A DNA stretch of 64,000 bases, taken from the NCBI GenBank assembly GCA_025998675.1, contig AP024673.1, positions 248,001-312,000 of the forward strand, in the 5' to 3' direction. Both the position numbers and the translations under genes were made by a program. Below the pieces are notes generated by a model. The model was given only the letters and a program-made list of their open reading frames with translations, ran no database searches and was not told the DNA's origin. This DNA is from Fimbriimonadales bacterium. Lineage in GTDB: Bacteria > Armatimonadota > Fimbriimonadia > Fimbriimonadales > GBS-DC. This document shows positions 1-64,000 of this stretch, one piece after another (the stretch's first letter is position 1; every line of letters begins with the position of its first letter).

Positions 1-919
1 GCGTGCGCGGCGGGATGAATTCCACATCCTCCTCCAGCACCTTCAGCGTCTCAACAACGGCGTTGGGGGCGAGGCTCAGCAGCCTGCCGACGATGGCTTC
101 GGTGGAGCGTTCAGGGGTGGACGCGCCGCTGGTGACGCCAATCACACGCGCCTGCTCGACCCACTCCGGGCGCACTTGCTCAGGCTCCAGCAGCAGGTAG
201 GCGGGTGTGCCCTGCGCCTCCGCAACCTCGCGCAGGCGATTCGAGTTGCTGCTGGTTGTGCTGCCCACCACCAGCACGAGGTCGCTCTGCTGGGCGAGCG
301 CTTTGACGGCTGTCTGACGGTTGGTGGTGGCGTAGCAGATGTCCTCTTTCTTGGGCGTTTCCAAATGGGGGAAGCGTCGGCGCAGCACGTGCAGAATCTG
401 GTTCACCTCGTCCACGCTGAGCGTGGTCTGTGTGGCGACTGCCAGTGGGACGCCTTCGGGGGGCTGCACATGCTCGGCTTCCTCGAGGTTATCGATAAGC
501 GTGATTTGACCGGGCGCGTGCCCCGTGCTGCCCTGCGCCTCCACATGCCCCCGATGCCCGATATACAGGATGTGATACCCCTGCCGCGCGAAGCGCGTGA
601 TTTCGCGATGCACCTTGCTCACCAGCGGGCAGGTGGCGTCAATCACATTCAGCCCGCGTGCCTGAGCCTGCTGGCGCACGGCGGGCGAAACCCCATGTGC
701 GCTGAACACCACATTCGAGCCGGGCGGCACATCGTCGAGGTCTTCGACGAAAATCACGCCCCGTTGCTCAAAAGCGCGCACCACATGCTCGTTATGCACG
801 ATGGCATGGCGCACATAGAGCGGCGCGCCGAACGCCTCCAGCGCGAGGTCGACCACCTCAATCGCATACGCCACCCCCGCGCAGAACCCGCGCGGCGCCG
901 CCAGCAGCACTTTTTTCAT
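1..919 (-). CDS. ispH: 4-hydroxy-3-methylbut-2-enyl diphosphate reductase (IspH/LytB), 3' end cut by window edge
   Basis: Last step of the MEP isoprenoid pathway: a cytosolic [4Fe-4S] enzyme making IPP and DMAPP from HMBPP. The minus-strand reading frame is open for 306 codons from ATG 919 to the window edge, close to full family length. It begins MKKVLLAAPRGFCAG, with the first cluster cysteine at residue 13. DATCPLVSKVH holds the second and DICYATTNRQ the third. The substrate-binding SNSNRL stretch and the late EEDVEFIPP segment are also present. The start is supported by the fit to the family N terminus. A TACACT box lies only 8 nt upstream, so the message may be leaderless. Its neighbour on the other strand is a divergent secreted protein gene. 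The identification is firm; only the last few residues are missing. Confidence 0.95.
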   Translation of the reverse strand, partial: MKKVLLAAPRGFCAGVAYAIEVVDLALEAFGAPLYVRHAIVHNEHVVRAFEQRGVIFVEDLDDVPPGSNVVFSAHGVSPAVRQQAQARGLNVIDATCPLVSKVHREITRFARQGYHILYIGHRGHVEAQGSTGHAPGQITLIDNLEEAEHVQPPEGVPLAVATQTTLSVDEVNQILHVLRRRFPHLETPKKEDICYATTNRQTAVKALAQQSDLVLVVGSTTSSNSNRLREVAEAQGTPAYLLLEPEQVRPEWVEQARVIGVTSGASTPERSTEAIVGRLLSLAPNAVVETLKVLEEDVEFIPPRT

Positions 920-927
920 CACCCCAA

Positions 928-933
928 AGTGTA
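928..933 (-). promoter_or_regulatory. -10 box of ispH (TACACT), probably leaderless
   Basis: On the minus strand GGTACACT is followed by 8 nt and then the ispH ATG. With a normal -10 to +1 distance the transcript would begin 1-2 nt before the start codon. No -35 is evident. Confidence 0.45.
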
Positions 934-976
934 CCTGATTTGCCGTCGGTGAACGCCCACTACGCGGAAAATAGTG

Positions 977-982
977 TATAAT
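977..982 (+). promoter_or_regulatory. -10 box TATAAT of the propeller gene
   Basis: TGTATAAT is an extended -10 with no clear -35. It is followed by a short leader with an AAAGGAG ribosome binding site (991-997) seven nt before ATG 1005. Unlike many genes here, this one has room for a conventional leader. Confidence 0.6.
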
Positions 983-1004
983 ACACAGGGAAAGGAGCCA
1001 GCCT

Positions 1005-2561
1005 ATGAAACGGATGATGCTTGCAGGGGCGACCCTGTGGATGGGGATGACGCTTGCGTCAAGCTGGGCGCAGCTACAGCCAGATGCGCCGTGGCCCTCG
1101 TTTGGCAAAGATTATCGCAATTCGCGCAGTACCACACTCGGCGCGCCCACGAACGGCAGTATCCGCTGGACCTACAACGCGGGCAGTCGCACGCTCGGCT
1201 CGCCGATTGTCGCCGCGGACGGCACGATTTACTTTGGCGCGACAGGCGGCGTGTACGCGGTGCGTCCGAACGGGTCGCTGCGCTGGCGCTGGAACGCGGG
1301 CTATTCAGCGGCGACCACCACGCCCGCCATCGATGCCAACGGCGTTGTGTACGCGCTGGTGAACCCCTCCGACGCGATTCTGGTCGCGCTGAACGGCAGC
1401 ACAGGCGCGCTCCTCTGGAGCCTCTACCTGGGCGGGACGAATGTCCAAGCCGCGCCTGCTATTGGACCTGATGGACGCATCTATGTGACCAACGGTGAGG
1501 CGCCCGGCGGCTACCTGTATTGTGTGAATCCCGACGGTACACTTGCATGGCGGCTGTATCTGGGGTTCGAGGCAAACAGCATCCCATGCTTCGGCGAAGA
1601 TGGAACGATTTATGTTGGCTCCGAACGCCACCTGAACGCCGTCAACCCCAACGGCGCCTTCCGCTGGCGGTTTTCCGTGTTCTATCCGGTGCGCGGGTCT
1701 GTCGGCACATGGGGCAGTCGTGTGTTTTTCGGCGCGTTTGACGGCGGATTCCGCGCTGTCAATTTGTCGGGTGTGCAACTGTGGATGGCGCTCCTCGGTG
1801 CGTTCATGGAGAGCGGGATGGCGCTGACCGATTCGCGCATCTATTTCACCTCCGATAATCGTGAACTGCGCGCTTATAGCCACACAGGCGCACTCCAGTG
1901 GCGCCACAACGGCAACTACCGCGCCAGCACCCCCGCAGTCGGCTCCGACGGAATTGTGTATGCCGTTGGCAATCTGGGTGGCACGGTCTACGCCGTGAAC
2001 CCCGCCAACGGACTGGTGCGCTGGACGGCTGGCATCAGCACGGCGAACTGGTACGCCTCACCTGCCATCGGCGGCGACGGCACGGTCTATGTGCTGAATG
2101 GGGATGGGCGGCTCTACGCCTTCGGACCGCTGGGCGGGTTCCTGTGGGCGGGCGGCGATGTGGACGGCTGGAACGGCGACTACACAGACAAAACCGCCGT
2201 CGTGCAGTTCTATCAGGACGGCGAACTCAAGTACGAAATGATCGCGCCTGTCCATCACGACGGAACTGTCGAACTGCATGACACTCCTGTCGGCGTGCAT
2301 GATGTGAAGGTGCGAATTCATAACTCGCTGTTTGGACGCGCCCCCAGTGTGCCACTGGAGGTTGACCAGCCCGCGTCAGTGCAGGTGCGCCTGCTGAATG
2401 GTGATGTGAATGGCGACAATATCGTTGATGACGCCGACCTGTTGCATATCCTGATGTATTACGGCGACCATGCGCCTGACTTCGACCTGAACGGCGACGA
2501 GGTAGTTGACGACGCCGATTTACTGATTGTGCTGTTCAACTTCGGCGCGGTGGGCGAATAG
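1005..2561 (+). CDS. Secreted PQQ-like beta-propeller protein with C-terminal dockerin-like repeats
   Basis: 518 aa. Residues 1-23 form a signal peptide (basic start, hydrophobic core, ASSWAQ cleavage region). Residues about 30-385 hold repeated blades of the PQQ/quinoprotein type, with phrases such as AVNPNGAFRWRF and GTVYAVNPANGLVRW. A small beta-type domain follows at about 390-460. The end carries two EF-hand-like dockerin repeats (GDVNGDNIVDDADLL and DLNGDEVVDDADLL). The blade repeats resemble BamB and PQQ-dehydrogenase propellers. The cofactor residues of the alcohol dehydrogenases are not recognisable, so a binding or scaffold role outside the cytoplasm is more likely than catalysis. 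It stands alone with its own promoter and is divergent from ispH. Four more proteins in the window share the same type of tail. Confidence 0.85.
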   Translation: MKRMMLAGATLWMGMTLASSWAQLQPDAPWPSFGKDYRNSRSTTLGAPTNGSIRWTYNAGSRTLGSPIVAADGTIYFGATGGVYAVRPNGSLRWRWNAGYSAATTTPAIDANGVVYALVNPSDAILVALNGSTGALLWSLYLGGTNVQAAPAIGPDGRIYVTNGEAPGGYLYCVNPDGTLAWRLYLGFEANSIPCFGEDGTIYVGSERHLNAVNPNGAFRWRFSVFYPVRGSVGTWGSRVFFGAFDGGFRAVNLSGVQLWMALLGAFMESGMALTDSRIYFTSDNRELRAYSHTGALQWRHNGNYRASTPAVGSDGIVYAVGNLGGTVYAVNPANGLVRWTAGISTANWYASPAIGGDGTVYVLNGDGRLYAFGPLGGFLWAGGDVDGWNGDYTDKTAVVQFYQDGELKYEMIAPVHHDGTVELHDTPVGVHDVKVRIHNSLFGRAPSVPLEVDQPASVQVRLLNGDVNGDNIVDDADLLHILMYYGDHAPDFDLNGDEVVDDADLLIVLFNFGAVGE

Positions 2562-2584
2562 ACAGAATCCCACCCTCGAATTAG

Positions 2585-2632
2585 CAGGAGCCTCCTGCGC
2601 GCTGGCGAATCCCCCAGCCGTTGGAGGCTCCT
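2585..2632 (+). promoter_or_regulatory. Hairpin upstream of, and overlapping, the ribosome binding site of the oxidoreductase gene
   Basis: AGGAGCCTCC (2586-2595) pairs with GGAGGCTCCT (2623-2632). The right arm contains the GGAGG that would serve ATG 2637. It may act as a terminator for the propeller gene, but no T tract follows. It may instead hide the ribosome binding site of the first operon gene. Confidence 0.5.
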
Positions 2633-2636
2633 TGTT

Positions 2637-3611
2637 ATGCCCATCCGAATTGGTTTCGTCGGCACAGGAGGCATTGCGAACACGCATTTTGACGCGCTGA
2701 GCCAGTTAGAAGATGCGCAGCCTGTCGCCTTCTGCGATATCGACGCTGAGCGCGCCCAGCGCGCTGCGGCGCGCTTCAACGGACGCCCTTACACTGACTG
2801 GCGCACCATGCTGGAGTCTGAGACTCTGGATGCGCTTTATATCTGCCTGCCCCCACACGGGCACGACGGCGTTGAAATCGAAGCCGCCGAGCGGGGTATT
2901 CACCTGTTCGTGGAGAAGCCGGTCGCCCGCACTCTTGAGTACGCCCAGCGCGTCGCTGAAGCCATTCAAAAAGCTGGGGTTCTCAGCATGGTTGGCTACC
3001 ACTTCCGCTACTACGGCGCGATTGAACGCGCAAAGGAGCGCCTGCAGGGATTGCCCGTGCTGATGGTCAAAGGCGCTTGGGACGGCGGCATGCCGGGCGT
3101 CGCATGGTGGCGGCAACATGCGCTTTCGGGCGGGCAGCTTGTCGAGCAGACCACCCACATCTTCGACCTTGCGCGCCATCTGGCCGGCGAAATCGTCGAG
3201 GTAGCCGCTTTCAGCCACTATAACCCCGCTTTACTCCATCATCCCGACGGCGATGTGAGCGTCGCGGATGTGGTCTGCCTCAAGTTCGAAAACGGCGCGG
3301 TTGGCGTCATCACCGACACGAACGGCTTGCACGCCCCCGGCGAGGTCGGATTGAAGGTCTACACGCCTGAGCGCGTCGTGGAGGTCTCATGGGGACGCAT
3401 GACGGAAACAGAGCCTAATCGCAAGGAAGAGTATTTCTCGCGCGACAACCCATACCTGCGCGAGTCGGAGGCGTTCCTCCAAGCCATCCGCACGGGCGAC
3501 AGGAGCCTCATCCGCTCTGACTACCGCGATGGGGTACACACGCTGGCGGTAACGCTTGCCGCCGACGAATCGGGGCGTACAGGGCAACCGATGCCGGTTG
3601 CGAGGATATGA
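2637..3611 (+). CDS. Gfo/Idh/MocA family NAD(P)-dependent sugar oxidoreductase
   Basis: 324 aa, cytosolic. The N-terminal Rossmann fold has GFVGTGGIANTH (residues 6-17). The family EKP motif is at 93-95, followed by the alpha/beta substrate domain (GGQLVEQTTHIFDLARHLAG). Length matches nucleotide-sugar 3-dehydrogenases such as WlbA. It opens the polysaccharide operon and overlaps the flippase gene by ATGA. With the DegT aminotransferase (13350) and the GNAT acetyltransferase (12710) it could supply a 3-acetamido sugar by oxidation, transamination and acetylation. That pathway is inferred from gene content; the substrate is not readable from sequence. GGAGG lies nine nt before the start, inside a hairpin arm. 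Confidence 0.85.
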   Translation: MPIRIGFVGTGGIANTHFDALSQLEDAQPVAFCDIDAERAQRAAARFNGRPYTDWRTMLESETLDALYICLPPHGHDGVEIEAAERGIHLFVEKPVARTLEYAQRVAEAIQKAGVLSMVGYHFRYYGAIERAKERLQGLPVLMVKGAWDGGMPGVAWWRQHALSGGQLVEQTTHIFDLARHLAGEIVEVAAFSHYNPALLHHPDGDVSVADVVCLKFENGAVGVITDTNGLHAPGEVGLKVYTPERVVEVSWGRMTETEPNRKEEYFSRDNPYLRESEAFLQAIRTGDRSLIRSDYRDGVHTLAVTLAADESGRTGQPMPVARI

Positions 3612-4918
3612 AGCGTCTTCCCTACGCGCGACGGGGCAGTTCGCCACTGCGCCACCGGCTTTTGCATGCCATCCAGTGGTCTGTTCTGGGTGCAGGGCTG
3701 GCGCAGGCGACTTACCTGGCGTCGTCGGTGCTGACAGCTCGACTGCTCGGAAGTGAGGATTTTGGGCGGCTGAGCGTGATCCAGCTCACCCTCAACATGC
3801 TGGTAAGCCTCATTGCGCCCTCCATCGGCTGGTCGATTATGCGCGCGGCTGCCACCATGCGCACGCACGAGCGCCCGCAGTTAGCGCCGCTGCTCAACGC
3901 GCTCCTCTGGATAGGTATGCTGGGGAGTGCGCTCCTGAGTGCAGGACTATTCGGTCTGAGCAAGCTTCTCTGTATTCACTGGCTGGAGGACCCACCGTCA
4001 ATTCCTGCGTTTGCGATAGCGTCGGTCTCGGTGGCGGTCAACGGCTATTTCTCGCTGGTGACCAGTTTGCTTTCGGGATTGGAGGCGTTTCGGGGAACGG
4101 CGCTTCTCAACACGGTTCGTGGGGTACTGATTGCCGTGATGATGCTGGCGGGCGCGGCGCTGGGAGGGTTGAACGGGGCGGCAGCTGGCTTCACGCTCGC
4201 CAGTGGGGCAAGCGCACTGTTTGCGTGGGTAGTTCTTCGGTGGTTGCTCAGGCAGCACACACTTGAACTGCGCGCATTTGATTGGGCGCGCGCCCGGCAG
4301 ACGCTCGCCCAAATTTCGTTCCCGATGTTTCTTTCTACGGTCACAGGGGCAGTGACCCTCTGGCTGGGGGGGATTTTGCTGGCGCGCTACACGCAGGGGT
4401 TCTCGCAGATTGCGGTCTTCAACGCCGCCAATCACTGGAAAGCCGCCATCACTTTCCTGCCGACACAAATCACGCAGGCAAGCTCGCCCATCCTGAGCAA
4501 CCTGTGGGGCGCACGCGAAATTGCGCAACTGAAGTCGCTCATCCGAACGAATCTTCGGCTCGTCGTTCTGACATGTGGCGCGCCCGCGCTGGTGGTCAGC
4601 GTCGCCGCGCCGCTCGTTCTGGGGCTTTATCTCATCGAGGGCGCGCAGGCAGCGTGGGCGTTTCGACTGCTGATTCTCTCCGGGTTGATGGCGTCGCTGT
4701 GCAGTGTGTTCGGGTACACTATGATCGCGATGGGAAAAGCGTGGCAATCGTTCGCGGTTAACTTTCTCTGGATGGTCGTGTTTATGTTGATTGCGTTTGT
4801 GAGCCTCTCATCCGGTGTGCTTGGACTCTCTGTAAGCTATTTCTGTTCGTACGCACTGCTCCTCGTTGTGGCGGCGGTCTATGTGCGTAGCGCGTTGCGC
4901 GGCTATCAGGAGGTTTGA
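3608..4918 (+). CDS. Oligosaccharide flippase (Wzx-like, MOP superfamily)
   Basis: 436 aa of repeated hydrophobic helices, about 12-14 membrane spans, beginning RHRLLHAIQWSVLGAGLAQATYL and using polytopic features typical of PF01943/PF13440 polysaccharide exporters. Expected to move lipid-linked glycan units across the inner membrane. The start overlaps the previous stop (ATGA), indicating translational coupling, and the next gene starts one base after its stop. A gene for a Wzy-like polymerase lies four genes on, so this appears to be a Wzx/Wzy-type pathway. No polysaccharide copolymerase (Wzz) gene is present. Confidence 0.85.
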   Translation: MKRLPYARRGSSPLRHRLLHAIQWSVLGAGLAQATYLASSVLTARLLGSEDFGRLSVIQLTLNMLVSLIAPSIGWSIMRAAATMRTHERPQLAPLLNALLWIGMLGSALLSAGLFGLSKLLCIHWLEDPPSIPAFAIASVSVAVNGYFSLVTSLLSGLEAFRGTALLNTVRGVLIAVMMLAGAALGGLNGAAAGFTLASGASALFAWVVLRWLLRQHTLELRAFDWARARQTLAQISFPMFLSTVTGAVTLWLGGILLARYTQGFSQIAVFNAANHWKAAITFLPTQITQASSPILSNLWGAREIAQLKSLIRTNLRLVVLTCGAPALVVSVAAPLVLGLYLIEGAQAAWAFRLLILSGLMASLCSVFGYTMIAMGKAWQSFAVNFLWMVVFMLIAFVSLSSGVLGLSVSYFCSYALLLVVAAVYVRSALRGYQEV

Positions 4919-4919
4919 C

Positions 4920-5810
4920 ATGCTGCTCAACATCGTGCGCAAAGTGGTGCATTCCCATCGCGAGCGACAGATACGCGCCATGCAAGGGCAGCCCGGATGG
5001 CGCCGTGTGCCTGCTGGATTCTGGATGTATATCGACCCGAACGAGTGGCTGGGAAAGACCGTACTCATGGGATACTACGAGTCGCACCTGGTGCATTTCA
5101 TCGCGCAGCTCTGCCAGTCGGGGGATGTCTGTCTGGATATCGGCGCGAATCAGGGCTACACAGCGTTGCACATGGCAAAACATGTGCAGCCTGACGGGCG
5201 CGTGCTTGCGGTGGAGCCAGTGCCTACGACTTTCGAGCGGCTCCGCGCGAACACTGAGCGCAATCACGCCTCGTCCATTATTTGCTTGCCCTACGCGCTG
5301 GGCAGTCGGGAGACGGAGCTGATGATGTGGTACGACCCCAGCGAATGCGGTCACGCCTCAGTGCATAATCGCTCCTCGGACCAGGCATATCAGGTGCCCG
5401 TGCGCGTTGCTCGCGGCGACCAGTTGATACAGGAGGCGCTCACTCCCGATGAGAGAGGGCGCATCCTCATGATGAAAATCGATGTGGAGGGCTACGAACC
5501 CGAAGTGCTGGCGGGGATCGAGAACACGCTCCGAGAGATACAGCCGGTTCTGTGGCTGGAAAAGCACCCGAACTGTCTGGCTCAGGGTGGGTATTCGGTG
5601 AAAGACCTCATAACGCCCCTGCTAAAGGCAGGGTATCAGCTCTACGAAGTCGCGTTCCGCAGGAGCGCCGTTGGAATCGCCCACCTGACGCTTCTCCCAG
5701 CCGCCATAGAGAGCGAAGCGTTCCATTCCGAATTCGCCGATATTGTCGCCGTTGCGCCCCGCTCGAGGGGATGGGAACGGCTCCAGAGCAGCCGTATCGA
5801 GATGGGTTAA
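4920..5810 (+). CDS. FkbM family methyltransferase
   Basis: 296 aa. The SAM-binding region is DVCLDIGANQGYTALHMAKHV, followed by VEPVPTTFERLRANTERN. The second half has the FkbM-type MMKIDVEGYEPEVLAGI segment and VLWLEKHPN. I chose ATG 4920 because AGGAGG lies just upstream and it follows the flippase stop by one base; an in-frame start at 4866 would add 18 residues over the flippase end. Expected to O-methylate a sugar of the surface glycan, in the cytosol or at the membrane face. Acceptor unknown. Confidence 0.87.
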   Translation: MLLNIVRKVVHSHRERQIRAMQGQPGWRRVPAGFWMYIDPNEWLGKTVLMGYYESHLVHFIAQLCQSGDVCLDIGANQGYTALHMAKHVQPDGRVLAVEPVPTTFERLRANTERNHASSIICLPYALGSRETELMMWYDPSECGHASVHNRSSDQAYQVPVRVARGDQLIQEALTPDERGRILMMKIDVEGYEPEVLAGIENTLREIQPVLWLEKHPNCLAQGGYSVKDLITPLLKAGYQLYEVAFRRSAVGIAHLTLLPAAIESEAFHSEFADIVAVAPRSRGWERLQSSRIEMG

Positions 5811-5819
5811 GGAGATGCT

Positions 5820-6755
5820 ATGAGAACAGTGCTGATTACAGGCGGTGCAGGCTTCATCGGGCGCTGGCTTGTCAAGCGAGCCTTGCAAGCGGGCTATGCC
5901 GTGATTGTGTACGACAACCTGAACGTGGGGTCGCTGGAGAACCTGACCGAGATGGAGGGTACATTTGCCTTTTATCAGGGCGATATCCGCGATCAGGCGC
6001 ATCTCGTGCAGACGATGCGCCGACATGCGGTCGAGCGCGTTTTCCACCTCGCGGCGCTCCACTATATTCCGTACTGTGAGAGCCATCCTCAAGAGACCTT
6101 TGAGGTCAATCTTGTGGGCACACTGGCGGTGCTGGAGGCGATGCGCGAAGCGTCGGTACAACGGCTGGTGTTTGCCTCTACAGGCGCGCTCTATCCACCG
6201 CTGGACACGCCGCTGAGCGAAGAGACGCCCCTGGAACCGCAAGACATTTATGGGCTGACCAAACTCCACTGTGAGCAGACCATCCAGTATTACCAGAAGC
6301 GGTATGGAATCCAGCCGACCATCGTGCGGCTGTTCAACACCTACGGACCCTACGAGACCAACCCCCACCTGCTGCCGCATCTGATCCAGACGCTCAAGCA
6401 GGGCGTTCGGGAAATCCCGCTGGGCAACCTGCAGCCGAAACGCGATTATGTATATGTGGAAGATGTCGCGGAGGGCTTCTGGCGATTGGGCGACTCGTTC
6501 GAGACCACAGGCGTCTACAATCTCGGCACAGGCGTCGAGCATTCGGTGGTGGAGGTGGTCGATGCGCTGAGCGCACTGATGAACACGCCGCTGCAGGTTG
6601 TTCAGGATCCGGCGCGGATGCGCCCTGTAGACAAGCTCCATCAGCGCGCCGACCTGAGTCGCCTGCGCGGTGTGCTTGGCTGGGCGCCCGATACCCCACT
6701 GGAGACGGGATTGCGTCGCTGGCTCGCGTTTGAAGGGCTTATCGAATCGTCATGA
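5820..6755 (+). CDS. NAD-dependent epimerase/dehydratase (extended SDR)
   Basis: 311 aa. NAD-binding TGGAGFIG at residues 7-14, Ser/Thr of the active site in FASTGALY (119-125), and the YxxxK pair as Y144 and K148 in DIYGLTKLHCEQ. RPVDKLHQRADLSRLRGVLGW near the end is typical of nucleotide-sugar 4-epimerases. Likely converts a UDP- or dTDP-sugar precursor for the glycan, in the cytosol. AAGGAG precedes the start by six nt, and the stop overlaps the next start (ATGA). GalE, WbpP and RfbB-like functions cannot be separated here. Confidence 0.87.
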   Translation: MRTVLITGGAGFIGRWLVKRALQAGYAVIVYDNLNVGSLENLTEMEGTFAFYQGDIRDQAHLVQTMRRHAVERVFHLAALHYIPYCESHPQETFEVNLVGTLAVLEAMREASVQRLVFASTGALYPPLDTPLSEETPLEPQDIYGLTKLHCEQTIQYYQKRYGIQPTIVRLFNTYGPYETNPHLLPHLIQTLKQGVREIPLGNLQPKRDYVYVEDVAEGFWRLGDSFETTGVYNLGTGVEHSVVEVVDALSALMNTPLQVVQDPARMRPVDKLHQRADLSRLRGVLGWAPDTPLETGLRRWLAFEGLIESS

Positions 6756-7984
6756 AGGTCGCCGTGGTGGGCGGGTTCCCGCCGAATCGGGAAGGGGAGG
6801 CGCATTACACAGGCTGCGTGTTTCGGGCGTTTGCGACGCAGTACCCGCAGGCGCATGTGCGCGTGATTGCCCATCGGCAGCCTGACGCGCCAGACGCGTC
6901 GTCGTTTGCGTCCAACGGGGACATCGTGCGTGCGACCGACGGCTACCACCGCTGGCGACGCCACCTGACGCCCCTGCAGGTGTATCGGTCGCTCCGTGCG
7001 TATGCGCCCGATGTGGTGCATTTTCAGGCGCCGCACAAGGGACTTTACGGTGGGCTGTATGGCGAACCGCTGCTGTGGGTGTTTCGCTGGTTGCGGCGCA
7101 AACGAATCCCGACGGTGGTCACTTTGCATTCACTCTGGCTGGAGGAGGACTTTCGCGAGATGGCGTCGGAGCGTCGCCTGAGCGAATCGAAACGGCGCGC
7201 GCTGCAGCGGCTCTATCGTCGCTACCACTGGCAACTCTTCCGCGCGGCGACGCAGGTCAACGCGCTCGTGGCAGGCGACCAGAACCCGCTCATCCAAGAG
7301 TTTCAGGAGTTGTGGGGTCTCACGCCGTTTTGCATAGAGAATGAGGCGCACCCGTGCGAGCCGCGCGCCTACACGCGGGAACAGAGCCAGCGCGCTAAGG
7401 AATCGCTCGGCTTCGTGCACCGCAAACTCGTGCTTGCGTTCGGTTTTGTTCGCCCCGACAAGGGGTTCCATTACCTGATGGAAGCGGCGGGTGCACTGAT
7501 AGGCGCGGTACCGACGCTCCAGCTGCTGATTGCCGGTGAACCGCGCGGGGGACAGGGGCAGGCGTATGCTCAGCAGCTGCAGGCGCGCTACGAACAGATG
7601 GGCTGCCCCGACCAGATACGCCTGCACCTGAACTACCTGTCGGATGACGCGCTGGAGCAACTGCTGCTCGCCGCGGATGTACTGGTCGTGCCCTACACAC
7701 GGGTGATGGGCGCGAGCGGTCCCGTGCATCACGCGCTGAGTTTGGGCAAGCCCGTCGTGGCGACGGCAATCGGTCAGAACCGGGGGCTGGCGGAGGTCTG
7801 TTGGCTTGTCCCGCCGCACGACGCCAGCGCCCTTGCCGCCGCCCTTCAGCAGCTGCTTACCGACGACGCGCGCTGGGACGACTATCACCGCCGCGCACGC
7901 GACTACGCCGCAACCCACACATGGCGCCATCTGGCGACGCAGTATTATCAGGACTATCAGCGACTGCTGGAGCGCGTGCGATGA
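6752..7984 (+). CDS. Glycosyltransferase family 4 (GT-B fold)
   Basis: 410 aa. The N-terminal domain starts KVAVVGGFPPNREGEAHYT, an acceptor-side Gly-rich loop. The C-terminal nucleotide-sugar domain runs from LAFGFVRPDKGFHYLMEAA to LLLAADVLVVPYTRVMGASGPVHHALSLGKPVVAT, where the usual E(x7)E is weak. Adds a sugar to the growing lipid-linked unit at the cytosolic face. It overlaps both neighbours by ATGA, so it is translationally coupled. Confidence 0.85.
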   Translation: MKVAVVGGFPPNREGEAHYTGCVFRAFATQYPQAHVRVIAHRQPDAPDASSFASNGDIVRATDGYHRWRRHLTPLQVYRSLRAYAPDVVHFQAPHKGLYGGLYGEPLLWVFRWLRRKRIPTVVTLHSLWLEEDFREMASERRLSESKRRALQRLYRRYHWQLFRAATQVNALVAGDQNPLIQEFQELWGLTPFCIENEAHPCEPRAYTREQSQRAKESLGFVHRKLVLAFGFVRPDKGFHYLMEAAGALIGAVPTLQLLIAGEPRGGQGQAYAQQLQARYEQMGCPDQIRLHLNYLSDDALEQLLLAADVLVVPYTRVMGASGPVHHALSLGKPVVATAIGQNRGLAEVCWLVPPHDASALAAALQQLLTDDARWDDYHRRARDYAATHTWRHLATQYYQDYQRLLERVR

Positions 7985-9243
7985 GGGTGCTGTTCGTGAG
8001 TCTTAGCCTACCGCCGTTTGCCGAGTCGCAGACCATCCGCTCGGCGTACCTCATCCATGCGCTGGCGCGGCATGGGGTGGCATTTGACCTGATTACGGCG
8101 CATACTGCCCCCTCGTTGACCGACTCCTCGCTGGAGGCGTTGCTGCCCGAGTCGTGTCGGGTCTGGCGCACGGAAGCGCCTGCGTATGATCGGATGGTTG
8201 ACCGATTGAAGCGCGCGGGGCGCCAGCGACTGCTGTATCTCTACAGCAACCTTGCGTATCGCATGTTCGCGCCCGATGTGCGTCGCGGCTGGGAGAAGCA
8301 GGCGGTCGCACTGGCGTGTGAGGTCGCGCGTCAGTCGCCGCCTGACCTGCTGATGTCGGCGTCAGGCAGTCTAACCGCGCATCTGGCAGCGGCGCGACTC
8401 AGGCGGTTGCTCCAGCGTCCCTGGATTGCCGATCTGGGCGACCCGTGGAGTTGGGTGGACTGGCAGCACCGGGACACATGGCTCAAAGCGATCCAGAACT
8501 GCTGGTACGAGCGTCGCACGCTCCCGCAGGCGGACCTGCTGCTCTGGACCACTGAGGCGACGCAGCGCGCTTATGAACGCTGGTATCGCGGGCGAATTCC
8601 ACCGAGTGCGGTTGTGCCCTATGGGTATCGTGCGCAGGACTTTCCTGAGGTTCCTGCGCCCGCTGCGTTGCCGATTCGCGCCGCGTATGTGGGCGCTGCC
8701 AGCCGACGCGCCCGCAACCTGATTCCGTTGCTCGAAGCGGTAGCGCAGTCGTCCCGCGTGCCGATGGAACTTCAGATCGTGGGCGACGCCAGCCAGCATT
8801 TCCAACGCGCGGCGCACGCCTTGCAACTGCAGAATATCCAGTTCACAGGGCGCGTCGATTACGCCGAATCGCTGCGCTACATTCGGGACGCGGGCATGTT
8901 GATACTGGTGGGCAACAAAAGCCCGTATCAGATCCCGGGCAAAACCTTCCTCTACCTGGCGTCTGGAAGACCCATTCTCTACCTATCGCAAATGCCCCAT
9001 GCTGACGACCCTACCTATCAGCTGCTCGCCGAGTTTGATGGCGTGGCGGCCGTACCTAACGAGACGCACGCGATACGCGAGTGGCTGGAGTCGCTGGACG
9101 AGGCGCGATTTCGTGCATGGGAAGCGCAGGCGCGCACGCGCTGCCATTCCGAGAGTCTCCGCAAATATGAGGTACACTCTTTGGGGCAAGATCTGTATGG
9201 CTGGATGAGACGAGTGCTGGAGAGGGAGGCATGCTCGGAATAG
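7981..9243 (+). CDS. Glycosyltransferase family 4-like protein
   Basis: 420 aa from ATG 7981, which overlaps the previous stop; a longer in-frame reading from 7801 runs backward over the neighbour and is rejected. It begins MRVLFVSLSLPPFAESQTIRS, the N-terminal loop of GT-B enzymes. Later GDPWSWVDW, AAYVGAASRRARNLIPLLEAVA and PGKTFLYLASGRPILYLS resemble the donor domain of GT4 enzymes acting on surface glycans. Donor and linkage cannot be read from sequence. Confidence 0.82.
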   Translation: MRVLFVSLSLPPFAESQTIRSAYLIHALARHGVAFDLITAHTAPSLTDSSLEALLPESCRVWRTEAPAYDRMVDRLKRAGRQRLLYLYSNLAYRMFAPDVRRGWEKQAVALACEVARQSPPDLLMSASGSLTAHLAAARLRRLLQRPWIADLGDPWSWVDWQHRDTWLKAIQNCWYERRTLPQADLLLWTTEATQRAYERWYRGRIPPSAVVPYGYRAQDFPEVPAPAALPIRAAYVGAASRRARNLIPLLEAVAQSSRVPMELQIVGDASQHFQRAAHALQLQNIQFTGRVDYAESLRYIRDAGMLILVGNKSPYQIPGKTFLYLASGRPILYLSQMPHADDPTYQLLAEFDGVAAVPNETHAIREWLESLDEARFRAWEAQARTRCHSESLRKYEVHSLGQDLYGWMRRVLEREACSE

Positions 9244-10520
9244 GCGTGATGCTGATGGTGATTGCGCACCAGATATGGCTGCGTGCGCGCGGCTGGCAGT
9301 TCAACGCCATGAGCCCCTATTTCCTCGTGGACTTTCTGATATTCGCGCTGATTGGCTTGGGATCTCTCGTAGAGCCATTGCCCCATCGCTCGCTTACGGA
9401 AGAGCTGCTCTTCACGGCGTTTGTCCTCTCTGGATTGGCGGGCTACTATCTGGGACTGCATTTTCCCTACGCAACCGCCTGCCGACGGTGGGTCGCGCCT
9501 TTCAGAGGGCGTTTTCCGGCGGCGCTCGCTATTCACCAGATCGGGATACAGACGCTTCTGCTGCTGTTCGCCATCGTGGGCGTTGCAGTACTGCTTTTGA
9601 TGCAGCGGATGTCCGCGTTGGGGCTGAGTTTCGCGGATATGCTGAGCCTGAGTGTGCTGCAAGTGCATGCGCAGGTCGCTACAGAAGGCTTGGGCGCGCT
9701 CCCGGTCATCGTGACCTATCTGTTCACAGTGCTTATCCTGATTCATATGTATCGCTTGCTTGAACGGCGCCGTTTTCTACAGGCGTTTGGTTTCTACGCG
9801 GCTCTGGTGGTCGTGTACCTGTTGATCGCCTCGACGCGTATTCCCGTGCTGCTGTGTCTGTCTGCGCCGATAGCGTATTATCACTACGCTGTGCGACGCA
9901 TTAATAAGTTGCTACTCGTGGCGCTTCTGGTAGGCGCGCCTGTGGCAATCACGCTCCTGCAGGGACTGCGGAGCAACGCGCTGTTCGCCTGGACCGTCTC
10001 CGACCGATTGGTCGCTGAGATTGTCGTGATGAAAAGTTTTCATAAACTTTGGCAAAACTATCTTGATGGAACGCTTGAGCTGGAGTGGGGCGCAAACTAC
10101 TACTATTACTCCCCCCTGACTTTCGTGCCCAAAGCGTTATGGGCGTCCAAGCCCCAAACCTCCTTTGAAACACGCTGGACTATCAACCTTTTTGGGAGCC
10201 TGTTAGACGAGGATGGACAAATCTCTGTGCATACCTTCACCCCCTGGGGCGAGGGTCTGGTGCAGTTTGGTTGGATGGGTGCAGTGGTGAATCTGTTCCT
10301 GTACGGGGCGATTCTGCAACTGGCAATACGCTTTTTCCAGAAGCGCGCGCATGCATGCATGGTCTACTATTTCTATGCGGTGCTTGCAGCGACTTTTGTG
10401 CGCACGAGCGTTCAGGCGCTTGCTTTTACCACCGTTCTCTACCTGTTTGCTGTGTGGCTATACGAGCGGTTGTTGTTAGATCGTTCTCTCAAACAGGAGG
10501 CATTGCCCGCATGTGTGTAG
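9231..10520 (+). CDS. O-antigen/oligosaccharide repeat-unit polymerase-like membrane protein (Wzy-like)
   Basis: 429 aa with about 10-12 hydrophobic segments and a large central extracytoplasmic loop (TVSDRLVAEIVVMKSFHKLW to GQISVHTFTPWGEGL), the architecture of OAG-polymerase/Wzy proteins, which diverge strongly in sequence. Predicted to join lipid-linked units at the periplasmic face. The start overlaps the previous gene by 13 bases and the end overlaps the next GT gene by 10. A ligase function (WaaL-like) is the main alternative. Confidence 0.7.
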   Translation: MLGIGVMLMVIAHQIWLRARGWQFNAMSPYFLVDFLIFALIGLGSLVEPLPHRSLTEELLFTAFVLSGLAGYYLGLHFPYATACRRWVAPFRGRFPAALAIHQIGIQTLLLLFAIVGVAVLLLMQRMSALGLSFADMLSLSVLQVHAQVATEGLGALPVIVTYLFTVLILIHMYRLLERRRFLQAFGFYAALVVVYLLIASTRIPVLLCLSAPIAYYHYAVRRINKLLLVALLVGAPVAITLLQGLRSNALFAWTVSDRLVAEIVVMKSFHKLWQNYLDGTLELEWGANYYYYSPLTFVPKALWASKPQTSFETRWTINLFGSLLDEDGQISVHTFTPWGEGLVQFGWMGAVVNLFLYGAILQLAIRFFQKRAHACMVYYFYAVLAATFVRTSVQALAFTTVLYLFAVWLYERLLLDRSLKQEALPACV

Positions 10521-11581
10521 TGATTGCGGCGCCCGCTGTACGAGCGGCGATGGGCTACCATCTCTGCTGCATGATTAGCCGTTTGCCTGCGCCAGGGGCG
10601 CGCCTGTTTGTTCCTGAGCATTTCGTCTGTGAGGACTACAATGCGCAAGTGACTCGGTATAAGCTTCCCAGAAAGGGCTGGGGCAAAAGCTTTGTGTATT
10701 GCAACCCGCTCTGGGCATGGCGTCGTTTTCGTGAGATTGCCGCCATGCGCCCCGATTTGTTGCATCTGTTCAACAGCGAAGGCTACCCCAGTTCGTACTG
10801 GTGGATTCGATGGGCGCGTACCCGATTGGGCATTCCCACGGTGGTAAGCGTCCATGACCCTGAACCCCACCCGGGAAACCCGCTGAGCGCACTGCTCCAT
10901 CGAACGGGTCTAAAGACCATTCGCCAGAGTTTGCATGTCCACATCTTTTCGGAGTGTTTCCAGCCGCTCTGTAAACAGTGGGGCTTCCGAGAGGAGCAGA
11001 TTTTCGTGATCCCGCTCTGTACCGATGTCTCGAACTTCACGCAGTATCGCTTCCCCGAGGTTCCCAAAGAGAATCTGGCACTCTTTTTCGGGCGTCTGGA
11101 AGCCTACAAGGGGATTCCTGTGCTGTTGGATGCGGCGCCGTATGTGCGTGGCAGGCTCCGCATCGCGATTGCGGGTCCGGGCAGGTTGCCTCCGTCGATT
11201 CTGCAACGCATCCATGCGGCGCCTGACCTCTTTGAACTCCATAACCGCTTCCTGCACGAGTCGGAGGTCTCGAGGTTGTTTCATCGTGCATCGGTCTGCG
11301 TGATGCCGTATGTGCAGGCGACTCAGTCGTCCGTACCCTGGGTAGCGACAGCATTCGGTGTACCCGTGGTCGCCACGGCGACGGGTGGGCTGGCGGCGCA
11401 GGTAGAGCAGTGCAACGGCATACTCGTACCGCCGAACAATCCACAAGCCTTAGCGGAAGGGATGCTTCAAGCAGTGGGCAGGCATGTGGTGTTCCCTGAA
11501 GCGTGGGATCCTTGTTTGATTGCCAGTCAATACCAACAGATGTATCAGCAAATTCTCAACTCCTGTGAGGTGGCGCGATGA
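10511..11581 (+). CDS. Glycosyltransferase family 4
   Basis: 356 aa from ATG 10511, with AGGAGG about 12 nt upstream; a longer reading starts inside the polymerase gene and is not likely. The donor domain includes ALFFGRLEAYKGIPVLLDAA, IAGPGRLPPSI, and VCVMPYVQATQSSVPWVATAFGVPVVATATGG, with the late LVPPNNPQALAEGML segment of GT4 enzymes. One of four such enzymes in the operon, consistent with a repeat unit of several sugars. Confidence 0.85.
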   Translation: MCVVIAAPAVRAAMGYHLCCMISRLPAPGARLFVPEHFVCEDYNAQVTRYKLPRKGWGKSFVYCNPLWAWRRFREIAAMRPDLLHLFNSEGYPSSYWWIRWARTRLGIPTVVSVHDPEPHPGNPLSALLHRTGLKTIRQSLHVHIFSECFQPLCKQWGFREEQIFVIPLCTDVSNFTQYRFPEVPKENLALFFGRLEAYKGIPVLLDAAPYVRGRLRIAIAGPGRLPPSILQRIHAAPDLFELHNRFLHESEVSRLFHRASVCVMPYVQATQSSVPWVATAFGVPVVATATGGLAAQVEQCNGILVPPNNPQALAEGMLQAVGRHVVFPEAWDPCLIASQYQQMYQQILNSCEVAR

Positions 11582-12747
11582 ATGTGCGTATTCTGCACAT
11601 CGTTGGCGATTCCAAGTATGGCGGCGGCTCGTACATTATCCTCCGCCTTGCCCAGATGGCGCATGCGGCAGGGTGGGAACCATGGGTGCTGACGACCGAC
11701 CCGGTGTTCCAGCAGGTACTTGCAGAAAACGACATTTCCTATACGGATTGCGCATTTATTGCACGCGAGATTAATCCTTTCAGAGACCTCCGCGCCTTAC
11801 GGGAGCTGACGACGTATCTGCGCACGCATCGGTTCGATATTGTCCATACGCATACCTCCAAGGGTGGTTTCATCGGTCGTCGCGCCGCATGGAATGCGCG
11901 GGTTCCCGCGATTATTCACACGGTGCATGGGTTCGCCTTTCATGAGCAAAGTTCTCCTGTGATGGTACGCTTCTACGCGTCGATTGAGCGGATGGCAGCG
12001 CGCTGGTGCCACAAAATCGTCACGGTGAGTCGCTATCATCGGGAGTGGGCGATGCAACTCAAGATTGCGACCCCTTCAAAACTCGTCGCGATTCCCAACG
12101 GGTTAGACCCCCTGCGCGTCGAGCCCTCGCAGCCCGTGGACGCAATTCGTCGCGCCTTGCAGATTCGCCCCGATGCGCCCGTCATCCTCTCCACAGGGCG
12201 GCTGGCAACCCAGAAAGGGTTTGAGTACCTGATAGAGGCTGTCAATCACCTGAAACGCCAGCATTCGCAGCCCTTTCAGGTGATTATCGCTGGCGAAGGA
12301 CCGCTGAAAGACTCGCTTCAGAAGCAGATTCATCGGCTGGGATTGGACGCCTATGTACGGCTCATCGGGTTCTACAAAGCGATTGGCGACCTGTACGCGA
12401 TTGCCGACCTCGTGGTGTTGCCCAGCTTGTGGGAGGGGCTTTCGATTGCTTTGCTGGAGGCGATGGCGTCAGGCAAGCCGATTATCACCACCACGATTGG
12501 CAGCAATCTCGAGGCGACCGATCAGGGGCGCGCGGCGCTTCTGGTGCCGCCGAAGGATGCACCTGCGCTGGCGCGCGCGATTCTGCAACTTCTGAGCGAC
12601 CCAGATCAGTCGGCGCGTTATGCCCATCTGGCGTACAATCATTTCGTGCAGCACTACACTGAGACGCGGATGCTGGAGCAGTACCACCAGCTCTACAGGG
12701 AGGTTCTCGATGCCGCCCGGTCTGATACGCGCTGTTCGGGCAAATGA
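11578..12747 (+). CDS. Glycosyltransferase family 4
   Basis: 389 aa. Acceptor-side start MNVRILHIVGDSKYGGGSYI, a loop FDIVHTHTSKGGFIGRRAA, the donor-domain opening PVILSTGRLATQKGFEYLIEAV, and a canonical EGLSIALLEAMASGKPIITT with the E(x7)E motif. The best-conserved GT4 member of the cluster, probably retaining. ATGA coupling to the gene before it, and the next gene begins 38 bases before this stop. Confidence 0.9.
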   Translation: MNVRILHIVGDSKYGGGSYIILRLAQMAHAAGWEPWVLTTDPVFQQVLAENDISYTDCAFIAREINPFRDLRALRELTTYLRTHRFDIVHTHTSKGGFIGRRAAWNARVPAIIHTVHGFAFHEQSSPVMVRFYASIERMAARWCHKIVTVSRYHREWAMQLKIATPSKLVAIPNGLDPLRVEPSQPVDAIRRALQIRPDAPVILSTGRLATQKGFEYLIEAVNHLKRQHSQPFQVIIAGEGPLKDSLQKQIHRLGLDAYVRLIGFYKAIGDLYAIADLVVLPSLWEGLSIALLEAMASGKPIITTTIGSNLEATDQGRAALLVPPKDAPALARAILQLLSDPDQSARYAHLAYNHFVQHYTETRMLEQYHQLYREVLDAARSDTRCSGK

Positions 12748-13360
12748 CCTGTCGCAGGTGGTCGCCATCCACCAGCAGGCGTTCAGGGGGTTCCACATGA
12801 CCCTGCTGGGACCCCGATTCCTGCGCGGGTATTACCGCGCCGTGCTGGACTATCCGGCGGCAATCTTTCTCGCCGCGACGGAAGGTTCCCAGATGCGGGG
12901 GTTCGTGGCTGGGTTCGTGAACCCGCCGCGATTTTACGCGCATTTGCGCTCGCGTAAGCGGTCACTGGCGCTGGCAGCGGCGACTCACCTGTGCCTGCGC
13001 CCGCATCTGTGGCGGCGCACGCTCAGCAGCATGCGTCGGGCGCAGACCCTCGCTGATACGGATGACCAGCCCTATCTTGCCGAACTGGCGTCCATCGGCG
13101 TCAGCCCAACCGCTCAGGGGCGCGGCGTCGGCAAACAGCTCACGCTCGCGTTTCTGGAAACCGCACGCCAGCAACGCGCGACGGAGGTCTTGCTCACCAC
13201 CGACGCGCACAACAACGACGCCGTGAATCGGTTCTACCAGAATCTGGGTTTCCAGTGCGTGCGCCAGTTCTGGATCACGCCCGACCGCCTGATGAACGAG
13301 TACCGAATCGCGCTCACAGGGGTACAATCTGTCCGCGAGGGAACGCCACATGACGCATAA
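12710..13360 (+). CDS. GNAT family N-acetyltransferase
   Basis: 216 aa from ATG 12710, with GGGAGG just upstream; an earlier in-frame start would lie deeper in the GT gene. The acetyl-CoA-binding motif is LASIGVSPTAQGRGVGKQLTLAFLE (Q/R-x-x-G-x-G/A). The late NDAVNRFYQNLGFQ segment is typical of GNAT motif B. Beside the DegT aminotransferase it may N-acetylate the amino sugar made by that enzyme. Acylation of another target cannot be excluded. Confidence 0.82.
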   Translation: MPPGLIRAVRANDLSQVVAIHQQAFRGFHMTLLGPRFLRGYYRAVLDYPAAIFLAATEGSQMRGFVAGFVNPPRFYAHLRSRKRSLALAAATHLCLRPHLWRRTLSSMRRAQTLADTDDQPYLAELASIGVSPTAQGRGVGKQLTLAFLETARQQRATEVLLTTDAHNNDAVNRFYQNLGFQCVRQFWITPDRLMNEYRIALTGVQSVREGTPHDA

Positions 13361-14516
13361 CGAGTTTCTCCCATATGCGCTGCCTGCGCTGGACGAGCAG
13401 GAAGAGCAAGCCGTGTTGGAAGTGTTGCGCAGCGGCTGGCTGACGACGGGACCGAAGACGAAGCAATTCGAGGAGGCGTTCGCCCATTATACGGGCGCGG
13501 CGCACGCCGTTGCCGTCAACTCCTGCACGGCGGCGATGCATCTTGTGCTGGCGGCGTGGGGCGTTGGGCAGGGCGACGAGGTGATTACAACGCCGCTGAC
13601 TTTCTGCGCGACCATCGAGGCGATTGAGTATGTCGGCGCGCGCCCCGTGCTGGTGGACATCGACCCCGCAACAGGTAACATCGACCCCACGCGAATCGAG
13701 CCCGCCATTACTCCGCGCACGCGCGCGCTGCTGCCGGTGCATTACGGCGGGTTGCCCTGTGAGATGGACGCGATTCTGGACATCGCGGCGCGCCACAACT
13801 TGCTGGTGCTGGAAGACGCCGCGCATGCGGCAGGCGCGATCTACAAGGGGCGCAAAATCGGCGCCGTCGGGCACGCGACCGCCTTCTCCTTCTACGCCAA
13901 CAAAAACATGACCACAGGCGAGGGCGGGATGATTACCACGAATGACCCCGACCTCGCCGATCGGTGCCGTATCCTGAGCCTGCACGGCATCAGCCGCGAC
14001 GCATGGAAACGCTACACGGCGGCAGGCTCGTGGTACTATGAGGTCACCGAGCTGGGCTACAAATACAACCTGCCCGATGTGCTGGCGGCGATTGGGCTAT
14101 GCCAGCTGCACAAGCTGGACGCGCTGAATGCACGGCGGCAGGCGATTGCTGAACAATACCACCGCGCCTTTCGCGAGATGGCGTTTCTGGAGCCGTTCCC
14201 GCCCTGTGTGCCCGAAGACCGCACGCATGTGTGGCATCTCTACACGATTCTGCTGCAACTGGACGCACTGCGCATCACACGCGACCAGTTCATCGACGAA
14301 CTCAAGGCGCGCGGGATTGGCGTCAGCGTTCACTACATCCCGATTCACTTCCATCCGCATTACCGAGGCTACGGCTGGCAGAGGGGCGACTACCCCCATA
14401 CGGAAGCCTACTACGCCCGCACGATTTCGCTGCCGCTGTATCCGGGCATGACCAATCAGCAGGTTGCCCGCGTCATCGAAACTGTGCAGGATGTCGGTAG
14501 GGCCTGGAGGCGATGA
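13350..14516 (+). CDS. DegT/DnrJ/EryC1/StrS aminotransferase
   Basis: 388 aa, PLP-dependent, cytosolic. GPKTKQFEEAFA, AVNSCTAAMHLVL and the phosphate/ring-binding EDAAHAAGA (residues 155-163) are present. SFYANKNMTTGEGG places the Schiff-base lysine at 185. Transfers an amino group to a keto nucleotide sugar, plausibly the product of the MocA-type oxidoreductase at the start of the operon. The start overlaps the acetyltransferase gene by 11 bases. TACAAT at 13322-13327 could give an internal promoter, with GAGGGAA as ribosome binding site. Confidence 0.92.
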   Translation: MTHNEFLPYALPALDEQEEQAVLEVLRSGWLTTGPKTKQFEEAFAHYTGAAHAVAVNSCTAAMHLVLAAWGVGQGDEVITTPLTFCATIEAIEYVGARPVLVDIDPATGNIDPTRIEPAITPRTRALLPVHYGGLPCEMDAILDIAARHNLLVLEDAAHAAGAIYKGRKIGAVGHATAFSFYANKNMTTGEGGMITTNDPDLADRCRILSLHGISRDAWKRYTAAGSWYYEVTELGYKYNLPDVLAAIGLCQLHKLDALNARRQAIAEQYHRAFREMAFLEPFPPCVPEDRTHVWHLYTILLQLDALRITRDQFIDELKARGIGVSVHYIPIHFHPHYRGYGWQRGDYPHTEAYYARTISLPLYPGMTNQQVARVIETVQDVGRAWRR

Positions 14517-14544
14517 ACCGTAATCGGGTATTCTCTCTTTCGCC

Positions 14545-14877
14545 ATGGGAGCCAAGAGCAGAGCGAAAGCGCAGGAGATAGCCAGTCAGGTCAAGTCGTA
14601 TCTGATACAGCGCTATGGCAGCGGCATCGATGCGGTTCTGCTTTATGGCTCTTGTGCACGCGGACAAGCCAGAGCCGAGTCGGATATTGATCTACTGGTG
14701 CTTGTGGAGAACTCAATCAAGCCCTCTGCGGTGCGCAAGGAGCTGAGTGATTTTTTATACGACATTCTTTTAGAAAAAGACGAACTGGTGTCGGTGATTG
14801 TGCTACCAAAATCAGTCTTCGAAAACCAAGACTCTCTCTTTCTGCGCCGTGTGCGTCAGGAGGCTGTTCGAGTATGA
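14545..14877 (+). CDS. Small nucleotidyltransferase-domain protein (MNT/KNTase-like)
   Basis: 110 aa. Pol-beta-type nucleotidyltransferase signature LLYGSCARGQARAESDIDLLV: GS at 35-36 and the metal-binding pair D47 and D49. Proteins of this size usually work with a HEPN partner as an antitoxin that AMPylates the toxin. No HEPN gene is adjacent: the next gene, overlapping by ATGA, is the sugar transferase. TATTCT at 14529-14534 is 10 nt before the start. The middle of the gene is more AT-rich than its neighbours, which may mean it was acquired. Function here is unclear. Confidence 0.75.
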   Translation: MGAKSRAKAQEIASQVKSYLIQRYGSGIDAVLLYGSCARGQARAESDIDLLVLVENSIKPSAVRKELSDFLYDILLEKDELVSVIVLPKSVFENQDSLFLRRVRQEAVRV

Positions 14878-15536
14878 GGGAGATTCAAGTGAATAAAATG
14901 TATGAACGCTTAAAAAGAATTATTGACTGCTCATTTGCGGGGCTCGGACTGCTCCTGCTGGCGCCGCTGATGGGATTGATTGCGCTTGCGGTGGCGCTCG
15001 ACTCGCCGGGGGGCGTATTTTTCGCGCACGAGCGCGTGGGACGCTACGGGCGCAAGTTCAAGGTGTTGAAATTCCGCACGATGGTGCAGAACGCCCCCAG
15101 ACTGGGCGGCGCGATTACCGCGGGGCATGACCCGCGCATCACGCGCGTCGGGCGTCTCTTGCGGGCGACCAAGCTGGACGAGTTGCCACAGCTCTGGAAT
15201 GTTCTCAAGGGCGAGATGAGCCTCGTCGGACCGCGCCCGGAGGTGGCGAAGTATGTGCAGCTCTGGGACCCCCACCTGCGCGAGCAGGTGCTGAGTGTGC
15301 GCCCTGGGATCACCGGCTTGACGCAAATCCGCTACCGCCACGAGGAGACCCTGCTGGCGCAACAGCCCGACCCCGAAACCTACTACCGTGAGGTACTGCT
15401 CCCACTCAAGTTGCAATCCGACGCCGAATATGTACAGCGGCGCACGCTCCTGTACGACCTCTACCTGATTTTGCGCACGCTGTTTGCCCTGTTCGAGCGA
15501 TCGGAAACAGCGCAGACCGCTTCCCAACAAAAGTGA
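14874..15536 (+). CDS. Initiating bacterial sugar transferase (polyprenyl-phosphate sugar-1-phosphate transferase)
   Basis: 220 aa, the short form of PF02397. One N-terminal hydrophobic segment ([22 protein letters not shown]), then [22 protein letters not shown] and [24 protein letters not shown], both hallmark motifs. Loads the first sugar phosphate on undecaprenyl phosphate at the inner membrane, committing the pathway. ATG 14898 ([11 protein letters not shown]) is an equally good start; I kept the one that overlaps the preceding stop. Confidence 0.92.
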
Positions 15537-15541
15537 TACCC

Positions 15542-16435
15542 ATGTGGCGACTGGAAGAAATAGACCATCCCGACTGGCGCGCATGCCTGCGCCTCACAAA
15601 CGACCTCCTCGAGCTGCGCATCCCCACGCAGTTCGGCATCCGCATCCTGCATTTTGGCTGGGCGGGCGGGGAGAACATATTCTGGACGGAGCCGACGGCT
15701 TCAGGCGCGCCCGACACATGGCGCGTCTACGGCGGGCATCGGCTCTGGCATGCGCCGGAACATCCCGTGCGCACCTACCAGCCCGACAACGCTCCCATCG
15801 AGTGGCGCTGGGACGGCGCACAACTCCTGCTGCGCCAGCCAACCGAGCCGCAGACAGGGATTCAGAAGGAGATAATGATAACCCCGCTGCGCGACTCGGT
15901 GCAGGTGCGCCATCGGCTTATCAATCGCAACCTGTGGGAGGTGCGTCTTGCGGCATGGGCGCTGAGCGTGATGCGCCCCGGCGGGGTCGCATGGATTCCG
16001 CAGGAGCCGTACCGCCCGCATTCGGAGGCGTTGCTGCCCGTGCGTCGGGTCGCACTGTGGGCGTATACCGATATGAGCGATTCCCGCCTGCGCTGGGGGG
16101 CGCGCATGATTCAGGTGCATCAGGACCCATCCGCAACCCATCCGCTCAAAATCGGTGTCAGCAACTCGCTGGGCTGGATGGCGTATGTGCTGGGCGAGAC
16201 ACTGTTCGTCAAGCGGTACGCGTTTGACCCCGACGCAGAATACCCCGACTTCGGGTGCAACACGGAGCTGTTCACCAACGCCGATATGCTGGAGCTGGAG
16301 ACCCTCTCGCCGCTGATGACCCTGCCCCCCGACGGCGTACTGGAGCATACCGAGCAGTGGTCGCTACATCGACTTGACCGTCCGATGACGGACGAGTCTC
16401 TGCTGGAGGTGGTTGCGGCGCTTTCTCTGGAGTAA
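15542..16435 (+). CDS. Galactose mutarotase-fold protein, DUF4380-like
   Basis: 297 aa, no signal peptide. LLELRIPTQFGIRILHFGW and YGGHRLWHAPE fit the beta-sandwich aldose-epimerase-like families that bind carbohydrate, and the length fits DUF4380. The catalytic His/Glu of true mutarotases are not clear, so I do not assign a reaction. ATG 15542 (MWRLEE) is preferred over an upstream codon three residues earlier. It ends the polysaccharide run and shares a bidirectional terminator with the convergent LamG gene. Confidence 0.7.
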   Translation: MWRLEEIDHPDWRACLRLTNDLLELRIPTQFGIRILHFGWAGGENIFWTEPTASGAPDTWRVYGGHRLWHAPEHPVRTYQPDNAPIEWRWDGAQLLLRQPTEPQTGIQKEIMITPLRDSVQVRHRLINRNLWEVRLAAWALSVMRPGGVAWIPQEPYRPHSEALLPVRRVALWAYTDMSDSRLRWGARMIQVHQDPSATHPLKIGVSNSLGWMAYVLGETLFVKRYAFDPDAEYPDFGCNTELFTNADMLELETLSPLMTLPPDGVLEHTEQWSLHRLDRPMTDESLLEVVAALSLE

Positions 16436-16465
16436 AGCCCCTCCCCAGATAGGGGAAGGGGCTTT
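16434..16465. terminator. Bidirectional hairpin terminator
   Basis: AAAGCCCCTCCCC pairs with GGGGAAGGGGCTTT across a short loop, between convergent genes. It begins inside the TAA of the upstream gene and gives A- and T-flanked stems on both strands. Confidence 0.75.
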
Positions 16466-16484
16466 CGGGGCATACAGCAGACGC

Positions 16485-18032
16485 TCAGCAGCCGTTGCCG
16501 AAGTTGAACAGCATCAGCAACAGGTCCGCGTCGTCGACCGTGCCGTCGCGGTTGAGGTCTTCCAGCGCGATGCAGGGGTCGTTCGCGCCGAACGCAAACA
16601 GCACCGCCAGCAGGTCGGCGTCATCGACGCAGCCGTCGCGGTTCACATCGCCCTCTACGGGAATGGGGATGCCTGCCGCGCTCGGCGCGCCCAGCGCCGC
16701 CAGCTCCGCATCGCTCATCGCGTAGCTGCGCAACTGCATGCTGTTGATGTAGCCGCTGGCGACCTCGTTGCTGTTGTCGGCGAACACGAGGAAAGTGTCG
16801 CCGAGCGCGTAGCGACCATCCACTCCCCAGCCCGACGGCAGCTGTACCTGATTCTGCAGCACGCCGTTCACATAGCTCTTGTAGGTGGCGTTGCCTGCAG
16901 GCGAGGTCGTATCGACCACCAGCGCGATGCGCTGCCACTCGTTGGCGGTGAAGCGCACATTCGTCGGGTCGCCGTAATCGCCGCTGATGCCAATCCCGTT
17001 GGCGGCGTTGATGAAGCAGTCGCCGTCGTCCGTGTTGGCGGGGTTCGTCTGGAACAGGCAGGTGAACCCGTTGAAGCTGGTGCGGTTGGATGGGAACTTG
17101 ATGTCCATGATGACGGTGTACTGGTTCACCCGACTACCGCCGCCGTTGGGGGCAATCCCATGCTCGATGCGCAGGTAGGCGTTGCGCTCGAAGGAGAGCA
17201 CCTGCGCGCTCTGCCCGCCGATGGTCTCGGTCGTGAAGCTGCCCGCGCCAATCAGCTGCGCGGCGATACCGACCTGCGCATCGTAGGTGTTGTCGAATGT
17301 CCACGAGCCTGTGACTCCCAGCGTGATGGGCAGGCTGCCTGCTGTCGGACCGCCCAGATCGGCGACCTCCGCGTCGGACACGGGGTAGTTGCGCAGCTGC
17401 AGGTTGTTAATCCAGCCAGGCGCGGTCTCGAAGTCCTCATCCGCGAAGATGAGAATCACATCCTGCAGCGAGAAGCGTCCATCTACGCCCCATCCAGACG
17501 GGCGCTGGACGATGTTGTGCAACGCGCCGTTGATGTAGACCCGATAGACTGTGGTATCATCCCCAGAAGGCGAGGTGGTATCGATCACGACGACCACACG
17601 CTGCCACTCGCCGTTCTGGAATCGGCTGAGCGGGTCGAAGTAGTCGCCCGCAACCCCCATCCCCCGCTGCGGATTGATGAACCAGTCGGCGTCGTCGGTG
17701 TTCTGGGGATTGGTCTGGAGCAGGGCTGTGAAGCCCGGAATCGTTGGGAAGAGCACATCCATAATCAGGGTGTACTGGTTCAGGAGCTGTCCGCCGCCGT
17801 TGGCGCACGCGCCATTGGGCACGATGAGGTACGCACCCGCCTCAAACGCCCAGACGCCTGCCTGCTGTCCGTTGATGAGCGCGGTCTCGAAGTCGCCGAA
17901 TCCGAACCCAGTGATCGGCGCACCGATTTGCGCGTCAAAGTTGCCGTTGAACTGCCACGAGCCAACAATCTGCTGCGCATGGAGGCTGATGAGCGTCAGC
18001 CCCAGCAGCGCGCTTGCGATAAGTTTTTGCAT
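16485..18032 (-). CDS. Secreted protein with two LamG-like (concanavalin A-like) domains and dockerin-like tail
   Basis: 515 aa. Signal peptide 1-19 (MQKLIASALLGLTLISLHAQ). Two tandem laminin-G-like jelly-roll domains start at GSWQFNGNFDAQIG and GSWTFDNTYDAQVG, each with the LQNQVQLPSGWGVDGRYALGD type of repeat. The tail has two dockerin-like repeats, GDVNRDGCVDDADLL and DLNRDGTVDDADLL. Probably a cell-surface or extracellular carbohydrate-binding protein; no catalytic domain is seen. AGAGAGG precedes the ATG, and CATACT at 18066-18071 is a possible -10. Confidence 0.85.
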   Translation of the reverse strand: MQKLIASALLGLTLISLHAQQIVGSWQFNGNFDAQIGAPITGFGFGDFETALINGQQAGVWAFEAGAYLIVPNGACANGGGQLLNQYTLIMDVLFPTIPGFTALLQTNPQNTDDADWFINPQRGMGVAGDYFDPLSRFQNGEWQRVVVVIDTTSPSGDDTTVYRVYINGALHNIVQRPSGWGVDGRFSLQDVILIFADEDFETAPGWINNLQLRNYPVSDAEVADLGGPTAGSLPITLGVTGSWTFDNTYDAQVGIAAQLIGAGSFTTETIGGQSAQVLSFERNAYLRIEHGIAPNGGGSRVNQYTVIMDIKFPSNRTSFNGFTCLFQTNPANTDDGDCFINAANGIGISGDYGDPTNVRFTANEWQRIALVVDTTSPAGNATYKSYVNGVLQNQVQLPSGWGVDGRYALGDTFLVFADNSNEVASGYINSMQLRSYAMSDAELAALGAPSAAGIPIPVEGDVNRDGCVDDADLLAVLFAFGANDPCIALEDLNRDGTVDDADLLLMLFNFGNGC

Positions 18033-18119
18033 GGTAGCCTCTCTTTACCCAGATCGGGCACACAGAGTATGCACCCGCTCGCGTTAATGAGAGGTTATGG
18101 CGGTTTTTCGGGGGGGCTC

Positions 18120-18293
18120 ATACCAACTGCACTGTCAGAGTTCGTTAATTGCCTCGCACACACCTGCAGAGGCGTGCTTGTTGCCGCACCCTGCGACTAT
18201 GGAGTGCTGAAGCGGGAGCTTCAGCCTCGCGGAAGCTCCGCTTCCGCACTCCATAAATTGCTGCTTTACGAACGATGACCCGCCGATTGGCAT
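18120..18293. repeat. Inverted-repeat (MITE-like) element, divergent solo copy
   Basis: Ends ATACCAAC and ATTGGCAT, and inside them GTCAGAGTTCGT and ACGAACGATGAC. These match the termini of the 226-bp elements at 44139-45038. The interior is different: a long imperfect hairpin framed by TATGGAGTGC and GCACTCCATA. It lies between two minus-strand dockerin genes. It has no coding capacity. Confidence 0.65.
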
Positions 18294-18297
18294 AGAA

Positions 18298-18330
18298 CAC
18301 GCCCCCTCCCCAGACTGGAGAGAGGGCGTG
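18298..18330 (-). terminator. Hairpin after the PPC-domain protein gene
   Basis: CACGCCCCCTCCCC and GGAGAGAGGGCGTG form a near-perfect stem downstream of the stop of the minus-strand gene at 18356. There is no long T run, so termination efficiency is uncertain. Confidence 0.5.
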
Positions 18331-18355
18331 CGGGTTCATGAGACAGCGCAGACGC

Positions 18356-20194
18356 TTAGCTGCCGCAGCCGAAGTTGAACAGTACCACCAGCAGATCGGC
18401 GTCGTCGACCGTGCCGTTGTTGTCGACATCCGCCGGACCGCAGAAGCCGAAGCAGCCGAAGTTGAACAGCACCTCCAGCAGGTCAGCGTCATCGACCGTG
18501 CCGTCGTTGTTCACATCGCCTTCGCAGCCGCCGCCATCCTCGCAGCCTTGCTGGCTGACGAAGTACGCGCCCTGCAGCTGGATGGTGTAGCGCCCACCTG
18601 CAGCCGTTGCGCCCGTCCAACCGGCGATGGGGTTCGACGCGCCCGGTCCATCGGGACAGCGGACGCCTGAGAAGGGCGAGTTATTCCAGAGGAGGCCACC
18701 ATTTACATCCACAGCATCGCGGTTGTAGCGACTAATTGCCAGCAGGTAGGTGCCTGCCTGTGTGATGCACCCAGAGGAGTTATCGATCGTGGACTGAAGG
18801 CCTCCTGAGTCGTCGTTGAATGCGACACCCGTCCCATCGCAGCGGAACAGCCAGAGCTGCGTGTCGAATCCAGCGCCGCCCACTGTGCTGGCAGAGAAGC
18901 TGGCGGGGTCGGTGATGCAGATGACATACATATCCACATCATCCGTGCCGTGTTCGCCGCGCACGCGGGTCACAGGCGACTGACAGGGCGTCTGGTCAGG
19001 CAGGGTCACCAGCTGCGCCGTTCCGGGCAGGTCGCCTGCGTCGCCGCCGCCGTAGTACTGTTCATCCCACGGCGTGGGCGGCGGACAATCGGCGGGATCG
19101 CCTGCAGACGCGCCGCGCACACCTGTGAGAGACACTATGTAGCGCCCGGTGGACGCAGAGGAGCCTGTCCAGCCCGCAACACGGGAGTTCGGCTCCGCGC
19201 CGTCGGGTGTGCGAATCAAGCGGTCTGCCGTAGACGCCCAGATGGGACCATCGTCACACCCTGCCGCACGCCGCGTCGCAACGCTCACCGCCAGGTAGTA
19301 GACGCCTGCCTGTGTGAGCTGCCCGCCACGATTGTCAATCCGCGACTGTGTGCCTGTGGAGGCGTCGGGATTGTCGTCGTTGAGCAGCACGCCCTTGCCG
19401 TCGGCGTCGAACAGTGAGAGTACCGTATTTAGCGACGTGCCATTCACCGTGCTGGCGCTGAAGTTCTGGGGGTCTTCGATGAAGATGGCATACACGTCCA
19501 CATCGTTCGTGCCGCCGATTTGACCCCGGATGCCGCTGGCGATGAGGTCGCTGGTACTCTGGGCGGTTTCGGGCAGGTCGCCTGCATCCCCGCCGCCGTT
19601 CGCAGTCTCATCCCAGCCATTGAAAGGCGGACAATCGGCAGGATCGCCCGCAGTGGCGCCCTCCGCGCCCGTGAGGAAAATCGTGTATGCGCCTGCAGCA
19701 GTTGTGCTGGTGGTCCAGCTCGCGACCCGTGAAGACGGTTCCGCGCCGTTGGGGCAGTTGTTGACATTGGTAGACCACAGCCCACCATCGTTGCAGCCCA
19801 GCGGATCCTTGTTGAAGCGTGTAATCGCGAGGTAGTAGACCCCAGGAGAGGTGATACAGTTGTTCGTGTTGTTAATGAGCGACTGCAACCCATCGCCGCC
19901 GTCATCGTCGGCAACGACGCCCACGCCATTGGCGTCGAACAGAAAGAGCTGGGTGTCCCATGTTGCGCCGTTCGAGGTGGTTGCACTGAAGCTTGCGGGG
20001 TCGCTGATGTAAATCGCGTACATGTCCACATCGTTCGTGTCGAGCGTGCCCTGAATGTCGCTAAGGGCGCCGCTCCCTGTGGACTGGGCGGTTTCAGGCA
20101 AATCGCCTGCGTCGCCCTGTTCAAACCAGGTCTGCGCCTGCGCGCTAAACACAAGCGCGCCTACTGCCAGAAAAGACCAGAGTGTTCTGAACAT
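18356..20194 (-). CDS. Secreted protein with three PPC/DVUA0089-like domains and dockerin-like tail
   Basis: 612 aa. Signal peptide 1-20 (ending VFSAQAQ). Three repeats of about 170 residues each contain phrases like DVDMYAIYISDPASFSATT, DTQLFLFDANGVGV and GVYYLAISRFN, the pattern of bacterial pre-peptidase C-terminal (PPC) type beta domains. The end has two dockerin-like repeats (GDVNNDGTVDDADLL and DVDNNGTVDDADLL). Likely extracellular; no protease domain is attached. AAAGGAG sits 8 nt before ATG 20194 and TATACT at 20237-20242 is a probable -10. Confidence 0.82.
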   Translation of the reverse strand: MFRTLWSFLAVGALVFSAQAQTWFEQGDAGDLPETAQSTGSGALSDIQGTLDTNDVDMYAIYISDPASFSATTSNGATWDTQLFLFDANGVGVVADDDGGDGLQSLINNTNNCITSPGVYYLAITRFNKDPLGCNDGGLWSTNVNNCPNGAEPSSRVASWTTSTTAAGAYTIFLTGAEGATAGDPADCPPFNGWDETANGGGDAGDLPETAQSTSDLIASGIRGQIGGTNDVDVYAIFIEDPQNFSASTVNGTSLNTVLSLFDADGKGVLLNDDNPDASTGTQSRIDNRGGQLTQAGVYYLAVSVATRRAAGCDDGPIWASTADRLIRTPDGAEPNSRVAGWTGSSASTGRYIVSLTGVRGASAGDPADCPPPTPWDEQYYGGGDAGDLPGTAQLVTLPDQTPCQSPVTRVRGEHGTDDVDMYVICITDPASFSASTVGGAGFDTQLWLFRCDGTGVAFNDDSGGLQSTIDNSSGCITQAGTYLLAISRYNRDAVDVNGGLLWNNSPFSGVRCPDGPGASNPIAGWTGATAAGGRYTIQLQGAYFVSQQGCEDGGGCEGDVNNDGTVDDADLLEVLFNFGCFGFCGPADVDNNGTVDDADLLVVLFNFGCGS

Positions 20195-20236
20195 CGTCGT
20201 GCCTCCTTTCGTGGCGGATTGCCACGCATGTGAAGT

Positions 20237-20242
20237 AGTATA
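20237..20242 (-). promoter_or_regulatory. -10 box (TATACT) of the PPC-domain gene
   Basis: On the minus strand GGTATACT lies about 42 nt upstream of ATG 20194, giving a leader of about 35 nt that contains AAAGGAG. Confidence 0.5.
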
Positions 20243-20260
20243 CCCCGTCTTTTAGAAAAA

Positions 20261-21298
20261 TCAACAGCCCTGCACGCTCTCGCGCACGATGAGAGTGGTC
20301 TCAAAGAGCCGTGCGCCGCGCAGCAGTTCGCCCGTTTCGATTTGCTGCAGGAGCGCTTCGGCGGCGTGGACGCCGATTTCGTGGATGGGGCTGCGCATGG
20401 TGGTCAGGGGCGGTTTGACCAGCGCCGCCATCGGCGTGTCGTCGATGCCCACGATGGAGACCGCGTCGGGCACAGGCACGCCCTGCTGGGCGCAGGCGTC
20501 CAGCGCGCCCATCGCGAGCAGGTCGTTCGAGCCGATGATTGCGGTCAGCGGGGGCGTGATTTGCAACAGCCGTTCCGCCGCCAGCAGTCCGCCCGAATGC
20601 TCGTAGTTGCTGTCCGCAATCCATTCCGCTGGGGGGCAGATTCCATGCGCCGTCATCTCGTCCAGATAGCCCTGAACCCGCTGAATCGCGCTCCAGTGGT
20701 TGTCGGGGCCCTTAATCAGCCCAATCCGCCGATGTCCGTAGCCAATCAGGTAGCGCACCAGCGCGCGCATGGTGTTCTCGTTGTCGATGTCGATGCAGTA
20801 GTAGCCGTACTCGTCGGGGAGCGTGCTGCCCACGACCACGCATGGGAGCGCGCTGGTGGGCGGCAGCGCCAGAATCGGGCTTTCGCGCAGCGGCGCTATC
20901 AGCACAAGACCGTCCACCGTGCCGTCGTCCAGCTCGGTCCAGACGGCGTGCGGTTCGAGGCGGTGCGGGGTGATAATCTTGAGCTGGTACTCGCGGGGCA
21001 ACAGGGCGTCCACCAGTCCGTCCATCACGGCGGTCGCGTAGGGGTTGCGCGTGAAGACGGCGTGCTGGCGTTCCATGACGACGCCGATGGTGTGTGTGCG
21101 CCGTGCGGCGAGGCTGCGCGCGACACGGTTCGGGCGGTAGCCGAGCTGACGCGCCGCCGTCAACACGCGCGCGACCGTCTCCGCGCTGTGCAGCTCGACT
21201 TTATTGCTCAAGATATTCGACGCCGTGCCTATCGAGACGCCTGCTGTCTCCGCCAGTTGCTTCAGAGTGGGGCGTTTCGCACGCCGCGCGGTCTTCAC
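20261..21298 (-). CDS. LacI family transcriptional regulator
   Basis: 345 aa. DNA-binding domain at residues 9-60: PTLKQLAETAGVSIGTASNILS (helix-turn-helix) and the hinge helix GYRPNRVARSLA. The periplasmic-binding-protein-like effector domain follows (TIGVVMERQHAVF, EHSGGLLAAERLL, SIVGIDDTPMAALVKPPLTT). The target operon is not evident; the neighbouring dehydrogenase and secreted PPC protein genes are candidates. The start is GTG, only 7 nt after a TATAAT box that overlaps the stop codon of the upstream gene, which suggests a leaderless message. Confidence 0.92.
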   Translation of the reverse strand: MKTARRAKRPTLKQLAETAGVSIGTASNILSNKVELHSAETVARVLTAARQLGYRPNRVARSLAARRTHTIGVVMERQHAVFTRNPYATAVMDGLVDALLPREYQLKIITPHRLEPHAVWTELDDGTVDGLVLIAPLRESPILALPPTSALPCVVVGSTLPDEYGYYCIDIDNENTMRALVRYLIGYGHRRIGLIKGPDNHWSAIQRVQGYLDEMTAHGICPPAEWIADSNYEHSGGLLAAERLLQITPPLTAIIGSNDLLAMGALDACAQQGVPVPDAVSIVGIDDTPMAALVKPPLTTMRSPIHEIGVHAAEALLQQIETGELLRGARLFETTLIVRESVQGC

Positions 21299-21305
21299 GC
21301 AATTA

Positions 21306-21311
21306 ATTATA
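21306..21311 (-). promoter_or_regulatory. -10 box (TATAAT) of the lacI-type gene, leaderless configuration
   Basis: GTGTATAAT on the minus strand, 7 nt before the GTG start. It overlaps the TAA stop of the dehydrogenase gene at 21307. Confidence 0.6.
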
Positions 21312-22200
21312 CACCATCCTGCCCGCAGAGCCGACGCAACGCGAGGATAAGCGCCTGTGTGCCGAGCCGCTCGTCGCCCGTGTGTTCCAGCGCGGTGTAG
21401 AGCTGTTGCGTGAGCGCGGTTCCGGGCAGCGGCGCGCCCGCCCGACGCGCTTCGTCCATCAGGATGGCGAGGTCTTTCTGCAGGAGCTTAATCATAAAGC
21501 CGGGCTGGAAATCGCCCTGCGCGATGCGTTTGCCAAGGTTCTCCATCGCCCACGAGCCTGCCGCGCCCGAGCTGAGCGTCTCCACCGTGAGCGCGAGGTC
21601 CAGTCCCGCCTGCTCCGCAAACAGCAGCGCCTCCGACACGGCGAGCATCCCGACGGCAACGGCGATTTGATTGGCGAGCTTCATGCGCTGTCCGCTGCCG
21701 CTCGCGCCGACATAGACCACCTTTTTGCCCATCGTCTGGAAGAGAGGCAGGGCTTGCTGGAAGGCGTCGGGGTCGCCGCCGACCATGATGGTGAGCGTAC
21801 CCGCCTCCGCGCCCCACTGTCCGCCCGTGACGGGCGCGTCCAGGAAGGCGACTCCGCGTTCCTGCGCCGCGGCTGCCAGTCGCTGCGTGAGGCTCGGCGA
21901 GGTGGTGCCCATGTCGATGGCGAGCGCGCCCGGGCGCATCGCGGGCAGCGCGGCGTTCTCGCCCGTGAGCCAGACGCGCTCCACCGTCGCATCGTCGGGC
22001 AGGCAGGTGATGACCACGGCGCACTGTTCGGCGAGCGCGGCGGGGGTGGTCGCCTCGCGCGCGCCCAGCTCGACCAGCGCGTCAATCGGCGGGCGACTGC
22101 GGCTATGCGCCACCAGCGGGTAGCCCGCCTGCAGGATGTGCCGCGCCATCGGACGCCCCATAATTCCCAGCCCGATAAAGCCAACGGTTGGCAGTGTCAT
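21307..22200 (-). CDS. 3-hydroxyisobutyrate dehydrogenase family NAD(P)-dependent oxidoreductase
   Basis: 297 aa from ATG 22200; a reading from 22287 adds 29 residues unlike the family and is rejected. The Rossmann motif GFIGLGIMGRPMA is at residues 6-18. The substrate motif FLDAPVTGGQWGAEAGTLTIMVGG and the catalytic-lysine region GSGQRMKLANQI are intact. Oxidises or reduces a 3-hydroxy acid such as 3-hydroxyisobutyrate, tartronate semialdehyde or succinic semialdehyde; the exact substrate is not decidable. Confidence 0.9.
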   Translation of the reverse strand: MTLPTVGFIGLGIMGRPMARHILQAGYPLVAHSRSRPPIDALVELGAREATTPAALAEQCAVVITCLPDDATVERVWLTGENAALPAMRPGALAIDMGTTSPSLTQRLAAAAQERGVAFLDAPVTGGQWGAEAGTLTIMVGGDPDAFQQALPLFQTMGKKVVYVGASGSGQRMKLANQIAVAVGMLAVSEALLFAEQAGLDLALTVETLSSGAAGSWAMENLGKRIAQGDFQPGFMIKLLQKDLAILMDEARRAGAPLPGTALTQQLYTALEHTGDERLGTQALILALRRLCGQDGV

Positions 22201-22271
22201 ACAGGCATGCGTTTCTCTGTTGCCTGCCCGAGTCCTGCCCCCCTGAGAGTCAGCAACCGCTCCCAGAAGGG

Positions 22272-22300
22272 TTGCAAAAACGGGCATAATAGGGTATAAT
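22272..22300 (+). promoter_or_regulatory. Promoter-like sequence pointing into a non-coding stretch
   Basis: TTGCAA (22272-22277), a 17-nt spacer and TATAAT (22295-22300), facing right. The next 90 bases have no convincing plus-strand gene but contain small hairpins (GGTTCT/AGAACC at 22321-22336; TCAGCG/CGCTGA at 22354-22369). It may be chance or drive a small RNA. Confidence 0.35.
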
Positions 22301-22387
22301 AATGGCGTAGTTTGGCGGGTGGTTCTGTCAAGAACCGGCGTCGTATGGCGCTGTCAGCGAGTACGCTGAGCCCGTCATCAATCTTTT

Positions 22388-23155
22388 TCAGGGAAATTTC
22401 TGGATTCCCCACCCCCGGTAATCGCCTGCGGAGCCTCGATATAGCTTTGATTCGATTCGTTCAAAATAAAGATACTTGCTTTGAAACCCGTGCTGCCATT
22501 CGTCTCCGTAATCACAAAATTGACGGTAAATATTGTAGGCACATAAATCCGCGAGTTGAATCATGTTGTTTTCATGCGAGGGAATAAACAGCAAGCCTTC
22601 GGCAATTTGATTCACCTGTACCAATTCAGTTCCGCGCTCGAGATACTGTTGATGTTGCTGTGCCAGTAGGTTTTCATATCCTTTTTTCCTAAACTGACCC
22701 TCGCTAATCTTATCGAAAATCAGAACTCCGTAAGCATTTCCCTGTTGCTTGAGGAAGGAGTCGACTCGTTCAAAGAGTAAGCGATAAGCAAGCGCACTTG
22801 GCGATGGCGGCGACTGGCTCATTATTCGCGCCTGGTGCTTATCGACCACGCTGGCAATCAGCACGATGTCATATGATAGCAAGACGGTGTAGAGTTTTTC
22901 TGTGAACTCTTCCAGATCTGTTTCGCTTACTGAGTATTGCGACAGATAGCGCTTCTGGCGATCTTGCGGACGGCGTAGCCAGCTCGATTTGATTTCCACA
23001 TCGACCCGGTTGAAATAAGTTCGCTTCAGGTTCAACACATCCAGGTTCAAAGCTCGCCACTGTTCCACAGGAACACCCAGAGCGCACAACACAAAATATT
23101 GGGATAGACTGGTGTATTCGCGCTCACCACTTTCGTCAAGATAAAAGAGATACAT
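22388..23155 (-). CDS. DUF3800 domain-containing protein
   Basis: 255 aa, cytosolic. It begins MYLFYLDESGERE and ends with QLADLCAYNIYRQF, the two acidic motifs typical of DUF3800, a family with an RNase H-like fold often found near mobile or defence genes. VVDKHQA in the middle also fits. No biochemical role is established, and no clear defence partner lies next to it here. Base composition is more AT-rich than the neighbours, suggesting transfer. GGAG lies before the start and TAGAAT 14 nt upstream could be its -10. Confidence 0.8.
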   Translation of the reverse strand: MYLFYLDESGEREYTSLSQYFVLCALGVPVEQWRALNLDVLNLKRTYFNRVDVEIKSSWLRRPQDRQKRYLSQYSVSETDLEEFTEKLYTVLLSYDIVLIASVVDKHQARIMSQSPPSPSALAYRLLFERVDSFLKQQGNAYGVLIFDKISEGQFRKKGYENLLAQQHQQYLERGTELVQVNQIAEGLLFIPSHENNMIQLADLCAYNIYRQFCDYGDEWQHGFQSKYLYFERIESKLYRGSAGDYRGWGIQKFP

Positions 23156-23218
23156 ACTTGTCGCTCCATATTCTACAAATTCCCTCTAAATAACTAAGTT
23201 ATGAGCAAAGTACGCTCT

Positions 23219-23590
23219 TCATTCCAGCGGAATCGACGCGCCCAGAATCAACACGCCGCAGGTGGCGTGCGCAATCAGCGTCAGCGTCCCCAGAATAATC
23301 GCAATCCATGCATGCGCTTTGCCGTGCGCTTCGGGATTCTGTTTCGCATGCGCCAGCCCCCGTATCCCCAGCGGTATCGCCGCCATCGCCAGCAGTGCGC
23401 CGACACAGGGAATGAGGCTGAACACGGCGAGGTAGTAGCCAATCAGCGCGGGGGTGTTTTTGTAGGGCACAATCTGGGACAGCGCGTCTGATGCGCCCGA
23501 AGCCTTCGGCGCGCCGCCCCCAAACGCCGCGCACCGCTCGCAATACTGGCGACCCTCCGCAATCTCCACGCCACAGGTCAGACAGCGCAA
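23219..23590 (-). CDS. Small zinc-ribbon plus DUF4190-like membrane protein
   Basis: 123 aa from a TTG at 23590, preceded by AGAGGTGAG; the start is a judgement, and a longer reading to 23665 adds unlikely residues. CLTCGVEIAEGRQYCERC is a four-cysteine zinc ribbon. After a linker come two hydrophobic segments (ALIGYYLAVFSLIPCVGALLAMAAIPLGI and AWIAIILGTLTLIAHATCGVLIL) as in DUF4190 proteins. An inner-membrane protein of unknown role. Confidence 0.65.
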   Translation of the reverse strand: MRCLTCGVEIAEGRQYCERCAAFGGGAPKASGASDALSQIVPYKNTPALIGYYLAVFSLIPCVGALLAMAAIPLGIRGLAHAKQNPEAHGKAHAWIAIILGTLTLIAHATCGVLILGASIPLE

Positions 23591-23749
23591 CGCTCGCTCA
23601 CCTCTGACATGAAAATGTTCCGTGTTCCCTGCGCCATTCCTGCCAGAGCATCTGCCGTCGCGCACAGGTCATGAAGGCGGACCTGATGCCGCAGGAGCGA
23701 CTGCTTCGGGTTTTTGTGAACGCAGGTTTGCGAACCCGCGCGCGCCCTC

Positions 23750-23779
23750 TTGACAAAAGCCCTTAGAATTTGCTACAAT
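23750..23779 (+). promoter_or_regulatory. Sigma-70-type promoter of the WD40 gene
   Basis: TTGACA (23750-23755), an 18-nt spacer and TACAAT (23774-23779). Transcription would start near 23786, giving a leader of about 35 nt with GAGGGG before ATG 23821. One of the few complete -35/-10 pairs in the window. The 23591-23749 stretch before it shows no gene. Confidence 0.7.
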
Positions 23780-23820
23780 AGAACTGTAGAGCCTATAACG
23801 CATAAGAGGGGTATACGATT

Positions 23821-25899
23821 ATGTGCGCTGCAGTAGGCACATGGGGTATGTTGAGAGCGCTTGTGCGAATGGAGAGGGGGCTGCGAAAGTGGCTCTGGAC
23901 GCCTCTGGTATGCCTGAGTGTATTGGCGCTTGTTCCGGAGGCACTGGGGCAGGAGCGTCCCGATATTTTGTGGATGCGGGGCGCGGTCCTGGGAGTCGCT
24001 GATGTCGCTTTTTCGCCCGATGGGAATCTGATAGCATCTACTGGACAAAGTGTCCGATTGTGGCGTGCGTCGGATGGCTCGCTGGTACGCGCCTTCCAGA
24101 GGCAGCCATACGGTGTGGATGGTCTCGCCTTCTCCCCGGATGGAAGCCTGATTGTGTCCGGCAGTTCCGATGGGATCCTGCGGCTCTGGCGCGTATCGGA
24201 CGGCGCACTGGTGCGCACTCTCAACGGGCATACGGACGCGGTTAGAAGCGTCGCGTTCTCTTCGGATGGACGCCTGATTGTGTCTGCAGGTAGGGATTAC
24301 ACTGTCCGATTGTGGCGTGTGGCGGATGGCGCCCTGATACGAACGCTCACAGGGCACACGGCTCCAGTTTTCTGTGTCGCAGTCTCGCCTGACGGTAGCA
24401 CAGTTGCTTCAGGCAGTGCGGATAATACTGTCAGACTGTGGCGTGTGGCGGATGGCGCCCTGATACGAACGCTCACTGGGCACCTTGATTGGATTCGTGG
24501 AGTCGCTTTCTCGCCAGATGGGCGCCTGGTCGCCTCTGCAGGAGGGTCGGATGGTACCATCAGGGTATGGCGCGTGTTGGATGGTAGCCTGATTCACACC
24601 CTGACTGGGCACACAAACAGCGTTTTCGCCGTGGCGTTTTCACCGGCTGGAGACATCCTCGCATCCGGGAGTCTCGATTCCACCATACGGCTCTGGCGCG
24701 TGTCGGACGGCGCGCTGGTGCGTGTCCTCGAGGGCTATCCTGTTGGAGTCACCAGGCTTGGTTTCTCGCCGGATGGACGCTTTATAGTTTCTGCAGGGGA
24801 TTGGTACTTTCGCGTGATTCGAATGTGGCGCGTATCTGATGGGACGCTGATACGAACGATTGAGGGACACGAAGGCGCAGCGCATAGCGTCGCCTTTTCA
24901 CGCGACGGGAATTTTCTCGCGTCGGGGAGCAATGACCAGACGGTTCGGTTGTGGCGCTTGTCGGATGGCTTGTTAATGCGCACCATGACGGCGCACGGAA
25001 ACGCGGTCATGGGAGTTGCCTTCTCGCCTGATAGTCGCTGGATTGCCTCAGCGGGTGGGGAGGGCGCTGTCAGGCTATGGCGTGTTTCCGACGGCGTGAA
25101 CACGAATGCTTTCTGGCACTACAGCTATGTTTACACTGTGGCGTTCTCGCCGGACGGCAGCGTTCTGGCTTCAGGCAACTTCGGGGGCACGGTAAAGCTC
25201 TGGCGCGTATCGGATGGCGCGCTGCTGCGCACCCTCAACGGGCACCCAGGAGGCGTGTCCAGCGTGGCGTTCTCGCCCGACGGGAGTCTCCTTGTGTCAA
25301 GCGGCTACGAGGGCGCGGTAAAGCTCTGGCGCGTGTCGGACGGCGCGCTGCTGCGCACCCTCAACGGGCACACAGCAGGCGTGTCCAGCGTGGCGTTCTC
25401 GCCCGACGGGAGCCTCGTTGCATCGGGCGGCAGAGACGCGACTCTGCGACTCTGGCGCGTGTCGGACGGCGCGCTGCTGCGCACGCTCACTGGACATACC
25501 GATTTTGTCAACAGTGTCGCCTTCTCGCCTGATGGGCGTGTCGTTGGGTCTGCAGGCAGCGACGAGACCATCCGATTGTGGCGCGTGTCGGATGGGGCGC
25601 TGTTGCACACCTACGACGCGGGGACAAGCAGCGCGGTTCTCTCGCTGCAGTTCTCTGCCGACGGACGCATGTTCGGCTACGGCTGCGAGGACGGGACAGT
25701 CGCGGCAGCGCTCAATCCGACGGCGCGTCAGGATGGCGATGTCAACCGTGATGGCTGCGTGGACGACGCCGATCTGCTGATGGCGCTGTTCGCCTTTGGT
25801 CAAAACGGCACGGAACTGCCAGAGGATTTGAACAGCGACGGCGTCGTGGACGACTCTGACCTGTTGCTGGTGCTATTCAATTTCGGCAGTGGTTGTTGA
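23821..25899 (+). CDS. Secreted 14-repeat WD40 protein with dockerin-like tail
   Basis: 692 aa. A long basic start is followed by a signal sequence (PLVCLSVLALVPEALGQ); ATG 23869 would give a more usual signal peptide length, but ATG 23821 has the ribosome binding site. Fourteen WD-type repeats follow from about residue 55 to 630, each like VAFSPDGSLVASGG and LRLWRVSDGALLRTLTGH, enough for two seven-bladed propellers. The tail has two dockerin-like repeats (GDVNRDGCVDDADLL and DLNSDGVVDDSDLL). No catalytic domain. Probably an exported binding scaffold. The repeats are also near-identical at DNA level around 25200-25480, so copy number may vary. Confidence 0.88.
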   Translation: MCAAVGTWGMLRALVRMERGLRKWLWTPLVCLSVLALVPEALGQERPDILWMRGAVLGVADVAFSPDGNLIASTGQSVRLWRASDGSLVRAFQRQPYGVDGLAFSPDGSLIVSGSSDGILRLWRVSDGALVRTLNGHTDAVRSVAFSSDGRLIVSAGRDYTVRLWRVADGALIRTLTGHTAPVFCVAVSPDGSTVASGSADNTVRLWRVADGALIRTLTGHLDWIRGVAFSPDGRLVASAGGSDGTIRVWRVLDGSLIHTLTGHTNSVFAVAFSPAGDILASGSLDSTIRLWRVSDGALVRVLEGYPVGVTRLGFSPDGRFIVSAGDWYFRVIRMWRVSDGTLIRTIEGHEGAAHSVAFSRDGNFLASGSNDQTVRLWRLSDGLLMRTMTAHGNAVMGVAFSPDSRWIASAGGEGAVRLWRVSDGVNTNAFWHYSYVYTVAFSPDGSVLASGNFGGTVKLWRVSDGALLRTLNGHPGGVSSVAFSPDGSLLVSSGYEGAVKLWRVSDGALLRTLNGHTAGVSSVAFSPDGSLVASGGRDATLRLWRVSDGALLRTLTGHTDFVNSVAFSPDGRVVGSAGSDETIRLWRVSDGALLHTYDAGTSSAVLSLQFSADGRMFGYGCEDGTVAAALNPTARQDGDVNRDGCVDDADLLMALFAFGQNGTELPEDLNSDGVVDDSDLLLVLFNFGSGC

Positions 25900-25905
25900 G
25901 AAGGG

Positions 25906-25911
25906 TAGAAT
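25906..25911 (+). promoter_or_regulatory. -10 box (TAGAAT) of the HEAT-TlpA gene, leaderless configuration
   Basis: GGGTAGAAT ends 6 nt before the GTG start at 25918 and begins 7 nt after the WD40 gene stop, so there is no space for a ribosome binding site. Confidence 0.55.
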
Positions 25912-25917
25912 CCCCCT

Positions 25918-26994
25918 GTGAAACGGCGCGCGTTGTGGGGAGGGCTGGCGGTTCTGGTGGGCGCGGCGGTGGTCGTGCGCCTGCTCTATCAGCCGCCTGA
26001 AGACGCTCACGCGCGCATGCATGCGGAGGAGGCGAAAGCGCAAGCCGCCATCGACGCGCTTGCTGAGTTGCCCCCTGCGCAGCAGCTGCCCCAGCTGGAG
26101 GAGTACCTGTCGCGCCAGTCGTCGATTGCCGTGCGCATGGCGGCGGTGGAGGCGATTGCGCGGATTGACGCGCCCGAAGCGCGCGCCCTGCTGCGCGAAG
26201 CCCTGCGCGATTTCGCTTCGCCTGTGCGCGTGCGCGTCGCGGAGATGGCGACCCGCCAGCCGCAGGAGGACGCCCTCGAACTGCTTATCGATTGCCTCGC
26301 CGACCACGATACCGATGTGCGTCAGGCGGCGGTGCAGGGACTGCAGCGCCTGCGCGACCGCCGCGCGGTGGGCGCGCTGATAGCCCTGCTGCGCGACGAC
26401 CCGAACGAGCAGACTCAGCACATGGCGATGGGCGCGCTGCGCGCCATCACAGGGCAGCCGTTCTACGCCCGCTACACCGACCCATCTGCGAAGCGTGAGC
26501 GGGCGCGCCAGCAGTGGCTGCGCTGGTGGACAAGCGCGTCGCGTCCGTTCGTCGCGCTCCTGCCGAAGCCCGTCCATCCCGAACGCACGCAGGACGCCCC
26601 CGATTTGACCCTGCGCACGCTGGACGGCGCGCAGGTATCGCTCCGCCGCCCCGAAAAACCGCTGCTGCTCAACTTCTGGGGCACATGGTGCGGCGCATGC
26701 CAGCAGGAGCTGCCCCATCTGATAGCGTTCCACCGCCAGTACGGCGACCGCGTGCAGGTGGTGGGCGTCGCCTTCGATGAGCCTGAGGGCGCGCAGGGGG
26801 TGCAGCGATTCTGCACGAACCGCGGTATCGCGTACCCGCAGGCGCTGGGCGACACGCGCACGCGGGATGCGTTCGACATTCACGGCGTGCCGCAGACGGT
26901 GCTGATCGACGCGCAGGGGCGCATCCGCTTCTGGTGGGTGGGCGCGCGCGATGTGGGCACGCTGGAGCGCGCCGTGAACCTACTGCTGGAGTAG
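25918..26994 (+). CDS. Membrane-anchored HEAT-repeat protein fused to a TlpA-like thioredoxin domain
   Basis: 358 aa, GTG start. Residues 6-24 are a membrane anchor (LWGGLAVLVGAAVVVRLLY). Residues about 40-165 hold HEAT-like repeats (AVRMAAVEAIARIDAPEARALLREAL and similar). Residues about 220-358 are a TlpA/ResA-like domain: LLLNFWGTWCGACQQELPHL gives the redox pair WCGAC, and GVPQTVLIDAQGRIRFWWVG the cis-Pro region. Expected to act outside the inner membrane as a thiol-disulfide reductase, with the HEAT part binding a partner. The fusion order is unusual. Confidence 0.85.
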   Translation: MKRRALWGGLAVLVGAAVVVRLLYQPPEDAHARMHAEEAKAQAAIDALAELPPAQQLPQLEEYLSRQSSIAVRMAAVEAIARIDAPEARALLREALRDFASPVRVRVAEMATRQPQEDALELLIDCLADHDTDVRQAAVQGLQRLRDRRAVGALIALLRDDPNEQTQHMAMGALRAITGQPFYARYTDPSAKRERARQQWLRWWTSASRPFVALLPKPVHPERTQDAPDLTLRTLDGAQVSLRRPEKPLLLNFWGTWCGACQQELPHLIAFHRQYGDRVQVVGVAFDEPEGAQGVQRFCTNRGIAYPQALGDTRTRDAFDIHGVPQTVLIDAQGRIRFWWVGARDVGTLERAVNLLLE

Positions 26995-27000
26995 TCCCTC

Positions 27001-27170
27001 TCACTCCCGCGTGATGGTCTCGTCGAGGTTGAGCATCGCGTGGGCGACCATCGTGAGCGCGGCGAGCTGGGCGTCGTCGTTGCCGACGAGTTTGCGCGTC
27101 GCTTCGGGGATGGCGCGATAGCGTGCCAGCATGCGCCCGTACAGCTGCGCAAGCAGTTCAGTTCGCAAAC
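27001..27170 (-). pseudogene. Remnant of the 3' end of a DUF1553 (PSD1) gene
   Basis: The reading frame ending at 27001 encodes ATRKLVGNDDAQLAALTMV and then AHAMLNLDETITRE, nearly the same end as the complete protein at 31830-34700. The last 65 or so bases are identical between the two and the rest is diverged. The homology stops near 27170, and the short upstream part of this frame (to 27216) is unrelated. No cytochrome or DUF1549 part is present, so it is not functional. It marks the left edge of the island. Confidence 0.75.
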
Positions 27171-27185
27171 GCAGCGCAAAGATAC

Positions 27186-28172
27186 TCAATAGCTGGAGGT
27201 AAACATCATCGGACACCTCTGTAAAGACTGGACTATAAACAGTTGTCGTCCTTCCGTATTCTTTTCAACAAACGCTTGTGCAGTGGGGCTATCTATCGCT
27301 GCCAGTGCTTGAAGGCACAGCACGCGCCGTACCTCTATCGCAGCAGCGTCAGTCTTGAACCCTACGGGCTGGCTCAACTCCTTCCACCAGCCAATCAGGA
27401 GTTTCACGGCTATCTCTCCACAGTCAGCTAATGCCTGCAGGTCATAGTACAGCTCCGCTCGGATAGCCGTCGCTGTGCGCAGGCGTGCAAGCAGCCATTC
27501 GGCACGCTCCTGACCCGTTCGCTGACCCAGCTCGGCAATCCAGTTCGCAATCGAGTCGGATTGCCAGTCAGTGCCCATCTCACTCAGCACACGGAACGCC
27601 TCTCGTACGCCCACCGCGTATGCTTCGGACGCCATCTCCGCAAGGAAACGGGTGCAAACCGCCTGATGACGGCTTCGCGCCGTTTCAGAGTCGCCTTCCC
27701 CTATACACTCCTGCAGGAATACGGCAACTTTGCGCTGCCAGTCTTCAGCCGTTCGTACCCGCGGAACCGCAACACCTGCTTTGATACGGGCAATCGCAGG
27801 TATCAGGTAGGGATGGTCTTTCCATTCTGGCTTCGAGCGCAACGCCATCAAATCGGGAAGGCTGCGGGCGTCCTCCAGCCGAGCGAGCGCCAACAGGACA
27901 GCGGTCTGCCAGTGCCAGTAGAACGGTGCTGTGGGGGCTGGCATCGCCACTTTGAGGCTGAATAGGGCGTTCGAGTCTGGCTTTCGCAGCGCGTGCAACG
28001 GCACCTGAAGTTGAGCGCGGTCTTTTCGCACGCCGATCTGTCGGACACGAGCAAGCTCGCAGAGAACCTCGTTTGCCGAATCGTTACCCGGCGCAGCTCC
28101 CTGTGCGCTGCCGATGTATCCAACGGCAACGAGGAGCCATTCCAGTACCATCCACCTCAATCCGCCGTTCAC
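27186..28172 (-). CDS. Secreted HEAT-like repeat protein, paralogue of its neighbour
   Basis: 328 aa, GTG start with GGAGG upstream; ATG 28151 (MVLEWLLVAV) is an alternative. Hydrophobic signal LEWLLVAVGYIGSAQGA. The helical body shares segments with the protein at 28267: AVLLALARLEDARSLPDL, VRTAEDWQRKVAVFL and LADCGEIAVKLLI. The last 20 residues do not match the paralogue and end at the junction with the DUF1553 remnant, so the C terminus may have been replaced. Function unknown; probably a periplasmic binding protein. Confidence 0.65.
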   Translation of the reverse strand: MNGGLRWMVLEWLLVAVGYIGSAQGAAPGNDSANEVLCELARVRQIGVRKDRAQLQVPLHALRKPDSNALFSLKVAMPAPTAPFYWHWQTAVLLALARLEDARSLPDLMALRSKPEWKDHPYLIPAIARIKAGVAVPRVRTAEDWQRKVAVFLQECIGEGDSETARSRHQAVCTRFLAEMASEAYAVGVREAFRVLSEMGTDWQSDSIANWIAELGQRTGQERAEWLLARLRTATAIRAELYYDLQALADCGEIAVKLLIGWWKELSQPVGFKTDAAAIEVRRVLCLQALAAIDSPTAQAFVEKNTEGRQLFIVQSLQRCPMMFTSSY

Positions 28173-28266
28173 CTCATGACTTCCCTCCCATCAACACCCT
28201 TACCAATCTGACGCGCGTAACATCAGAGCGTATCGTTGACCCTCGTTCACTGGCTCGCCTTGCACC

Positions 28267-29424
28267 TCAGAGATAGTCAGGCGCGAAAATCACAACCGAC
28301 GCGCGTCCTGCATGCCTCTGGGCGAGCAACCACTTTGCCTCTTCCGAGAGAGCGCCGCCCGAGCCAGCCAGATTCTCCAGCAGATTTACGCTCTCAGGGG
28401 AGTCTATCACGCTGAGAACCTCAAGCAGCATTCTTTGCTGGAGTATCGTTCGTTCCGACTGCCGAAGGCTCTGGGCGATAATAGGCGCAGCCTTCACGCC
28501 GCAATCTACCAGCGCCTGCATCGCATATCGCTCGCGCATTGTGCGAACCCCTGCGCCCGCCAAAAAGCGCACCAGCCACGAGATACGCTCTGCTTCGGGC
28601 TGTTTGCCAAACTGCACCTTGAACCATAGCCACTCGTCTTTTTCAAGCGCACTCCCCAGCGTCTCAAACGGCTGAAAGGCGTCCCGAACCCCCTGCGCAG
28701 TGGCGTCGGCTGCCATATCTGCCAGCTGGCGCAGGGCAAAAAGCTCGCGCGTAACCAGATACATCTCAGGAAGAGTTACGGTGCGAACCTGCTCTTCATA
28801 CGCCTCCAGAACGCTTGCCCACTGCTCGCGCGGTAAATCAACCGCTTTCCGAAACGCCTGCATCTTCGCTTCCCATTCCGCAGCAGTTTTCACGGTAGGA
28901 AACTGGTTCTCCACCTGAATGCGGGCGATAATCACAGGCAGATAGGTGCGTGCGTTCGCGCTGAGCGTTTGCTGGAACTCTGGGGACTGGAGTGTAGGTA
29001 GTGTCTCAGGGGCAGCCAGTCGCGCCAGTGCAAGCAAAGCCGCTACCTGCAGGTAATGCGCCCCGTGCCGTGTGGTGGGGACACGCCCGGCGGCGCGCAC
29101 CACTTCGGGCTGGAGCGCTTTCAAGACCCACTGCGCCTGACTTCTGTCGCGCTGCAAGCCAATCTGACGGAGACGGTTTATGAGCAACCCGAGTGCTTTC
29201 GCGCGCTCTTCATACAGCAACTCACGATGCGCTGTCTCGCTCGCGTTTGGCAGCGCCATTCTGGGGTCGTCTGAGGAAGTGAGGCGCAGCAGCCGCTGAA
29301 GAGGGTCTTGCTGGTCAATCAAGGCGGGCTCACTTCCTCGACTCTCCTGCTGTGCAGGCAGCTGGGACAGAAGTCCACCCCATCCCAACAGCACAGCCAG
29401 ACTCAGTAATACACGAATGTTCAT
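28267..29424 (-). CDS. Secreted HEAT-like repeat protein
   Basis: 385 aa from ATG 29424, with AGGAGGTG 9 nt upstream; the reading from 29457 adds residues without support. Signal peptide MNIRVLLSLAVLLGWGGLLS followed by QLPAQQ. The rest is helical, with HEAT-like segments (YLQVAALLALARLAAPETLPTL, ALVDCGVKAAPIIAQSL, LLEVLSVIDSPESVNLLENLAG). Related to the next gene downstream. The family is not one I recognise. It probably forms a two- or three-gene unit with the large protein upstream, since only 5 bases separate them. Confidence 0.7.
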   Translation of the reverse strand: MNIRVLLSLAVLLGWGGLLSQLPAQQESRGSEPALIDQQDPLQRLLRLTSSDDPRMALPNASETAHRELLYEERAKALGLLINRLRQIGLQRDRSQAQWVLKALQPEVVRAAGRVPTTRHGAHYLQVAALLALARLAAPETLPTLQSPEFQQTLSANARTYLPVIIARIQVENQFPTVKTAAEWEAKMQAFRKAVDLPREQWASVLEAYEEQVRTVTLPEMYLVTRELFALRQLADMAADATAQGVRDAFQPFETLGSALEKDEWLWFKVQFGKQPEAERISWLVRFLAGAGVRTMRERYAMQALVDCGVKAAPIIAQSLRQSERTILQQRMLLEVLSVIDSPESVNLLENLAGSGGALSEEAKWLLAQRHAGRASVVIFAPDYL

Positions 29425-29429
29425 GTTTT

Positions 29430-31694
29430 TCACCTCCTGATGTGAGAACACTGGCAATCACTGTAGTAAGGTATGGATTGAATCTCTTCGAGTAGATCTG
29501 TACGCAGTACGTAATCAAGTCCAGTAGAGGAGTATCGCCAGGGAAAAGGAGAATGTGGAATGCCTCGTTGTAAACCGCTGTCTGCCCAGTCTAATTCCCA
29601 TAAGCGTTTAGTACCTTTTATTTTTGCGTAAGCAATAATCTCTGCTAACACATCTCCATCTCCATCCGGATCTCCAAAAGGAAAAGAAAATGGAAAAGGA
29701 TAGGCTGCTGACCAACGGTCGCAGGGGTCGAGACCTATTTGTGGCTCTATATCATCAGGTACCGAATCCCAGTCTAGATCGTGATTGTCTTCACCTCGCG
29801 GAACTTGAAGTCCTCTTCGATACAATTCTCTGTGCGCACGTTCGTGTTCAACGAGAGAGATAAACCGATGGATACCCCTAACCCAGAGTAGATCTCTCTC
29901 CAGACCATACCAGCTATGATATGTTGCTTGGGTAATCATGGGGCGCAAACGTCCGCAAGCATCCATCCGTGTTGCCAAGACAAAGAGGTAAACTGTCCAC
30001 TCGCCTCGACTAGGAGAAGCACTATCGGCTATGAACACTCTATCTGAAGATCTACAGTAAAACGACATTTCGCCAGTAATATACTCGATATCACGGCATC
30101 CGTAAGCATCGGAATAGTAGAAAAACCAGTTCGGCGTCTCGGTTCTGACACAAGGGGTGCATGGAGCAGCAGAATTATACACCCACCCTGGCAATCCCCC
30201 AGAAGGATGGTTTTTACTATCAGCAGGATAGAACACCTCCACATCAGCGTAATCCACCTTCCCCTGATTGCTCTCAAACAGAACCCTCTTCTTCCCAAAA
30301 TCCGAATTCTTCGGCGGCAAATATTTAGACCTGTACACCAAGCCGTCTCGCAGATTCTCGTCCACCAGACTCTGTGCCACCAGCAACGAGCCCCGCGCCA
30401 CCGTCTGTACACCTGGCTTGGTGTAGTCCGTTGGTATCTCTGGGTCTGTGCTGAAACACACCTCGCTCGCCAACCACGCCGTGTCAGGATTATCCCATCC
30501 CCAAGTGTGAACCATCGCCGCTGTGTTTATTTCTAACTCTGCCGGAGTAGTTCCGCTCCACACATACTCATTCTCTCCTATCGCGGGCACACCCAGCGGG
30601 TCAGGCTGTACCTGAACAACCAAACCTCCAAACGCGCAAACAAAAGCGCCAGACCCCGCACTGCCACACTCCACTGAAGAACCGTGTGCTGAAATGCTAC
30701 CTGTCATCGCTTCGTCATGACTAACCCGCTCGCTCCGACCAAAATCCACCTGATGTGCCTTGTAGCTTCGCCTCCCCTGACAATCGGGGGGATCACATCT
30801 GAGACCGCTATTGTCACCTCGCTGGGTACAATCCATGCACTCGGAATTGCAGCTACACGAAGCGCTCGCACTCGACGAAACGGAGGCAGAAACCATCGAG
30901 GTCTGGATAGATGCCAATACCCTCGCCGATGCTGAGCTCGAATCACAGCACCCGTCTTCTTGGTAAATGTCCGGTCCGCATCGCACGCCCGCAGCAGCGA
31001 ACGAAGATGCACGAACTCCCTCCACAAAGTACAAAAATCCCAAAGACCGCTTGGGTACATAGCTATAACCCGTTATGCGCAGATCGGGATAGGGCGAGGT
31101 GAACAGAAAGGCGAGATTCGCATCCAAAGAAGCGCCTCCACTCCAGCTGTCGTTGCCGCCGCCACTCACCCCGCCCCCCAAAGTTAGATAGCTCGCGTTG
31201 AGTGTGACGGTTTGGGTTCTTTGACCCTCACAGAGATTCCAAAAAGAACTACAGTAATGATGCTCATAAGGGCAACCCAGCAGAAAACCGCAATCGGGGG
31301 TTCGTCCCATCACCTGCAGCGTGGCTTTCGTATCGCACTGGATGCTCTGCAAACGGCTTTGCGCCCAGCCGCCAATTCCGCAAGCGGCGCAGGCTACAAT
31401 AAGGCAAGCTATCTTGATTATCTTCCACGCCCAGCAGTGCACTCGTACTCTAACCGCAGGGGATTTACGCCCCCCCCCCCCCGCGCTTCCTGTGTCGCCA
31501 CGAAACCCTTGATTATCGCTCCCATCGCTCTCATCGCCATCGCCTCCTGTTTCCGCCGAGGGGCTGCCTGTCCCCTCTACCTCTGTTAACGATTCAAACG
31601 ATTCAAAAGTCCGTTTCGATGGGTCGTACCCGAAAAACGCCACAAAACGCGCCCGCAACTCAGGCAGATACCCGCGCACAGTGCTGGCTTTCAC
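29430..31694 (-). CDS. Large secreted Cys-rich protein with HExxH motif behind a poly-G tract
   Basis: 754-residue reading frame from GTG 31694. Residues 1-40 (VKASTVRGYLPELRARF and on) look like the second half of a sigma-70 region 4 helix-turn-helix. Residues 42-85 are a Gly/Ser/Asp-rich linker whose GGGG is coded by 13 consecutive G. Residues 88-110 are hydrophobic (IIKIACLIVACAACGIGGW), a membrane anchor or late signal peptide. The remainder is exported, cysteine-rich, and includes HERAH at 617-621 in SLVEHERAHRELYRRG, then DLDWDSVPDDIEPQIGLDP, resembling thrombospondin-3 calcium loops. It may be a zinc metalloprotease-like protein; family not recognised. The real start could lie after the G tract. 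More AT-rich than neighbours. Confidence 0.6.
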   Translation of the reverse strand: MKASTVRGYLPELRARFVAFFGYDPSKRTFESFESLTEVEGTGSPSAETGGDGDESDGSDNQGFRGDTGSAGGGGRKSPAVRVRVHCWAWKIIKIACLIVACAACGIGGWAQSRLQSIQCDTKATLQVMGRTPDCGFLLGCPYEHHYCSSFWNLCEGQRTQTVTLNASYLTLGGGVSGGGNDSWSGGASLDANLAFLFTSPYPDLRITGYSYVPKRSLGFLYFVEGVRASSFAAAGVRCGPDIYQEDGCCDSSSASARVLASIQTSMVSASVSSSASASCSCNSECMDCTQRGDNSGLRCDPPDCQGRRSYKAHQVDFGRSERVSHDEAMTGSISAHGSSVECGSAGSGAFVCAFGGLVVQVQPDPLGVPAIGENEYVWSGTTPAELEINTAAMVHTWGWDNPDTAWLASEVCFSTDPEIPTDYTKPGVQTVARGSLLVAQSLVDENLRDGLVYRSKYLPPKNSDFGKKRVLFESNQGKVDYADVEVFYPADSKNHPSGGLPGWVYNSAAPCTPCVRTETPNWFFYYSDAYGCRDIEYITGEMSFYCRSSDRVFIADSASPSRGEWTVYLFVLATRMDACGRLRPMITQATYHSWYGLERDLLWVRGIHRFISLVEHERAHRELYRRGLQVPRGEDNHDLDWDSVPDDIEPQIGLDPCDRWSAAYPFPFSFPFGDPDGDGDVLAEIIAYAKIKGTKRLWELDWADSGLQRGIPHSPFPWRYSSTGLDYVLRTDLLEEIQSIPYYSDCQCSHIRR
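31470..31482 (-). repeat. 13-base homopolymer (poly-G on the coding strand)
   Basis: Thirteen C on the given strand, within the linker of the large island protein. Length changes here by slipped-strand mispairing would switch the reading frame between the helix-turn-helix half and the exported half. Confidence 0.9.
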
Positions 31695-31699
31695 GCCCA

Positions 31700-31809
31700 G
31701 CGCGCGCAGCCTCTTCCCACGAAAGCCCCTGCAAGCGCAACTGCACTACCGTGCGAAGACGCAACGACAACTGCGCCACAAACGCCTCACCGTCTACATT
31801 CCCCTGCAC
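31700..31809 (-). pseudogene. First half of a sigma-70 region 4-like domain, out of frame with its continuation
   Basis: From GTG 31809 the frame reads FVAQLSLRLRTVVQLRLQG and then LSWEEAARA, matching region 4 of ECF-type sigma factors. At the GCGCGCGC run (about 31700-31708) the homology continues as ALGVKASTVRGYLPELRARF in another frame, that of the 31694 gene. Sigma region 2 is absent upstream, where the DUF1553 gene ends at 31830. It appears to be a truncated, frameshifted regulator fragment. Confidence 0.55.
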
Positions 31810-31829
31810 CTGTCGTCCCTCACCCTATC

Positions 31830-34700
31830 TCACTCCCGCGTGATGGTCTCGTCGAGGTTGAGCATCGCGTGGGCGACCATCGTGAGCGCGGCGAGGTGGG
31901 AGTCCTCGTTGCCGACGAGTTTGCGCGTCGCGTCCCGATGGGCGCGATGGCGTTCCAGCATACGCTCATACAGCTGGCGCAGGCGGTTCAGCTCCTGCGG
32001 CTGGGGGTAGCGCGCCGTGCAGCAGCGGAAGCCGTACTGGATGGCTCTCTCCACCGAGCCGCGCCCTGCTTTCTGCATGCGTTGCGCCAACCCCTGCGCC
32101 GCCTCCAGATAGGCGGGGTCGTTCAACAGCACGAGCGCCTGCAGCGGTGTGTTCGTGCGCGGGCGCGTCGCGAGACACACCTCGCGCGAGTGGGCGTCGA
32201 AGGCGACCATCGCGGGGTACGGCGCGGTGCGTCGCCAGAAGGTGTATAGCCCGCGCCGATAGCGGTTCGCGTCCGTGTCGGTAATCCAGCGGTCGGCGTT
32301 GAAGGGGATGTCCCACACGCCTTCAGGCTGCGGCGGGAAGACGCTCGGACCGCCCACCATGCGGTTCAGCAGTCCGCTCGCCGCCAGCGCGCTATCGCGC
32401 ACCAGCTCGGCAGGCAGGCGATAGCGCGGCGCACGCGCATACAGCTTGTTCTCGGGGTCGCGCGCGAGCAGCTCAGGCGTCGCGCGTGAACTCTGCCGAT
32501 AGGTCGCGCTGGTCACGATGAGCCGATAGAGTGCTTTCATGCGCCAGCCGCGCTCCATAAACTCCACCGCGAGCCAGTCGAGCAGTTCGGGGTGCGTGGG
32601 GTACGCGCCCTGCGCGCCGAAGTTGTCCAGCGTCTCCACAATCCCGCGCCCGAAGAGGGTCGCCCACATGCGGTTCACCTGCACGCGCGCGGTGAGCGGG
32701 TTCTCGCGGGCGACCAGCCACTGCGCCAGCCCCAGCCGATTGCGCGGCGCGTCGGCGGGGAACGGGTGCAGCACGGCAGGCGCGCCCGCCTCCACCACTT
32801 CGCCCTGCCGCGTGAACTCGCCGCGCGGGCGCACCACCGCCGTCAGCGGCTGGTCGGTCGGCTTGTCCTCCATCACCAGCGTCGTGGGGATTTGCGACTC
32901 CAGCTGGCGTTTCGCCGCGCGGAGTTCCATCAGGCGCGCCGAGTCGCCGTAGCCCCCGCGGATGCGGAAACAGCCCAGCACATGCTGCGTGTGCCGCTCG
33001 TACAGGCACTCCAGCGTGAGTACGGCTTCGGCAGGCGATTTCAGGCGCAGGGGCTGCTGCAGCAGAAGCGTCAGCGTGTTCGGCTTGCCGATATGCCCGT
33101 CCATCGCCAGCCCGTTCGCGCGATTGTTCGGCTCCAGCACGGCGCGGGGCTGGAAGCCGTTCTGCACGAACTCGGCGAAGGCGTCGCGGAAGGCGACGGG
33201 CTTGCCGTTCACCTGCAGGCGCACGCCCGTCAGCACGAAGTTGCCGTTCGGGGCGCGCCCCGGACCCTGCTGGGGCAGGCTGGGATGCGGCAGGCACTCG
33301 ATTTGAATCAGGCGCAGTTCGCCCGCAGGCAGGCGCAGACGCACGCGATAGACCTCCGTGTCGGGCGTCTGCCCGCGCGCCAGCGCCGCGCCGTCGGGCA
33401 GCGTCGCCACAGGCGCGCCGCTCGCCGTCTCCACCTGATGCGGCGTCAGCGTCGGCAGGGGCGGCAGGGCGCGCCGCTCCAGCGCCTCAATCGCCTGCGT
33501 GAGCGCGTCCAGCTGGCGCTGCTGGTCAGGCGTCGGGGCGGGAATCTGCGCCTCCAGCCACTTCTCCTCACTCACACGCGCGTCGCCAACGGGATAAATC
33601 TTCGAGTTGTTGAAAAACGCCAGCATCTGGTAATACTCGCGCTGCTGGATAGGGTCGTACTTATGGTCATGGCAGCGGGCGCAGTTCATGGTCAGCCCCA
33701 GCCACACAGTCGCGGTCGTGTCCACGCGGTCGTAGAGTTTGTGTTCGTGCGCCTCTGCCTGATCGACCCCGCCCTCCAGATTCTGCATCGTGTTGCGATG
33801 GAAGCCGGTCGCGATGCACTGTGCCAGCGTCGGGTTGGGCAGCAGGTCGCCCGCGAGTTGCTCTATTGTGAACTGGTCGAACGGCATATCGCGGTTGAAC
33901 GCCTCAATCACCCAGTCGCGGTAGCGCCAGATGCTACGGCGCAGGTCTTTCTCAAAGCCGTCGGTGTCGGCGTAGCGGGCGAGGTCTAACCACACCAGCG
34001 CCTGCCGCTCGCCATAGTGCGGCGAGTCCAGCAGTCGGTCTACCAGCCGCTCGTAGGCGTCGGGGCGCGTGTCCTTCAGAAAGGCGTCCACCTCTTCAGG
34101 CGTGGGCGGCAGCCCGATGAGATCGAGGTAGAGTCGTCGGATAAGCGTCTCTTTCGGCGCTTCGGGCGACGGCGACAGCCCCTCCTGCTCCAGCCGATGC
34201 AGGATAAAGGCGTCGATGGGGTTGCGCACCCATGCGCGGTTCTGCACTTCGGGGATGGGCGGTCGCTTGGGCGGCACAAACGCCCAGTGAACCGCGTTCT
34301 CCGCGCCTTCGGGCCAGTGCGCGCCCTCGTTAATCCACTGCTTGATGCGCTCAATCTGCTCGGGGGAGAGGGCGGTCATGCCCTTGGGCATGCGGGGACC
34401 CTCTTCGTCGCTGCTGATGCGCTTGACCAGCAGACTATTGTCGGCGTCGCCGGGGATAATCACGCGCCCGCTGATGCCGCCCTTGAACGCCTCGTCGCGG
34501 TTGGACAGGCGCAGCCCACCCTGACGCCGCTCGGGCCCATGGCAGGGGAAACACGAGGCGCGAAAAATCGGCAGGATCTCCCGCGCGAAGTCCACCTTGC
34601 GCTGCGCGGGCGGCTCTGGCGCGGGCGTACTCCACACCAGCCCACCCAGCGCGAGAGGCAAGCCGACATAACTCAGCCACAGCGCTGATAGCCCACGCAT
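31830..34700 (-). CDS. Planctomycete-type cytochrome c / DUF1549 / DUF1553 (PSD1) protein
   Basis: 956 aa. A hydrophobic start (LSALWLSYVGLPLALGGLVW) acts as a signal or anchor. At residues 40-125 is a PSCyt1 domain with a heme-type CFPCH site and RMPKGMTALSPEQIERIKQWI. DUF1549 follows (NPIDAFILHRLEQEGLSPSP, LPPTPEEVDAFL, CARCHDHKYDPI, a second CxxCH). DUF1553 forms the C-terminal third (VNRMWATLFGRGIV, PRTNTPLQALVLLNDPAYLEAA). Such proteins normally sit beside DUF1501 genes; none is here. Extracytoplasmic, function not established biochemically. Its 3' end is duplicated at 27001. Confidence 0.92.
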   Translation of the reverse strand: MRGLSALWLSYVGLPLALGGLVWSTPAPEPPAQRKVDFAREILPIFRASCFPCHGPERRQGGLRLSNRDEAFKGGISGRVIIPGDADNSLLVKRISSDEEGPRMPKGMTALSPEQIERIKQWINEGAHWPEGAENAVHWAFVPPKRPPIPEVQNRAWVRNPIDAFILHRLEQEGLSPSPEAPKETLIRRLYLDLIGLPPTPEEVDAFLKDTRPDAYERLVDRLLDSPHYGERQALVWLDLARYADTDGFEKDLRRSIWRYRDWVIEAFNRDMPFDQFTIEQLAGDLLPNPTLAQCIATGFHRNTMQNLEGGVDQAEAHEHKLYDRVDTTATVWLGLTMNCARCHDHKYDPIQQREYYQMLAFFNNSKIYPVGDARVSEEKWLEAQIPAPTPDQQRQLDALTQAIEALERRALPPLPTLTPHQVETASGAPVATLPDGAALARGQTPDTEVYRVRLRLPAGELRLIQIECLPHPSLPQQGPGRAPNGNFVLTGVRLQVNGKPVAFRDAFAEFVQNGFQPRAVLEPNNRANGLAMDGHIGKPNTLTLLLQQPLRLKSPAEAVLTLECLYERHTQHVLGCFRIRGGYGDSARLMELRAAKRQLESQIPTTLVMEDKPTDQPLTAVVRPRGEFTRQGEVVEAGAPAVLHPFPADAPRNRLGLAQWLVARENPLTARVQVNRMWATLFGRGIVETLDNFGAQGAYPTHPELLDWLAVEFMERGWRMKALYRLIVTSATYRQSSRATPELLARDPENKLYARAPRYRLPAELVRDSALAASGLLNRMVGGPSVFPPQPEGVWDIPFNADRWITDTDANRYRRGLYTFWRRTAPYPAMVAFDAHSREVCLATRPRTNTPLQALVLLNDPAYLEAAQGLAQRMQKAGRGSVERAIQYGFRCCTARYPQPQELNRLRQLYERMLERHRAHRDATRKLVGNEDSHLAALTMVAHAMLNLDETITRE

Positions 34701-34739
34701 AACAACGATTAATTTAGGCGCACAAAATCCCGATTCCTG

Positions 34740-35606
34740 CTATCGCGCGCCCTGCAATCGGGCAAACGCTGCGCGAATCCAGCCGCCCAGCCGTATCGCG
34801 CCGACGCACAGCGCGTACAGAATCGGGTTCAGCCGTCCCCGATAGTGCTTGCGATAGAACGCCTCCAGCGCGCGGTGCGACTCGCGAATCGCGCTCAGGC
34901 GCACCTGGCGCGTGCTCGCGCCCCCGTGATGCAGAATCTGCACCTCAGGCACGAAATAAATCCGCCAGCCCGCCTGCTTGATTCGGTAGCACCAGTCCAC
35001 ATCGTTGAAAAAGAGGGGGAACGCCTCGTCCATTCCGCCGACCTGCTCCACGACGGCGCGGCGCGTCATCAAAAAGGTCGCCATCGGCTGGTCCACCTCC
35101 GCCGTGCGGTCATAGGTGAATCCGCGCATGCGGTAGCCGCCCAGCCCGCGCGGGAACAGCCGCGCCAGCCCCGACACTTCGCCCAGCAGGTTCAGAGGAG
35201 TCGGGAAACCCCGCACGGACGGCTGCACGCGCCCGTCGGGAAAGAGTTGCTTCGCGCCAATCGCGCCCGCCTCTGGATGCGCCTGCAGAAACGCCAGCGC
35301 GCGGTTCAGCGTGTCGGGGAACACCTCCGTGTCGGGGTTCAGCAGCAGCAGATACGCGCCCTGCGCCCGTTCCATCGCCTGATTGTTGCCCCGCGCGTAG
35401 CCCAGGTTCTCCGCGTTCGCAATCAGCGTCGCCTGCGGGAACTCGGCGCGCGCCATCGCCGCGCTGCCGTCGCGGGAGGCGTTGTCCACCACAATCACTT
35501 CAAACGGCGCGTCGGGCGGATGGCGGTACAGCGACTGCAGGCACGCCCGCAACAAGTCGCGCGTGTTCCAATTCACGATGCAGACGCTCAGCGTGGGCGG
35601 TTGCAC
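34740..35606 (-). CDS. Glycosyltransferase family 2 (rhamnosyltransferase-like)
   Basis: 288 aa, GTG start. LSVCIVNWNTRDLLRACLQSL, VIVVDNASRDGSAAMA and the metal-binding DTE motif in LLLNPDTEVFPDTL define a GT-A fold GT2 enzyme of the WcaE/RfbF kind. A hydrophobic patch near the end may bring it to the membrane. The start lies 7 nt after the stop of the membrane protein gene upstream, so the two are likely cotranscribed. Probably acts on a surface glycan; donor unknown. Confidence 0.9.
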   Translation of the reverse strand: MQPPTLSVCIVNWNTRDLLRACLQSLYRHPPDAPFEVIVVDNASRDGSAAMARAEFPQATLIANAENLGYARGNNQAMERAQGAYLLLLNPDTEVFPDTLNRALAFLQAHPEAGAIGAKQLFPDGRVQPSVRGFPTPLNLLGEVSGLARLFPRGLGGYRMRGFTYDRTAEVDQPMATFLMTRRAVVEQVGGMDEAFPLFFNDVDWCYRIKQAGWRIYFVPEVQILHHGGASTRQVRLSAIRESHRALEAFYRKHYRGRLNPILYALCVGAIRLGGWIRAAFARLQGAR

Positions 35607-35613
35607 AGGTCGA

Positions 35614-36243
35614 TCAGTAGTTCTGGGGATTCAGCATTTTGCGGTTGAATAACCACAAGAAAGCGCCCACAATCCCACCAACGAGTCCGCCCAAAATCGC
35701 GCCGCGAGGGACGCCCTCAATCCCCCAACTGGTTAGCAGGGGTCTTAGAAGCACGACAACCAGCACGCCGAAAGGGACGCTAACCGCCAGTGCGAGCGCC
35801 AGACTGATTCGGGAACGCTCAAGGGTTCGCTTCTCGAACCGCTCCATCGCTTCGAAGTCCACAGGCTCCCCGCGCAAGTAAGCTTCTGCTTGTGTCAGCT
35901 CCCAAGCGTGCAGGTAGCGTTCCGCCTCGAAGATCGTGTGTCCCGTGCGATTCAGTTGCAGGGTCATCTCGACAGCGGTTCCTTCTGCGGCGGGCGCGAA
36001 TCGCGCGGTCAACTCGACCGCCAGCTTGCGTGGCGTCCAGTTGAGCATTGAACGCGCCAGCGAACCGCGCCGCATCACCAGCGCGTCTGCTGACGCCATC
36101 GGCGCATATCCCAAGTGCGTGAAGTATACCTGCAGCCGTTGCCGCGCCTGCTCGGCAGGCGTCGGCGCGACAAACTCGTAGCGGAAGCGCAGAAATCGCC
36201 CCGCGCGTTCAATCGGAACCGACGGCACAGTTTGCCCAATCAT
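35614..36243 (-). CDS. Hypothetical inner-membrane protein with two C-terminal membrane segments
   Basis: 209 aa from ATG 36243; the longer reading from 36471 overlaps trpB on the same strand and is rejected. About 135 residues of soluble domain, containing RFRYEFVAPTPAEQARQRLQ and NRTGHTIFEAERYL, precede two hydrophobic helices (ISLALALAVSVPFGVLVVVLL and GAILGGLVGGIVGAFLWLF). I do not recognise a family. It lies 32 nt after the trpB stop, in the same direction. Confidence 0.65.
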   Translation of the reverse strand: MIGQTVPSVPIERAGRFLRFRYEFVAPTPAEQARQRLQVYFTHLGYAPMASADALVMRRGSLARSMLNWTPRKLAVELTARFAPAAEGTAVEMTLQLNRTGHTIFEAERYLHAWELTQAEAYLRGEPVDFEAMERFEKRTLERSRISLALALAVSVPFGVLVVVLLRPLLTSWGIEGVPRGAILGGLVGGIVGAFLWLFNRKMLNPQNY

Positions 36244-36275
36244 ACACCGCTGCGCGAGTCGATTCGCGGGGGCGG

Positions 36276-37493
36276 TCAGGAATCCTGCTGGGCGTCCTGC
36301 CCCTCGCGGGTGAGCAGTTCGGCGACCTGCGCGACATCCTTGTCGCCGCGCCCCGACAGGTTCACCAGAATCACCGCGTCGGGCGGCAGCGTCGGCGCGA
36401 GGTCTTTGAGGTACGCGAACGCATGGGCGCACTCCAGCGCGGGGATAATCCCTTCGTGCCGCGCCAGCCACACGAACGCGCCCAGCGCCTCCTCGTCAGT
36501 CGCAGCGGCGTACTCGGCGCGCCCAATCTCTTTCAGGTAGGCGTGTTCAGGACCCACGCCCGGATAGTCCAGCCCCGCCGAGACCGAGTGCGTGAGGCGG
36601 ATTTGCCCATCGTCCGTCTGCAGCACGAGGCTGGCGGAGCCGTGCAGCACGCCGTACTCGCCCGCGACGAGGCTGGCGGAGTGCGCGTCGGTGTTCAGCC
36701 CGCGCCCCGCCGCCTCCACCCCAATCAGGCGCACGCCTTCATCCTCCACGAACGGGTAAAAAATGCCGATTGCGTTGCTGCCGCCGCCGACCGAGGCGAC
36801 CACCGCATCAGGCAGCCGCCCCGCGTAGGCGAGTATCTGCTCCCGCGCCTCGCGCCCTATCACCGACTGGAAATCGCGCACCATCATCGGGTACGGGTGC
36901 GGTCCCACGCACGAGCCGATGATGTAGTGCGTCGTGCGCACATTGGTGACCCAGTCGCGAATCGCTTCGCTGGTGGCGTCTTTGAGCGTCGCCGTGCCGC
37001 TGTGGACGGGAACCACCTGCGCGCCCAGCAACTGCATACGGAACACATTCAGCGCCTGGCGGCGCATGTCCTCCGCGCCCATGTAGACCTCGCACTGCAA
37101 GCCCAGCAGCGCGCATGCGGTGGCGGTCGCCACGCCGTGCTGTCCCGCGCCCGTCTCGGCGATGATGCGCTGCTTGCCCATCCGCCGCGCCAGCAGCGCC
37201 TGCCCCAGCGCGTTGTTAATCTTGTGCGCCCCCGTGTGGCACAAATCTTCCCGCTTGATATACACCTGTCGCCCCAGCGCGCGGCTGAGGTTCGCCGCAT
37301 AATAGAGCGGCGTCGGTCGCCCCGCGAAGGTAATCAGATAGTAGTTCAGCTCGCGCTGGAAGTCGGGGTCGTCTTTGAGCTGCAGGTACGCCTCGGTCAG
37401 CTCGTCGAGGGCGGGGATGAGCGTTTCAGGCACGAAGCGTCCCCCATAGCGTCCGAAGTAGCCCTTCTCATCGGGCGCGGTGTACGCAGGCAT
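36276..37493 (-). CDS. trpB: Tryptophan synthase beta subunit
   Basis: 405 aa, full length for TrpB. The PLP lysine lies in [20 protein letters not shown], and the phosphate-binding loop is [12 protein letters not shown]. Substrate and gating segments [14 protein letters not shown] and [12 protein letters not shown] are intact. Makes tryptophan from indole and serine in the cytosol. The TrpA gene is not adjacent, which is unusual. A TATACT box lies 6 nt before the ATG, so the message may be leaderless. Confidence 0.96.
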
Positions 37494-37499
37494 GTCGGA

Positions 37500-37505
37500 A
37501 GTATA
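37500..37505 (-). promoter_or_regulatory. -10 box (TATACT) of trpB, leaderless configuration
   Basis: GGTATACT on the minus strand followed by 6 nt and ATG. No Shine-Dalgarno site fits in this space. Confidence 0.55.
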
Positions 37506-37545
37506 CCTCGACGGAGGGGGCAGCGCGCCCCTGGCAGTTGCGGGG

Positions 37546-37551
37546 TAGAAT
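37546..37551 (+). promoter_or_regulatory. -10 box (TAGAAT) of the FAD oxidoreductase gene, leaderless configuration
   Basis: GGGTAGAAT followed by 7 nt and the GTG start at 37559. The divergent trpB promoter is about 45 bp away. Confidence 0.55.
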
Positions 37552-37558
37552 CGGGAGC

Positions 37559-38713
37559 GTGTCCTACGATGTGATTGTGGTGGGCGCTGGGGTAATCGGC
37601 GCGAGCGTCGCCCATCATCTGGGCGCGCTGGGGCAGCGAAGGGTACTCGTGCTGGAGCGCGCCGAGTCGCCGGGCGCAGGCAGCACGGGCAGGGCGACAG
37701 GCGGCTTCCGATGCCAGTTCACCACCGAAATCAATGTGCGCCTCTCGCTCCTCTCGCGCGAGAAGCTGTTGCGCTTCCCCGAAGAGATTGGCGTCGATTC
37801 GGGCTATCGCCCCTATGGGTATCTCTTCTGCGCTGCGAACGAGACCCAGCTGGCGCTGTTGCGTCAGGCGATTGCTCTGCAGCGTGCGGTGGGCGTACAC
37901 GCCGTGCGTGAGGTCTTGGTCGACGAAATCCGCCAGATTAATCCTGCGTTGTTCACGGACGATCTGGTGGGCGGCTCGTTTTGCGACTGGGACGGCTTCA
38001 CCCGCCCGTTGCAGATTCTGGAGGGCTACTGGCGCGCCTCGCAGCGGCTGGGGGTGGAGTATCGGTTTGGCGTCCCTCCTGTGCGCCTGTGGCGTGAGGG
38101 GGCGCGCCTGCGGGGCGTACAGGTCGGCGCCGAGCGTATCGAGGCGGGCGCAGTGGTGAACGCCTGCGGCGCGTGGGCGGCGGAACTGGCGCGCACGGCG
38201 GGCGTCCGCCTGCCCGTAGCGCCCCTCAAGCGACAGGTAGCCCAGACCTATCCGTTTGACCGACTCCCCGAAACGATGCCCATGAGCATCGATGTGAGCG
38301 ACGGCTTCCACCTGCGCGTGCGCGACGGGCGCGTGCTGTTGCTCTATCCCCACGGGCTGAAAGAGGAACACACCTTCGATACCACGCTGGAGACCGACTG
38401 GCTGGAGATAGTGTACCAGCGCGCCTGCCAGCGCGTGCCGTGCCTCGCCGAGTCGCGTATAGACCCCCAGACCAGCTGGGCGGGGCTGTACGAGCTGTCG
38501 CCCGACCGCCACGCGATAGTGGGCGAGGCGCGGGGGTGCGAGGGGCTGTATCTGCTCAACGGCTCATCGGGGCACGGGGTGATGCACGCGCCTGCGCTGG
38601 GCGAGATAGGCGCGCGCCTCGTGCTGGGACTGCCCCTGCCCTTCGACATCACGTCCCTGCGTCCCACCCGCTTCGAGGAAAACGCGCCTAATCCTGAGAC
38701 GGGCGTACTCTAA
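37559..38713 (+). CDS. FAD-dependent amino-acid/sarcosine oxidase-like oxidoreductase (DAO family)
   Basis: 384 aa from GTG 37559 ([22 protein letters not shown]), giving the dinucleotide-binding GxGxxG at the very N terminus; an earlier ATG at 37538 precedes the -10 box. [12 protein letters not shown] and the late [16 protein letters not shown] plus [18 protein letters not shown] match the sarcosine oxidase beta/DadA-like group of PF01266. Oxidises an amine or amino acid, substrate not defined. It stands alone between divergent trpB and the GRDP-like gene. Confidence 0.87.
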
Positions 38714-38833
38714 TCGGCTCTCGATATGTCTGCGCCCTTTGCAGCAGCGCATTTTCAAGCATCATTTATTTACAGCAGGCAGGAACCCCCACGCGCGCCG
38801 TATCGTAATTCCCCATGCAACAGGAGCGAACCG

Positions 38834-39871
38834 ATGATTACAGGCGCAGCCGTTGCGTTGCTTGCAATCGCCCTGCTCGGGCTGGGCGCGCTCATCCTCA
38901 TCATTACCTCCAGTCAGCGTCGTCAGGAACGATTAACCCCCACTGCGAAGCGTTCTGCGTCCTCGTGGGAGCCTGTGAACCTGCCCCCGTATCTCGGCGT
39001 TCACCCGGAGGAGCCGTTCCGTCGGCTCGCCGCGCGCGTGGAGAACGCAATGCCCCCCGCATACCATGAGCAACTCAAACAGCGGGTCCTCCAGCGCTAC
39101 CCCCGCTTCTCGGACGCCCAGTTCGAATGGGCGCTCTTTGAGCTGAAGCGCTACTTTCTGATGAACCTTGTGTTGCGCGGCGCGCCGATGTTCAGCGAGA
39201 CCTGCGACGATGTGTGGCACGAGATGCTGATGTTCACGCGCGAGTATCAGGCGTTCTGCGAGCGGATAGCGGGCGCAACGATTCACCACACCCCCTACGC
39301 CGAGCGCACGCCCATGCCCGATGAGAAAGCGTGGTTCGACTGGGTCTACACCCATCTGTTCACGCTGACCCCGCACAGCGCGCGGCTGTGGCGCGGCTTT
39401 TTCCGTACCCCGTTCCCCAGAGAGCGCATCGAGTGGGCGCGACAGGCGAGCGACGCCGAAATACGCCAGCAGCTCTTCAACGACGCGCTCGCGGCGCAAG
39501 ACCCCGATGTTGCAGCGGCAATCCAGCGGCTCATCGAGCAGTTGCGCCGCGAGGCGCAACTGGCGCACGGGGTGGATCCCAGCGCGGTACGCGCCGTGCG
39601 CGGGCAACACTGGCAGAGCCGCTCCGATGTGCGCGACCTTGCGCCGCTGTGGATGGGCGCGACCGTGCTGGGGTTGGACGCGGAGATGCGTTCCCGACAG
39701 GACAGTGGGGTGTCCTACTGTGGCGCGTGGGGCGCGTGCGACAGCCGCTTCGACGACAACAACGGCGATTCGGGCGACTCAGGCGGCGACGGCGGCGGAG
39801 ACGGCAGCAGTTGCGGCAGTAGCTGCGGGAGCAGTTGCGGCGGGGGATGCGGCGGGGGATGCGGGAGTTGA
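38834..39871 (+). CDS. GRDP-like (PF07173-type) membrane-anchored protein with Cys/Gly-rich tail
   Basis: 345 aa from ATG 38834, with AGGAG 9 nt upstream. Residues 2-24 form a membrane anchor (ITGAAVALLAIALLGLGALILI). The central part has FSETCDDVWHEMLMFTREYQ and CERIAGATIHHTP, which match the conserved D-x-x-WH and late H motifs of the glycine-rich-domain-protein family. The last 55 residues are Gly/Asp/Ser-rich and end in five evenly spaced cysteines. The tail may coordinate metal or crosslink. Function not known; the histidine/aspartate motifs suggest metal binding. Confidence 0.7.
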   Translation: MITGAAVALLAIALLGLGALILIITSSQRRQERLTPTAKRSASSWEPVNLPPYLGVHPEEPFRRLAARVENAMPPAYHEQLKQRVLQRYPRFSDAQFEWALFELKRYFLMNLVLRGAPMFSETCDDVWHEMLMFTREYQAFCERIAGATIHHTPYAERTPMPDEKAWFDWVYTHLFTLTPHSARLWRGFFRTPFPRERIEWARQASDAEIRQQLFNDALAAQDPDVAAAIQRLIEQLRREAQLAHGVDPSAVRAVRGQHWQSRSDVRDLAPLWMGATVLGLDAEMRSRQDSGVSYCGAWGACDSRFDDNNGDSGDSGGDGGGDGSSCGSSCGSSCGGGCGGGCGS

Positions 39872-39879
39872 GACATCGC

Positions 39880-41214
39880 TCACCTGCCTGAGCCTGATGG
39901 CGCAGCTGGCGTAGCGGGCGATTCGTCCACCGCCGCAAGCGCGACGCCGCCGCGCGCGGGGCGCGATTCGAGCAGGCACAGCAGCAGCACGCCCCACCAC
40001 AGCGCACGCAACGCAACGGGCAGGTAGTAGTAGTGCATCAGGGGCAACAGCGGCGCGGTCGGCGCATACGCCAGCAGCGACCCCAGCCAGCCCAGCCAGC
40101 CATACCGCGTACGCAATACCTGACGCAACGCTATCAGGTACGCGACCAGCCCCACCTGCGCCAGCCAGAAGCGCGGAAACGCGAAATTCAGCGGCGCGGT
40201 CAGGGTCAAATCCACCTGCATCCACGCTTCGGACGCAGGCGGCGCGAGCCAGTTCGCCGCCGTCATCGGGAGCGTTTTGGAGCGCTTGACGCGCTGCTGA
40301 TGGTACTGCGTCTGGGTCGGGATGCGCTCACGGTAGAATACAGCGTAGGGCGCCAGCAGCAGCAGGCACGCCAGACACACGCCCCACGCGCGTACCATGC
40401 GCGGGCGCGGCGCGCCCACCGCCCATACCGCCAGCGCCATCAGCACGGGCAACGCGACGAACTGCTCGTAGCTGAGCATCGCGCCCACAAAACCGCCCAC
40501 CGCCAGCGCCGCCCAGCCCACGCGCCCAGAACGCGCATAGCCCGCCGCGCCCCACAGCGCCAGCAGCGCAAACAGCGCCATCAGCGTCGCCGTGCGCCCC
40601 GGAATCCAACCCATCGCGCGATAGGCAAACGACTGCATGTGAATATCGGGCAGGTCGGCGACGAAGCCCCACTCCACCACCAGCGCGAACGCGAGGCAAC
40701 CCCACACCGCGCCGCGCCGCCAGTCGCCCTGCCCGTAGCCCCACGCCATCCCCGCCGCCAGCGCAAACGCGCCCACCCAGAGCGGAATCGGCGGCGCAAA
40801 GCCCGTCTGCCACAGCGTGAACGCCAGTCCCCCCGCAAGCGCAAGCCGCCGCTGACCCGTGAGCGTCGTTAGGAAGCCCACCAGCGCGAGCGCACACGCC
40901 GTCGCCAGCAGCCCGTTCGTCCACTTCCAGCGCAACAGATCCTCGCCCCACAGACAGTAGTCCAGCTGATACAGCACGCTGGGCAGCGGGCGATAAAAAC
41001 CGTTCCCCAGCACCCAGTCGCCCACAAACCACTCCCCGACCGAATGGGGCTGCTGCAGGCGTTGCAGGATGACGCGCGTGTCGAGGTTCTCGAAGCTATC
41101 CCGCAAGCCGTCGTCGATGTGCCAGCGCGCGACGCCGAGCAGGTTCAGCAGCACAATCAGCCCCACGCCTATCGCCCACACGCGCACATATGCGCGATTC
41201 GCAGTCGGGTACAC
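39880..41214 (-). CDS. Polytopic membrane protein, glycosyltransferase-C-like
   Basis: About 444 aa with 10-11 hydrophobic helices. An early extracytoplasmic segment reads GNGFYRPLPSVLYQLDYCLWGED, a pattern found in GT-C-type or mannosyltransferase-like membrane proteins (RPL...LDYALWG). I cannot name donor or acceptor. The start is uncertain: GTG 41214 avoids overlap with the divergent gene at 41225, GTG 41187 is also possible, and an ATG at 41289 would overlap that gene by 65 bases. Confidence 0.65.
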   Translation of the reverse strand: MYPTANRAYVRVWAIGVGLIVLLNLLGVARWHIDDGLRDSFENLDTRVILQRLQQPHSVGEWFVGDWVLGNGFYRPLPSVLYQLDYCLWGEDLLRWKWTNGLLATACALALVGFLTTLTGQRRLALAGGLAFTLWQTGFAPPIPLWVGAFALAAGMAWGYGQGDWRRGAVWGCLAFALVVEWGFVADLPDIHMQSFAYRAMGWIPGRTATLMALFALLALWGAAGYARSGRVGWAALAVGGFVGAMLSYEQFVALPVLMALAVWAVGAPRPRMVRAWGVCLACLLLLAPYAVFYRERIPTQTQYHQQRVKRSKTLPMTAANWLAPPASEAWMQVDLTLTAPLNFAFPRFWLAQVGLVAYLIALRQVLRTRYGWLGWLGSLLAYAPTAPLLPLMHYYYLPVALRALWWGVLLLCLLESRPARGGVALAAVDESPATPAAPSGSGR

Positions 41215-41215
41215 T
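41210..41215 (+). promoter_or_regulatory. -10 box (TACACT) of the LolA-like gene
   Basis: GGGTACACT ends 9 nt before ATG 41225, leaving at most a 2-3 nt leader. Confidence 0.5.
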
Positions 41216-41224
41216 TTCCCTGCT

Positions 41225-41914
41225 ATGCGAAGGGTCGGCGTTTTACTCGGATTGCTGTGGGTCGCATGCGGCGGGGCGCAGGTGGACAAAGCCGCCGACG
41301 AGTGGCTGCAGAAATGCTTTCAGGCGTACAGCCAGCTCCAGAGCCTGCAGAGCAAAACGACGCTCACCGTGCTGATGACCACCCCGCGCATCCCCGACGG
41401 GACGCCCGTGCAGAAGTACCTCTACGCCTACACCGCGCAACCCCCCGCGCGCCTGAACCTGCTGGTGAAAGACCTCAACGCGAAAGACGACGGGCAACGC
41501 TACCTCGCCAACGGGCAATCCTTGCAGGTCAACGGCGAGTCGAAGCCCGTCGCCAACTCCGGCGCTGCGCTGCTGGAACAGCTCACCGAAGCGGGCGTCC
41601 TGCCCACCTATGACCTCGTGTTCCTCACGGGCGGGCGCAACAGCCAGGAGAAGTTCCGCAAGCAAATCACCCAGCTGCGCGTCGCCAGCGAGACCGACAA
41701 GCAAATCACGCTCACCGGGCGCATCAAAAACGAGCGCGGCAAAGAGGACGGGCTCGAAATCGTGCTGGACAAAGAGAGCGCGCTGATGCTCCGCCTCGCC
41801 ATCCGCGCCGAAGTCAAAATCGAGGAGCAGCCCGGCGCGCTGACGCTGCTGATGGAGTTCGAGCCGAAGCCGAATGTCGAAGTCTCCGAGCAGACCTTTA
41901 CCGCCGACAAGTAG
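41225..41914 (+). CDS. LolA-like / DUF2092-type exported protein
   Basis: 229 aa from ATG 41225. Signal peptide MRRVGVLLGLLWVACGGAQ; the cysteine could be a lipobox residue (WVAC), so it may be a lipoprotein. The body has the pattern of LolA/LppX-fold proteins: an N-terminal helix (EWLQKCFQAYSQLQSLQ) then alternating strands (ARLNLLV, ITLTGRIK, GLEIVLDKESALMLRLAI). Possibly carries lipid or lipoprotein in the periplasm. Followed 14 nt later by the aminopeptidase gene, which has its own -10 box. Confidence 0.72.
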   Translation: MRRVGVLLGLLWVACGGAQVDKAADEWLQKCFQAYSQLQSLQSKTTLTVLMTTPRIPDGTPVQKYLYAYTAQPPARLNLLVKDLNAKDDGQRYLANGQSLQVNGESKPVANSGAALLEQLTEAGVLPTYDLVFLTGGRNSQEKFRKQITQLRVASETDKQITLTGRIKNERGKEDGLEIVLDKESALMLRLAIRAEVKIEEQPGALTLLMEFEPKPNVEVSEQTFTADK

Positions 41915-41916
41915 TG

Positions 41917-41922
41917 TATAAT
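41917..41922 (+). promoter_or_regulatory. -10 box (TATAAT) of the aminopeptidase gene, leaderless configuration
   Basis: TAGTGTATAATAC, the same 13-base string as at 972-984, begins at the stop codon of the preceding gene. TATAAT ends 6 nt before ATG 41929, so transcription should begin at or near the A of the start codon. Confidence 0.65.
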
Positions 41923-41928
41923 ACGCGC

Positions 41929-44139
41929 ATGCGTGCGCTATTGGCAGTAGGCTTCCTCTGCTGGAGCGCGCTTTTCGCGTGGGCAGGCAACGAGGGGTGC
42001 GCCCTGTGTGGGCGCGCACACGCTGCCGCCGCCAAACACCCGGAAGTCGCGCTCCTGTCGTTCCCGCCGCTGATTCAGGACCCGCAGCTGACCGATGTGC
42101 AGCACTATGACCTGACGATTGAGGTCGTGCCCAGCACCCAGACCCTGATCGGCTCGTGCGTGATGCGCGTGAAAGTGCTGCAGCCGACTCTGAACGCTTT
42201 CCGATTCCGTCTGCGCGAGAACTTCCTGATCACAGGGCTATCGCTGGACGGACGCCCGATTTCGTTCGTGCGGGAGAGTATTACAACGGTGCGCGCCGAG
42301 TTCGACCGCCCCTACACGCAGGACGAGATTTTCGAGCTGCGCGTGGACTATCAGGGCGTGCCTGTCTCGCGCGGGTTCGGCTCCATCGAGTTCACGACGC
42401 GCTCGTCGGGCGCGGTGATTGTCGCCACGCTCAGCCAACCCTTCTACGCCTACACCTGGTGGCCCGCCAAAGACGAGAACACCGACAAGGCGACGCTCGT
42501 CTTCACGCTGATTACGCCGCGCGATATGTTCGCCGTCGCGAACGGGATGCTCACCGAGACCGCCGACCTGCCCAACAACCGCCGCCGCTACCGCTACCAG
42601 CATACCTACCCGATTGTGCCCTATCTGGTCGCCTTCGCCGCCACCAACTACCAGAGCTGGTCGCGCAGTTTCACCTACAACGGGCGCACGATGCCTGTAG
42701 ACTTCTACATCTATCCCGAAAGCAACACGGCGAGCAACCGCGCGCTCTGGGAGCGGTGCATCCCGATGCTGCAGGTGTTCAGCGACCTGTACGGCGAGTA
42801 TCCGTTTATGCGCGAGCGGTACGGCATCTACCAGTTCCAGTTCGGCGGCGGGATGGAGCATCAGACGATGAGCGGGCAGGGCGGCTTCGGCGAGTCGCTG
42901 ACCGCGCACGAGCTGGCGCACCAGTGGTGGGGCGACATGGTGACCTGCGCCACATGGAACGACATCTGGCTCAACGAGGGCTTCGCGACCTACTCGGAGG
43001 CGCTGTGGGAGGAGTTCAAAAACGGCGCGAGCGACCCCACTGCCCTGCGCACGGCGATGCTGAACCGCCGTCCCACCAGCCTGAACGGCAGCGTCTACCG
43101 CTACGACGCCAGTAGCGTGAACACCATCTTCAGCTCGAACTTCGCCTACCGCAAGGGCGCATGGGTGCTGCACCAGCTGCGCTGGGTGCTGGGCACGGAG
43201 CAGTTTTTCGAGTTGCTCGCGCGCTACCGCCAGCGCTACGCCTACAGCCATGCGACCACCGCCGACTTTCAGGCGGTCGCCGAACAGCTCTGGGGCGGCT
43301 CGATGGACTGGTTCTTCCAGCCGTGGGTGTACGGCACAGGCGCGCCAAGCTACACATGGGGCTGGACGACCACGCGCGTGAACAACCGCGACTACCTGCT
43401 GCTCTCCCTCCGCCAGACGCAACAGAGCAGCTACGGTATCTACACGATGCCCATCGGACTGCGCGCGCAGATTGGCAGCCAGTCGCAGGATGTGCGCATC
43501 TGGAACAGCGCGGCGACCCAGTACTATGTGATTCCCGTATCGGGCGCGGTATCGAACCTTGCGCTGGACCCTGACGAGTGGATTCTGAAGGGCGGCTCGA
43601 CTCAGGAGGCTTACCGTCCGGGACCGCCCGTCGTGGTGGAGATGAACCCCGCGCCCGGACTGACGACGCAGCCCGTGAGCCAGATTGACCTCTACTTCCA
43701 GACGCCCGTGCAGATTGACAGTGCGCAGGTGCAACTGACGGGCGCGACGCAGGGTGCGGTAAGCGTCAACTTTGCATACGACGCAACCGCGCGGCGCGTG
43801 CGCCTGACCCCGACCGAGCCGCTCAAGCCCGACGCCTACACACTGCGCATCGCGCCGACCGTCACGGCGACCAACTCCGGGCTGGCGCTGGACGGCGAAT
43901 ACTTTGGGCAGCTGCCCTCGGGCGACGGCGCGCCGGGCGGCGAGGCGACGCTGCCATTGCGCGTGCTGGCAATCAGCGGCGACATCAACGGCGACGGCTG
44001 CGTGGACGACGCCGATTTACTGGCGGTGCTGTTCGCGTTTGGCGAACAGGGCGCGCGCCCCGAAGACGCCAACGGCGACAACCTCGTCGACGACGCCGAC
44101 CTGCTGCTGGTGCTGTTCAACTTCGGGAGCGGGTGCTAA
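41929..44139 (+). CDS. Secreted M1 family metallopeptidase with dockerin-like tail
   Basis: 736 aa from ATG 41929; a frame reading back to 41914 would start inside the -10 box. Signal peptide MRALLAVGFLCWSALFAWAG. The beta-sandwich N domain is followed by the gluzincin core: HELAHQWWG with NEGFATYSEALWEE gives the HExxH-x18-E zinc ligands. The exopeptidase motif usually GxMEN reads GGMEH (QFGGGMEHQTMSG). A late Ig-like domain (EMNPAPGLTTQPVSQIDLYF) precedes two dockerin-like repeats (GDINGDGCVDDADLL and DANGDNLVDDADLL). Cleaves N-terminal residues of peptides outside the cytoplasm. Confidence 0.92.
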   Translation: MRALLAVGFLCWSALFAWAGNEGCALCGRAHAAAAKHPEVALLSFPPLIQDPQLTDVQHYDLTIEVVPSTQTLIGSCVMRVKVLQPTLNAFRFRLRENFLITGLSLDGRPISFVRESITTVRAEFDRPYTQDEIFELRVDYQGVPVSRGFGSIEFTTRSSGAVIVATLSQPFYAYTWWPAKDENTDKATLVFTLITPRDMFAVANGMLTETADLPNNRRRYRYQHTYPIVPYLVAFAATNYQSWSRSFTYNGRTMPVDFYIYPESNTASNRALWERCIPMLQVFSDLYGEYPFMRERYGIYQFQFGGGMEHQTMSGQGGFGESLTAHELAHQWWGDMVTCATWNDIWLNEGFATYSEALWEEFKNGASDPTALRTAMLNRRPTSLNGSVYRYDASSVNTIFSSNFAYRKGAWVLHQLRWVLGTEQFFELLARYRQRYAYSHATTADFQAVAEQLWGGSMDWFFQPWVYGTGAPSYTWGWTTTRVNNRDYLLLSLRQTQQSSYGIYTMPIGLRAQIGSQSQDVRIWNSAATQYYVIPVSGAVSNLALDPDEWILKGGSTQEAYRPGPPVVVEMNPAPGLTTQPVSQIDLYFQTPVQIDSAQVQLTGATQGAVSVNFAYDATARRVRLTPTEPLKPDAYTLRIAPTVTATNSGLALDGEYFGQLPSGDGAPGGEATLPLRVLAISGDINGDGCVDDADLLAVLFAFGEQGARPEDANGDNLVDDADLLLVLFNFGSGC

Positions 44140-44364
44140 TACCAATCTGCTGGTCATTGTTCGTAAAGCACCACCGCAAGTAGCCCTCACCCCCTTTGTC
44201 CCCCTCTCCCAACGGGTTGGGAGAGGGGGAGAGCGCGTCGCGCGCCGCTTGCACGGCTCCCCTCTCCCGCGCGGCGGGAGAGGGGCTGGGGGTGAGGGCA
44301 AAACGCGCGTGGCTCTGGCTGTAGGCGCACGGCAATTACGAACTCTGACGGCGCATTTGGTATT
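44139..44364. repeat. 226-bp inverted-repeat element, copy 1 of 4
   Basis: Begins ATACCAATCTGC inside the TAA stop of the aminopeptidase gene and ends TTTGGTATT. Inside lie GC-rich arms (CCCTCACCCCC and GGGGGTGAGGG) around further C-rich and G-rich inverted repeats, so each copy should fold into a long branched hairpin. No gene; open frames across it are by-products of the repeat. Confidence 0.85.
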
Positions 44365-44590
44365 ATACCAATCTGCTGGTCATTGTTCGTAAAGCGTCGA
44401 CGCCTGTAGCCCTCACCCCCTTTGTCCCTCGCTCCCAACCCTTTGGGAGAGGGGGAGAGCGCGTCGCGCGCCGCTTGCACGACTCCCCTCTCCCGCCGCG
44501 TGGGAGAGGGGCTGGGGGTGAGGGCAAAACGCGCGTGGCTCTGGCTGTAGGCGCACGGCAATTACGAACTCTGACGGCGCATTTGGTATT
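44365..44590. repeat. 226-bp inverted-repeat element, copy 2 of 4
   Basis: Same structure and exact 226-bp spacing as copy 1, with scattered substitutions (for example GCGTCGACGCCTG in place of GCACCACCGCAAG near the left end). Confidence 0.85.
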
Positions 44591-44816
44591 ATACCAATCG
44601 GCAGGTCAGAGTTCGTAAAGCACCACTGCAAGTAGCCCTCACCCCCTTTGTCCCCCTCTCCCAACGGGTTGGGAGAGGGGGAGAGTGCGTTGTGAACCGC
44701 TTGCGCGACTCCCCTCTCCCGCCGCGTGGGAGAGGGGCTGGGGGTGAGGGCAAAACGCGCGCGGCTCTGGCTGTAGGCGCACGGCAATTACGAACTCTGA
44801 CGGCGCATTTGGTATT
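44591..44816. repeat. 226-bp inverted-repeat element, copy 3 of 4
   Basis: Left end is ATACCAATCGGCAGGTCAG, now matching the right-end sequence in inverted orientation (CTGACGGCGCATTTGGTAT). Exact 226-bp spacing again. Confidence 0.85.
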
Positions 44817-45038
44817 ATACCAATCGGCAGGTCAGAGTCGTAAAGCACCACCGCAAGTAGCCCTCACCCCCTTTGTCCCCCTCTCCCAAAGGGTTGGGAG
44901 GGGGATAGCGCGTCGCGCGCCGCTTGCGCGACTCCCCTCTCCCGCGCGGCGGGAGAGGGGCTGGGGGTGAGGGCAAAACGCGCGTGGCTCTGGCTGTAGG
45001 CGCACGGCAATTACGAACTCTGACGCGCCGATTGGTAT
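44817..45038. repeat. Inverted-repeat element, copy 4 of 4
   Basis: 222 bp. Left ATACCAATCGGCAGGTCAG and right CTGACGCGCCGATTGGTAT form almost perfect terminal inverted repeats of about 28 bp including GTTCGTAA/TTACGAAC. This copy closes the array, about 90 bp before the reductase promoter. Confidence 0.85.
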
Positions 45039-45130
45039 CAGCCCACCTGTAGAGAGGAGCCGTGCGCTGGCGGGCAGAGGCAATCCCCCAGATTTTGGGG
45101 CAAAATTTAACATTCCACCCCCTTAACCCC

Positions 45131-45161
45131 TTGACAACGCCGTCAACGGATTGGGTATACT
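45131..45161 (+). promoter_or_regulatory. Promoter of the ribonucleotide reductase genes
   Basis: TTGACA (45131-45136), a 19-nt spacer and TATACT (45156-45161). One of only two full -35 hexamers noticed in the window. It predicts a leader of about 95 nt. Confidence 0.6.
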
Positions 45162-45167
45162 GCGCTC

Positions 45168-45206
45168 GCAGCCACAACGCAGTGTACCGCTACTGGTTGT
45201 GGCTGC
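45168..45206 (+). promoter_or_regulatory. Strong hairpin in the 5' leader of the nrd operon
   Basis: GCAGCCACAAC (45168-45178) pairs with GTTGTGGCTGC (45196-45206). Inside, after one bulged G, CAGT pairs with ACTG, giving a 15-bp stem with an 8-nt loop. It starts at the expected transcription start. It is followed by AAAATCGCG and a start region with GGAGGG. Possible regulator of mRNA stability or translation. Confidence 0.65.
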
Positions 45207-45263
45207 AGGCGAGAAAAATCGCGCTTTGGCGAGATTAACTACAATAGATGGAGGGTTCTAACG

Positions 45264-46238
45264 ATGGCGCTGTTCGAGAAACGGGTGCATTTGAAGCCGT
45301 ATGAGTATCCCGACCTGCTGAAGTTTCGGGACGCCATCCGCCATTCCTACTGGCTGCATACGGAGTTCTCGCTGTCAGGCGATGTGCAGGACTGGTACGC
45401 ACGCACCGAGCCGCACGAGCGCAACGCGCTCAAAAACACCATGCTCGCCATTTCCCAGATCGAGATTTCGGTGAAAACCTTCTGGGCGCGGATTTATGAC
45501 CGCATGCCCAAGCCCGAAATTGCCGAAGTCGGGATGACCTTCGCCGAGAGCGAGGTGCGCCACGCCAACGCCTACTCGCACCTGCTGGATATGCTGGGAC
45601 TGAGCGGCGAGTTCGAAAAGATTCACAGCATCCCCGCGATTATCGACCGCGTGCAGTATCTCCAGCAGGCGCAGGAGGGCATCCGCAGCAGCGACAACCG
45701 CCAGTTCGCCCTCACCGTGCTGCTGTTTTCGGCGTTTGTGGAGCATATCTCGCTCTTTTCCCAGTTCCTGATTATCATGGCGTTCAACAAGCACCGCGCC
45801 GCGTTCAAGGGCGTCTCCAACATCGTCGAGGCGACCAGCAAGGAGGAGCAGATTCACGGCATGTTCGGCGTGGAGCTGGTGCGCATCCTGCAGCACGAGT
45901 ACCCCGAATGGTTCGGCGCGGAGACCGAAGACGCGATTTTGCATGCGGTCGAACGCGCCTACGCCGCCGAGCAGCGCATTCTGGACTGGATTTTCGAACG
46001 CGGCGAGCTGGAGTACCTGCCGCGCCATCAGGTGGACGAGTTCCTGAAGAACCGCTTCAACAACTCGCTGCGCAGTGTGGGCATCGCGCCCGCCTTCACG
46101 GTCGACGAAACCGCCCTCGCCGCGACGCGCTGGTTCGACGAGGAGCTGCTCGCCACCAAAGAGAACGACTTTTTCAACAAGCGGAGTATCACCTACTCCA
46201 AGAAGATGAAGAGTTTCAGCGAAGACGCACTGTTTTGA
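45264..46238 (+). CDS. Class I ribonucleotide-diphosphate reductase beta subunit
   Basis: 324 aa, ferritin-like. Metal-ligand motifs: ESEVRHANAYSHLLD (Glu-x-x-His, with the radical-type Tyr four residues after the His), SAFVEHISLFSQF and KEEQIHGMFGVEL (Glu and His). The tyrosine is kept, so a Tyr-radical cofactor (di-iron or di-manganese) is possible. The C-terminal end KSFSEDALF would dock to the alpha subunit. GGAGGG lies upstream of ATG. Preceded by a promoter and hairpin leader, followed 72 nt later by the alpha gene. NrdB and NrdF groups cannot be told apart by eye. Confidence 0.93.
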   Translation: MALFEKRVHLKPYEYPDLLKFRDAIRHSYWLHTEFSLSGDVQDWYARTEPHERNALKNTMLAISQIEISVKTFWARIYDRMPKPEIAEVGMTFAESEVRHANAYSHLLDMLGLSGEFEKIHSIPAIIDRVQYLQQAQEGIRSSDNRQFALTVLLFSAFVEHISLFSQFLIIMAFNKHRAAFKGVSNIVEATSKEEQIHGMFGVELVRILQHEYPEWFGAETEDAILHAVERAYAAEQRILDWIFERGELEYLPRHQVDEFLKNRFNNSLRSVGIAPAFTVDETALAATRWFDEELLATKENDFFNKRSITYSKKMKSFSEDALF

Positions 46239-46310
46239 GCGGAGCGCAGGCGGGGCAGGTCGGCGCAGGGGCGCTCGGCGTTGCCCCGCACGCATTTTAA
46301 GGAGGCTGTC

Positions 46311-47978
46311 ATGCGGACATCTACGGAGAGACCCCCATTCTACTGGCTCAACGAGGAGAGCCGACGGTTTTTATCGCGCGATTATCTGTTGCCGGGCGTC
46401 AGCGCGGAGCAGCGCATCCGCCAGATTGCGGACTATGCCGAGGGGATTCTGGGCATCGAGGGCTTCGGCGATAAGTTTTACGACTACATGGCGCGCGGCT
46501 GGTACTCGCTGGCGACCCCTGTGTGGACGAACTTCGGGCTCCAGCGCGGACTGCCCATCTCCTGCTACGGGAGCCTGATTGAGGACGATTCGGCGTCGAT
46601 TCTGTTCACGGCGTCGGAGGTGGGGATGATGACCAAGCTGGGCGGCGGCACTTCGGCGTATTTCGGCAAGCTGCGCCCGCGCGGCGCGCCCATCCGCGAC
46701 AACGGCTACAGCAACGGCAGCTTCTCCTTCGCCAAGCTGTTCGACCGCATGATCGAAGTGTTCAGTCAGGGCAGCACGCGCCGCGGGCAGTGCGCCGCCT
46801 ATATCGACATCGAACACCCCGACCTCGAAGAGTGGCTCTGGATCCAGCGCGAGGGGTGCGAGATTCAACTGCTCTACTGGGGCGTGTGCGTGGGCAACGA
46901 GTGGCTCCAGCAGATGCGCGACGGCGACGCCGACAAACGCCGCCTCTGGGCAAAAGTGCTGGAGTCGCGCTCCGAAGTGGGCATCCCCTACATCTTTTTC
47001 AAGGACAACGCCAACAGCGGCGCGCCCGAAGTGTATCAGCAACTGGGCAAGCGCATCTACGCCTCCAACCTCTGCACCGAGATTATGCTGCCCGCCAGCG
47101 CGGACGAAAGCTTCGTGTGCTGCCTCTCGTCGATGAACCTGCTCCATTACGACGAGTGGAAAGACACCGACGCCGTCGAAACGATGGTCTTTTTCCTCGA
47201 CGCGGTGATGGAGGACTTCATTCGCCGCGTGCAGGACATCCCGTTTATGCAGCGGGCGTACAACTTCGCCGTGCGCCATCGCGCGCTGGGGCTGGGCGTA
47301 CTGGGCTGGCACTCGCTGTTGCAGTCCAAACGCATCCCCATCGAGAGCATGGACGCCTATCGCCTGAACACGGAGGTGTTCCGCACGATTCGCGACCGCG
47401 CCTACAACGCCTCCGCCGACCTCGCGCGCCGCTTCGGCGAGCCAGAGTACCTCAAAGGCTACGGCAGGCGCAACACGACCCTGCTCGCGATTGCGCCCAC
47501 CAAGTCGTCTTCGTTCATTCTGGGGCAGGTCTCGCCTTCCATCGAGCCGTTCATGAGCAACTACCATGTGAAAGACCTCGCGAAGGTGAAGACCACCTTC
47601 AAAAATCCCTACCTGCAGGAGGTTCTGCGCGCGCGGGGCAAGGACACCGACGAGGTGTGGCAGAGCATCGCCGCGCACGACGGCTCGGTGCAACATCTGG
47701 ACTTCCTGAGCGACGAGGAGCGCGACACCTTCCGCACCTTCAGCGAAATCTCGCAGATGACGCTGGTGCAGCAGGCGGCGCAACGGCAGGCGTTCATCGA
47801 TCAGGGGCAGTCGCTGAACCTGATGATTCACCCCGAAACGCCCGTGCGCGACATCAATCTGCTGCTGTTGCGGGCGGCGGAGCTGGGCGTGAAGTCGCTG
47901 TATTACCAGTACAGCGTGAACGCCGCGCAGGAGTTCAACCGCGAGCTATTGCTGAGCTGCCGCGTGTGTGAGGGGTGA
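46311..47978 (+). CDS. Class I ribonucleotide-diphosphate reductase alpha subunit
   Basis: 555 aa from ATG 46311 with AAGGAGG four nt upstream; a frame start at 46281 lies before that site. Short for the class and without an N-terminal ATP cone. The active-site set is visible: CYGSLIEDD (first redox Cys), NLCTEI (N-x-C-x-E thiyl site), CLSSMNL (second redox Cys), SLYYQYS (radical-transfer Tyr pair) and a final CRVC pair. Reduces ribonucleotides for DNA synthesis. Without the ATP cone, overall activity control by dATP is probably absent, while substrate-specificity control should remain. Its 3' end overlaps the convergent R-M gene by 33 bases. Confidence 0.93.
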   Translation: MRTSTERPPFYWLNEESRRFLSRDYLLPGVSAEQRIRQIADYAEGILGIEGFGDKFYDYMARGWYSLATPVWTNFGLQRGLPISCYGSLIEDDSASILFTASEVGMMTKLGGGTSAYFGKLRPRGAPIRDNGYSNGSFSFAKLFDRMIEVFSQGSTRRGQCAAYIDIEHPDLEEWLWIQREGCEIQLLYWGVCVGNEWLQQMRDGDADKRRLWAKVLESRSEVGIPYIFFKDNANSGAPEVYQQLGKRIYASNLCTEIMLPASADESFVCCLSSMNLLHYDEWKDTDAVETMVFFLDAVMEDFIRRVQDIPFMQRAYNFAVRHRALGLGVLGWHSLLQSKRIPIESMDAYRLNTEVFRTIRDRAYNASADLARRFGEPEYLKGYGRRNTTLLAIAPTKSSSFILGQVSPSIEPFMSNYHVKDLAKVKTTFKNPYLQEVLRARGKDTDEVWQSIAAHDGSVQHLDFLSDEERDTFRTFSEISQMTLVQQAAQRQAFIDQGQSLNLMIHPETPVRDINLLLLRAAELGVKSLYYQYSVNAAQEFNRELLLSCRVCEG

Positions 47979-50900
47979 TTGCCACCCCCACGCCGCGCAG
48001 ACGATGGCGTCAATCTGCTGTTGCGCCTCCAGCGTGCGCGTCAGCGCGGTGACCATCCGCTGGTAGGTCAGCCGCTCGTCATAGGAAAGCGTCGCGTCTT
48101 TGCGGTCGCTCAGCCACTTCTCGCATACCGGGTAGCCGCCCACCCGAAACGCCCACACCGCTGGCGGCACGGGTTCGAAGTATTGCGTGGCGTTAATCCA
48201 CACGCGCCGATGGGCGTCGTCGTAGCGCACGCGCGCCACGCGATGGTCGCCCGCGACGGGGTACTTGCACGCAGGCGTCTGCAGGGCGGGGTCGCGCAGC
48301 AGGTGCAGGTCTATCAGCGCCCTGCCCAGCCGCGCCAGCGCGTCGAAGGTCGCCCGGTCGGGCGGCAGGGGCGCGCGCGGGAAATCGCGCCTGAGAAACT
48401 CCGCGTAGCGCGCCCGATAGGCAGGGCTGTGCAACACCGCATAGAGATAGCCCAGCGCGTCTTCAGGCGCAGGCGCGCCGCCAATCGCGCCCGCCAGCGC
48501 GCTGAGAAACCCCGCCGACAGATTGACCCGACGCTCGGTATCCATCAGCAGGGAGGACTGCTCCTGCGGCTCCTCTGGATACAAATATAGCGGGAACAGA
48601 TAGGCAATATCCGTAGCGAAGTGCCCTTCGCTGGGCAGGTCGGTGATGAGAACCTTACTCCAGTGCGGCTCCTGCTGGGCTTGCCCGCGCGTCGTCATCA
48701 GCGCCACATTCTCCCCCGTTAGCAGATGGCGCATCACTTCGGGGCGGGGCATGCAGTGAAACCCGCGCGACCTGCCCGTGTAGAAGGTATAGCGCACATC
48801 AAAGGGGCGGTACAGGATGGGCGTGATGTGCGCCTGCGCAGATGGATTCGGAACCCCCGCGTCCCGCAAGTCCTGCTGGGCGCGGGCGACCGACCAGTCG
48901 CGCACATCCTTGCCCAGCCGAAACCGTTCCCGCGCCGTTTCAGGGTCCAGGCGCACGAAGTCGCACACCGTCTGCCACACCGCGTCGGGCGTGCGGTGGA
49001 TGGTCAGCCCGTCGCGCGCCGTGACGATGCCCACGCTATGCACAGGGAAGATGTCGGGAATGCGCCAGCCCTGCTGATACTCCTCCTCCAGCGCGGCGTC
49101 CTGCGGCACGAACAGATACATCGGGGCGCGGGGCTGGAGGGGCGTCCAGTTGATGGCGTCCAGCGTCGCCGTGCGCAGGAATGCGTACTTTGCTTCGCGC
49201 GCGCCCCACACATCGCAGGAATACACGGGCGCGTCCCCCGCCTGCAGCTGCGGATGGCGAATCGCAATCAGAATCGCCACGCCCTGCTGGATGTCGAACA
49301 CATTCTCGTCGTCGCTCCCGTCGGGGGCGCGCTCCTTGCGACGCTTGTTGCCGTGCAGGTTCACGATATACAGCTTCTGGAAGCTCTTGAGCAGATGCGC
49401 GCGCATGCCGCGAAAGGTCGGGTTGTCCAGATAGGCGTGATTGGTGATGAACGCCACGACGCCATGCCCCGTCTGCTGGATGCGCTGCTCGGCGAAGCGC
49501 AAAAACTTCACATAATCGTCCTGCAGCCATTTGGGGTTTTTCTCGTCCAGCGGCTGCCCGTCCACCTGTTTGTAGTCTTCAATGAGTTGCCCGATCCAGG
49601 TGAGTTGTTTGCGTGTGCGTTTGCGCCCGTTGACGGTTTCTCGAATCTCGATCACGCTTCGGTTGGCGGAGTGTCCGCTGTAGGGCGGGTTGCCCAGCAC
49701 GACGAGGATGGGTTTGTCGCGTTTGACATCGGCGGCTTCGCTGGCTTCGCGGGTGATGAACTCGCCCAGCAGCAGTTCGGCGGGCTTGACGGCGGGGTCG
49801 AGCGCGTTGGTGAGGTAGATACGCAGGCGTTCGGCGGGCGGCGCGCCCAGATGGCGCAGCTCCAGCGCGAGTTTGAGATGGGCAATTGTGTAGGGCGCCA
49901 TCAGCAGCTCGAACCCGAACAGGCGCGGGGTCAGTTGCTCGCGGGCGTAGTCCGCCCACTGTCCCTCGCCCAGCTGCTGGCATACCTGCGTATGCACCTG
50001 GCGCACCACCTCGTACAGGAAGCTGCCTGTGCCGCATGCGGGGTCCAGAATCAGCGCGCGGGGGTCCATCAGCCCCTGCGCCATGCCGAACTCGCGGCGC
50101 AGCACGGCGTCCACCGCGCGCACGAGGAACTGCACGACGGGTTCAGGCGTGTAGTAGACGCCGCGCACCTCGCGCTGGGCGGGGTCATACGCGGCGAGGA
50201 AGTCCTCGTAGAAATGCACCACGGGGTCTTCGCGTCCCGTGCGTGCGCCGAAGTCCTGCAGGATGGCGGGCATATCGGCGCGTTCGAGCAGGCTCGCAAT
50301 ATCGTCCATCAGCCACGCCAGCTCAGGCTCCAGCTCGTGCTGGGTGAGCGCGCTTAGCAGGCGTTTCAGGAAGGGGATGCTGTCGGGGATGACGCGCGCG
50401 GCGTCGTGGCGGGTGAATCGGCTCTGGGGGGCGTAGCAGCGCGCGGCGAACAGCCCGTAGGCGATGGTCTGCGCGTACAGGTCGGCGAAGTCGGCGGGTT
50501 GCAGGTCGGGCAGCAGGGCGTGTTGCAGCGCGCGGTACATGTTGCGCAGCTCCAGCGGCGCGTCGGGCGGCTGGGCGAGTTGCGCGCGCAGGCTCTGCTC
50601 GACGGTCGTTTTCAGCAGGCGGGCGCGTTGCGCCAGATGCTGCGCCAGTGTGCGCGCGTCGGCAATCGGCGCGGGCGCGTAGCTCGCAAACGCCTGCAGC
50701 AGGTCGCAGAGTGCCTGCACGCTCTGGGCGGGCAGGCTGAGTTTGCCCTGCGCGGGGGGCTGGGGCAGGCGGGCGCGCTTTATCTCCTGACCCGCGCGAT
50801 AGAGCCGAAACTCCAGAAAGCTGGTCAGCAGGAAGTTGTCCAGGTGCGTGCGGAACGCCTCGCACTGGGCGCGGGCGTGCGGGGGCAGGGCGTCGAGGTC

Positions 50901-51128
50901 TATTCCATACGCTTCGGCTTCCACATAGCCCACGGGCGCGCCGTTGTGCAGCAGCAGGAAGTCGGGGCGTCCTGCGGGGGTGCGCGTCGGCTCGTGAACA
51001 ATCTGCAGGTTCGGGCACAGCGCGCGCAGCAGCCCCTCCAGCGCGCCGTGATAGGAGAGTTCGCGGGTTGCATGCGCGTCCTGCGCCGCCGCGCGCACCC
51101 GCTCCAGATAATCACGCACCGCCTGCAT
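47946..51128 (-). CDS. Single-chain type ISP/IIG-like restriction-modification protein (N6-adenine methyltransferase)
   Basis: 1060 aa from ATG 51128 (MQAVRDYLERV), which has a TACACT box 9 nt upstream; a reading from 51197 is less likely. Residues about 20-80 are a PD-(D/E)xK-like nuclease region, GRPDFLLLHNGAPVGYVEAE, where the expected final Lys is Glu. The methyltransferase has ILDPACGTGSFLYEV (SAM motif I) and GNPPYSGHSA (catalytic NPPY). The C-terminal half (PFDVRYTFYTGRSRGFHCMPR, LSDRKDATLSY) matches target-recognition domains of type ISP-like enzymes. No helicase part and no separate specificity gene. It probably methylates adenine at a specific site; cleavage is doubtful. Confidence 0.87.
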   Translation of the reverse strand: MQAVRDYLERVRAAAQDAHATRELSYHGALEGLLRALCPNLQIVHEPTRTPAGRPDFLLLHNGAPVGYVEAEAYGIDLDALPPHARAQCEAFRTHLDNFLLTSFLEFRLYRAGQEIKRARLPQPPAQGKLSLPAQSVQALCDLLQAFASYAPAPIADARTLAQHLAQRARLLKTTVEQSLRAQLAQPPDAPLELRNMYRALQHALLPDLQPADFADLYAQTIAYGLFAARCYAPQSRFTRHDAARVIPDSIPFLKRLLSALTQHELEPELAWLMDDIASLLERADMPAILQDFGARTGREDPVVHFYEDFLAAYDPAQREVRGVYYTPEPVVQFLVRAVDAVLRREFGMAQGLMDPRALILDPACGTGSFLYEVVRQVHTQVCQQLGEGQWADYAREQLTPRLFGFELLMAPYTIAHLKLALELRHLGAPPAERLRIYLTNALDPAVKPAELLLGEFITREASEAADVKRDKPILVVLGNPPYSGHSANRSVIEIRETVNGRKRTRKQLTWIGQLIEDYKQVDGQPLDEKNPKWLQDDYVKFLRFAEQRIQQTGHGVVAFITNHAYLDNPTFRGMRAHLLKSFQKLYIVNLHGNKRRKERAPDGSDDENVFDIQQGVAILIAIRHPQLQAGDAPVYSCDVWGAREAKYAFLRTATLDAINWTPLQPRAPMYLFVPQDAALEEEYQQGWRIPDIFPVHSVGIVTARDGLTIHRTPDAVWQTVCDFVRLDPETARERFRLGKDVRDWSVARAQQDLRDAGVPNPSAQAHITPILYRPFDVRYTFYTGRSRGFHCMPRPEVMRHLLTGENVALMTTRGQAQQEPHWSKVLITDLPSEGHFATDIAYLFPLYLYPEEPQEQSSLLMDTERRVNLSAGFLSALAGAIGGAPAPEDALGYLYAVLHSPAYRARYAEFLRRDFPRAPLPPDRATFDALARLGRALIDLHLLRDPALQTPACKYPVAGDHRVARVRYDDAHRRVWINATQYFEPVPPAVWAFRVGGYPVCEKWLSDRKDATLSYDERLTYQRMVTALTRTLEAQQQIDAIVCAAWGWQSPLTHAAAQQ

Positions 51129-51137
51129 GCTGGCAGG

Positions 51138-51143
51138 AGTGTA
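51138..51143 (-). promoter_or_regulatory. -10 box (TACACT) of the R-M gene
   Basis: GGTACACT on the minus strand, 9 nt before ATG 51128. The message would have a leader of about 2-3 nt. Confidence 0.45.
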
Positions 51144-51165
51144 CCTGAAGGCGGGGAGTTGTGCG

Positions 51166-51353
51166 TTCGATCCCCATCGGTGGGTCAGACTTCGCAATTA
51201 GTCTGGCTCTCTCGACGAAATCGGCACACTCTTTGACCCTCACCCCCAGCCCCTCTCCCGCACGGCGGGAGAGGGGAGCCGTGCGTGCGGCGCGCGACGC
51301 GCTCTCCCCCTCTCCCAAAGGGTTGGGAGCGAGGGACAAAGGGGGTGAGGGCT
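51166..51353. repeat. Degenerate inverted-repeat element copy, core in reverse orientation
   Basis: From 51236 to 51353 the sequence is a reverse-orientation copy of the interior of the 226-bp elements (CCCTCACCCCC to GGGGGTGAGGG). The left end has GGGTCAGACTTCGCAATTAG, a worn version of the element terminus. The right terminus is not recognisable. The remaining intergenic bases 51354-51482 show only a C-run and no gene. Confidence 0.65.
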
Positions 51354-51482
51354 GGACCCACGCCTGCGATGCGGATCAAGCGACCTTGCACGGCGTCAGC
51401 CCCCCACCCCCCCGTAAACGGGGGGCAGTTGAAAATCTAATGCAAAGACACTTAATCCTCGATAGGCGTCTCCAGCGTCAGG

Positions 51483-51488
51483 TACTCT
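51483..51488 (+). promoter_or_regulatory. -10 box (TACTCT) of the mlaE-type gene, leaderless configuration
   Basis: GGTACTCT followed by 7 nt and GTG 51496. Weaker match than the others. Confidence 0.4.
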
Positions 51489-51495
51489 TTACGGC

Positions 51496-52293
51496 GTGCG
51501 TGAGGAGCTGGTGTGGCTGGACGAGGAGTCGTCGGGGCGCAGGGGCGCGCTGGGGGCGTCGCTGGAGTTTGTGGGCGCGCTGGGGCTGCTGCTGTTTGCC
51601 AGCGTGCGCGGAATTGTTTTCGGGCGGCTGGAAGGGCGCGAGACGCTGCACCAGATGGCGTTCATCGGCGCGGCGTCCGCCCCGATTGTCGCGCTCACCA
51701 GCGCGTTCACAGGCGCGGTGGTGACGCTCTATTCGGCGTCGCTGCTGGTGGATGTGGGGGGCGGGGGCTTTGTGGGCGGCGCGATTGCGCTGGCGATGAC
51801 GCGCGAGCTGGCGCCCATCCTCACGGGCATTATGGTCACCGCGCGCTGCGGCTCGGCGATTGCCGCGCACCTGGGCACGATGAAAATCACCGAGCAGATC
51901 GACGCCCTGCGCGCGCTGGCGGTCAGCCCCGTTCAGTATCTGGTGCTGCCGCGCATGCTGGCGTCGCTGGCGATGTTCCCGATGCTCTGTATGGTCGCCA
52001 ACGGCGCAGGAATCCTGGGCGGCTGGGCGGTTGCGCAGGCGTTCGGCGTCTCCACCAACAGCTTTCTGCAATCGATTCGGCTGTTGACCGAGCCGTTCGA
52101 CCTCATCGGCGGGCTGATTAAGACGCTGGCGTTCGCACTGATTGTGTCGCTGGTGAGTTGCCAGCAGGGGCTGGGCGCGCGTGGGGGCGCAGCGGGCGTG
52201 GGACACGCGACCACCCGCGCCGTGGTGCTGTCGATGGTGCTGATTTTCGCCGCGAACTACTTCCTTGCCGACCTGCTGTTTGCCGAGCGATGA
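51496..52293 (+). CDS. mlaE: MlaE/YrbE-type ABC transporter permease (lipid asymmetry)
   Basis: 265 aa, GTG start. Five or six membrane helices; SAFTGAVVTLYSASLLVDVGGGGFVGGAIALAMTRELAPILTG and MVTARCGSAIAAHLGTMKITEQIDALRALAVSP are the family signature (ELAPxLTxxxVAxRxGSAxAAELGTM..EQIDAL). Inner-membrane part of a phospholipid transporter between the two membranes, known as Mla or Mce/Tgd in other organisms. Coupled by ATGA to the ATPase gene. No substrate-binding MlaD gene is adjacent. The symbol is by family. Confidence 0.9.
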   Translation: MREELVWLDEESSGRRGALGASLEFVGALGLLLFASVRGIVFGRLEGRETLHQMAFIGAASAPIVALTSAFTGAVVTLYSASLLVDVGGGGFVGGAIALAMTRELAPILTGIMVTARCGSAIAAHLGTMKITEQIDALRALAVSPVQYLVLPRMLASLAMFPMLCMVANGAGILGGWAVAQAFGVSTNSFLQSIRLLTEPFDLIGGLIKTLAFALIVSLVSCQQGLGARGGAAGVGHATTRAVVLSMVLIFAANYFLADLLFAER

Positions 52294-53042
52294 ACGAGAC
52301 GCCCGCCCTGCAGACGCGCCAGCTGGTGTACGCCGTCGACGGCAGAACCATCCTGCACGGGATTGACCTGCAGGTTGCCTATGGCGAGGTGCTGGGCATA
52401 ATGGGCGCGTCGGGCAGCGGCAAGACAACGCTGCTGAAGTGCCTGTGCGGGCTGGTCAAGCCGACGGCGGGCGAGGTGTGGGTGGAGGGGGTCAACATCG
52501 CGCCGCTGACGGAGCGCGAGCGGATGCCCATGCGCCTGCGGCTGGGAATCGTGTTCCAGTACGCCGCGCTGTTCGATTTCCTGACGGTGGCGCAGAATGT
52601 GGCGTTCGGGCTGGAGCGCCATCGGCGGCTGCGCCCGGCGCAGATTCGCGCGATTGTGCGCGAGCGGCTGGCATGGGTCGGGCTGGAGGGCGTGGAGAAC
52701 CTCTATCCGTCGCAACTGTCGGGCGGGATGCGCAAGCGGGTGGGCTTGGCGCGCGCGCTGGCGATGGACCCGCATATCGTGCTATTCGACGAGCCGACCA
52801 GCGGGCTGGACCCCGTGAACGCCTATCACATCGACCAGCTCATCACGCGCCTGAACCGCGAGCTGGGCTTGACGGCGGTGGTCGTGTCGCACGATGTGGT
52901 GAGCCTGATGCGCACGACGCATCGAATTGTGATGCTGGATGCGGGGCGAATTATCGCGGAGGGCGCGCCCGACGCGATTCGAGCCAGCGACCACCCGCAG
53001 GTGCAGGCGTTTCTGCGGATGGCGTCGGCGGAGACGCTCTAA
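52290..53042 (+). CDS. mlaF: MlaF-type ABC transporter ATP-binding protein
   Basis: 250 aa from ATG 52290, overlapping the permease stop by ATGA. Walker A is GASGSGKTT, the signature LSGGMRKRVGLARAL, Walker B HIVLFDEPTSGLD, with the H-loop in VVVSHDV. LSGGM followed by RKR fits the MlaF subgroup. Powers lipid transport with the MlaE partner. The stop overlaps the convergent crtI-type gene by 4 bases. Confidence 0.93.
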   Translation: MNETPALQTRQLVYAVDGRTILHGIDLQVAYGEVLGIMGASGSGKTTLLKCLCGLVKPTAGEVWVEGVNIAPLTERERMPMRLRLGIVFQYAALFDFLTVAQNVAFGLERHRRLRPAQIRAIVRERLAWVGLEGVENLYPSQLSGGMRKRVGLARALAMDPHIVLFDEPTSGLDPVNAYHIDQLITRLNRELGLTAVVVSHDVVSLMRTTHRIVMLDAGRIIAEGAPDAIRASDHPQVQAFLRMASAETL

Positions 53043-54490
53043 GCCTTGTGTCGCCAGTTGCCCCGCACGCGCTCGGCGACCAGCTCGGCGGAAATCAGCG
53101 TCATCGGGATACCGTTGCCCGGCTGCGTACTGGCGCCCACCAGGTAGCAGTCGCGGAAGGGCGTCTGCACCGACGGGCGGAAGGCGGTGGACTGGAAGAA
53201 GGTATGCGCGATGCCGAACGCCGCGCCCTGCCACAGTCCCATTGCCTGCCACTCATGCGGGGTCAGCGTCTCCACGAACTGCATCCGCTCACGCTTCAGC
53301 CCCACACGCTCGATGACCGTCTCCAGCACGCGCGGGGCGGCGGCGCGGGCATCCTCGCCAGTCAGGTTGGGCGCGGGAACCAGCACATACAGATTCTCGC
53401 ACCCTGCAGGCGCGTCGTCGGGGTCGGTGCGGTTCGAGAGGCAGGTGTAAAACGACGGGTCGCTCGGCACGCAGTTTTCCACAAACAGCTCGCGCAGGTT
53501 CGCCTCGAAGTCGCGGCTGAAGTAAACATTATGATGCAGCTGGTGGGGCAGCGGCTCCGTGTAGCCGATATAAAACATCAGCGCGCTGCACGAGTTGCGG
53601 TAATTCCGCTGGGCGTAGGGCGTAGGGGGCAGCAGTTCGCGGTAGGCGGTTGGCGCGTCGGCGTTGATAATCACGCAGTCCGCCTTCAGCACTTCGCCCG
53701 ACGCCAGCCGCACGCCCGCCGCGCGTCCGTTTTCAATCAGCACTTCCTGCACGCGCTGGTTCAGATAGAGCCGCGCGCCCTCCTCCTGCGCGATTCGTGC
53801 GATTGCTTCGGGCAGGCGGTGCATCCCCCCGCGCGGATACCAGACGCCCTCGCCCGACTCCATGTAGGTCAGCACGCCGTAGACCCACAGCGCGTCTTGC
53901 GGCGACAGCCCCAGATACATCGTCTGGAACGAAAACAGCATGCGCAGGCGCGGGTCGCGCACATAGCGTCCCACCCGCCGCCAGAGGTTGTCCAGCAGCC
54001 GATGGCGCAGCAGCAGTCCAATCTGGTACGGCGTGAACAAATCGGCGAGGCTCTCATACTGGCGGCGCACAAACGCAGGCACGACCGCATGGTACATTGC
54101 GCTCAGGTCTGCCATCAGGCGCAGGTAGCCCGCGACCTCATCGGGGCTGATTTTGTGCGCAATCTCGCGCGCCATGCGGGCGATGTTGGGCGTGGAGTCG
54201 AACACCGTGCCGTCGCCGAAGTAGACGCGGTACGACGGGTCGATCAATATGAGGTTCAGGTAATCGTCGATGCGGCGGTGCAGGTCTCGAAAGAGCCGTT
54301 CCAGCGGCTCCAGCATCATCAGCAGGGTGGGACCCGTGTCGAATCGGTAGCCGTCGCGCCTCAGTTCGCCGATTCGCCCGCCGATCTGCGGACGCGCCTC
54401 GAACACAACGACCTCATAGCCTGCGTGGGCAAGGCGCGCGGCGGTGGCGAGTCCGCCCATCCCCGCCCCCACAATAACGACCGTTTTCAT
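53039..54490 (-). CDS. Phytoene desaturase family protein (CrtI-like FAD oxidoreductase)
   Basis: 483 aa. FAD-binding MKTVVIVGAGMGGLATAARLAH at the start with GGRIGELRRDGYRFDTGPTLLMM, and a C-terminal YLVGASTQPGNGIPMTLISAEL that is diagnostic of CrtI/CrtN desaturases. Introduces double bonds in a carotenoid precursor such as phytoene; a ketolase or other CrtI relative is possible. No phytoene synthase gene is nearby. A TATACT box lies 9 nt before the ATG, within a palindrome shared with the divergent porin gene. Confidence 0.88.
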   Translation of the reverse strand: MKTVVIVGAGMGGLATAARLAHAGYEVVVFEARPQIGGRIGELRRDGYRFDTGPTLLMMLEPLERLFRDLHRRIDDYLNLILIDPSYRVYFGDGTVFDSTPNIARMAREIAHKISPDEVAGYLRLMADLSAMYHAVVPAFVRRQYESLADLFTPYQIGLLLRHRLLDNLWRRVGRYVRDPRLRMLFSFQTMYLGLSPQDALWVYGVLTYMESGEGVWYPRGGMHRLPEAIARIAQEEGARLYLNQRVQEVLIENGRAAGVRLASGEVLKADCVIINADAPTAYRELLPPTPYAQRNYRNSCSALMFYIGYTEPLPHQLHHNVYFSRDFEANLRELFVENCVPSDPSFYTCLSNRTDPDDAPAGCENLYVLVPAPNLTGEDARAAAPRVLETVIERVGLKRERMQFVETLTPHEWQAMGLWQGAAFGIAHTFFQSTAFRPSVQTPFRDCYLVGASTQPGNGIPMTLISAELVAERVRGNWRHKA

Positions 54491-54497
54491 AACGCCG

Positions 54498-54521
54498 CAA
54501 GTATACCCGTAGGTATACTTG
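54498..54521. promoter_or_regulatory. Palindromic divergent promoter between the crtI-like and porin genes
   Basis: CAAGTATAC, six bases, GTATACTTG: a perfect 9-bp inverted repeat placing TATACT -10 boxes on both strands (54500-54505 minus, 54514-54519 plus). Minus start codon is 9 nt away, plus start codon 27 nt away with GGGAGG. The two promoters may compete, or the palindrome may bind a regulator. Confidence 0.6.
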
Positions 54522-54546
54522 CGTGCTGCAGGGAGGCAGATAACCT

Positions 54547-55596
54547 ATGTGGAGGCTTGGATACCTTTGTGCAGGCGTTTTATTTGGTTTGAGTTCGACG
54601 ATTCTGGTGGACGCTCAGTCCGCAGCGCTCAAGGATACGCAGTTCTCAGGCGTCTTGCGGCTCCAGTGGAGCGATACCCAGGGACGAAATAGCCGCGATG
54701 GCTTCGAGACTCGTTTGGCGCGCCTGATTGCGGTTGCGCCGCTGGATGCGCGTACAACAGGGCGTATCATGGTGGAGTTTGCTTCAGGAACGACGGCGCG
54801 CAGCGCGGATCTGCTGGACGCTTTCATTACCTGGCGCGCCGATGCGCAAACGACGGTCTACGCCGGGCAGATGCGGCTTCCGCTGTCCTACGATATTCGT
54901 GCGGGGATAATTACGCTGGATGTGCCTGAACGCACATTGATGGTGGGCGCCTACTTTGCAGGGGTGCGTTCGCAGGGCGTCTATGCCGCGCGCCTGCTGG
55001 ACAGAAACAACACGCTGGAGTTGGGCGTGTGGAACAGCCTGACCATCAACGACCCGCAGGCGAATGTGCGCGGCGGCGAGGGCGCGTACATCGGCACATT
55101 CAGCTGGCGCTACCGCCAGGGCGGGACACAACTCGCGCTGGGCGGCGCGGTGGGCAGACGCCCGGGATTCGCAACGCGGGACTCTGTGGGCAATCCGATA
55201 GTAGTCGCAGACGCCGATCGACGCGCATTTTATGTGGAATTCGAGCAGCGTGTTTCCAGCGCGCCGCTGACCCTGCGGGCGATTTACCTTGCAGGACGCG
55301 ACAGGAACCCCGTGGGCGGTCTCACTGCTCCCCAGTTCACGGAAGCCTCCGATTACAGAGACTGGGTGGCTTATGCTATTTACAATCTGACAGCGCGCCA
55401 CCAGCTGGCGCTGCGTTGGGAGGACTTCGATCCAGACACCGCGCGCCCCAACGATCAGCGTCAAGCGCTCGCTATCGTCTATCACTACTTTCCTGAGGAA
55501 AACATCCGCATGAGCCTCAGCTACGAACGGTTTCTGGAACAGGGCGCGTCCGTCGACAACGACCGCATCATCGCAGCCGTGCAGTATCGCTTCTGA
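54547..55596 (+). CDS. Outer-membrane porin (phosphate-selective porin O/P-like)
   Basis: 349 aa. Signal peptide (LGYLCAGVLFGLSSTILVDAQ) followed by amphipathic alternating strands, many ending in aromatic residues (AFYVEFEQRV, LALRWEDFDPD, IRMSLSYERFL), and a terminal phenylalanine (AAVQYRF), the outer-membrane insertion signal. VYAGQMRLPLSYDIRAG resembles the GQ..P.S loop of OprP/OprO-like porins. Supports a diderm envelope. GGGAGG lies about 10 nt before ATG. Confidence 0.8.
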   Translation: MWRLGYLCAGVLFGLSSTILVDAQSAALKDTQFSGVLRLQWSDTQGRNSRDGFETRLARLIAVAPLDARTTGRIMVEFASGTTARSADLLDAFITWRADAQTTVYAGQMRLPLSYDIRAGIITLDVPERTLMVGAYFAGVRSQGVYAARLLDRNNTLELGVWNSLTINDPQANVRGGEGAYIGTFSWRYRQGGTQLALGGAVGRRPGFATRDSVGNPIVVADADRRAFYVEFEQRVSSAPLTLRAIYLAGRDRNPVGGLTAPQFTEASDYRDWVAYAIYNLTARHQLALRWEDFDPDTARPNDQRQALAIVYHYFPEENIRMSLSYERFLEQGASVDNDRIIAAVQYRF

Positions 55597-55610
55597 CCCC
55601 CCCGCGCAGG

Positions 55611-55616
55611 TATACT
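55611..55616 (+). promoter_or_regulatory. -10 box (TATACT) of the dihydrolipoyl dehydrogenase gene
   Basis: GGTATACT, with a short leader carrying AGGGAGG (55626-55632) before ATG 55639. Here a ribosome binding site is present. Confidence 0.5.
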
Positions 55617-55638
55617 TGGGGCGTTAGGGAGGCATTGT

Positions 55639-57051
55639 ATGGCGACTTATGAAGCGGATGTAGTGGTGCTGGGCGCCGGTCCCGGCGGCTATGTGGCGGC
55701 GATCCGCGCGGGGCAACTTGCCAAAGAGCGCGGCGGCAGCGTTATCTGTATCGAGCGCGAATATTTAGGTGGAACCTGTCTCAACTGGGGCTGTATCCCC
55801 AGCAAGGCGATGATTGCCCACGCCGAACGCTACCAGCATGTGCTGCATGCAAAGGAGATGGGCATCCTGATTGAGGGCGCCGTCGATTACGATTTCGACC
55901 AGATGCAGGCGCGCAAAAACAAAATCGTACAGACCCTGCGCGGGGGCATCGGGATGCTGTTCAAGAAAAACGGCGTGCAGAGCGTGGAAGGCACGGGCAA
56001 ACTGATTGACCCCCACACCATCGAGGTGACGCGCCCCGACGGGAGCAAAGACCTCGTGCGCGGCAAGCACATCATCCTCGCAACAGGCTCCAGCGTGATG
56101 AAAATCAACATTCCGGGGCTGGAGGGCGAGCATGTGTGGACGAGCGACGACGCGGTGAACGCGCCGTTTGTGCCCGACAGCATGCTGATTCTGGGCGCGG
56201 GCGCGGTCGGCGTGGAGTTCAGCTTCGTGTTCAACGCGCTGGGCAGCCATGTGACCGTCGTGGAGATGATGCCCCACATCCTGCCTACCTTCGACGAGGA
56301 GATTGCGAAGGAAGCCGAGCGCGCCCTGGCGCGGCAGGGCATTCAGTTCGTCACGGGCAGCACGCTCAAGTCCGCCGAGCGCGTGGGCGACCGCTGGCGC
56401 TGCCATGTCGAAACGCCCAGCGGCATGCAGCAGTACGAGGTGCAGGTGGTGCTGATTGGCGTGGGACGCAAGCCGAATGTGGACGGCATCGGGCTGGAGA
56501 CCGTCGGCGTGCAGATGAACAAGCGCTGGGTCGCCGTCGACGAACACATGCGCACGAACATCCCGCACATCTACGCGATTGGCGACATCACGGGGATTGC
56601 CCCGCTGGCGCATGTGGCGAGCGCGCAGGGCATTGTGGCGGCGGAGAACTGCTTCGGCGCGGAGCGCAGGATGGACTACCGCGCCGTGCCGAATGTGGTC
56701 TACACCGTGCCTGAGGTCGCAGGCGTCGGGCTGACCGAGCAGCAGGCGCGCGAGCAGGGCTACGAGGTGCGCATCGGCAAGTTCCAGCCGCGCATTCTGG
56801 GACGCGCGATGGCGGTCGGCGAGCGCGACGGGCTGGTCAAAGTCGTCGCCGACGCGAAATACGGGCAGATTCTGGGCGTTCACATCTGCTGCGGGCACGC
56901 CAGCGACCTGCTGCAGGAAGCCGTGCTTGCCATCAAGCTCGAAGCCACCCTCGACGAGCTGGTGGACACCATCCACCCGCACCCGACGATGGTGGAGGCG
57001 CTGATGGAAGCCTTCCACGACGCGGCAGGACACTGCATCCACAAGGCGTAG
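55639..57051 (+). CDS. lpdA: Dihydrolipoyl dehydrogenase (E3)
   Basis: 470 aa. FAD site VLGAGPGGYVAAIRAGQLA, the redox disulfide in GGTCLNWGCIPSKA, NAD site MLILGAGAVGVEFSFVF, and the C-terminal interface with the catalytic His-Glu region TIHPHPTMVEALMEAFHDA. Reoxidises the lipoyl groups of 2-oxoacid dehydrogenase and glycine cleavage complexes. No E1/E2 genes are adjacent, so it is probably shared by several complexes. Followed by a large palindrome that may end transcription. Confidence 0.94.
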   Translation: MATYEADVVVLGAGPGGYVAAIRAGQLAKERGGSVICIEREYLGGTCLNWGCIPSKAMIAHAERYQHVLHAKEMGILIEGAVDYDFDQMQARKNKIVQTLRGGIGMLFKKNGVQSVEGTGKLIDPHTIEVTRPDGSKDLVRGKHIILATGSSVMKINIPGLEGEHVWTSDDAVNAPFVPDSMLILGAGAVGVEFSFVFNALGSHVTVVEMMPHILPTFDEEIAKEAERALARQGIQFVTGSTLKSAERVGDRWRCHVETPSGMQQYEVQVVLIGVGRKPNVDGIGLETVGVQMNKRWVAVDEHMRTNIPHIYAIGDITGIAPLAHVASAQGIVAAENCFGAERRMDYRAVPNVVYTVPEVAGVGLTEQQAREQGYEVRIGKFQPRILGRAMAVGERDGLVKVVADAKYGQILGVHICCGHASDLLQEAVLAIKLEATLDELVDTIHPHPTMVEALMEAFHDAAGHCIHKA

Positions 57052-57069
57052 GGTAGCGTCAGGCGATAT

Positions 57070-57141
57070 GCGCGCCCGAGCGATTAATTGCTCGCGAGCG
57101 ATTCCGATTCGCGCATGTAACAATTAATCGCTCGGGCGCGC
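57070..57141. repeat. Perfect 21-bp inverted repeat (72-bp stem-loop)
   Basis: Arms 57070-57090 and 57121-57141 are exact reverse complements (core CGAGCGATTAATTG and CAATTAATCGCTCG), with a 30-nt loop that contains a smaller GC-rich palindrome. It lies between two genes in the same direction. It could terminate the lpdA transcript or be a small mobile element; no T run follows. Confidence 0.8.
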
Positions 57142-57200
57142 GATTCCTCACGCCGCAAAGTCAAGCCCCATCAGGTATCCTTACCACCGTGGAGGCGCGT

Positions 57201-58382
57201 ATGAGCAACGAAGCGGTGATTGTCGCAGCGGCGCGCACGCCCATCGGCAAAGCTCCCCGCGGGAGCCTGCGCCAGACCCGACCCGACGACCTGGCGGCGA
57301 TGGCGATTCAAGCCGTGATGGCGCGTTGCCCCGCCCTGAACCCAGCGGAGATTGAGGATGTGATTTTCGGATGCGCGACGCCCGAAGGCGAATCGGGCAT
57401 GAATGTGGCGCGGGTCGCCGCGCTCCGCGCAGGACTGCCCCAGAACACCCCCGCCGCGACGGTGAACCGATTCTGCGCGTCGGGGCTGGAAGCAATTGCG
57501 ATTGCCGCGCAGCGCATCCGCTCTGGCGATGCGGAGGTCGTGCTGGCGGGCGGCGTGGAGAGCATGAGCCGCGTGCCCTTTCTGGACATTCACACGCACC
57601 CGAACCCGACGCTTTTTCGCGACGCGCCCAACACCTACCTGAACATGGGGCTGTCGGTGGAGCAGCTCGCGCGCAAGTACGGTATCTCGCGCGAGCAGGC
57701 GGACGCCTTCGCCCTGCAAAGCCACCAGAAAGCCATCCGCGCACAGGATGAGGGGCTGTTCGACGCCGAGATTGCGCCCGTACAGACCGAGCTGCAGACC
57801 GTCGACGCCGAAGGACGCCCCCAGCGCGAGCCAATCACCCTCACGCGCGACGAAGGACCCCGCCGCGACACGAGCATGGAGTCGCTGGCGAAGCTCAAGC
57901 CCGCCTTCCGCGCAGATGGGATTATCACGGCGGGCAACGCCTCGCAGCGCAGCGACGGCGCGGCGGCGGTGCTGGTGATGAGCGAGCGCAGGGCGCGCGC
58001 GCTGGGCGTTCAACCGCTGTTGCGCTTCGTGGGCTATACGACCGCCGCGCTTGCTCCCGAAGACTTCGGCGTCGCGCCTGCCTACGCCATCCCCAAACTG
58101 CTCGCGCGCGTGGGGGTGGGTATCGAGGCGATAGACCATATCGAGTTCAACGAGGCGTTCGCGGCGCAGGTGCTGGCGTCCAATTGCGTGTACGAGATGC
58201 CGATCGCGCGCGTGAACCCGCTGGGCGGGGCGATTGCGCTGGGGCATCCGCTCGGCTGCACGGGCGCGCGGCAGACAGTCACGCTGGCGTATGCGCTCCA
58301 GCGCACGGGCGGACGCTACGGGCTGGTGACCATGTGCGCCGCGCTGGGGATGGGCGCGGCGGGGCTGTTCGAGCGCATATGA
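57201..58382 (+). CDS. Acetyl-CoA acetyltransferase / thiolase family protein
   Basis: 393 aa from ATG 57201, with GGAGG 9 nt upstream (ATG 57189 lies before that site). Active-site Cys in NRFCASGLEAIA, the His motif as IALGHPLGCTGARQ, and the second Cys in MCAALGMGAAGLF. Degradative or biosynthetic thiolase of fatty acid or polyhydroxyalkanoate metabolism; the two cannot be separated by eye. The stop overlaps the next start (ATGA). TATCCT at 57176-57181 is a weak -10. Confidence 0.93.
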   Translation: MSNEAVIVAAARTPIGKAPRGSLRQTRPDDLAAMAIQAVMARCPALNPAEIEDVIFGCATPEGESGMNVARVAALRAGLPQNTPAATVNRFCASGLEAIAIAAQRIRSGDAEVVLAGGVESMSRVPFLDIHTHPNPTLFRDAPNTYLNMGLSVEQLARKYGISREQADAFALQSHQKAIRAQDEGLFDAEIAPVQTELQTVDAEGRPQREPITLTRDEGPRRDTSMESLAKLKPAFRADGIITAGNASQRSDGAAAVLVMSERRARALGVQPLLRFVGYTTAALAPEDFGVAPAYAIPKLLARVGVGIEAIDHIEFNEAFAAQVLASNCVYEMPIARVNPLGGAIALGHPLGCTGARQTVTLAYALQRTGGRYGLVTMCAALGMGAAGLFERI

Positions 58383-59380
58383 ACACGATGCGGGCGATGG
58401 TGCTGGAACAGGTCGGGCAACCGCTGACGCTGCGCGAGCTGCCCATCCCGTCGCCAGAGCCGCAACAGGTGTTGATTCGCGTGCAGGCGTGCGCCGTGTG
58501 CCGTACCGACCTGCATATTGTGGACGGCGAGCTGCCCCATCCGAAACTGCCGCTGATTCTGGGGCACGAGATTGTCGGCGAGGTCGTGCAACTGGGCGCG
58601 GCGGTGGAGACCCTGTAGGTCGGTCAGCGGGTGGGCGCGCCGTGGCTGGGCTGGAGCTGCGGCGAATGTCGCTACTGCGCGGCGGGGCGCGAGAACCTGT
58701 GCCCGTTCGCGCGGTTCACGGGCTACACGCTGGACGGCGGCTACGCCGAGTACGCCGTCGCCGACGCGCGGTATGTGCTTCCCATCCCCGACGGCTACGA
58801 TTCGGCGGCTGCCGCGCCGCTGCTGTGCGCGGGGCTGATTGGCTACCGTTCGTATCGTATCGCGCGTCGCGAGATGCTGGGCAATCGGCTGGGGATTTAC
58901 GGCTTCGGCGCGGCGGCGCACATTCTAATTCAGATTGCCCTGCGCGATGGGATGCGCGTGTTCGCCTTCACGCGTCCGGGCGACTACGAGACGCAGGACT
59001 ACGCGCGCGGGCTGGGCGCGTGGTGGGCAGGCGGCTCTGACCAGACGCCCCCTGAACCGCTGGATGGGGCAATCCTGTTTGCGCCTGCGGGCGAAACCGT
59101 GCCTGCCGCTCTGCGCGCGGTGGACAGGGGCGGCGTGGTGGTGTGCGGCGGCATCCACATGAGCGACATCCCGTCGTTCCCGTACTCGATCCTGTGGGGC
59201 GAGCGGGTGGTGCGGTCGGTGGCGAACCTGACGCGCGAGGACGGCGCGGCGTTTTTCGAGCGCGTGCGCCTGTTTAAGGTGGAGACGCACACGACGCCCT
59301 TCCCGCTGGAGCAGGCGAACGACGCGCTGGAGGCGCTGCGCACGGGCAAACTGCACGGCGCGGCGGTGCTGGTTCCGTGA
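58379..59380 (+). pseudogene. Zinc-dependent alcohol dehydrogenase (MDR family) interrupted by an in-frame TAG
   Basis: The frame runs from ATG 58379 (MNTMRAMVLEQVG, overlapping the thiolase stop) to 59380, 334 codons, with a single in-frame TAG at 58616-58618. Both sides fit one medium-chain dehydrogenase: CRTDLHIVDGELPHPKLPLI with the GHEIVGEV zinc-site motif before, and RVGAPWLGWSCGECRYCAAGRENLC (structural zinc) plus IYGFGAAAHILIQIA (NAD site) after. The stop replaces one residue in the ETLxVGQRVG stretch and nothing else is damaged. Either a recent pseudogene, a sequence error, or a read-through codon. Expected role: alcohol/aldehyde oxidoreductase. Confidence 0.85.
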
Positions 59381-59390
59381 GGGGAACGCG

Positions 59391-62015
59391 CTACCCCTCC
59401 AGCATGCGTTTGAGTTCGTCGAGTTTGAGCAGCGCCTCGACGGGGCTGAGGGTAGCGACATCCAGCGCACGCAACGCTTCCAGCGCGGGATGCTCCGCCG
59501 CTTCGAACAGCGTGAGCTGGAGTTTGCGCGTGCGGGCGGCAGGCGCGTCGGCGGGGGGCTGTATCGCGCTCTGCACGCCGCGCCGCTCGAACTCGCGCAG
59601 AATCTGCTCCGCCCGCTGTACGACTTCGGGAGGCGCGCCCGCCATCCGCGCCACATGCACGCCGTAGCTGCGGTCAGTGCCGCCGGGCAACACCTTGTGC
59701 AGCCAGATAATGCGGTCGCCCTGCTCCTTGACCGCCACGCGATAGTTGGCGACGCCCTCCAGACGGTTCGCCAGCTCGTTGAGGTAATGGTAGTGCGTGG
59801 CGAACAGCGTCTTGCAGCCGATCGCGTGCAGGTACTCGGCGACTGCCCACGCGATTGCCAGCCCGTCGTAGGTGCTGGTGCCGCGCCCGATTTCGTCCAG
59901 AATCACCAGGCTGCGTGGGGTGGCGTTATTGAGGATGTTCGCCGTCTCGGTCATCTCGACCATGAAGGTGGATTGCCCTGTGGCGAGTTCGTCGCGTGCG
60001 CCCACGCGCGTGAAGATGCGATCCACCAGCCCAATCGCCGCGCTGTCGGCAGGCACGAAACTGCCGATGTGCGCCATAAGTGTTATCAGTGCATTTTGTC
60101 TTATATACGTACTCTTGCCGCTCATGTTGGGTCCCGTAAGGATAATCAGTCGTTGGGAGGCGTCCAGGCGGCAGTCGTTGGGCACGAAGGCGTGTTCGCT
60201 GAACCGCTCGACGACAGGGTGGCGTCCGCCGACGATGTGGATGCGGTCTTCGGTATCCACGACGGGGCGCACATACCGATAGCGCACGGCGTTCTCGGCG
60301 AAGGCGCACAGCACATCCAGCTCGGCAATCGCCTTCGCCAGCGACTGCAGCTGCGGCGTCTGGCGGGCGACCTCGCCCCGCACGCGCGAGAACAGCTCGA
60401 ACTCCAGCGCATTAATCCGCTCCTCCGCGCCCAGCAGAATCGCCTCCTGCTCCTTGAGTTCGGGCGTGATGAAGCGCTCGGCGTTCGCCAGCGTCTGCTT
60501 GCGGATGTAGTCGGCGGGCGCTTTGCTCAGGTGCGGCTTGGACACCTCCAGATAGTAGCCGAACACGGCGTTGTAGCCGACCTTGAGACTGGGGATGCCC
60601 GTGCGCTGGCGCTCTTTGGCTTCCAGCTGGGCAATCCACTGTTTGCCGTCGGTGCGCACCTGCCGCAGGCGGTCGAGTTCGGGGTCGTAGCCGTCACGGA
60701 TGACGCCGCCCGATTTGAGGTCGGCGGGCGGCTCGTCGACGAGGGCGCGCTCCAGCAGGGCGCACAGCTCGTGCATCGGCGCCAGGCGTGGCGCAAGCGT
60801 CGCCAGCAGCGTCGGGGGCTGGGGCAGGGCGCGCAGCAGGCTCTCCGCCTCTGTGTGCAGGGCGGGCAGGCGTTGCAACGACTGGCGCAGGGCGACCAGA
60901 TCGCGCGCATTCGCTGTGCCCGTGCTGGCGCGCGCCGACAGACGCTCCAGATCCGCGAGTGGGCGCAACATCTGGCGCAGGGCGTCCCGCTGGAGGCTCT
61001 GCTGCGCCAGCGCGTCGACGGCGTCCAGCCGCGCGGCGATGGCGTCTGGCGCCAGCAGCGGCTCGTCCAGCCAGCGTTTGAGCAGCCGCGCGCCCATCGG
61101 CGTGCAGGTGTTGTCGATGCTCGCCAGCAGCGTGTAGCGGCGACTGCCGTCCATCAGGTTCTGCGTCAGCTCCAGATGGCGGCGCGCCGTCGCGTCCAGA
61201 TACATAAACCGCTCCACCGAATAGGTCGCCAGCGTGCGGATATGCTCCAGCGCGGTTATCTGGGTCTGCTGCAGGTAGCGCAGGGCGAGCGCGGCGGCGT
61301 CCAGCCCGCGGGTGTATTCCTCGCAGCCGAACCCGCGCAGCGACTCGACCCCGAAGTGCCGCAGCAGTATCTCGCGCGCCTCGCGCCCCACCCATTCCCC
61401 CAGCGGCACGGGCGTGATAGTCGCGCTCAGTTGCTCGCGCAGGGTCTGAATCAGCTCTTCCTGGTCTTCGGGTACCAGCACCTCTGCAGGCTGCAGGCGG
61501 AACAGCTCGTCGAGCAGCTTCTCCCCGCGCCGCTCGCCCGCGATTTCGGTGGTCAGAAACTCGCCCGTGGAGACATCGACCACGCCCAGCCCGTGAATCG
61601 GGTCGCCCAGCACCGCCGCGACAAGATAGTTGTTCGCCCGCGCGTCGAGCATGGAATCTTCCAGCACCGTGCCGGGGGTCAGCACGCGCGTCACGCGCCG
61701 CTTGACCAGCCCTTTGGCAAGTTTGGGGTCTTCAATCTGGTCGCAGATGGCGACGCGATAGCCCTTCTGCACGAGTTTGGCGATGTAGCGTTCGTAGGCG
61801 TGGACGGGCACGCCCGCCATGGGGATGCGTCCGTTGCTGCCGTCGTCGCGCCCCGTCAGCACGATTTCCAGCTCGCGCGCGGCGATTTCGGCGTCTTCCC
61901 CGTAGAACTCGTAGAAGTCGCCGACCTGCATCGCCAGCAGCACATCGGGATGTTCCGCTTTCAGGCGAAAATACTGCTGCAGCATCGGCGTCTGGGGTTG
62001 GAACTGCCCTCGCAT
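59391..62015 (-). CDS. mutS: DNA mismatch repair ATPase MutS
   Basis: 874 aa, full length. Mismatch-binding loop QVGDFYEFYGEDAE near residue 38, connector and lever domains, then the ATPase: LTGPNMSGKSTYIRQ (Walker A), LVILDEIGRGTSTYDGLAIAWA (Walker B and signature), and LFATHYHYLNEL. Recognises base mismatches and recruits MutL in the cytosol. No mutL adjacent. A TATAAT box is 8 nt before the ATG, suggesting a leaderless or nearly leaderless message. It converges with the dehydrogenase gene. Confidence 0.97.
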   Translation of the reverse strand: MRGQFQPQTPMLQQYFRLKAEHPDVLLAMQVGDFYEFYGEDAEIAARELEIVLTGRDDGSNGRIPMAGVPVHAYERYIAKLVQKGYRVAICDQIEDPKLAKGLVKRRVTRVLTPGTVLEDSMLDARANNYLVAAVLGDPIHGLGVVDVSTGEFLTTEIAGERRGEKLLDELFRLQPAEVLVPEDQEELIQTLREQLSATITPVPLGEWVGREAREILLRHFGVESLRGFGCEEYTRGLDAAALALRYLQQTQITALEHIRTLATYSVERFMYLDATARRHLELTQNLMDGSRRYTLLASIDNTCTPMGARLLKRWLDEPLLAPDAIAARLDAVDALAQQSLQRDALRQMLRPLADLERLSARASTGTANARDLVALRQSLQRLPALHTEAESLLRALPQPPTLLATLAPRLAPMHELCALLERALVDEPPADLKSGGVIRDGYDPELDRLRQVRTDGKQWIAQLEAKERQRTGIPSLKVGYNAVFGYYLEVSKPHLSKAPADYIRKQTLANAERFITPELKEQEAILLGAEERINALEFELFSRVRGEVARQTPQLQSLAKAIAELDVLCAFAENAVRYRYVRPVVDTEDRIHIVGGRHPVVERFSEHAFVPNDCRLDASQRLIILTGPNMSGKSTYIRQNALITLMAHIGSFVPADSAAIGLVDRIFTRVGARDELATGQSTFMVEMTETANILNNATPRSLVILDEIGRGTSTYDGLAIAWAVAEYLHAIGCKTLFATHYHYLNELANRLEGVANYRVAVKEQGDRIIWLHKVLPGGTDRSYGVHVARMAGAPPEVVQRAEQILREFERRGVQSAIQPPADAPAARTRKLQLTLFEAAEHPALEALRALDVATLSPVEALLKLDELKRMLEG

Positions 62016-62023
62016 CGCGTGGG

Positions 62024-62029
62024 ATTATA
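62024..62029 (-). promoter_or_regulatory. -10 box (TATAAT) of mutS, near-leaderless configuration
   Basis: GGTATAAT on the minus strand, 8 nt before the ATG at 62015 and 21 nt after the stop of the channel gene upstream. Confidence 0.6.
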
Positions 62030-62050
62030 CCTCGCGCGGGCGTGGGGCGC

Positions 62051-62854
62051 TCAGGCGAGGGGTATCTGCTCGGCGCGGGCTTGCGTGAGCAGGTGCGCCC
62101 GCAGCGCGTCGCCGACCGCCTCCAGCTGTCCCGCCGCGACGCCTGCGCGCAGTTGGAAGGTGTAGCGCGCCGTCTCCAGCGTGATAGGTCCGCGCAATTC
62201 GAGGGGCGTCTGTAGCGCTGGGTGGGTAAACGCCGCGCAGGCGCGCTCCAGCCATGCGCGTGCAGCGTCCAGTCCGTAGTCGGCGGCGAGGCTCACCTCC
62301 AGGCTCAGCGTCGCGCGCCCGCGACTGTGGTTCGTCACGCGGCTGATGCTACTGTTCGCCAGCGTAATCAGCCGTCCCTGCGCGTCGCGAATGCGCGTGA
62401 TGCGCATGCCCATCGTCTCCACGACACCCTGCACGCCGTCGATGGTCACCTCGTCGCCGACGGCGAACTGGTCTTCCACGAGGATAAAAAAGCCGTTCAG
62501 CACATCGCGCACGATTTGCTGGGCGCCGAGGCTGATGGCAAGCCCCGTGACGCCCGCCGTCGCCAGCACGGGCGCGAGGTTGACCCCCACCGCGCCCAGC
62601 ACGCTCAGAAGCCCCACAAACAGCAGTCCATAGCTCAGCACGCTGTTGAGCAGTGTGCTGACTGTGTTAATCTGCGCCTGTCGGCGTTCGGAGGCGTCGA
62701 TTTTGCGGGTCAGCGCGCGGGTAATCAGCCCAATCACCCGACCACCCAGCCAGCGCGCCACAAGGAGCAGCGCGACAATCAGGGCGACCTGAAGCGCGTT
62801 CAGCACAATAGCGTCGCCGCGCTGCTCCCAGAAGCGTTGTAAAGTCTCGCCCAC
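62051..62854 (-). CDS. MscS-family mechanosensitive ion channel
   Basis: 267 aa, GTG start. One to three membrane helices, with the pore-lining Gly/Ala-rich helix NLAPVLATAGVTGLAISLGAQQIVRDVLNGFFIL, then the beta domain VGDEVTIDGVQGVVETMGMRITRIRDAQGRLITLANSSISRVTNHSRG. Opens under membrane tension to release solutes during osmotic downshift. Shorter C-terminal domain than E. coli MscS is possible. Likely cotranscribed upstream of mutS only weakly, since mutS has its own -10. Confidence 0.92.
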   Translation of the reverse strand: MGETLQRFWEQRGDAIVLNALQVALIVALLLVARWLGGRVIGLITRALTRKIDASERRQAQINTVSTLLNSVLSYGLLFVGLLSVLGAVGVNLAPVLATAGVTGLAISLGAQQIVRDVLNGFFILVEDQFAVGDEVTIDGVQGVVETMGMRITRIRDAQGRLITLANSSISRVTNHSRGRATLSLEVSLAADYGLDAARAWLERACAAFTHPALQTPLELRGPITLETARYTFQLRAGVAAGQLEAVGDALRAHLLTQARAEQIPLA

Positions 62855-62882
62855 GATGGAGTCCTATTTCCCGCGCGCTGCG

Positions 62883-63737
62883 TCAGTCCCACTTCTCCCA
62901 CAGGTCGGGGCGCTGCGTGCGGGTATATTCCACCGAGGAGCAGAAGGTGTTGTTGTTGCGCTCGCATTCCGATTCGGGCAGCCCGTACAGCGCCTCGAAC
63001 GGCGTCGCTTTCGTGTGCCCGTCGGCGAAGACCACATTCACCTGCTTCGCGTGGCGTCCGTGCGGGCGCTGATGGAAGGCGGGCGGGAAGCCCGGCGCGA
63101 CATTGAACCCATAGTGCTGCCACTCGGTGCGCATAAACGGCGAGTGAACAACATTCATATAGAACCCATTCTGCTCCCACAGCGGTCGGCTCGAGGGACC
63201 CGACGGTACCGCGTCCATGACCATCACATGGCTGGCGGGCGCGGTAAGTTGCGCGAGGCTCTTACTCGGCGGGTACACACTCGGCGGGAAGGAGCATCCC
63301 GCAGAGAAGCCCATCGGCGAGGGGTACGCTGCGCCGTAGCCAATCCGTCCCTCGCATGCCAGACGCCTGCCTGTGCCTGCTTCGGGGCTGGTAATCGGCT
63401 TCGCGCTGGGACAGCGGGAGTAGAGGTTATCCTTCGAGTAGGGCTGCAGCCAGTAGAGGTAGCCGATGGAGGTGCAGCTTGTGTAGCCGCCGCCGCAAAA
63501 GCCGGGCGGTGGAATCAGCTGGTTCTCGGCAAGCGGGTACACCTCGTCGTAGTCCTGCACATACATCATCGCCGCTGTGCCGACCTGACGCAGGTTGCTC
63601 AGACACATCGTCTGGCGCGCCTTCTCGCGCGCCTGCGCGAACACAGGGAAGAGAATCGCCGCTAAAATGGCGATGATTGCAATAACCACCAGCAGTTCGA
63701 TAAGCGTAAACCCGTTCCGTCGCTTCATTGCTTGCAT
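62883..63737 (-). CDS. DUF1559 protein with type IV pilin-like N-terminal methylation site
   Basis: 284 aa from ATG 63737; ATG 63728 is also possible. [20 protein letters not shown] is a class III prepilin signal with cleavage after Gly and Glu at +5. [23 protein letters not shown] follows. The body ends in [15 protein letters not shown], the conserved H-x-G late motif (FxDGH). A pseudopilin-like surface protein exported by a type II/IV system; such genes occur in large numbers in Armatimonadota and Planctomycetes. A TATAAT box sits 7 nt before ATG 63737. Confidence 0.93.
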
Positions 63738-63744
63738 ATTTGCA

Positions 63745-63750
63745 ATTATA
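63745..63750 (-). promoter_or_regulatory. -10 box (TATAAT) of the DUF1559 gene, leaderless configuration
   Basis: GGGTATAAT on the minus strand with 7 nt to ATG 63737. If ATG 63728 is used the leader would be about 9 nt, still without a ribosome binding site. Confidence 0.6.
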
Positions 63751-63854
63751 CCCCAGTGGAGTGGGCTTAACAAGATCTCTCATAAGGCTGTTCTGAATCG
63801 CCGGGAATACCTTTCCATCCCTTCGTGCGTCTAATCGTGCAGGAGGTACCAGCG

Positions 63855-64000
63855 ATGCGTACAAGCTTATGGCTGTGCGGTATAGTGGCGGCGGCGCTGA
63901 GCGGCTGCGGCGGCGACGCCAGTCCCAAACCGCCCGAGGAGGCAACCCAGCCTGTGCAAATTACGGATGAAACCCGCGCGGCGAACCTGCAGTTCGCCCT
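63855..64000 (+). CDS. Start of an exported lipoprotein gene, cut by the window edge
   Basis: ATG 63855 with AGGAGG (63841-63846) eight nt upstream. 48 codons are visible and open to the edge. MRTSLWLCGIVAAALSGCGG is a lipoprotein signal with lipobox LSGC (lipidated Cys at residue 18), followed by a Pro/Glu-rich linker. The protein family cannot be told from this fragment; substrate-binding proteins of ABC transporters often begin like this. Confidence 0.75.
   Translation, partial: MRTSLWLCGIVAAALSGCGGDASPKPPEEATQPVQITDETRAANLQFA

Follow-up and report, generated by a model that had tools for sequence, protein, structure and literature searches.

A poly-G tract at the junction of sigma-factor and exported-protein genes in the Fimbriimonadales: a probable contingency locus of new layout

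What is a run of 13 G residues doing inside a long open reading frame of a Fimbriimonadales bacterium? The run lies in a stretch of 64 000 nt ('the window') from a genome that forms one contig of 2.99 Mb. It is found at 31470-31482 as C13 on the forward strand, G13 on the coding (minus) strand, and is the sole run of at least eight G or C in the whole window. As a preliminary description of this DNA had stated, the tract falls inside an open frame; this ORF has 754 codons on the minus strand (31694-29430) and also carries the motif HERAH and the stretch DLDWDSVPDD. The features of the locus are collected in Table 1.

Table 1. Features at and around the G tract (window coordinates)
Feature	Position	Strand	Evidence
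G13 tract (coding strand)	31470..31482	-	Sequence scan
Exported-protein leader MRAMGAIIKGFVATQEA, in the +1 frame with respect to the sigma tail	31483..31534	-	SD-preceded ATG, phase, continuity in G016
AGGAGG ribosome-binding site, 8 nt before the leader ATG	31543..31548	-	Sequence
ECF sigma gene remnant: region 4 and acidic/Gly-rich tail, frameshift at about 31713	31484..31809	-	Pfam, frames, comparison with G016
PSCyt1-PSCyt2-PSD1 gene, upstream neighbour	31830..34700	-	Pfam; also flanks the orthologous G016 locus
Exported body 3' of the tract, uninterrupted frame of 679 codons plus stop	29430..31469	-	ORF list; relatives
Hydrophobic segment IIKIACLIVACAACGIG, signal peptide or membrane anchor	31371..31421	-	Read from sequence; hydropathy maximum 2.4
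HERAH (HExxH)	29832..29846	-	H, E and H invariant in all six aligned relatives
DLDWDSVPDD, calcium-loop-like stretch, three invariant Asp	29751..29780	-	Alignment of relatives
Exported protein 1 of a paralogous pair behind the HExxH body	28267..29457	-	ORF list; no Pfam match
Exported protein 2 of the paralogous pair	27186..28172	-	ORF list

The preliminary description read a single frame from residues resembling sigma region 4 through to the HERAH body. This holds for the downstream part, but the frame changes at about 31713: VQGNVDGEAF...WEEAARA (31809-31690) is read in one frame and LGVKASTVRGYLPELRARF onward in another, so the ORF contains just the second half of the helix-turn-helix (HTH) of region 4. 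Joined by hand, the two frames match Sigma70_r4_2 in Pfam with an E-value of 4.8e-8. Of regions 2 and 4, both of which were looked for, the window sigma has region 4 alone, split by the frameshift; region 2 is missing, and about 280 nt of coding sequence present in the orthologue of genome G016 are gone. Judged from its sequence, the window sigma gene is a truncated, frameshifted remnant, broken twice.

The two sides of the tract have separate relatives. Among 61 related genomes of the Armatimonadota (the named relatives include HRbin15, JP3_11 and Fimbriimonadales KatS3mg016), those of the sigma tail (residues 1-75) reach no further than the tract, and those of the exported part begin beyond it. 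The orthologous locus in G016 has no tract. Its PSD1 neighbour is 75.7% identical to that of the window at the DNA level and its sigma region 81.6% identical, and the homology breaks off 3 nt before the tract. The G016 sigma has both region 2 and region 4 and is complete; it ends in GCG-TGA, at the position of the window G run. Overlapping its 3' end, an ORF in the +1 frame, MVMRAISKGSVAGQEAR..., follows an AGGAGG and is continuous into an exported body. That body differs from the one in the window and is 72% identical over 380 residues to a body in G004, where it sits behind another sigma (27% identical). By comparison with G016, the exported protein most likely has its natural N-terminus in the +1-frame leader overlapping the sigma 3' end. 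The junction of HTH and exported body, originally described as one protein, is most likely the out-of-phase state of another design, as G016 and the remnant sigma suggest. Relatives that lack the upstream fusion, which had been proposed as evidence against a switch, do exist, and they count against the fusion rather than against the switch.

In the window, the SD-preceded leader begins with an ATG at 31534 and runs for 17 codons into G13. It would be in phase with the body solely at 11 or 14 G; as 13 G leave it out of phase, this copy is probably OFF at its present tract length, until 11 or 14 G are reached. A GTG downstream of the tract may also serve as a start for the exported body. A promoter scan gave a single promoter-like match, on the opposite strand, and a terminator scan gave five terminator-like matches against a shuffle mean of 1.9, somewhat above the shuffles.

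The exported body itself has zero sequence matches in Pfam, NCBIfam or the PDB. The preliminary description took it for a secreted HExxH protein, perhaps with a zinc-protease fold. The motif is conserved in the six aligned relatives, in which one more Asp further on and a WxxDW motif are also invariant, but neither a zincin fold nor a third zinc ligand could be read from the AlphaFold models (mean pLDDT of 27 for the whole body and 43 for its C-terminal part, both of low confidence), and Foldseek found nothing at E 0.001 with them. A zinc protease is therefore plausible but unproven, given the lack of a sequence match and the poor models. The adjoining exported protein of Table 1 is probably in the same operon as the HExxH body. 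The pair to which it belongs (27186-29457) is without Pfam match, and relatives of the pair adjoin HExxH bodies in HRbin15 (L093). A relative of the window body occurs outside the family, in SKYG70 (filed under Abditibacteriales; locus L184), where the leader MDRFAFVTRLA is followed by G10, out of phase (9 or 12 would be needed), with no sigma gene upstream of leader and tract.

Are long G tracts unusual in this genome? A first-order Markov model of the window gives 0.06 expected tracts of at least 13 G per genome. The same model expects 4.4 tracts of at least 10 G and 74 of at least 8 G per genome, against 4 and 19 observed. An excess of long tracts as such is thus ruled out; it is their placement that is unusual. 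All four tracts of at least 10 G are at sigma-factor or exported-protein sites, whereas of the 15 with 8-9 G just one is so placed (Fisher p 0.0013), the site classes being judged by eye from their contexts, without a blinded classifier. Besides the window G13, the four comprise a G11 within an ECF sigma gene and a G11 in a dockerin/Rhs-like exported protein, both out of phase, and a G10, in phase, where a sigma gene and an exported-protein gene overlap.

Related genomes contain many more tracts, and leaders of unrelated exported proteins carry about 9-17 G. An ECF sigma gene lies directly upstream on the same strand, by a home-made sigma profile, at 16 further tract loci (the counts being of fetched loci, with contig-end tracts, some of them clearly artefacts such as the G64 run of L169, set aside). 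Three of the four upstream sigma genes tested passed the Pfam cut-off for Sigma70_r4_2; the fourth was weak. The exported bodies behind the tracts include HExxH, Rhs/DUF6531, PKD, Ig-like, beta-propeller and dockerin domains, and those of groups A and D have the tract and lack the sigma gene. Some relatives (e.g. G010 and G013) have many tracts away from sigma or exported-protein sites. In a loose control drawn from other families of the order, a sigma gene was near none of the nine tracts examined; one of these tracts (L113) came after a signal peptide.

Two other placements recur. A tract of G10-G11 immediately precedes a sigma gene, instead of following its end, in L195, L201 and L219 (G016), L160 (G006), L115 (G008) and L123 (G003). 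In exported proteins of the Rhs/DUF6531 (and dockerin) kind, the tract directly follows the signal peptide, both in the window's own genome (L074, L083) and in relatives (L136, L151, L155-L158, L194); these Rhs/DUF6531 loci have TAAATA(G/C) after the tract, so that both off phases terminate at once.

The lengths of the tracts differ between otherwise near-identical copies. L079 (G10) and L161 (G11), and likewise L150 (G10) and L090 (G11), come from different species and are identical at 200 of 200 positions on both flanks, yet differ in phase; larger differences, G10/G17 and G10/G15, are also found between near-identical flanks. The sister pairs that differ in tract length and frame are the two named together with L153/L142 and L141/L140. 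The quality of the MAGs varies, and assembled homopolymers may be one or two residues too long or too short. Of 28 loci, 10 have leader and body in phase, close to the third expected by chance, and the three phases are about equally frequent at the sigma-overlap loci. An SD-preceded start was found for most leaders of tract loci, and bodies that are out of phase remain open, in L090 over as much as 2.1 kb. Reversible switching would be expected to leave phases random and bodies intact, and slippage at the RNA level would look alike. The earlier proposal of a hypermutable G tract that changes the frame into the exported part is well supported by these comparisons.

One pair, L079 of the window's own genome and L161 of JP3_11, is 98% identical over 2.7 kb in genomes classed as different species; recent transfer is possible. 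At G000:C1:507639-507649 (L067, L102), an out-of-phase G11 separates region 2 from region 4 in an ECF sigma gene, and the orthologue of this gene in G014 (HRbin15; L198) has G9, also out of phase. By our own reading of the frames both orthologues would be intact at G10, so this sigma may itself be switched.

Tracts also mark the borders of modules. Upstream, L145 and L147 are 99.9% identical over 1.5 kb, but their bodies are unrelated; L145 and L146 have bodies in common. L155 and L158 are 95% identical over 1.5 kb from the tract onward, with unrelated upstream parts, and L118, L157 and L158 have a common leader, behind which the L118 body is unrelated. As the tract is the exact point where homology begins or breaks off in several pairs, leaders and bodies look exchanged there. 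The borders may reflect recombination within the tract, or the tract may merely lie at the end of a conserved leader. L145-L148 form an array (G004:C3:319000-342400) of four sigma/exported units in 23 kb, in pairs exactly 5594 nt apart, with two body types behind near-identical sigma genes; it may be a tandem duplication or an effect of assembly.

The pattern is genus-wide, and we consider it probable that the tract is a poly-G contingency (phase-variation) locus of new layout. Ancestrally, an ECF sigma gene would be followed by an exported-protein gene that starts within the sigma 3' end, in the +1 frame and with its own ribosome-binding site. The poly-G would lie just inside the N-terminus of the exported protein, where the sigma tail ends. 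A gain or loss of one or two G by slippage, were it to take place in living populations, would then set what reads into the body, i.e. the leader, the sigma tail or neither, and in this way control expression: with the leader read in, the exported protein would be made, and with the sigma tail read in, a sigma-exported fusion. The tract would at the same time be the border where leader or sigma modules meet different exported bodies. A more ambitious form of the proposal is a three-way switch between sigma that is free alongside a separate exported protein, sigma tethered to the membrane as a fusion, and sigma alone, the tract doubling as a plug-in joint for new exported domains; we regard this as rather doubtful.

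Slippage might instead occur in RNA, by polymerase or ribosome, giving a constant mixture of sigma, fusion and exported protein while tract length is tolerated. Random phases, bodies open in every phase and overlapping frames that would suit programmed frameshifting are all compatible with this. By itself, however, such slippage leaves the hypervariable length of identical copies unexplained, and in G016, free of a tract, the leader is simply in frame; we think the explanation unlikely. We are no more inclined towards decay combined with assembly error, in which the window locus would be a pseudogene and the tract lengths sequencing or assembly noise. The twice-broken sigma gene, the frequency of homopolymer errors in assemblies and the existence of contig-end artefacts would fit, but the bodies are intact, the same sites recur across many independently assembled genomes, differences of 5 to 7 G exceed the usual error and errors would not put long tracts at the starts of exported proteins. 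This account too seems improbable.

The functional product could also be the fusion itself, a sigma/HTH protein joined to a membrane-anchored exported domain, since the fused phase is seen in the window and in L145, L147, L152 and L121. Yet only about one-third of the loci show the fused phase, the window ORF is without region 2 and half of the HTH, the body in G016 is in frame with the leader and not with sigma, and the bodies of groups A and D do without a sigma gene altogether. The fusion as native product was rejected as the main reading on account of G016 and the even spread of phases, and we give it very little credence.

How does the proposed contingency locus compare with known systems? 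In the pilin-type antigenic variation of Neisseria, a constant N-terminal part is joined to variable parts, with G-rich DNA near the joint. The tract loci are alike in these respects; here, however, whole unrelated bodies change at a homopolymer, and the likeness covers no silent-cassette array. The closest precedents for the tract are the homopolymeric contingency loci of Campylobacter (PMC8355987), Neisseria (PMC5084427) and Bordetella (PMC1891110), and Listeria inlA (PMC2831843). Here as in these, genes of surface or exported proteins carry a long homopolymer close to their 5' end, its length changes the frame and both off phases often stop at once. The present hosts differ in being uncultured free-living thermophiles and the loci in that unrelated bodies are joined at the tract, which lies in the overlap of sigma and exported genes and so would allow three outcomes instead of on and off. 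The gene order recalls the SigI-RsgI pairs of Clostridium thermocellum (PMC12203970, PMC4711584), in which several sigma genes each precede a gene whose membrane-anchored or exported product has an outer domain that differs from pair to pair. The sigma here is of ECF type and its frame overlaps that of the exported gene, with a poly-G, and the likeness rests on the genes, not on anti-sigma activity; the N-terminal anti-sigma domain of RsgI is absent from the Pfam matches of the window protein (which has none at all) and of the other exported bodies.

Our literature search found no phase-variable system of ECF sigma and exported protein, nor any mention of phase variation together with Armatimonadetes or Armatimonadota. 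A long-read metagenome of the clade exists (PacBio HiFi, DRA011957; PMC9671151), which would allow variation in tract length to be tested without a culture. The best-documented cases of homopolymer phase variation are in host-associated pathogens. The present case is an apparent multi-locus system in free-living, uncultured, thermophilic (hot-spring) Armatimonadota, tied to ECF sigma genes and to the exchange of exported domains, Rhs-type proteins included.

Follow-up and report, generated by a model that had tools for sequence, protein, structure and literature searches.

Bacterial ribonucleotide reductase genes are usually repressed by NrdR, which senses dATP/ATP. This protein recognizes a 16-bp palindrome, the NrdR box (general consensus ACACWATATNTNGTGT), and an operator for it has two or more boxes separated by whole helical turns, usually 31–32 bp centre to centre. 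The available text of one study reports that NrdR favours integer turns, with spacers of 14–17 or 24–27 bp, binding having been tested only to 27-bp spacers, or about four turns (PMC12051234), and in another a box separation of about three turns is described as a good fit for the NrdR tetramer (PMC9110341). For E. coli nrdAB, the accessible part of the report describes three boxes, of which the two that truly bind as a pair lie downstream in the promoter (PMC12176259), and for Pseudomonas aeruginosa topA the accessible part describes regulation via a single NrdR box (PMC4409342). Among the matches listed in literature searches, neither “Fimbriimonad” nor “Armatimonad” occurred, and nothing on point appeared for the NrdR regulon and dnaE.

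We analysed a 64,000-nt stretch of DNA, hereafter the window, from a 2.99-Mb Fimbriimonadales genome, in which NrdR-box-like sites (N1 to N4, and the degenerate site NA) are placed upstream of and over the start of a ribonucleotide reductase operon of nrdB and an NrdE-prime gene (Table 1). Pfam recognized only the barrel and all-alpha domains in the alpha subunit. As at Streptomyces coelicolor nrdRJ and E. coli nrdHIEF and nrdDG, 16-bp palindromic sites overlap both the promoter and the start region of a ribonucleotide reductase operon, nrdR lies behind a box, and nrdR stands beside class II nrdJ. In contrast to the pairs of those species, more than two sites are found here, the strong ones are five turns apart, two abut, and one covers the ribosome-binding site. 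With its boxes 0, 1 and 2, E. coli nrdAB likewise has three box-like sites and a downstream functional pair, but according to the available text that pair has a 15-bp spacer, whereas the downstream pair here would have a 36-bp spacer (PMC12176259). The locus appears ordinary in kind, a predicted NrdR operator with an unusual layout.

Table 1 Features of the nrdB region, with positions in the window
Feature	Position	Strand	Evidence
N1, CCCCCAGATTTTGGGG, 5′ of promoter	45085-45100	.	14.3 bits, best site of the 64-kb window; 13/16 columns invariant in 11 leaders
Motif (G)CAAATTTAACATT adjoining N1	45101-45114	.	95% mean pairwise identity
Candidate -35 element, TTGACA	45131-45136	+	sequence; also in relatives
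N2, CGTCAACGGATTGGGT, in -35/-10 spacer	45141-45156	.	7.1 bits; right half 6.6, left half 0.5
Candidate -10 element, TATACT	45156-45161	+	6/6 columns invariant in 11 leaders
Inverted repeat, possible 5′-terminal mRNA hairpin	45168-45206	+	arm complementarity and folding
NA, degenerate, CCACAACGCAGTGTAC	45172-45187	.	3.9 bits, up to 8.7 in relatives; left half 5.9, right half -2.0
N3, CCGCTACTGGTTGTGG	45187-45202	.	8.1 bits in window and L024; 12.8-15.5 in the other 9 complete leaders
N4, CTACAATAGATGGAGG, overlaps ribosome-binding site	45239-45254	.	12.5 bits, third-best site of window
nrdB, class I ribonucleotide reductase beta subunit, 324 aa	45264-46238	+	PF00268, E 4.1e-54
Class I alpha subunit, NrdE-prime type, short	46311-47978	+	TIGR02510, 873.9 bits (cut-off 602.25)

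The preliminary description of this DNA had placed a 15-bp stem-loop with inner CAGT/ACTG pairs at the 5′ end of the leader, about where transcription from a full promoter should begin. Given the -35 and -10 candidates, nrdB transcription would begin near 45168, and the inverted repeat starts 7 nt past the TATACT element. The spacer between TTGACA and TATACT is 19 nt, too long for a consensus promoter scan that accepts 16–18 nt spacers and listed no promoter here. The inverted repeat itself is real, with arms GCAGCCACAAC (45168–45178) and GTTGTGGCTGC (45196–45206) that are perfect inverse complements forming 11 pairs with 17 nt between them; the inner pairs are likewise there, as CAGTG/TACTG, but follow a one-base bulge. 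The folding energy of the 39-mer including the inner pairs was -25.6 kcal/mol, and that of the 108-nt leader from 45168 was -39.2 kcal/mol (z -2.99), a stability reached by 0/200 dinucleotide shuffles. A second inverted repeat, GGTATACTGCG (45154–45164) and CGCAGTGTACC (45178–45188), joins the -10 element to the hairpin loop. Directly 5′ of the nrdB promoter, 44600–45030 contains near-identical repeat units (...CCCTCACCCCCTTTGTCCCC...) resembling a dispersed repeat.

The box matrix was derived from nrdR promoters. The same genome encodes nrdR (G000:C1:403357-403791, scoring over the TIGR00244 cut-off), as do 88 of 98 genomes in the class. Upstream regions were examined for 40 of these 88 genes, chosen by hand to span families and genera, and for a further 8 from the genus; 39/48 scored above 10 bits, with box starts mostly 32 bp apart, and 9/48 had no convincing box pair. 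When all regions were included the consensus was CCCCAACATGTTGGGG, and leaving out the own family gave CCACAATATATTGTGG; the scoring matrix was built from 27 of the 35 nrdR regions that belong to other families, and no nrdB sequence went into its training. In these nrdR promoters the partner-facing half-sites were the stronger ones (27 pairs, Wilcoxon p 0.006). The own-genus nrdR promoter carries a strong box, CCACAAGATGTAGGGG, directly after the -10 element and a weak partner 30–31 bp further, and this box position matches that at the nrdB promoter. In the genome of the window, nrdR lies behind its own strong box and precedes class II nrdJ on the same strand. That nrdJ (L092 656-5797, minus strand) is a single frame of 1713 aa that greatly exceeds its barrel-domain match and has two insertions resembling inteins. 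In family f3, words like TGTGGAAAA and TGTGGATAA occur 5′ of nrdR (for example L125, L130 and L134), which we take to resemble DnaA boxes.

No NrdR-box pair had been obvious on first inspection of nrdB, yet with this matrix box-like sites were found at 45085, 45141, 45187 and 45239. Together the three best sites scored 34.9 bits, a sum that none of 6341 other 190-bp tiles of the window reached (maximum 19.1), and the 11-leader mean of this sum was 32.2 against a maximum of 17.5 in 300 column shuffles. The centres of N2 and NA are 31 bp apart (three turns), those of N3 and N4 are 52 bp apart (five turns) in 11/11 leaders, and NA and N3 abut at 15 bp centre to centre. Mean scores over 11 leaders for partner-facing versus other halves were 6.0 vs 1.0 for N2, 7.2 vs -1.9 for NA, 7.1 vs 5.1 for N3 and 7.9 vs 4.3 for N4. 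In one relative, L029, N3 reads TCACTATAGGTTGTGT and agrees with the general box at 14/16 positions. The left hairpin arm is the left half of NA and the right arm is the right half of N3; these strong halves flank one another, which produces a long inverted repeat and, once transcribed, a hairpin. The right half of NA is unlike a box, yet able to pair with N3.

The genome-wide box search proposed in the preliminary description gave no enrichment, since a degenerate pattern (≤1 mismatch) matched 35 sites per strand against 74 for the reversed control. Other whole-genome box matches were at 657406 (19.2 bits, without clear gene context), 685182 and 68153. At 27 remote nrdB loci (L030–L057 without L044), many of whose starts lie just behind another gene, the matrix scan found no consistent box pair, and these loci were set aside. 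The motif GGCAAATTTAACATT at 45101–45114 was found within the genus at nrdB promoters, with one 1-mismatch match elsewhere in genome G009; in genome G016 it occurs at both the nrdB and nrdR promoters (≤1 mismatch).

To evaluate conservation, relatives were collected through NrdB, for which 15/61 genomes gave a match at E ≤ 0.001, 12 of the 15 (own genome included) being at least 91% identical. Eleven leaders were complete, namely the window and L019–L026, L028 and L029, all Fimbriimonadales; a twelfth (L027) is cut by a contig end, and its upstream part lies on another contig end of the same genome (L155). The leader is strongly conserved across the window and the 10 complete relatives, and aligns without gaps from 45141 to 45254. 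Mean pairwise identity over the 11 leaders was 95% for both 7-base hairpin arms and 88–92% for N1, N3 and N4, versus 72% for the 45207–45238 spacer, 62% for nrdB four-fold sites and 34% for the upstream flank before 45085. Conservation peaks also lie outside the transcribed leader, in N1 and the adjoining motif. The arms are thus kept in close relatives, but the perfect stem is not: from the alignment, the pair 45171/45203 is unformed in 8/10 complete relatives (six U.C, one U.U, one A.G) and the remaining two have a mismatch at a neighbouring pair, so that among these leaders 11 unbroken outer pairs are peculiar to the window. The covariance analysis of nrd leaders that the preliminary description had suggested yielded no compensatory double change in 11 leaders, a count reached by 500/500 shuffles in a test that low variation makes weak. 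Paired cells amounted to 92.9% against 92.3% in shuffles, 99/500 of which were as high. Because no compensatory pair was found and paired cells were not clearly above shuffles, these data demonstrate conservation of the leader but not of an RNA structure.

We consider it probable that the inverted repeat belongs to an NrdR operator of several boxes and that the hairpin is mainly a by-product, NrdR binding being predicted from the sites. The pair at 45141 and 45172 would straddle the -10 element and the transcription start, the pair at 45187 and 45239 would lie in the leader and extend to the ribosome-binding site, and the further site at 45085 would stand upstream of both. We infer that at high dATP NrdR would bind the pairs it uses here and, by keeping RNA polymerase off the nrdB-nrdE′ promoter, repress the operon. 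Several points speak against the NrdR reading: the N2/NA pair, which has the canonical spacing, is weak (7.1 bits and 3.9 bits in the window), N3/N4 is strong but spaced beyond published tests, the right half of NA is unlike a box, and the degenerate pattern was not enriched over its reversed control in the genome. Abutting boxes drawn from the matrix folded at -5.1 ± 3.1 kcal/mol, compared with -14.6 kcal/mol for the window 31-mer, and only 0.7% of drawn pairs were as stable. Boxes alone may therefore not explain the whole hairpin, since the window 31-mer is better than 99.3% of those drawn. The 31-mers of relatives folded at -6.7 to -13.7 kcal/mol, with 1.4–28% of drawn pairs as stable, values that are not independent because the leaders are closely related. 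A residual role for the RNA hairpin, as a second job, is possible.

In a dual-use reading, the same bases would act in DNA as NrdR half-sites and in the mRNA as a 5′-terminal hairpin under selection, for example to shield the 5′ end from decay or to tune translation. We regard this dual use as doubtful. Pairing in 93% of cells across the 11 leaders would agree with it, as would L029, in which the outer helix is exchanged for CAAC/GTTG and still pairs with one bulge, and the inner UGUA/UACA pairs, which are not derived from boxes; but there is neither a compensatory pair nor an excess of pairing over shuffles, the outer stem is mismatched in relatives, and their 39-mers have folding z scores of only -2.0 to -4.3. 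The nrdR leader of the own genus has hairpin potential too, that of the own family likewise forms a hairpin at this place, and in a spacer-shuffle folding test the 13 own-family box pairs had a mean z of -1.41 against -0.45 for the 27 others. The outcome is not clear-cut, as the second own-genus box falls partly within the “spacer”, and z was positive for two members of the own family.

The preliminary description had left open a nucleotide- or cofactor-sensing leader, an mRNA-stabilising hairpin or an operator; the evidence favours the last, specifically a predicted NrdR operator, with a stabilising side effect possible. A riboswitch-like leader RNA sensing a ligand or nucleotide and controlling nrdB seems highly improbable: its loop, GTAYCRCTA, is conserved in 11 leaders, and full hairpin-core matches occurred only 5′ of nrdB among the matches listed, but Rfam gave 0 matches at gathering score over the whole window, covariation and a terminator-like partner structure were not found, and conservation extends beyond the transcribed leader. 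At E up to 10, Rfam returned 5 weak, unrelated matches in the leader (E 0.016–10; microRNA, snoRNA and viral-element noise), which were rejected. That the repeat is instead the operator of another dimeric regulator is improbable as well. CCACAAC-N17-GTTGTGG is itself not NrdR-box-shaped, and both the second inverted repeat and the second conserved motif, beside N1, would suit such a protein, but the half-sites fit the NrdR matrix at NrdR-like positions, and the hairpin core (≤1 mismatch) was not found outside nrdB among the matches listed for 18 genomes. Allowing ≤3 mismatches in the 18 family genomes, counts of dispersed hairpin copies among the matches listed were about those of the reversed control.

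Returning to the predicted NrdR operator, a pattern scan also identified CCCCAACATCTTGGGA (at G000:C1:7595-7621, minus strand), which covers the ribosome-binding site of a dnaE-like gene whose product, judged from its N-terminal sequence, presumably resembles DNA polymerase III alpha. An NrdR-like box was found at -24 from the ATG in 12/16 genomes with this gene (loci L163–L173 and L176), comprising 11/11 in the genus and genome G013, and was absent in four, G016 among them; the shuffle p value was 0.003, the lowest attainable. The dnaE-like gene is a possible NrdR target. P. aeruginosa topA offers a likeness, a single box at a DNA-metabolism gene; in the accessible text topA is activated by NrdR, as examined with mutants, whereas the candidate box here covers the ribosome-binding site (PMC4409342).

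A more ambitious reading, which we think unlikely, is that of a new-layout NrdR operator in which neighbouring three-turn and five-turn pairs have facing half-sites that double as a 5′-terminal mRNA hairpin, and a box covers the ribosome-binding site at this operon as well as at the dnaE-like gene, so that a single dATP sensor would tie the replicative polymerase to dNTP supply, through transcription and possibly also translation. Neighbouring palindromic repressor sites can yield a leader hairpin, which is a trap for RNA-motif searches. An NrdR motif is now available for Fimbriimonadales, and the sites described here suggest a five-turn-spaced operator and a link between NrdR and the dnaE-like gene in these bacteria.
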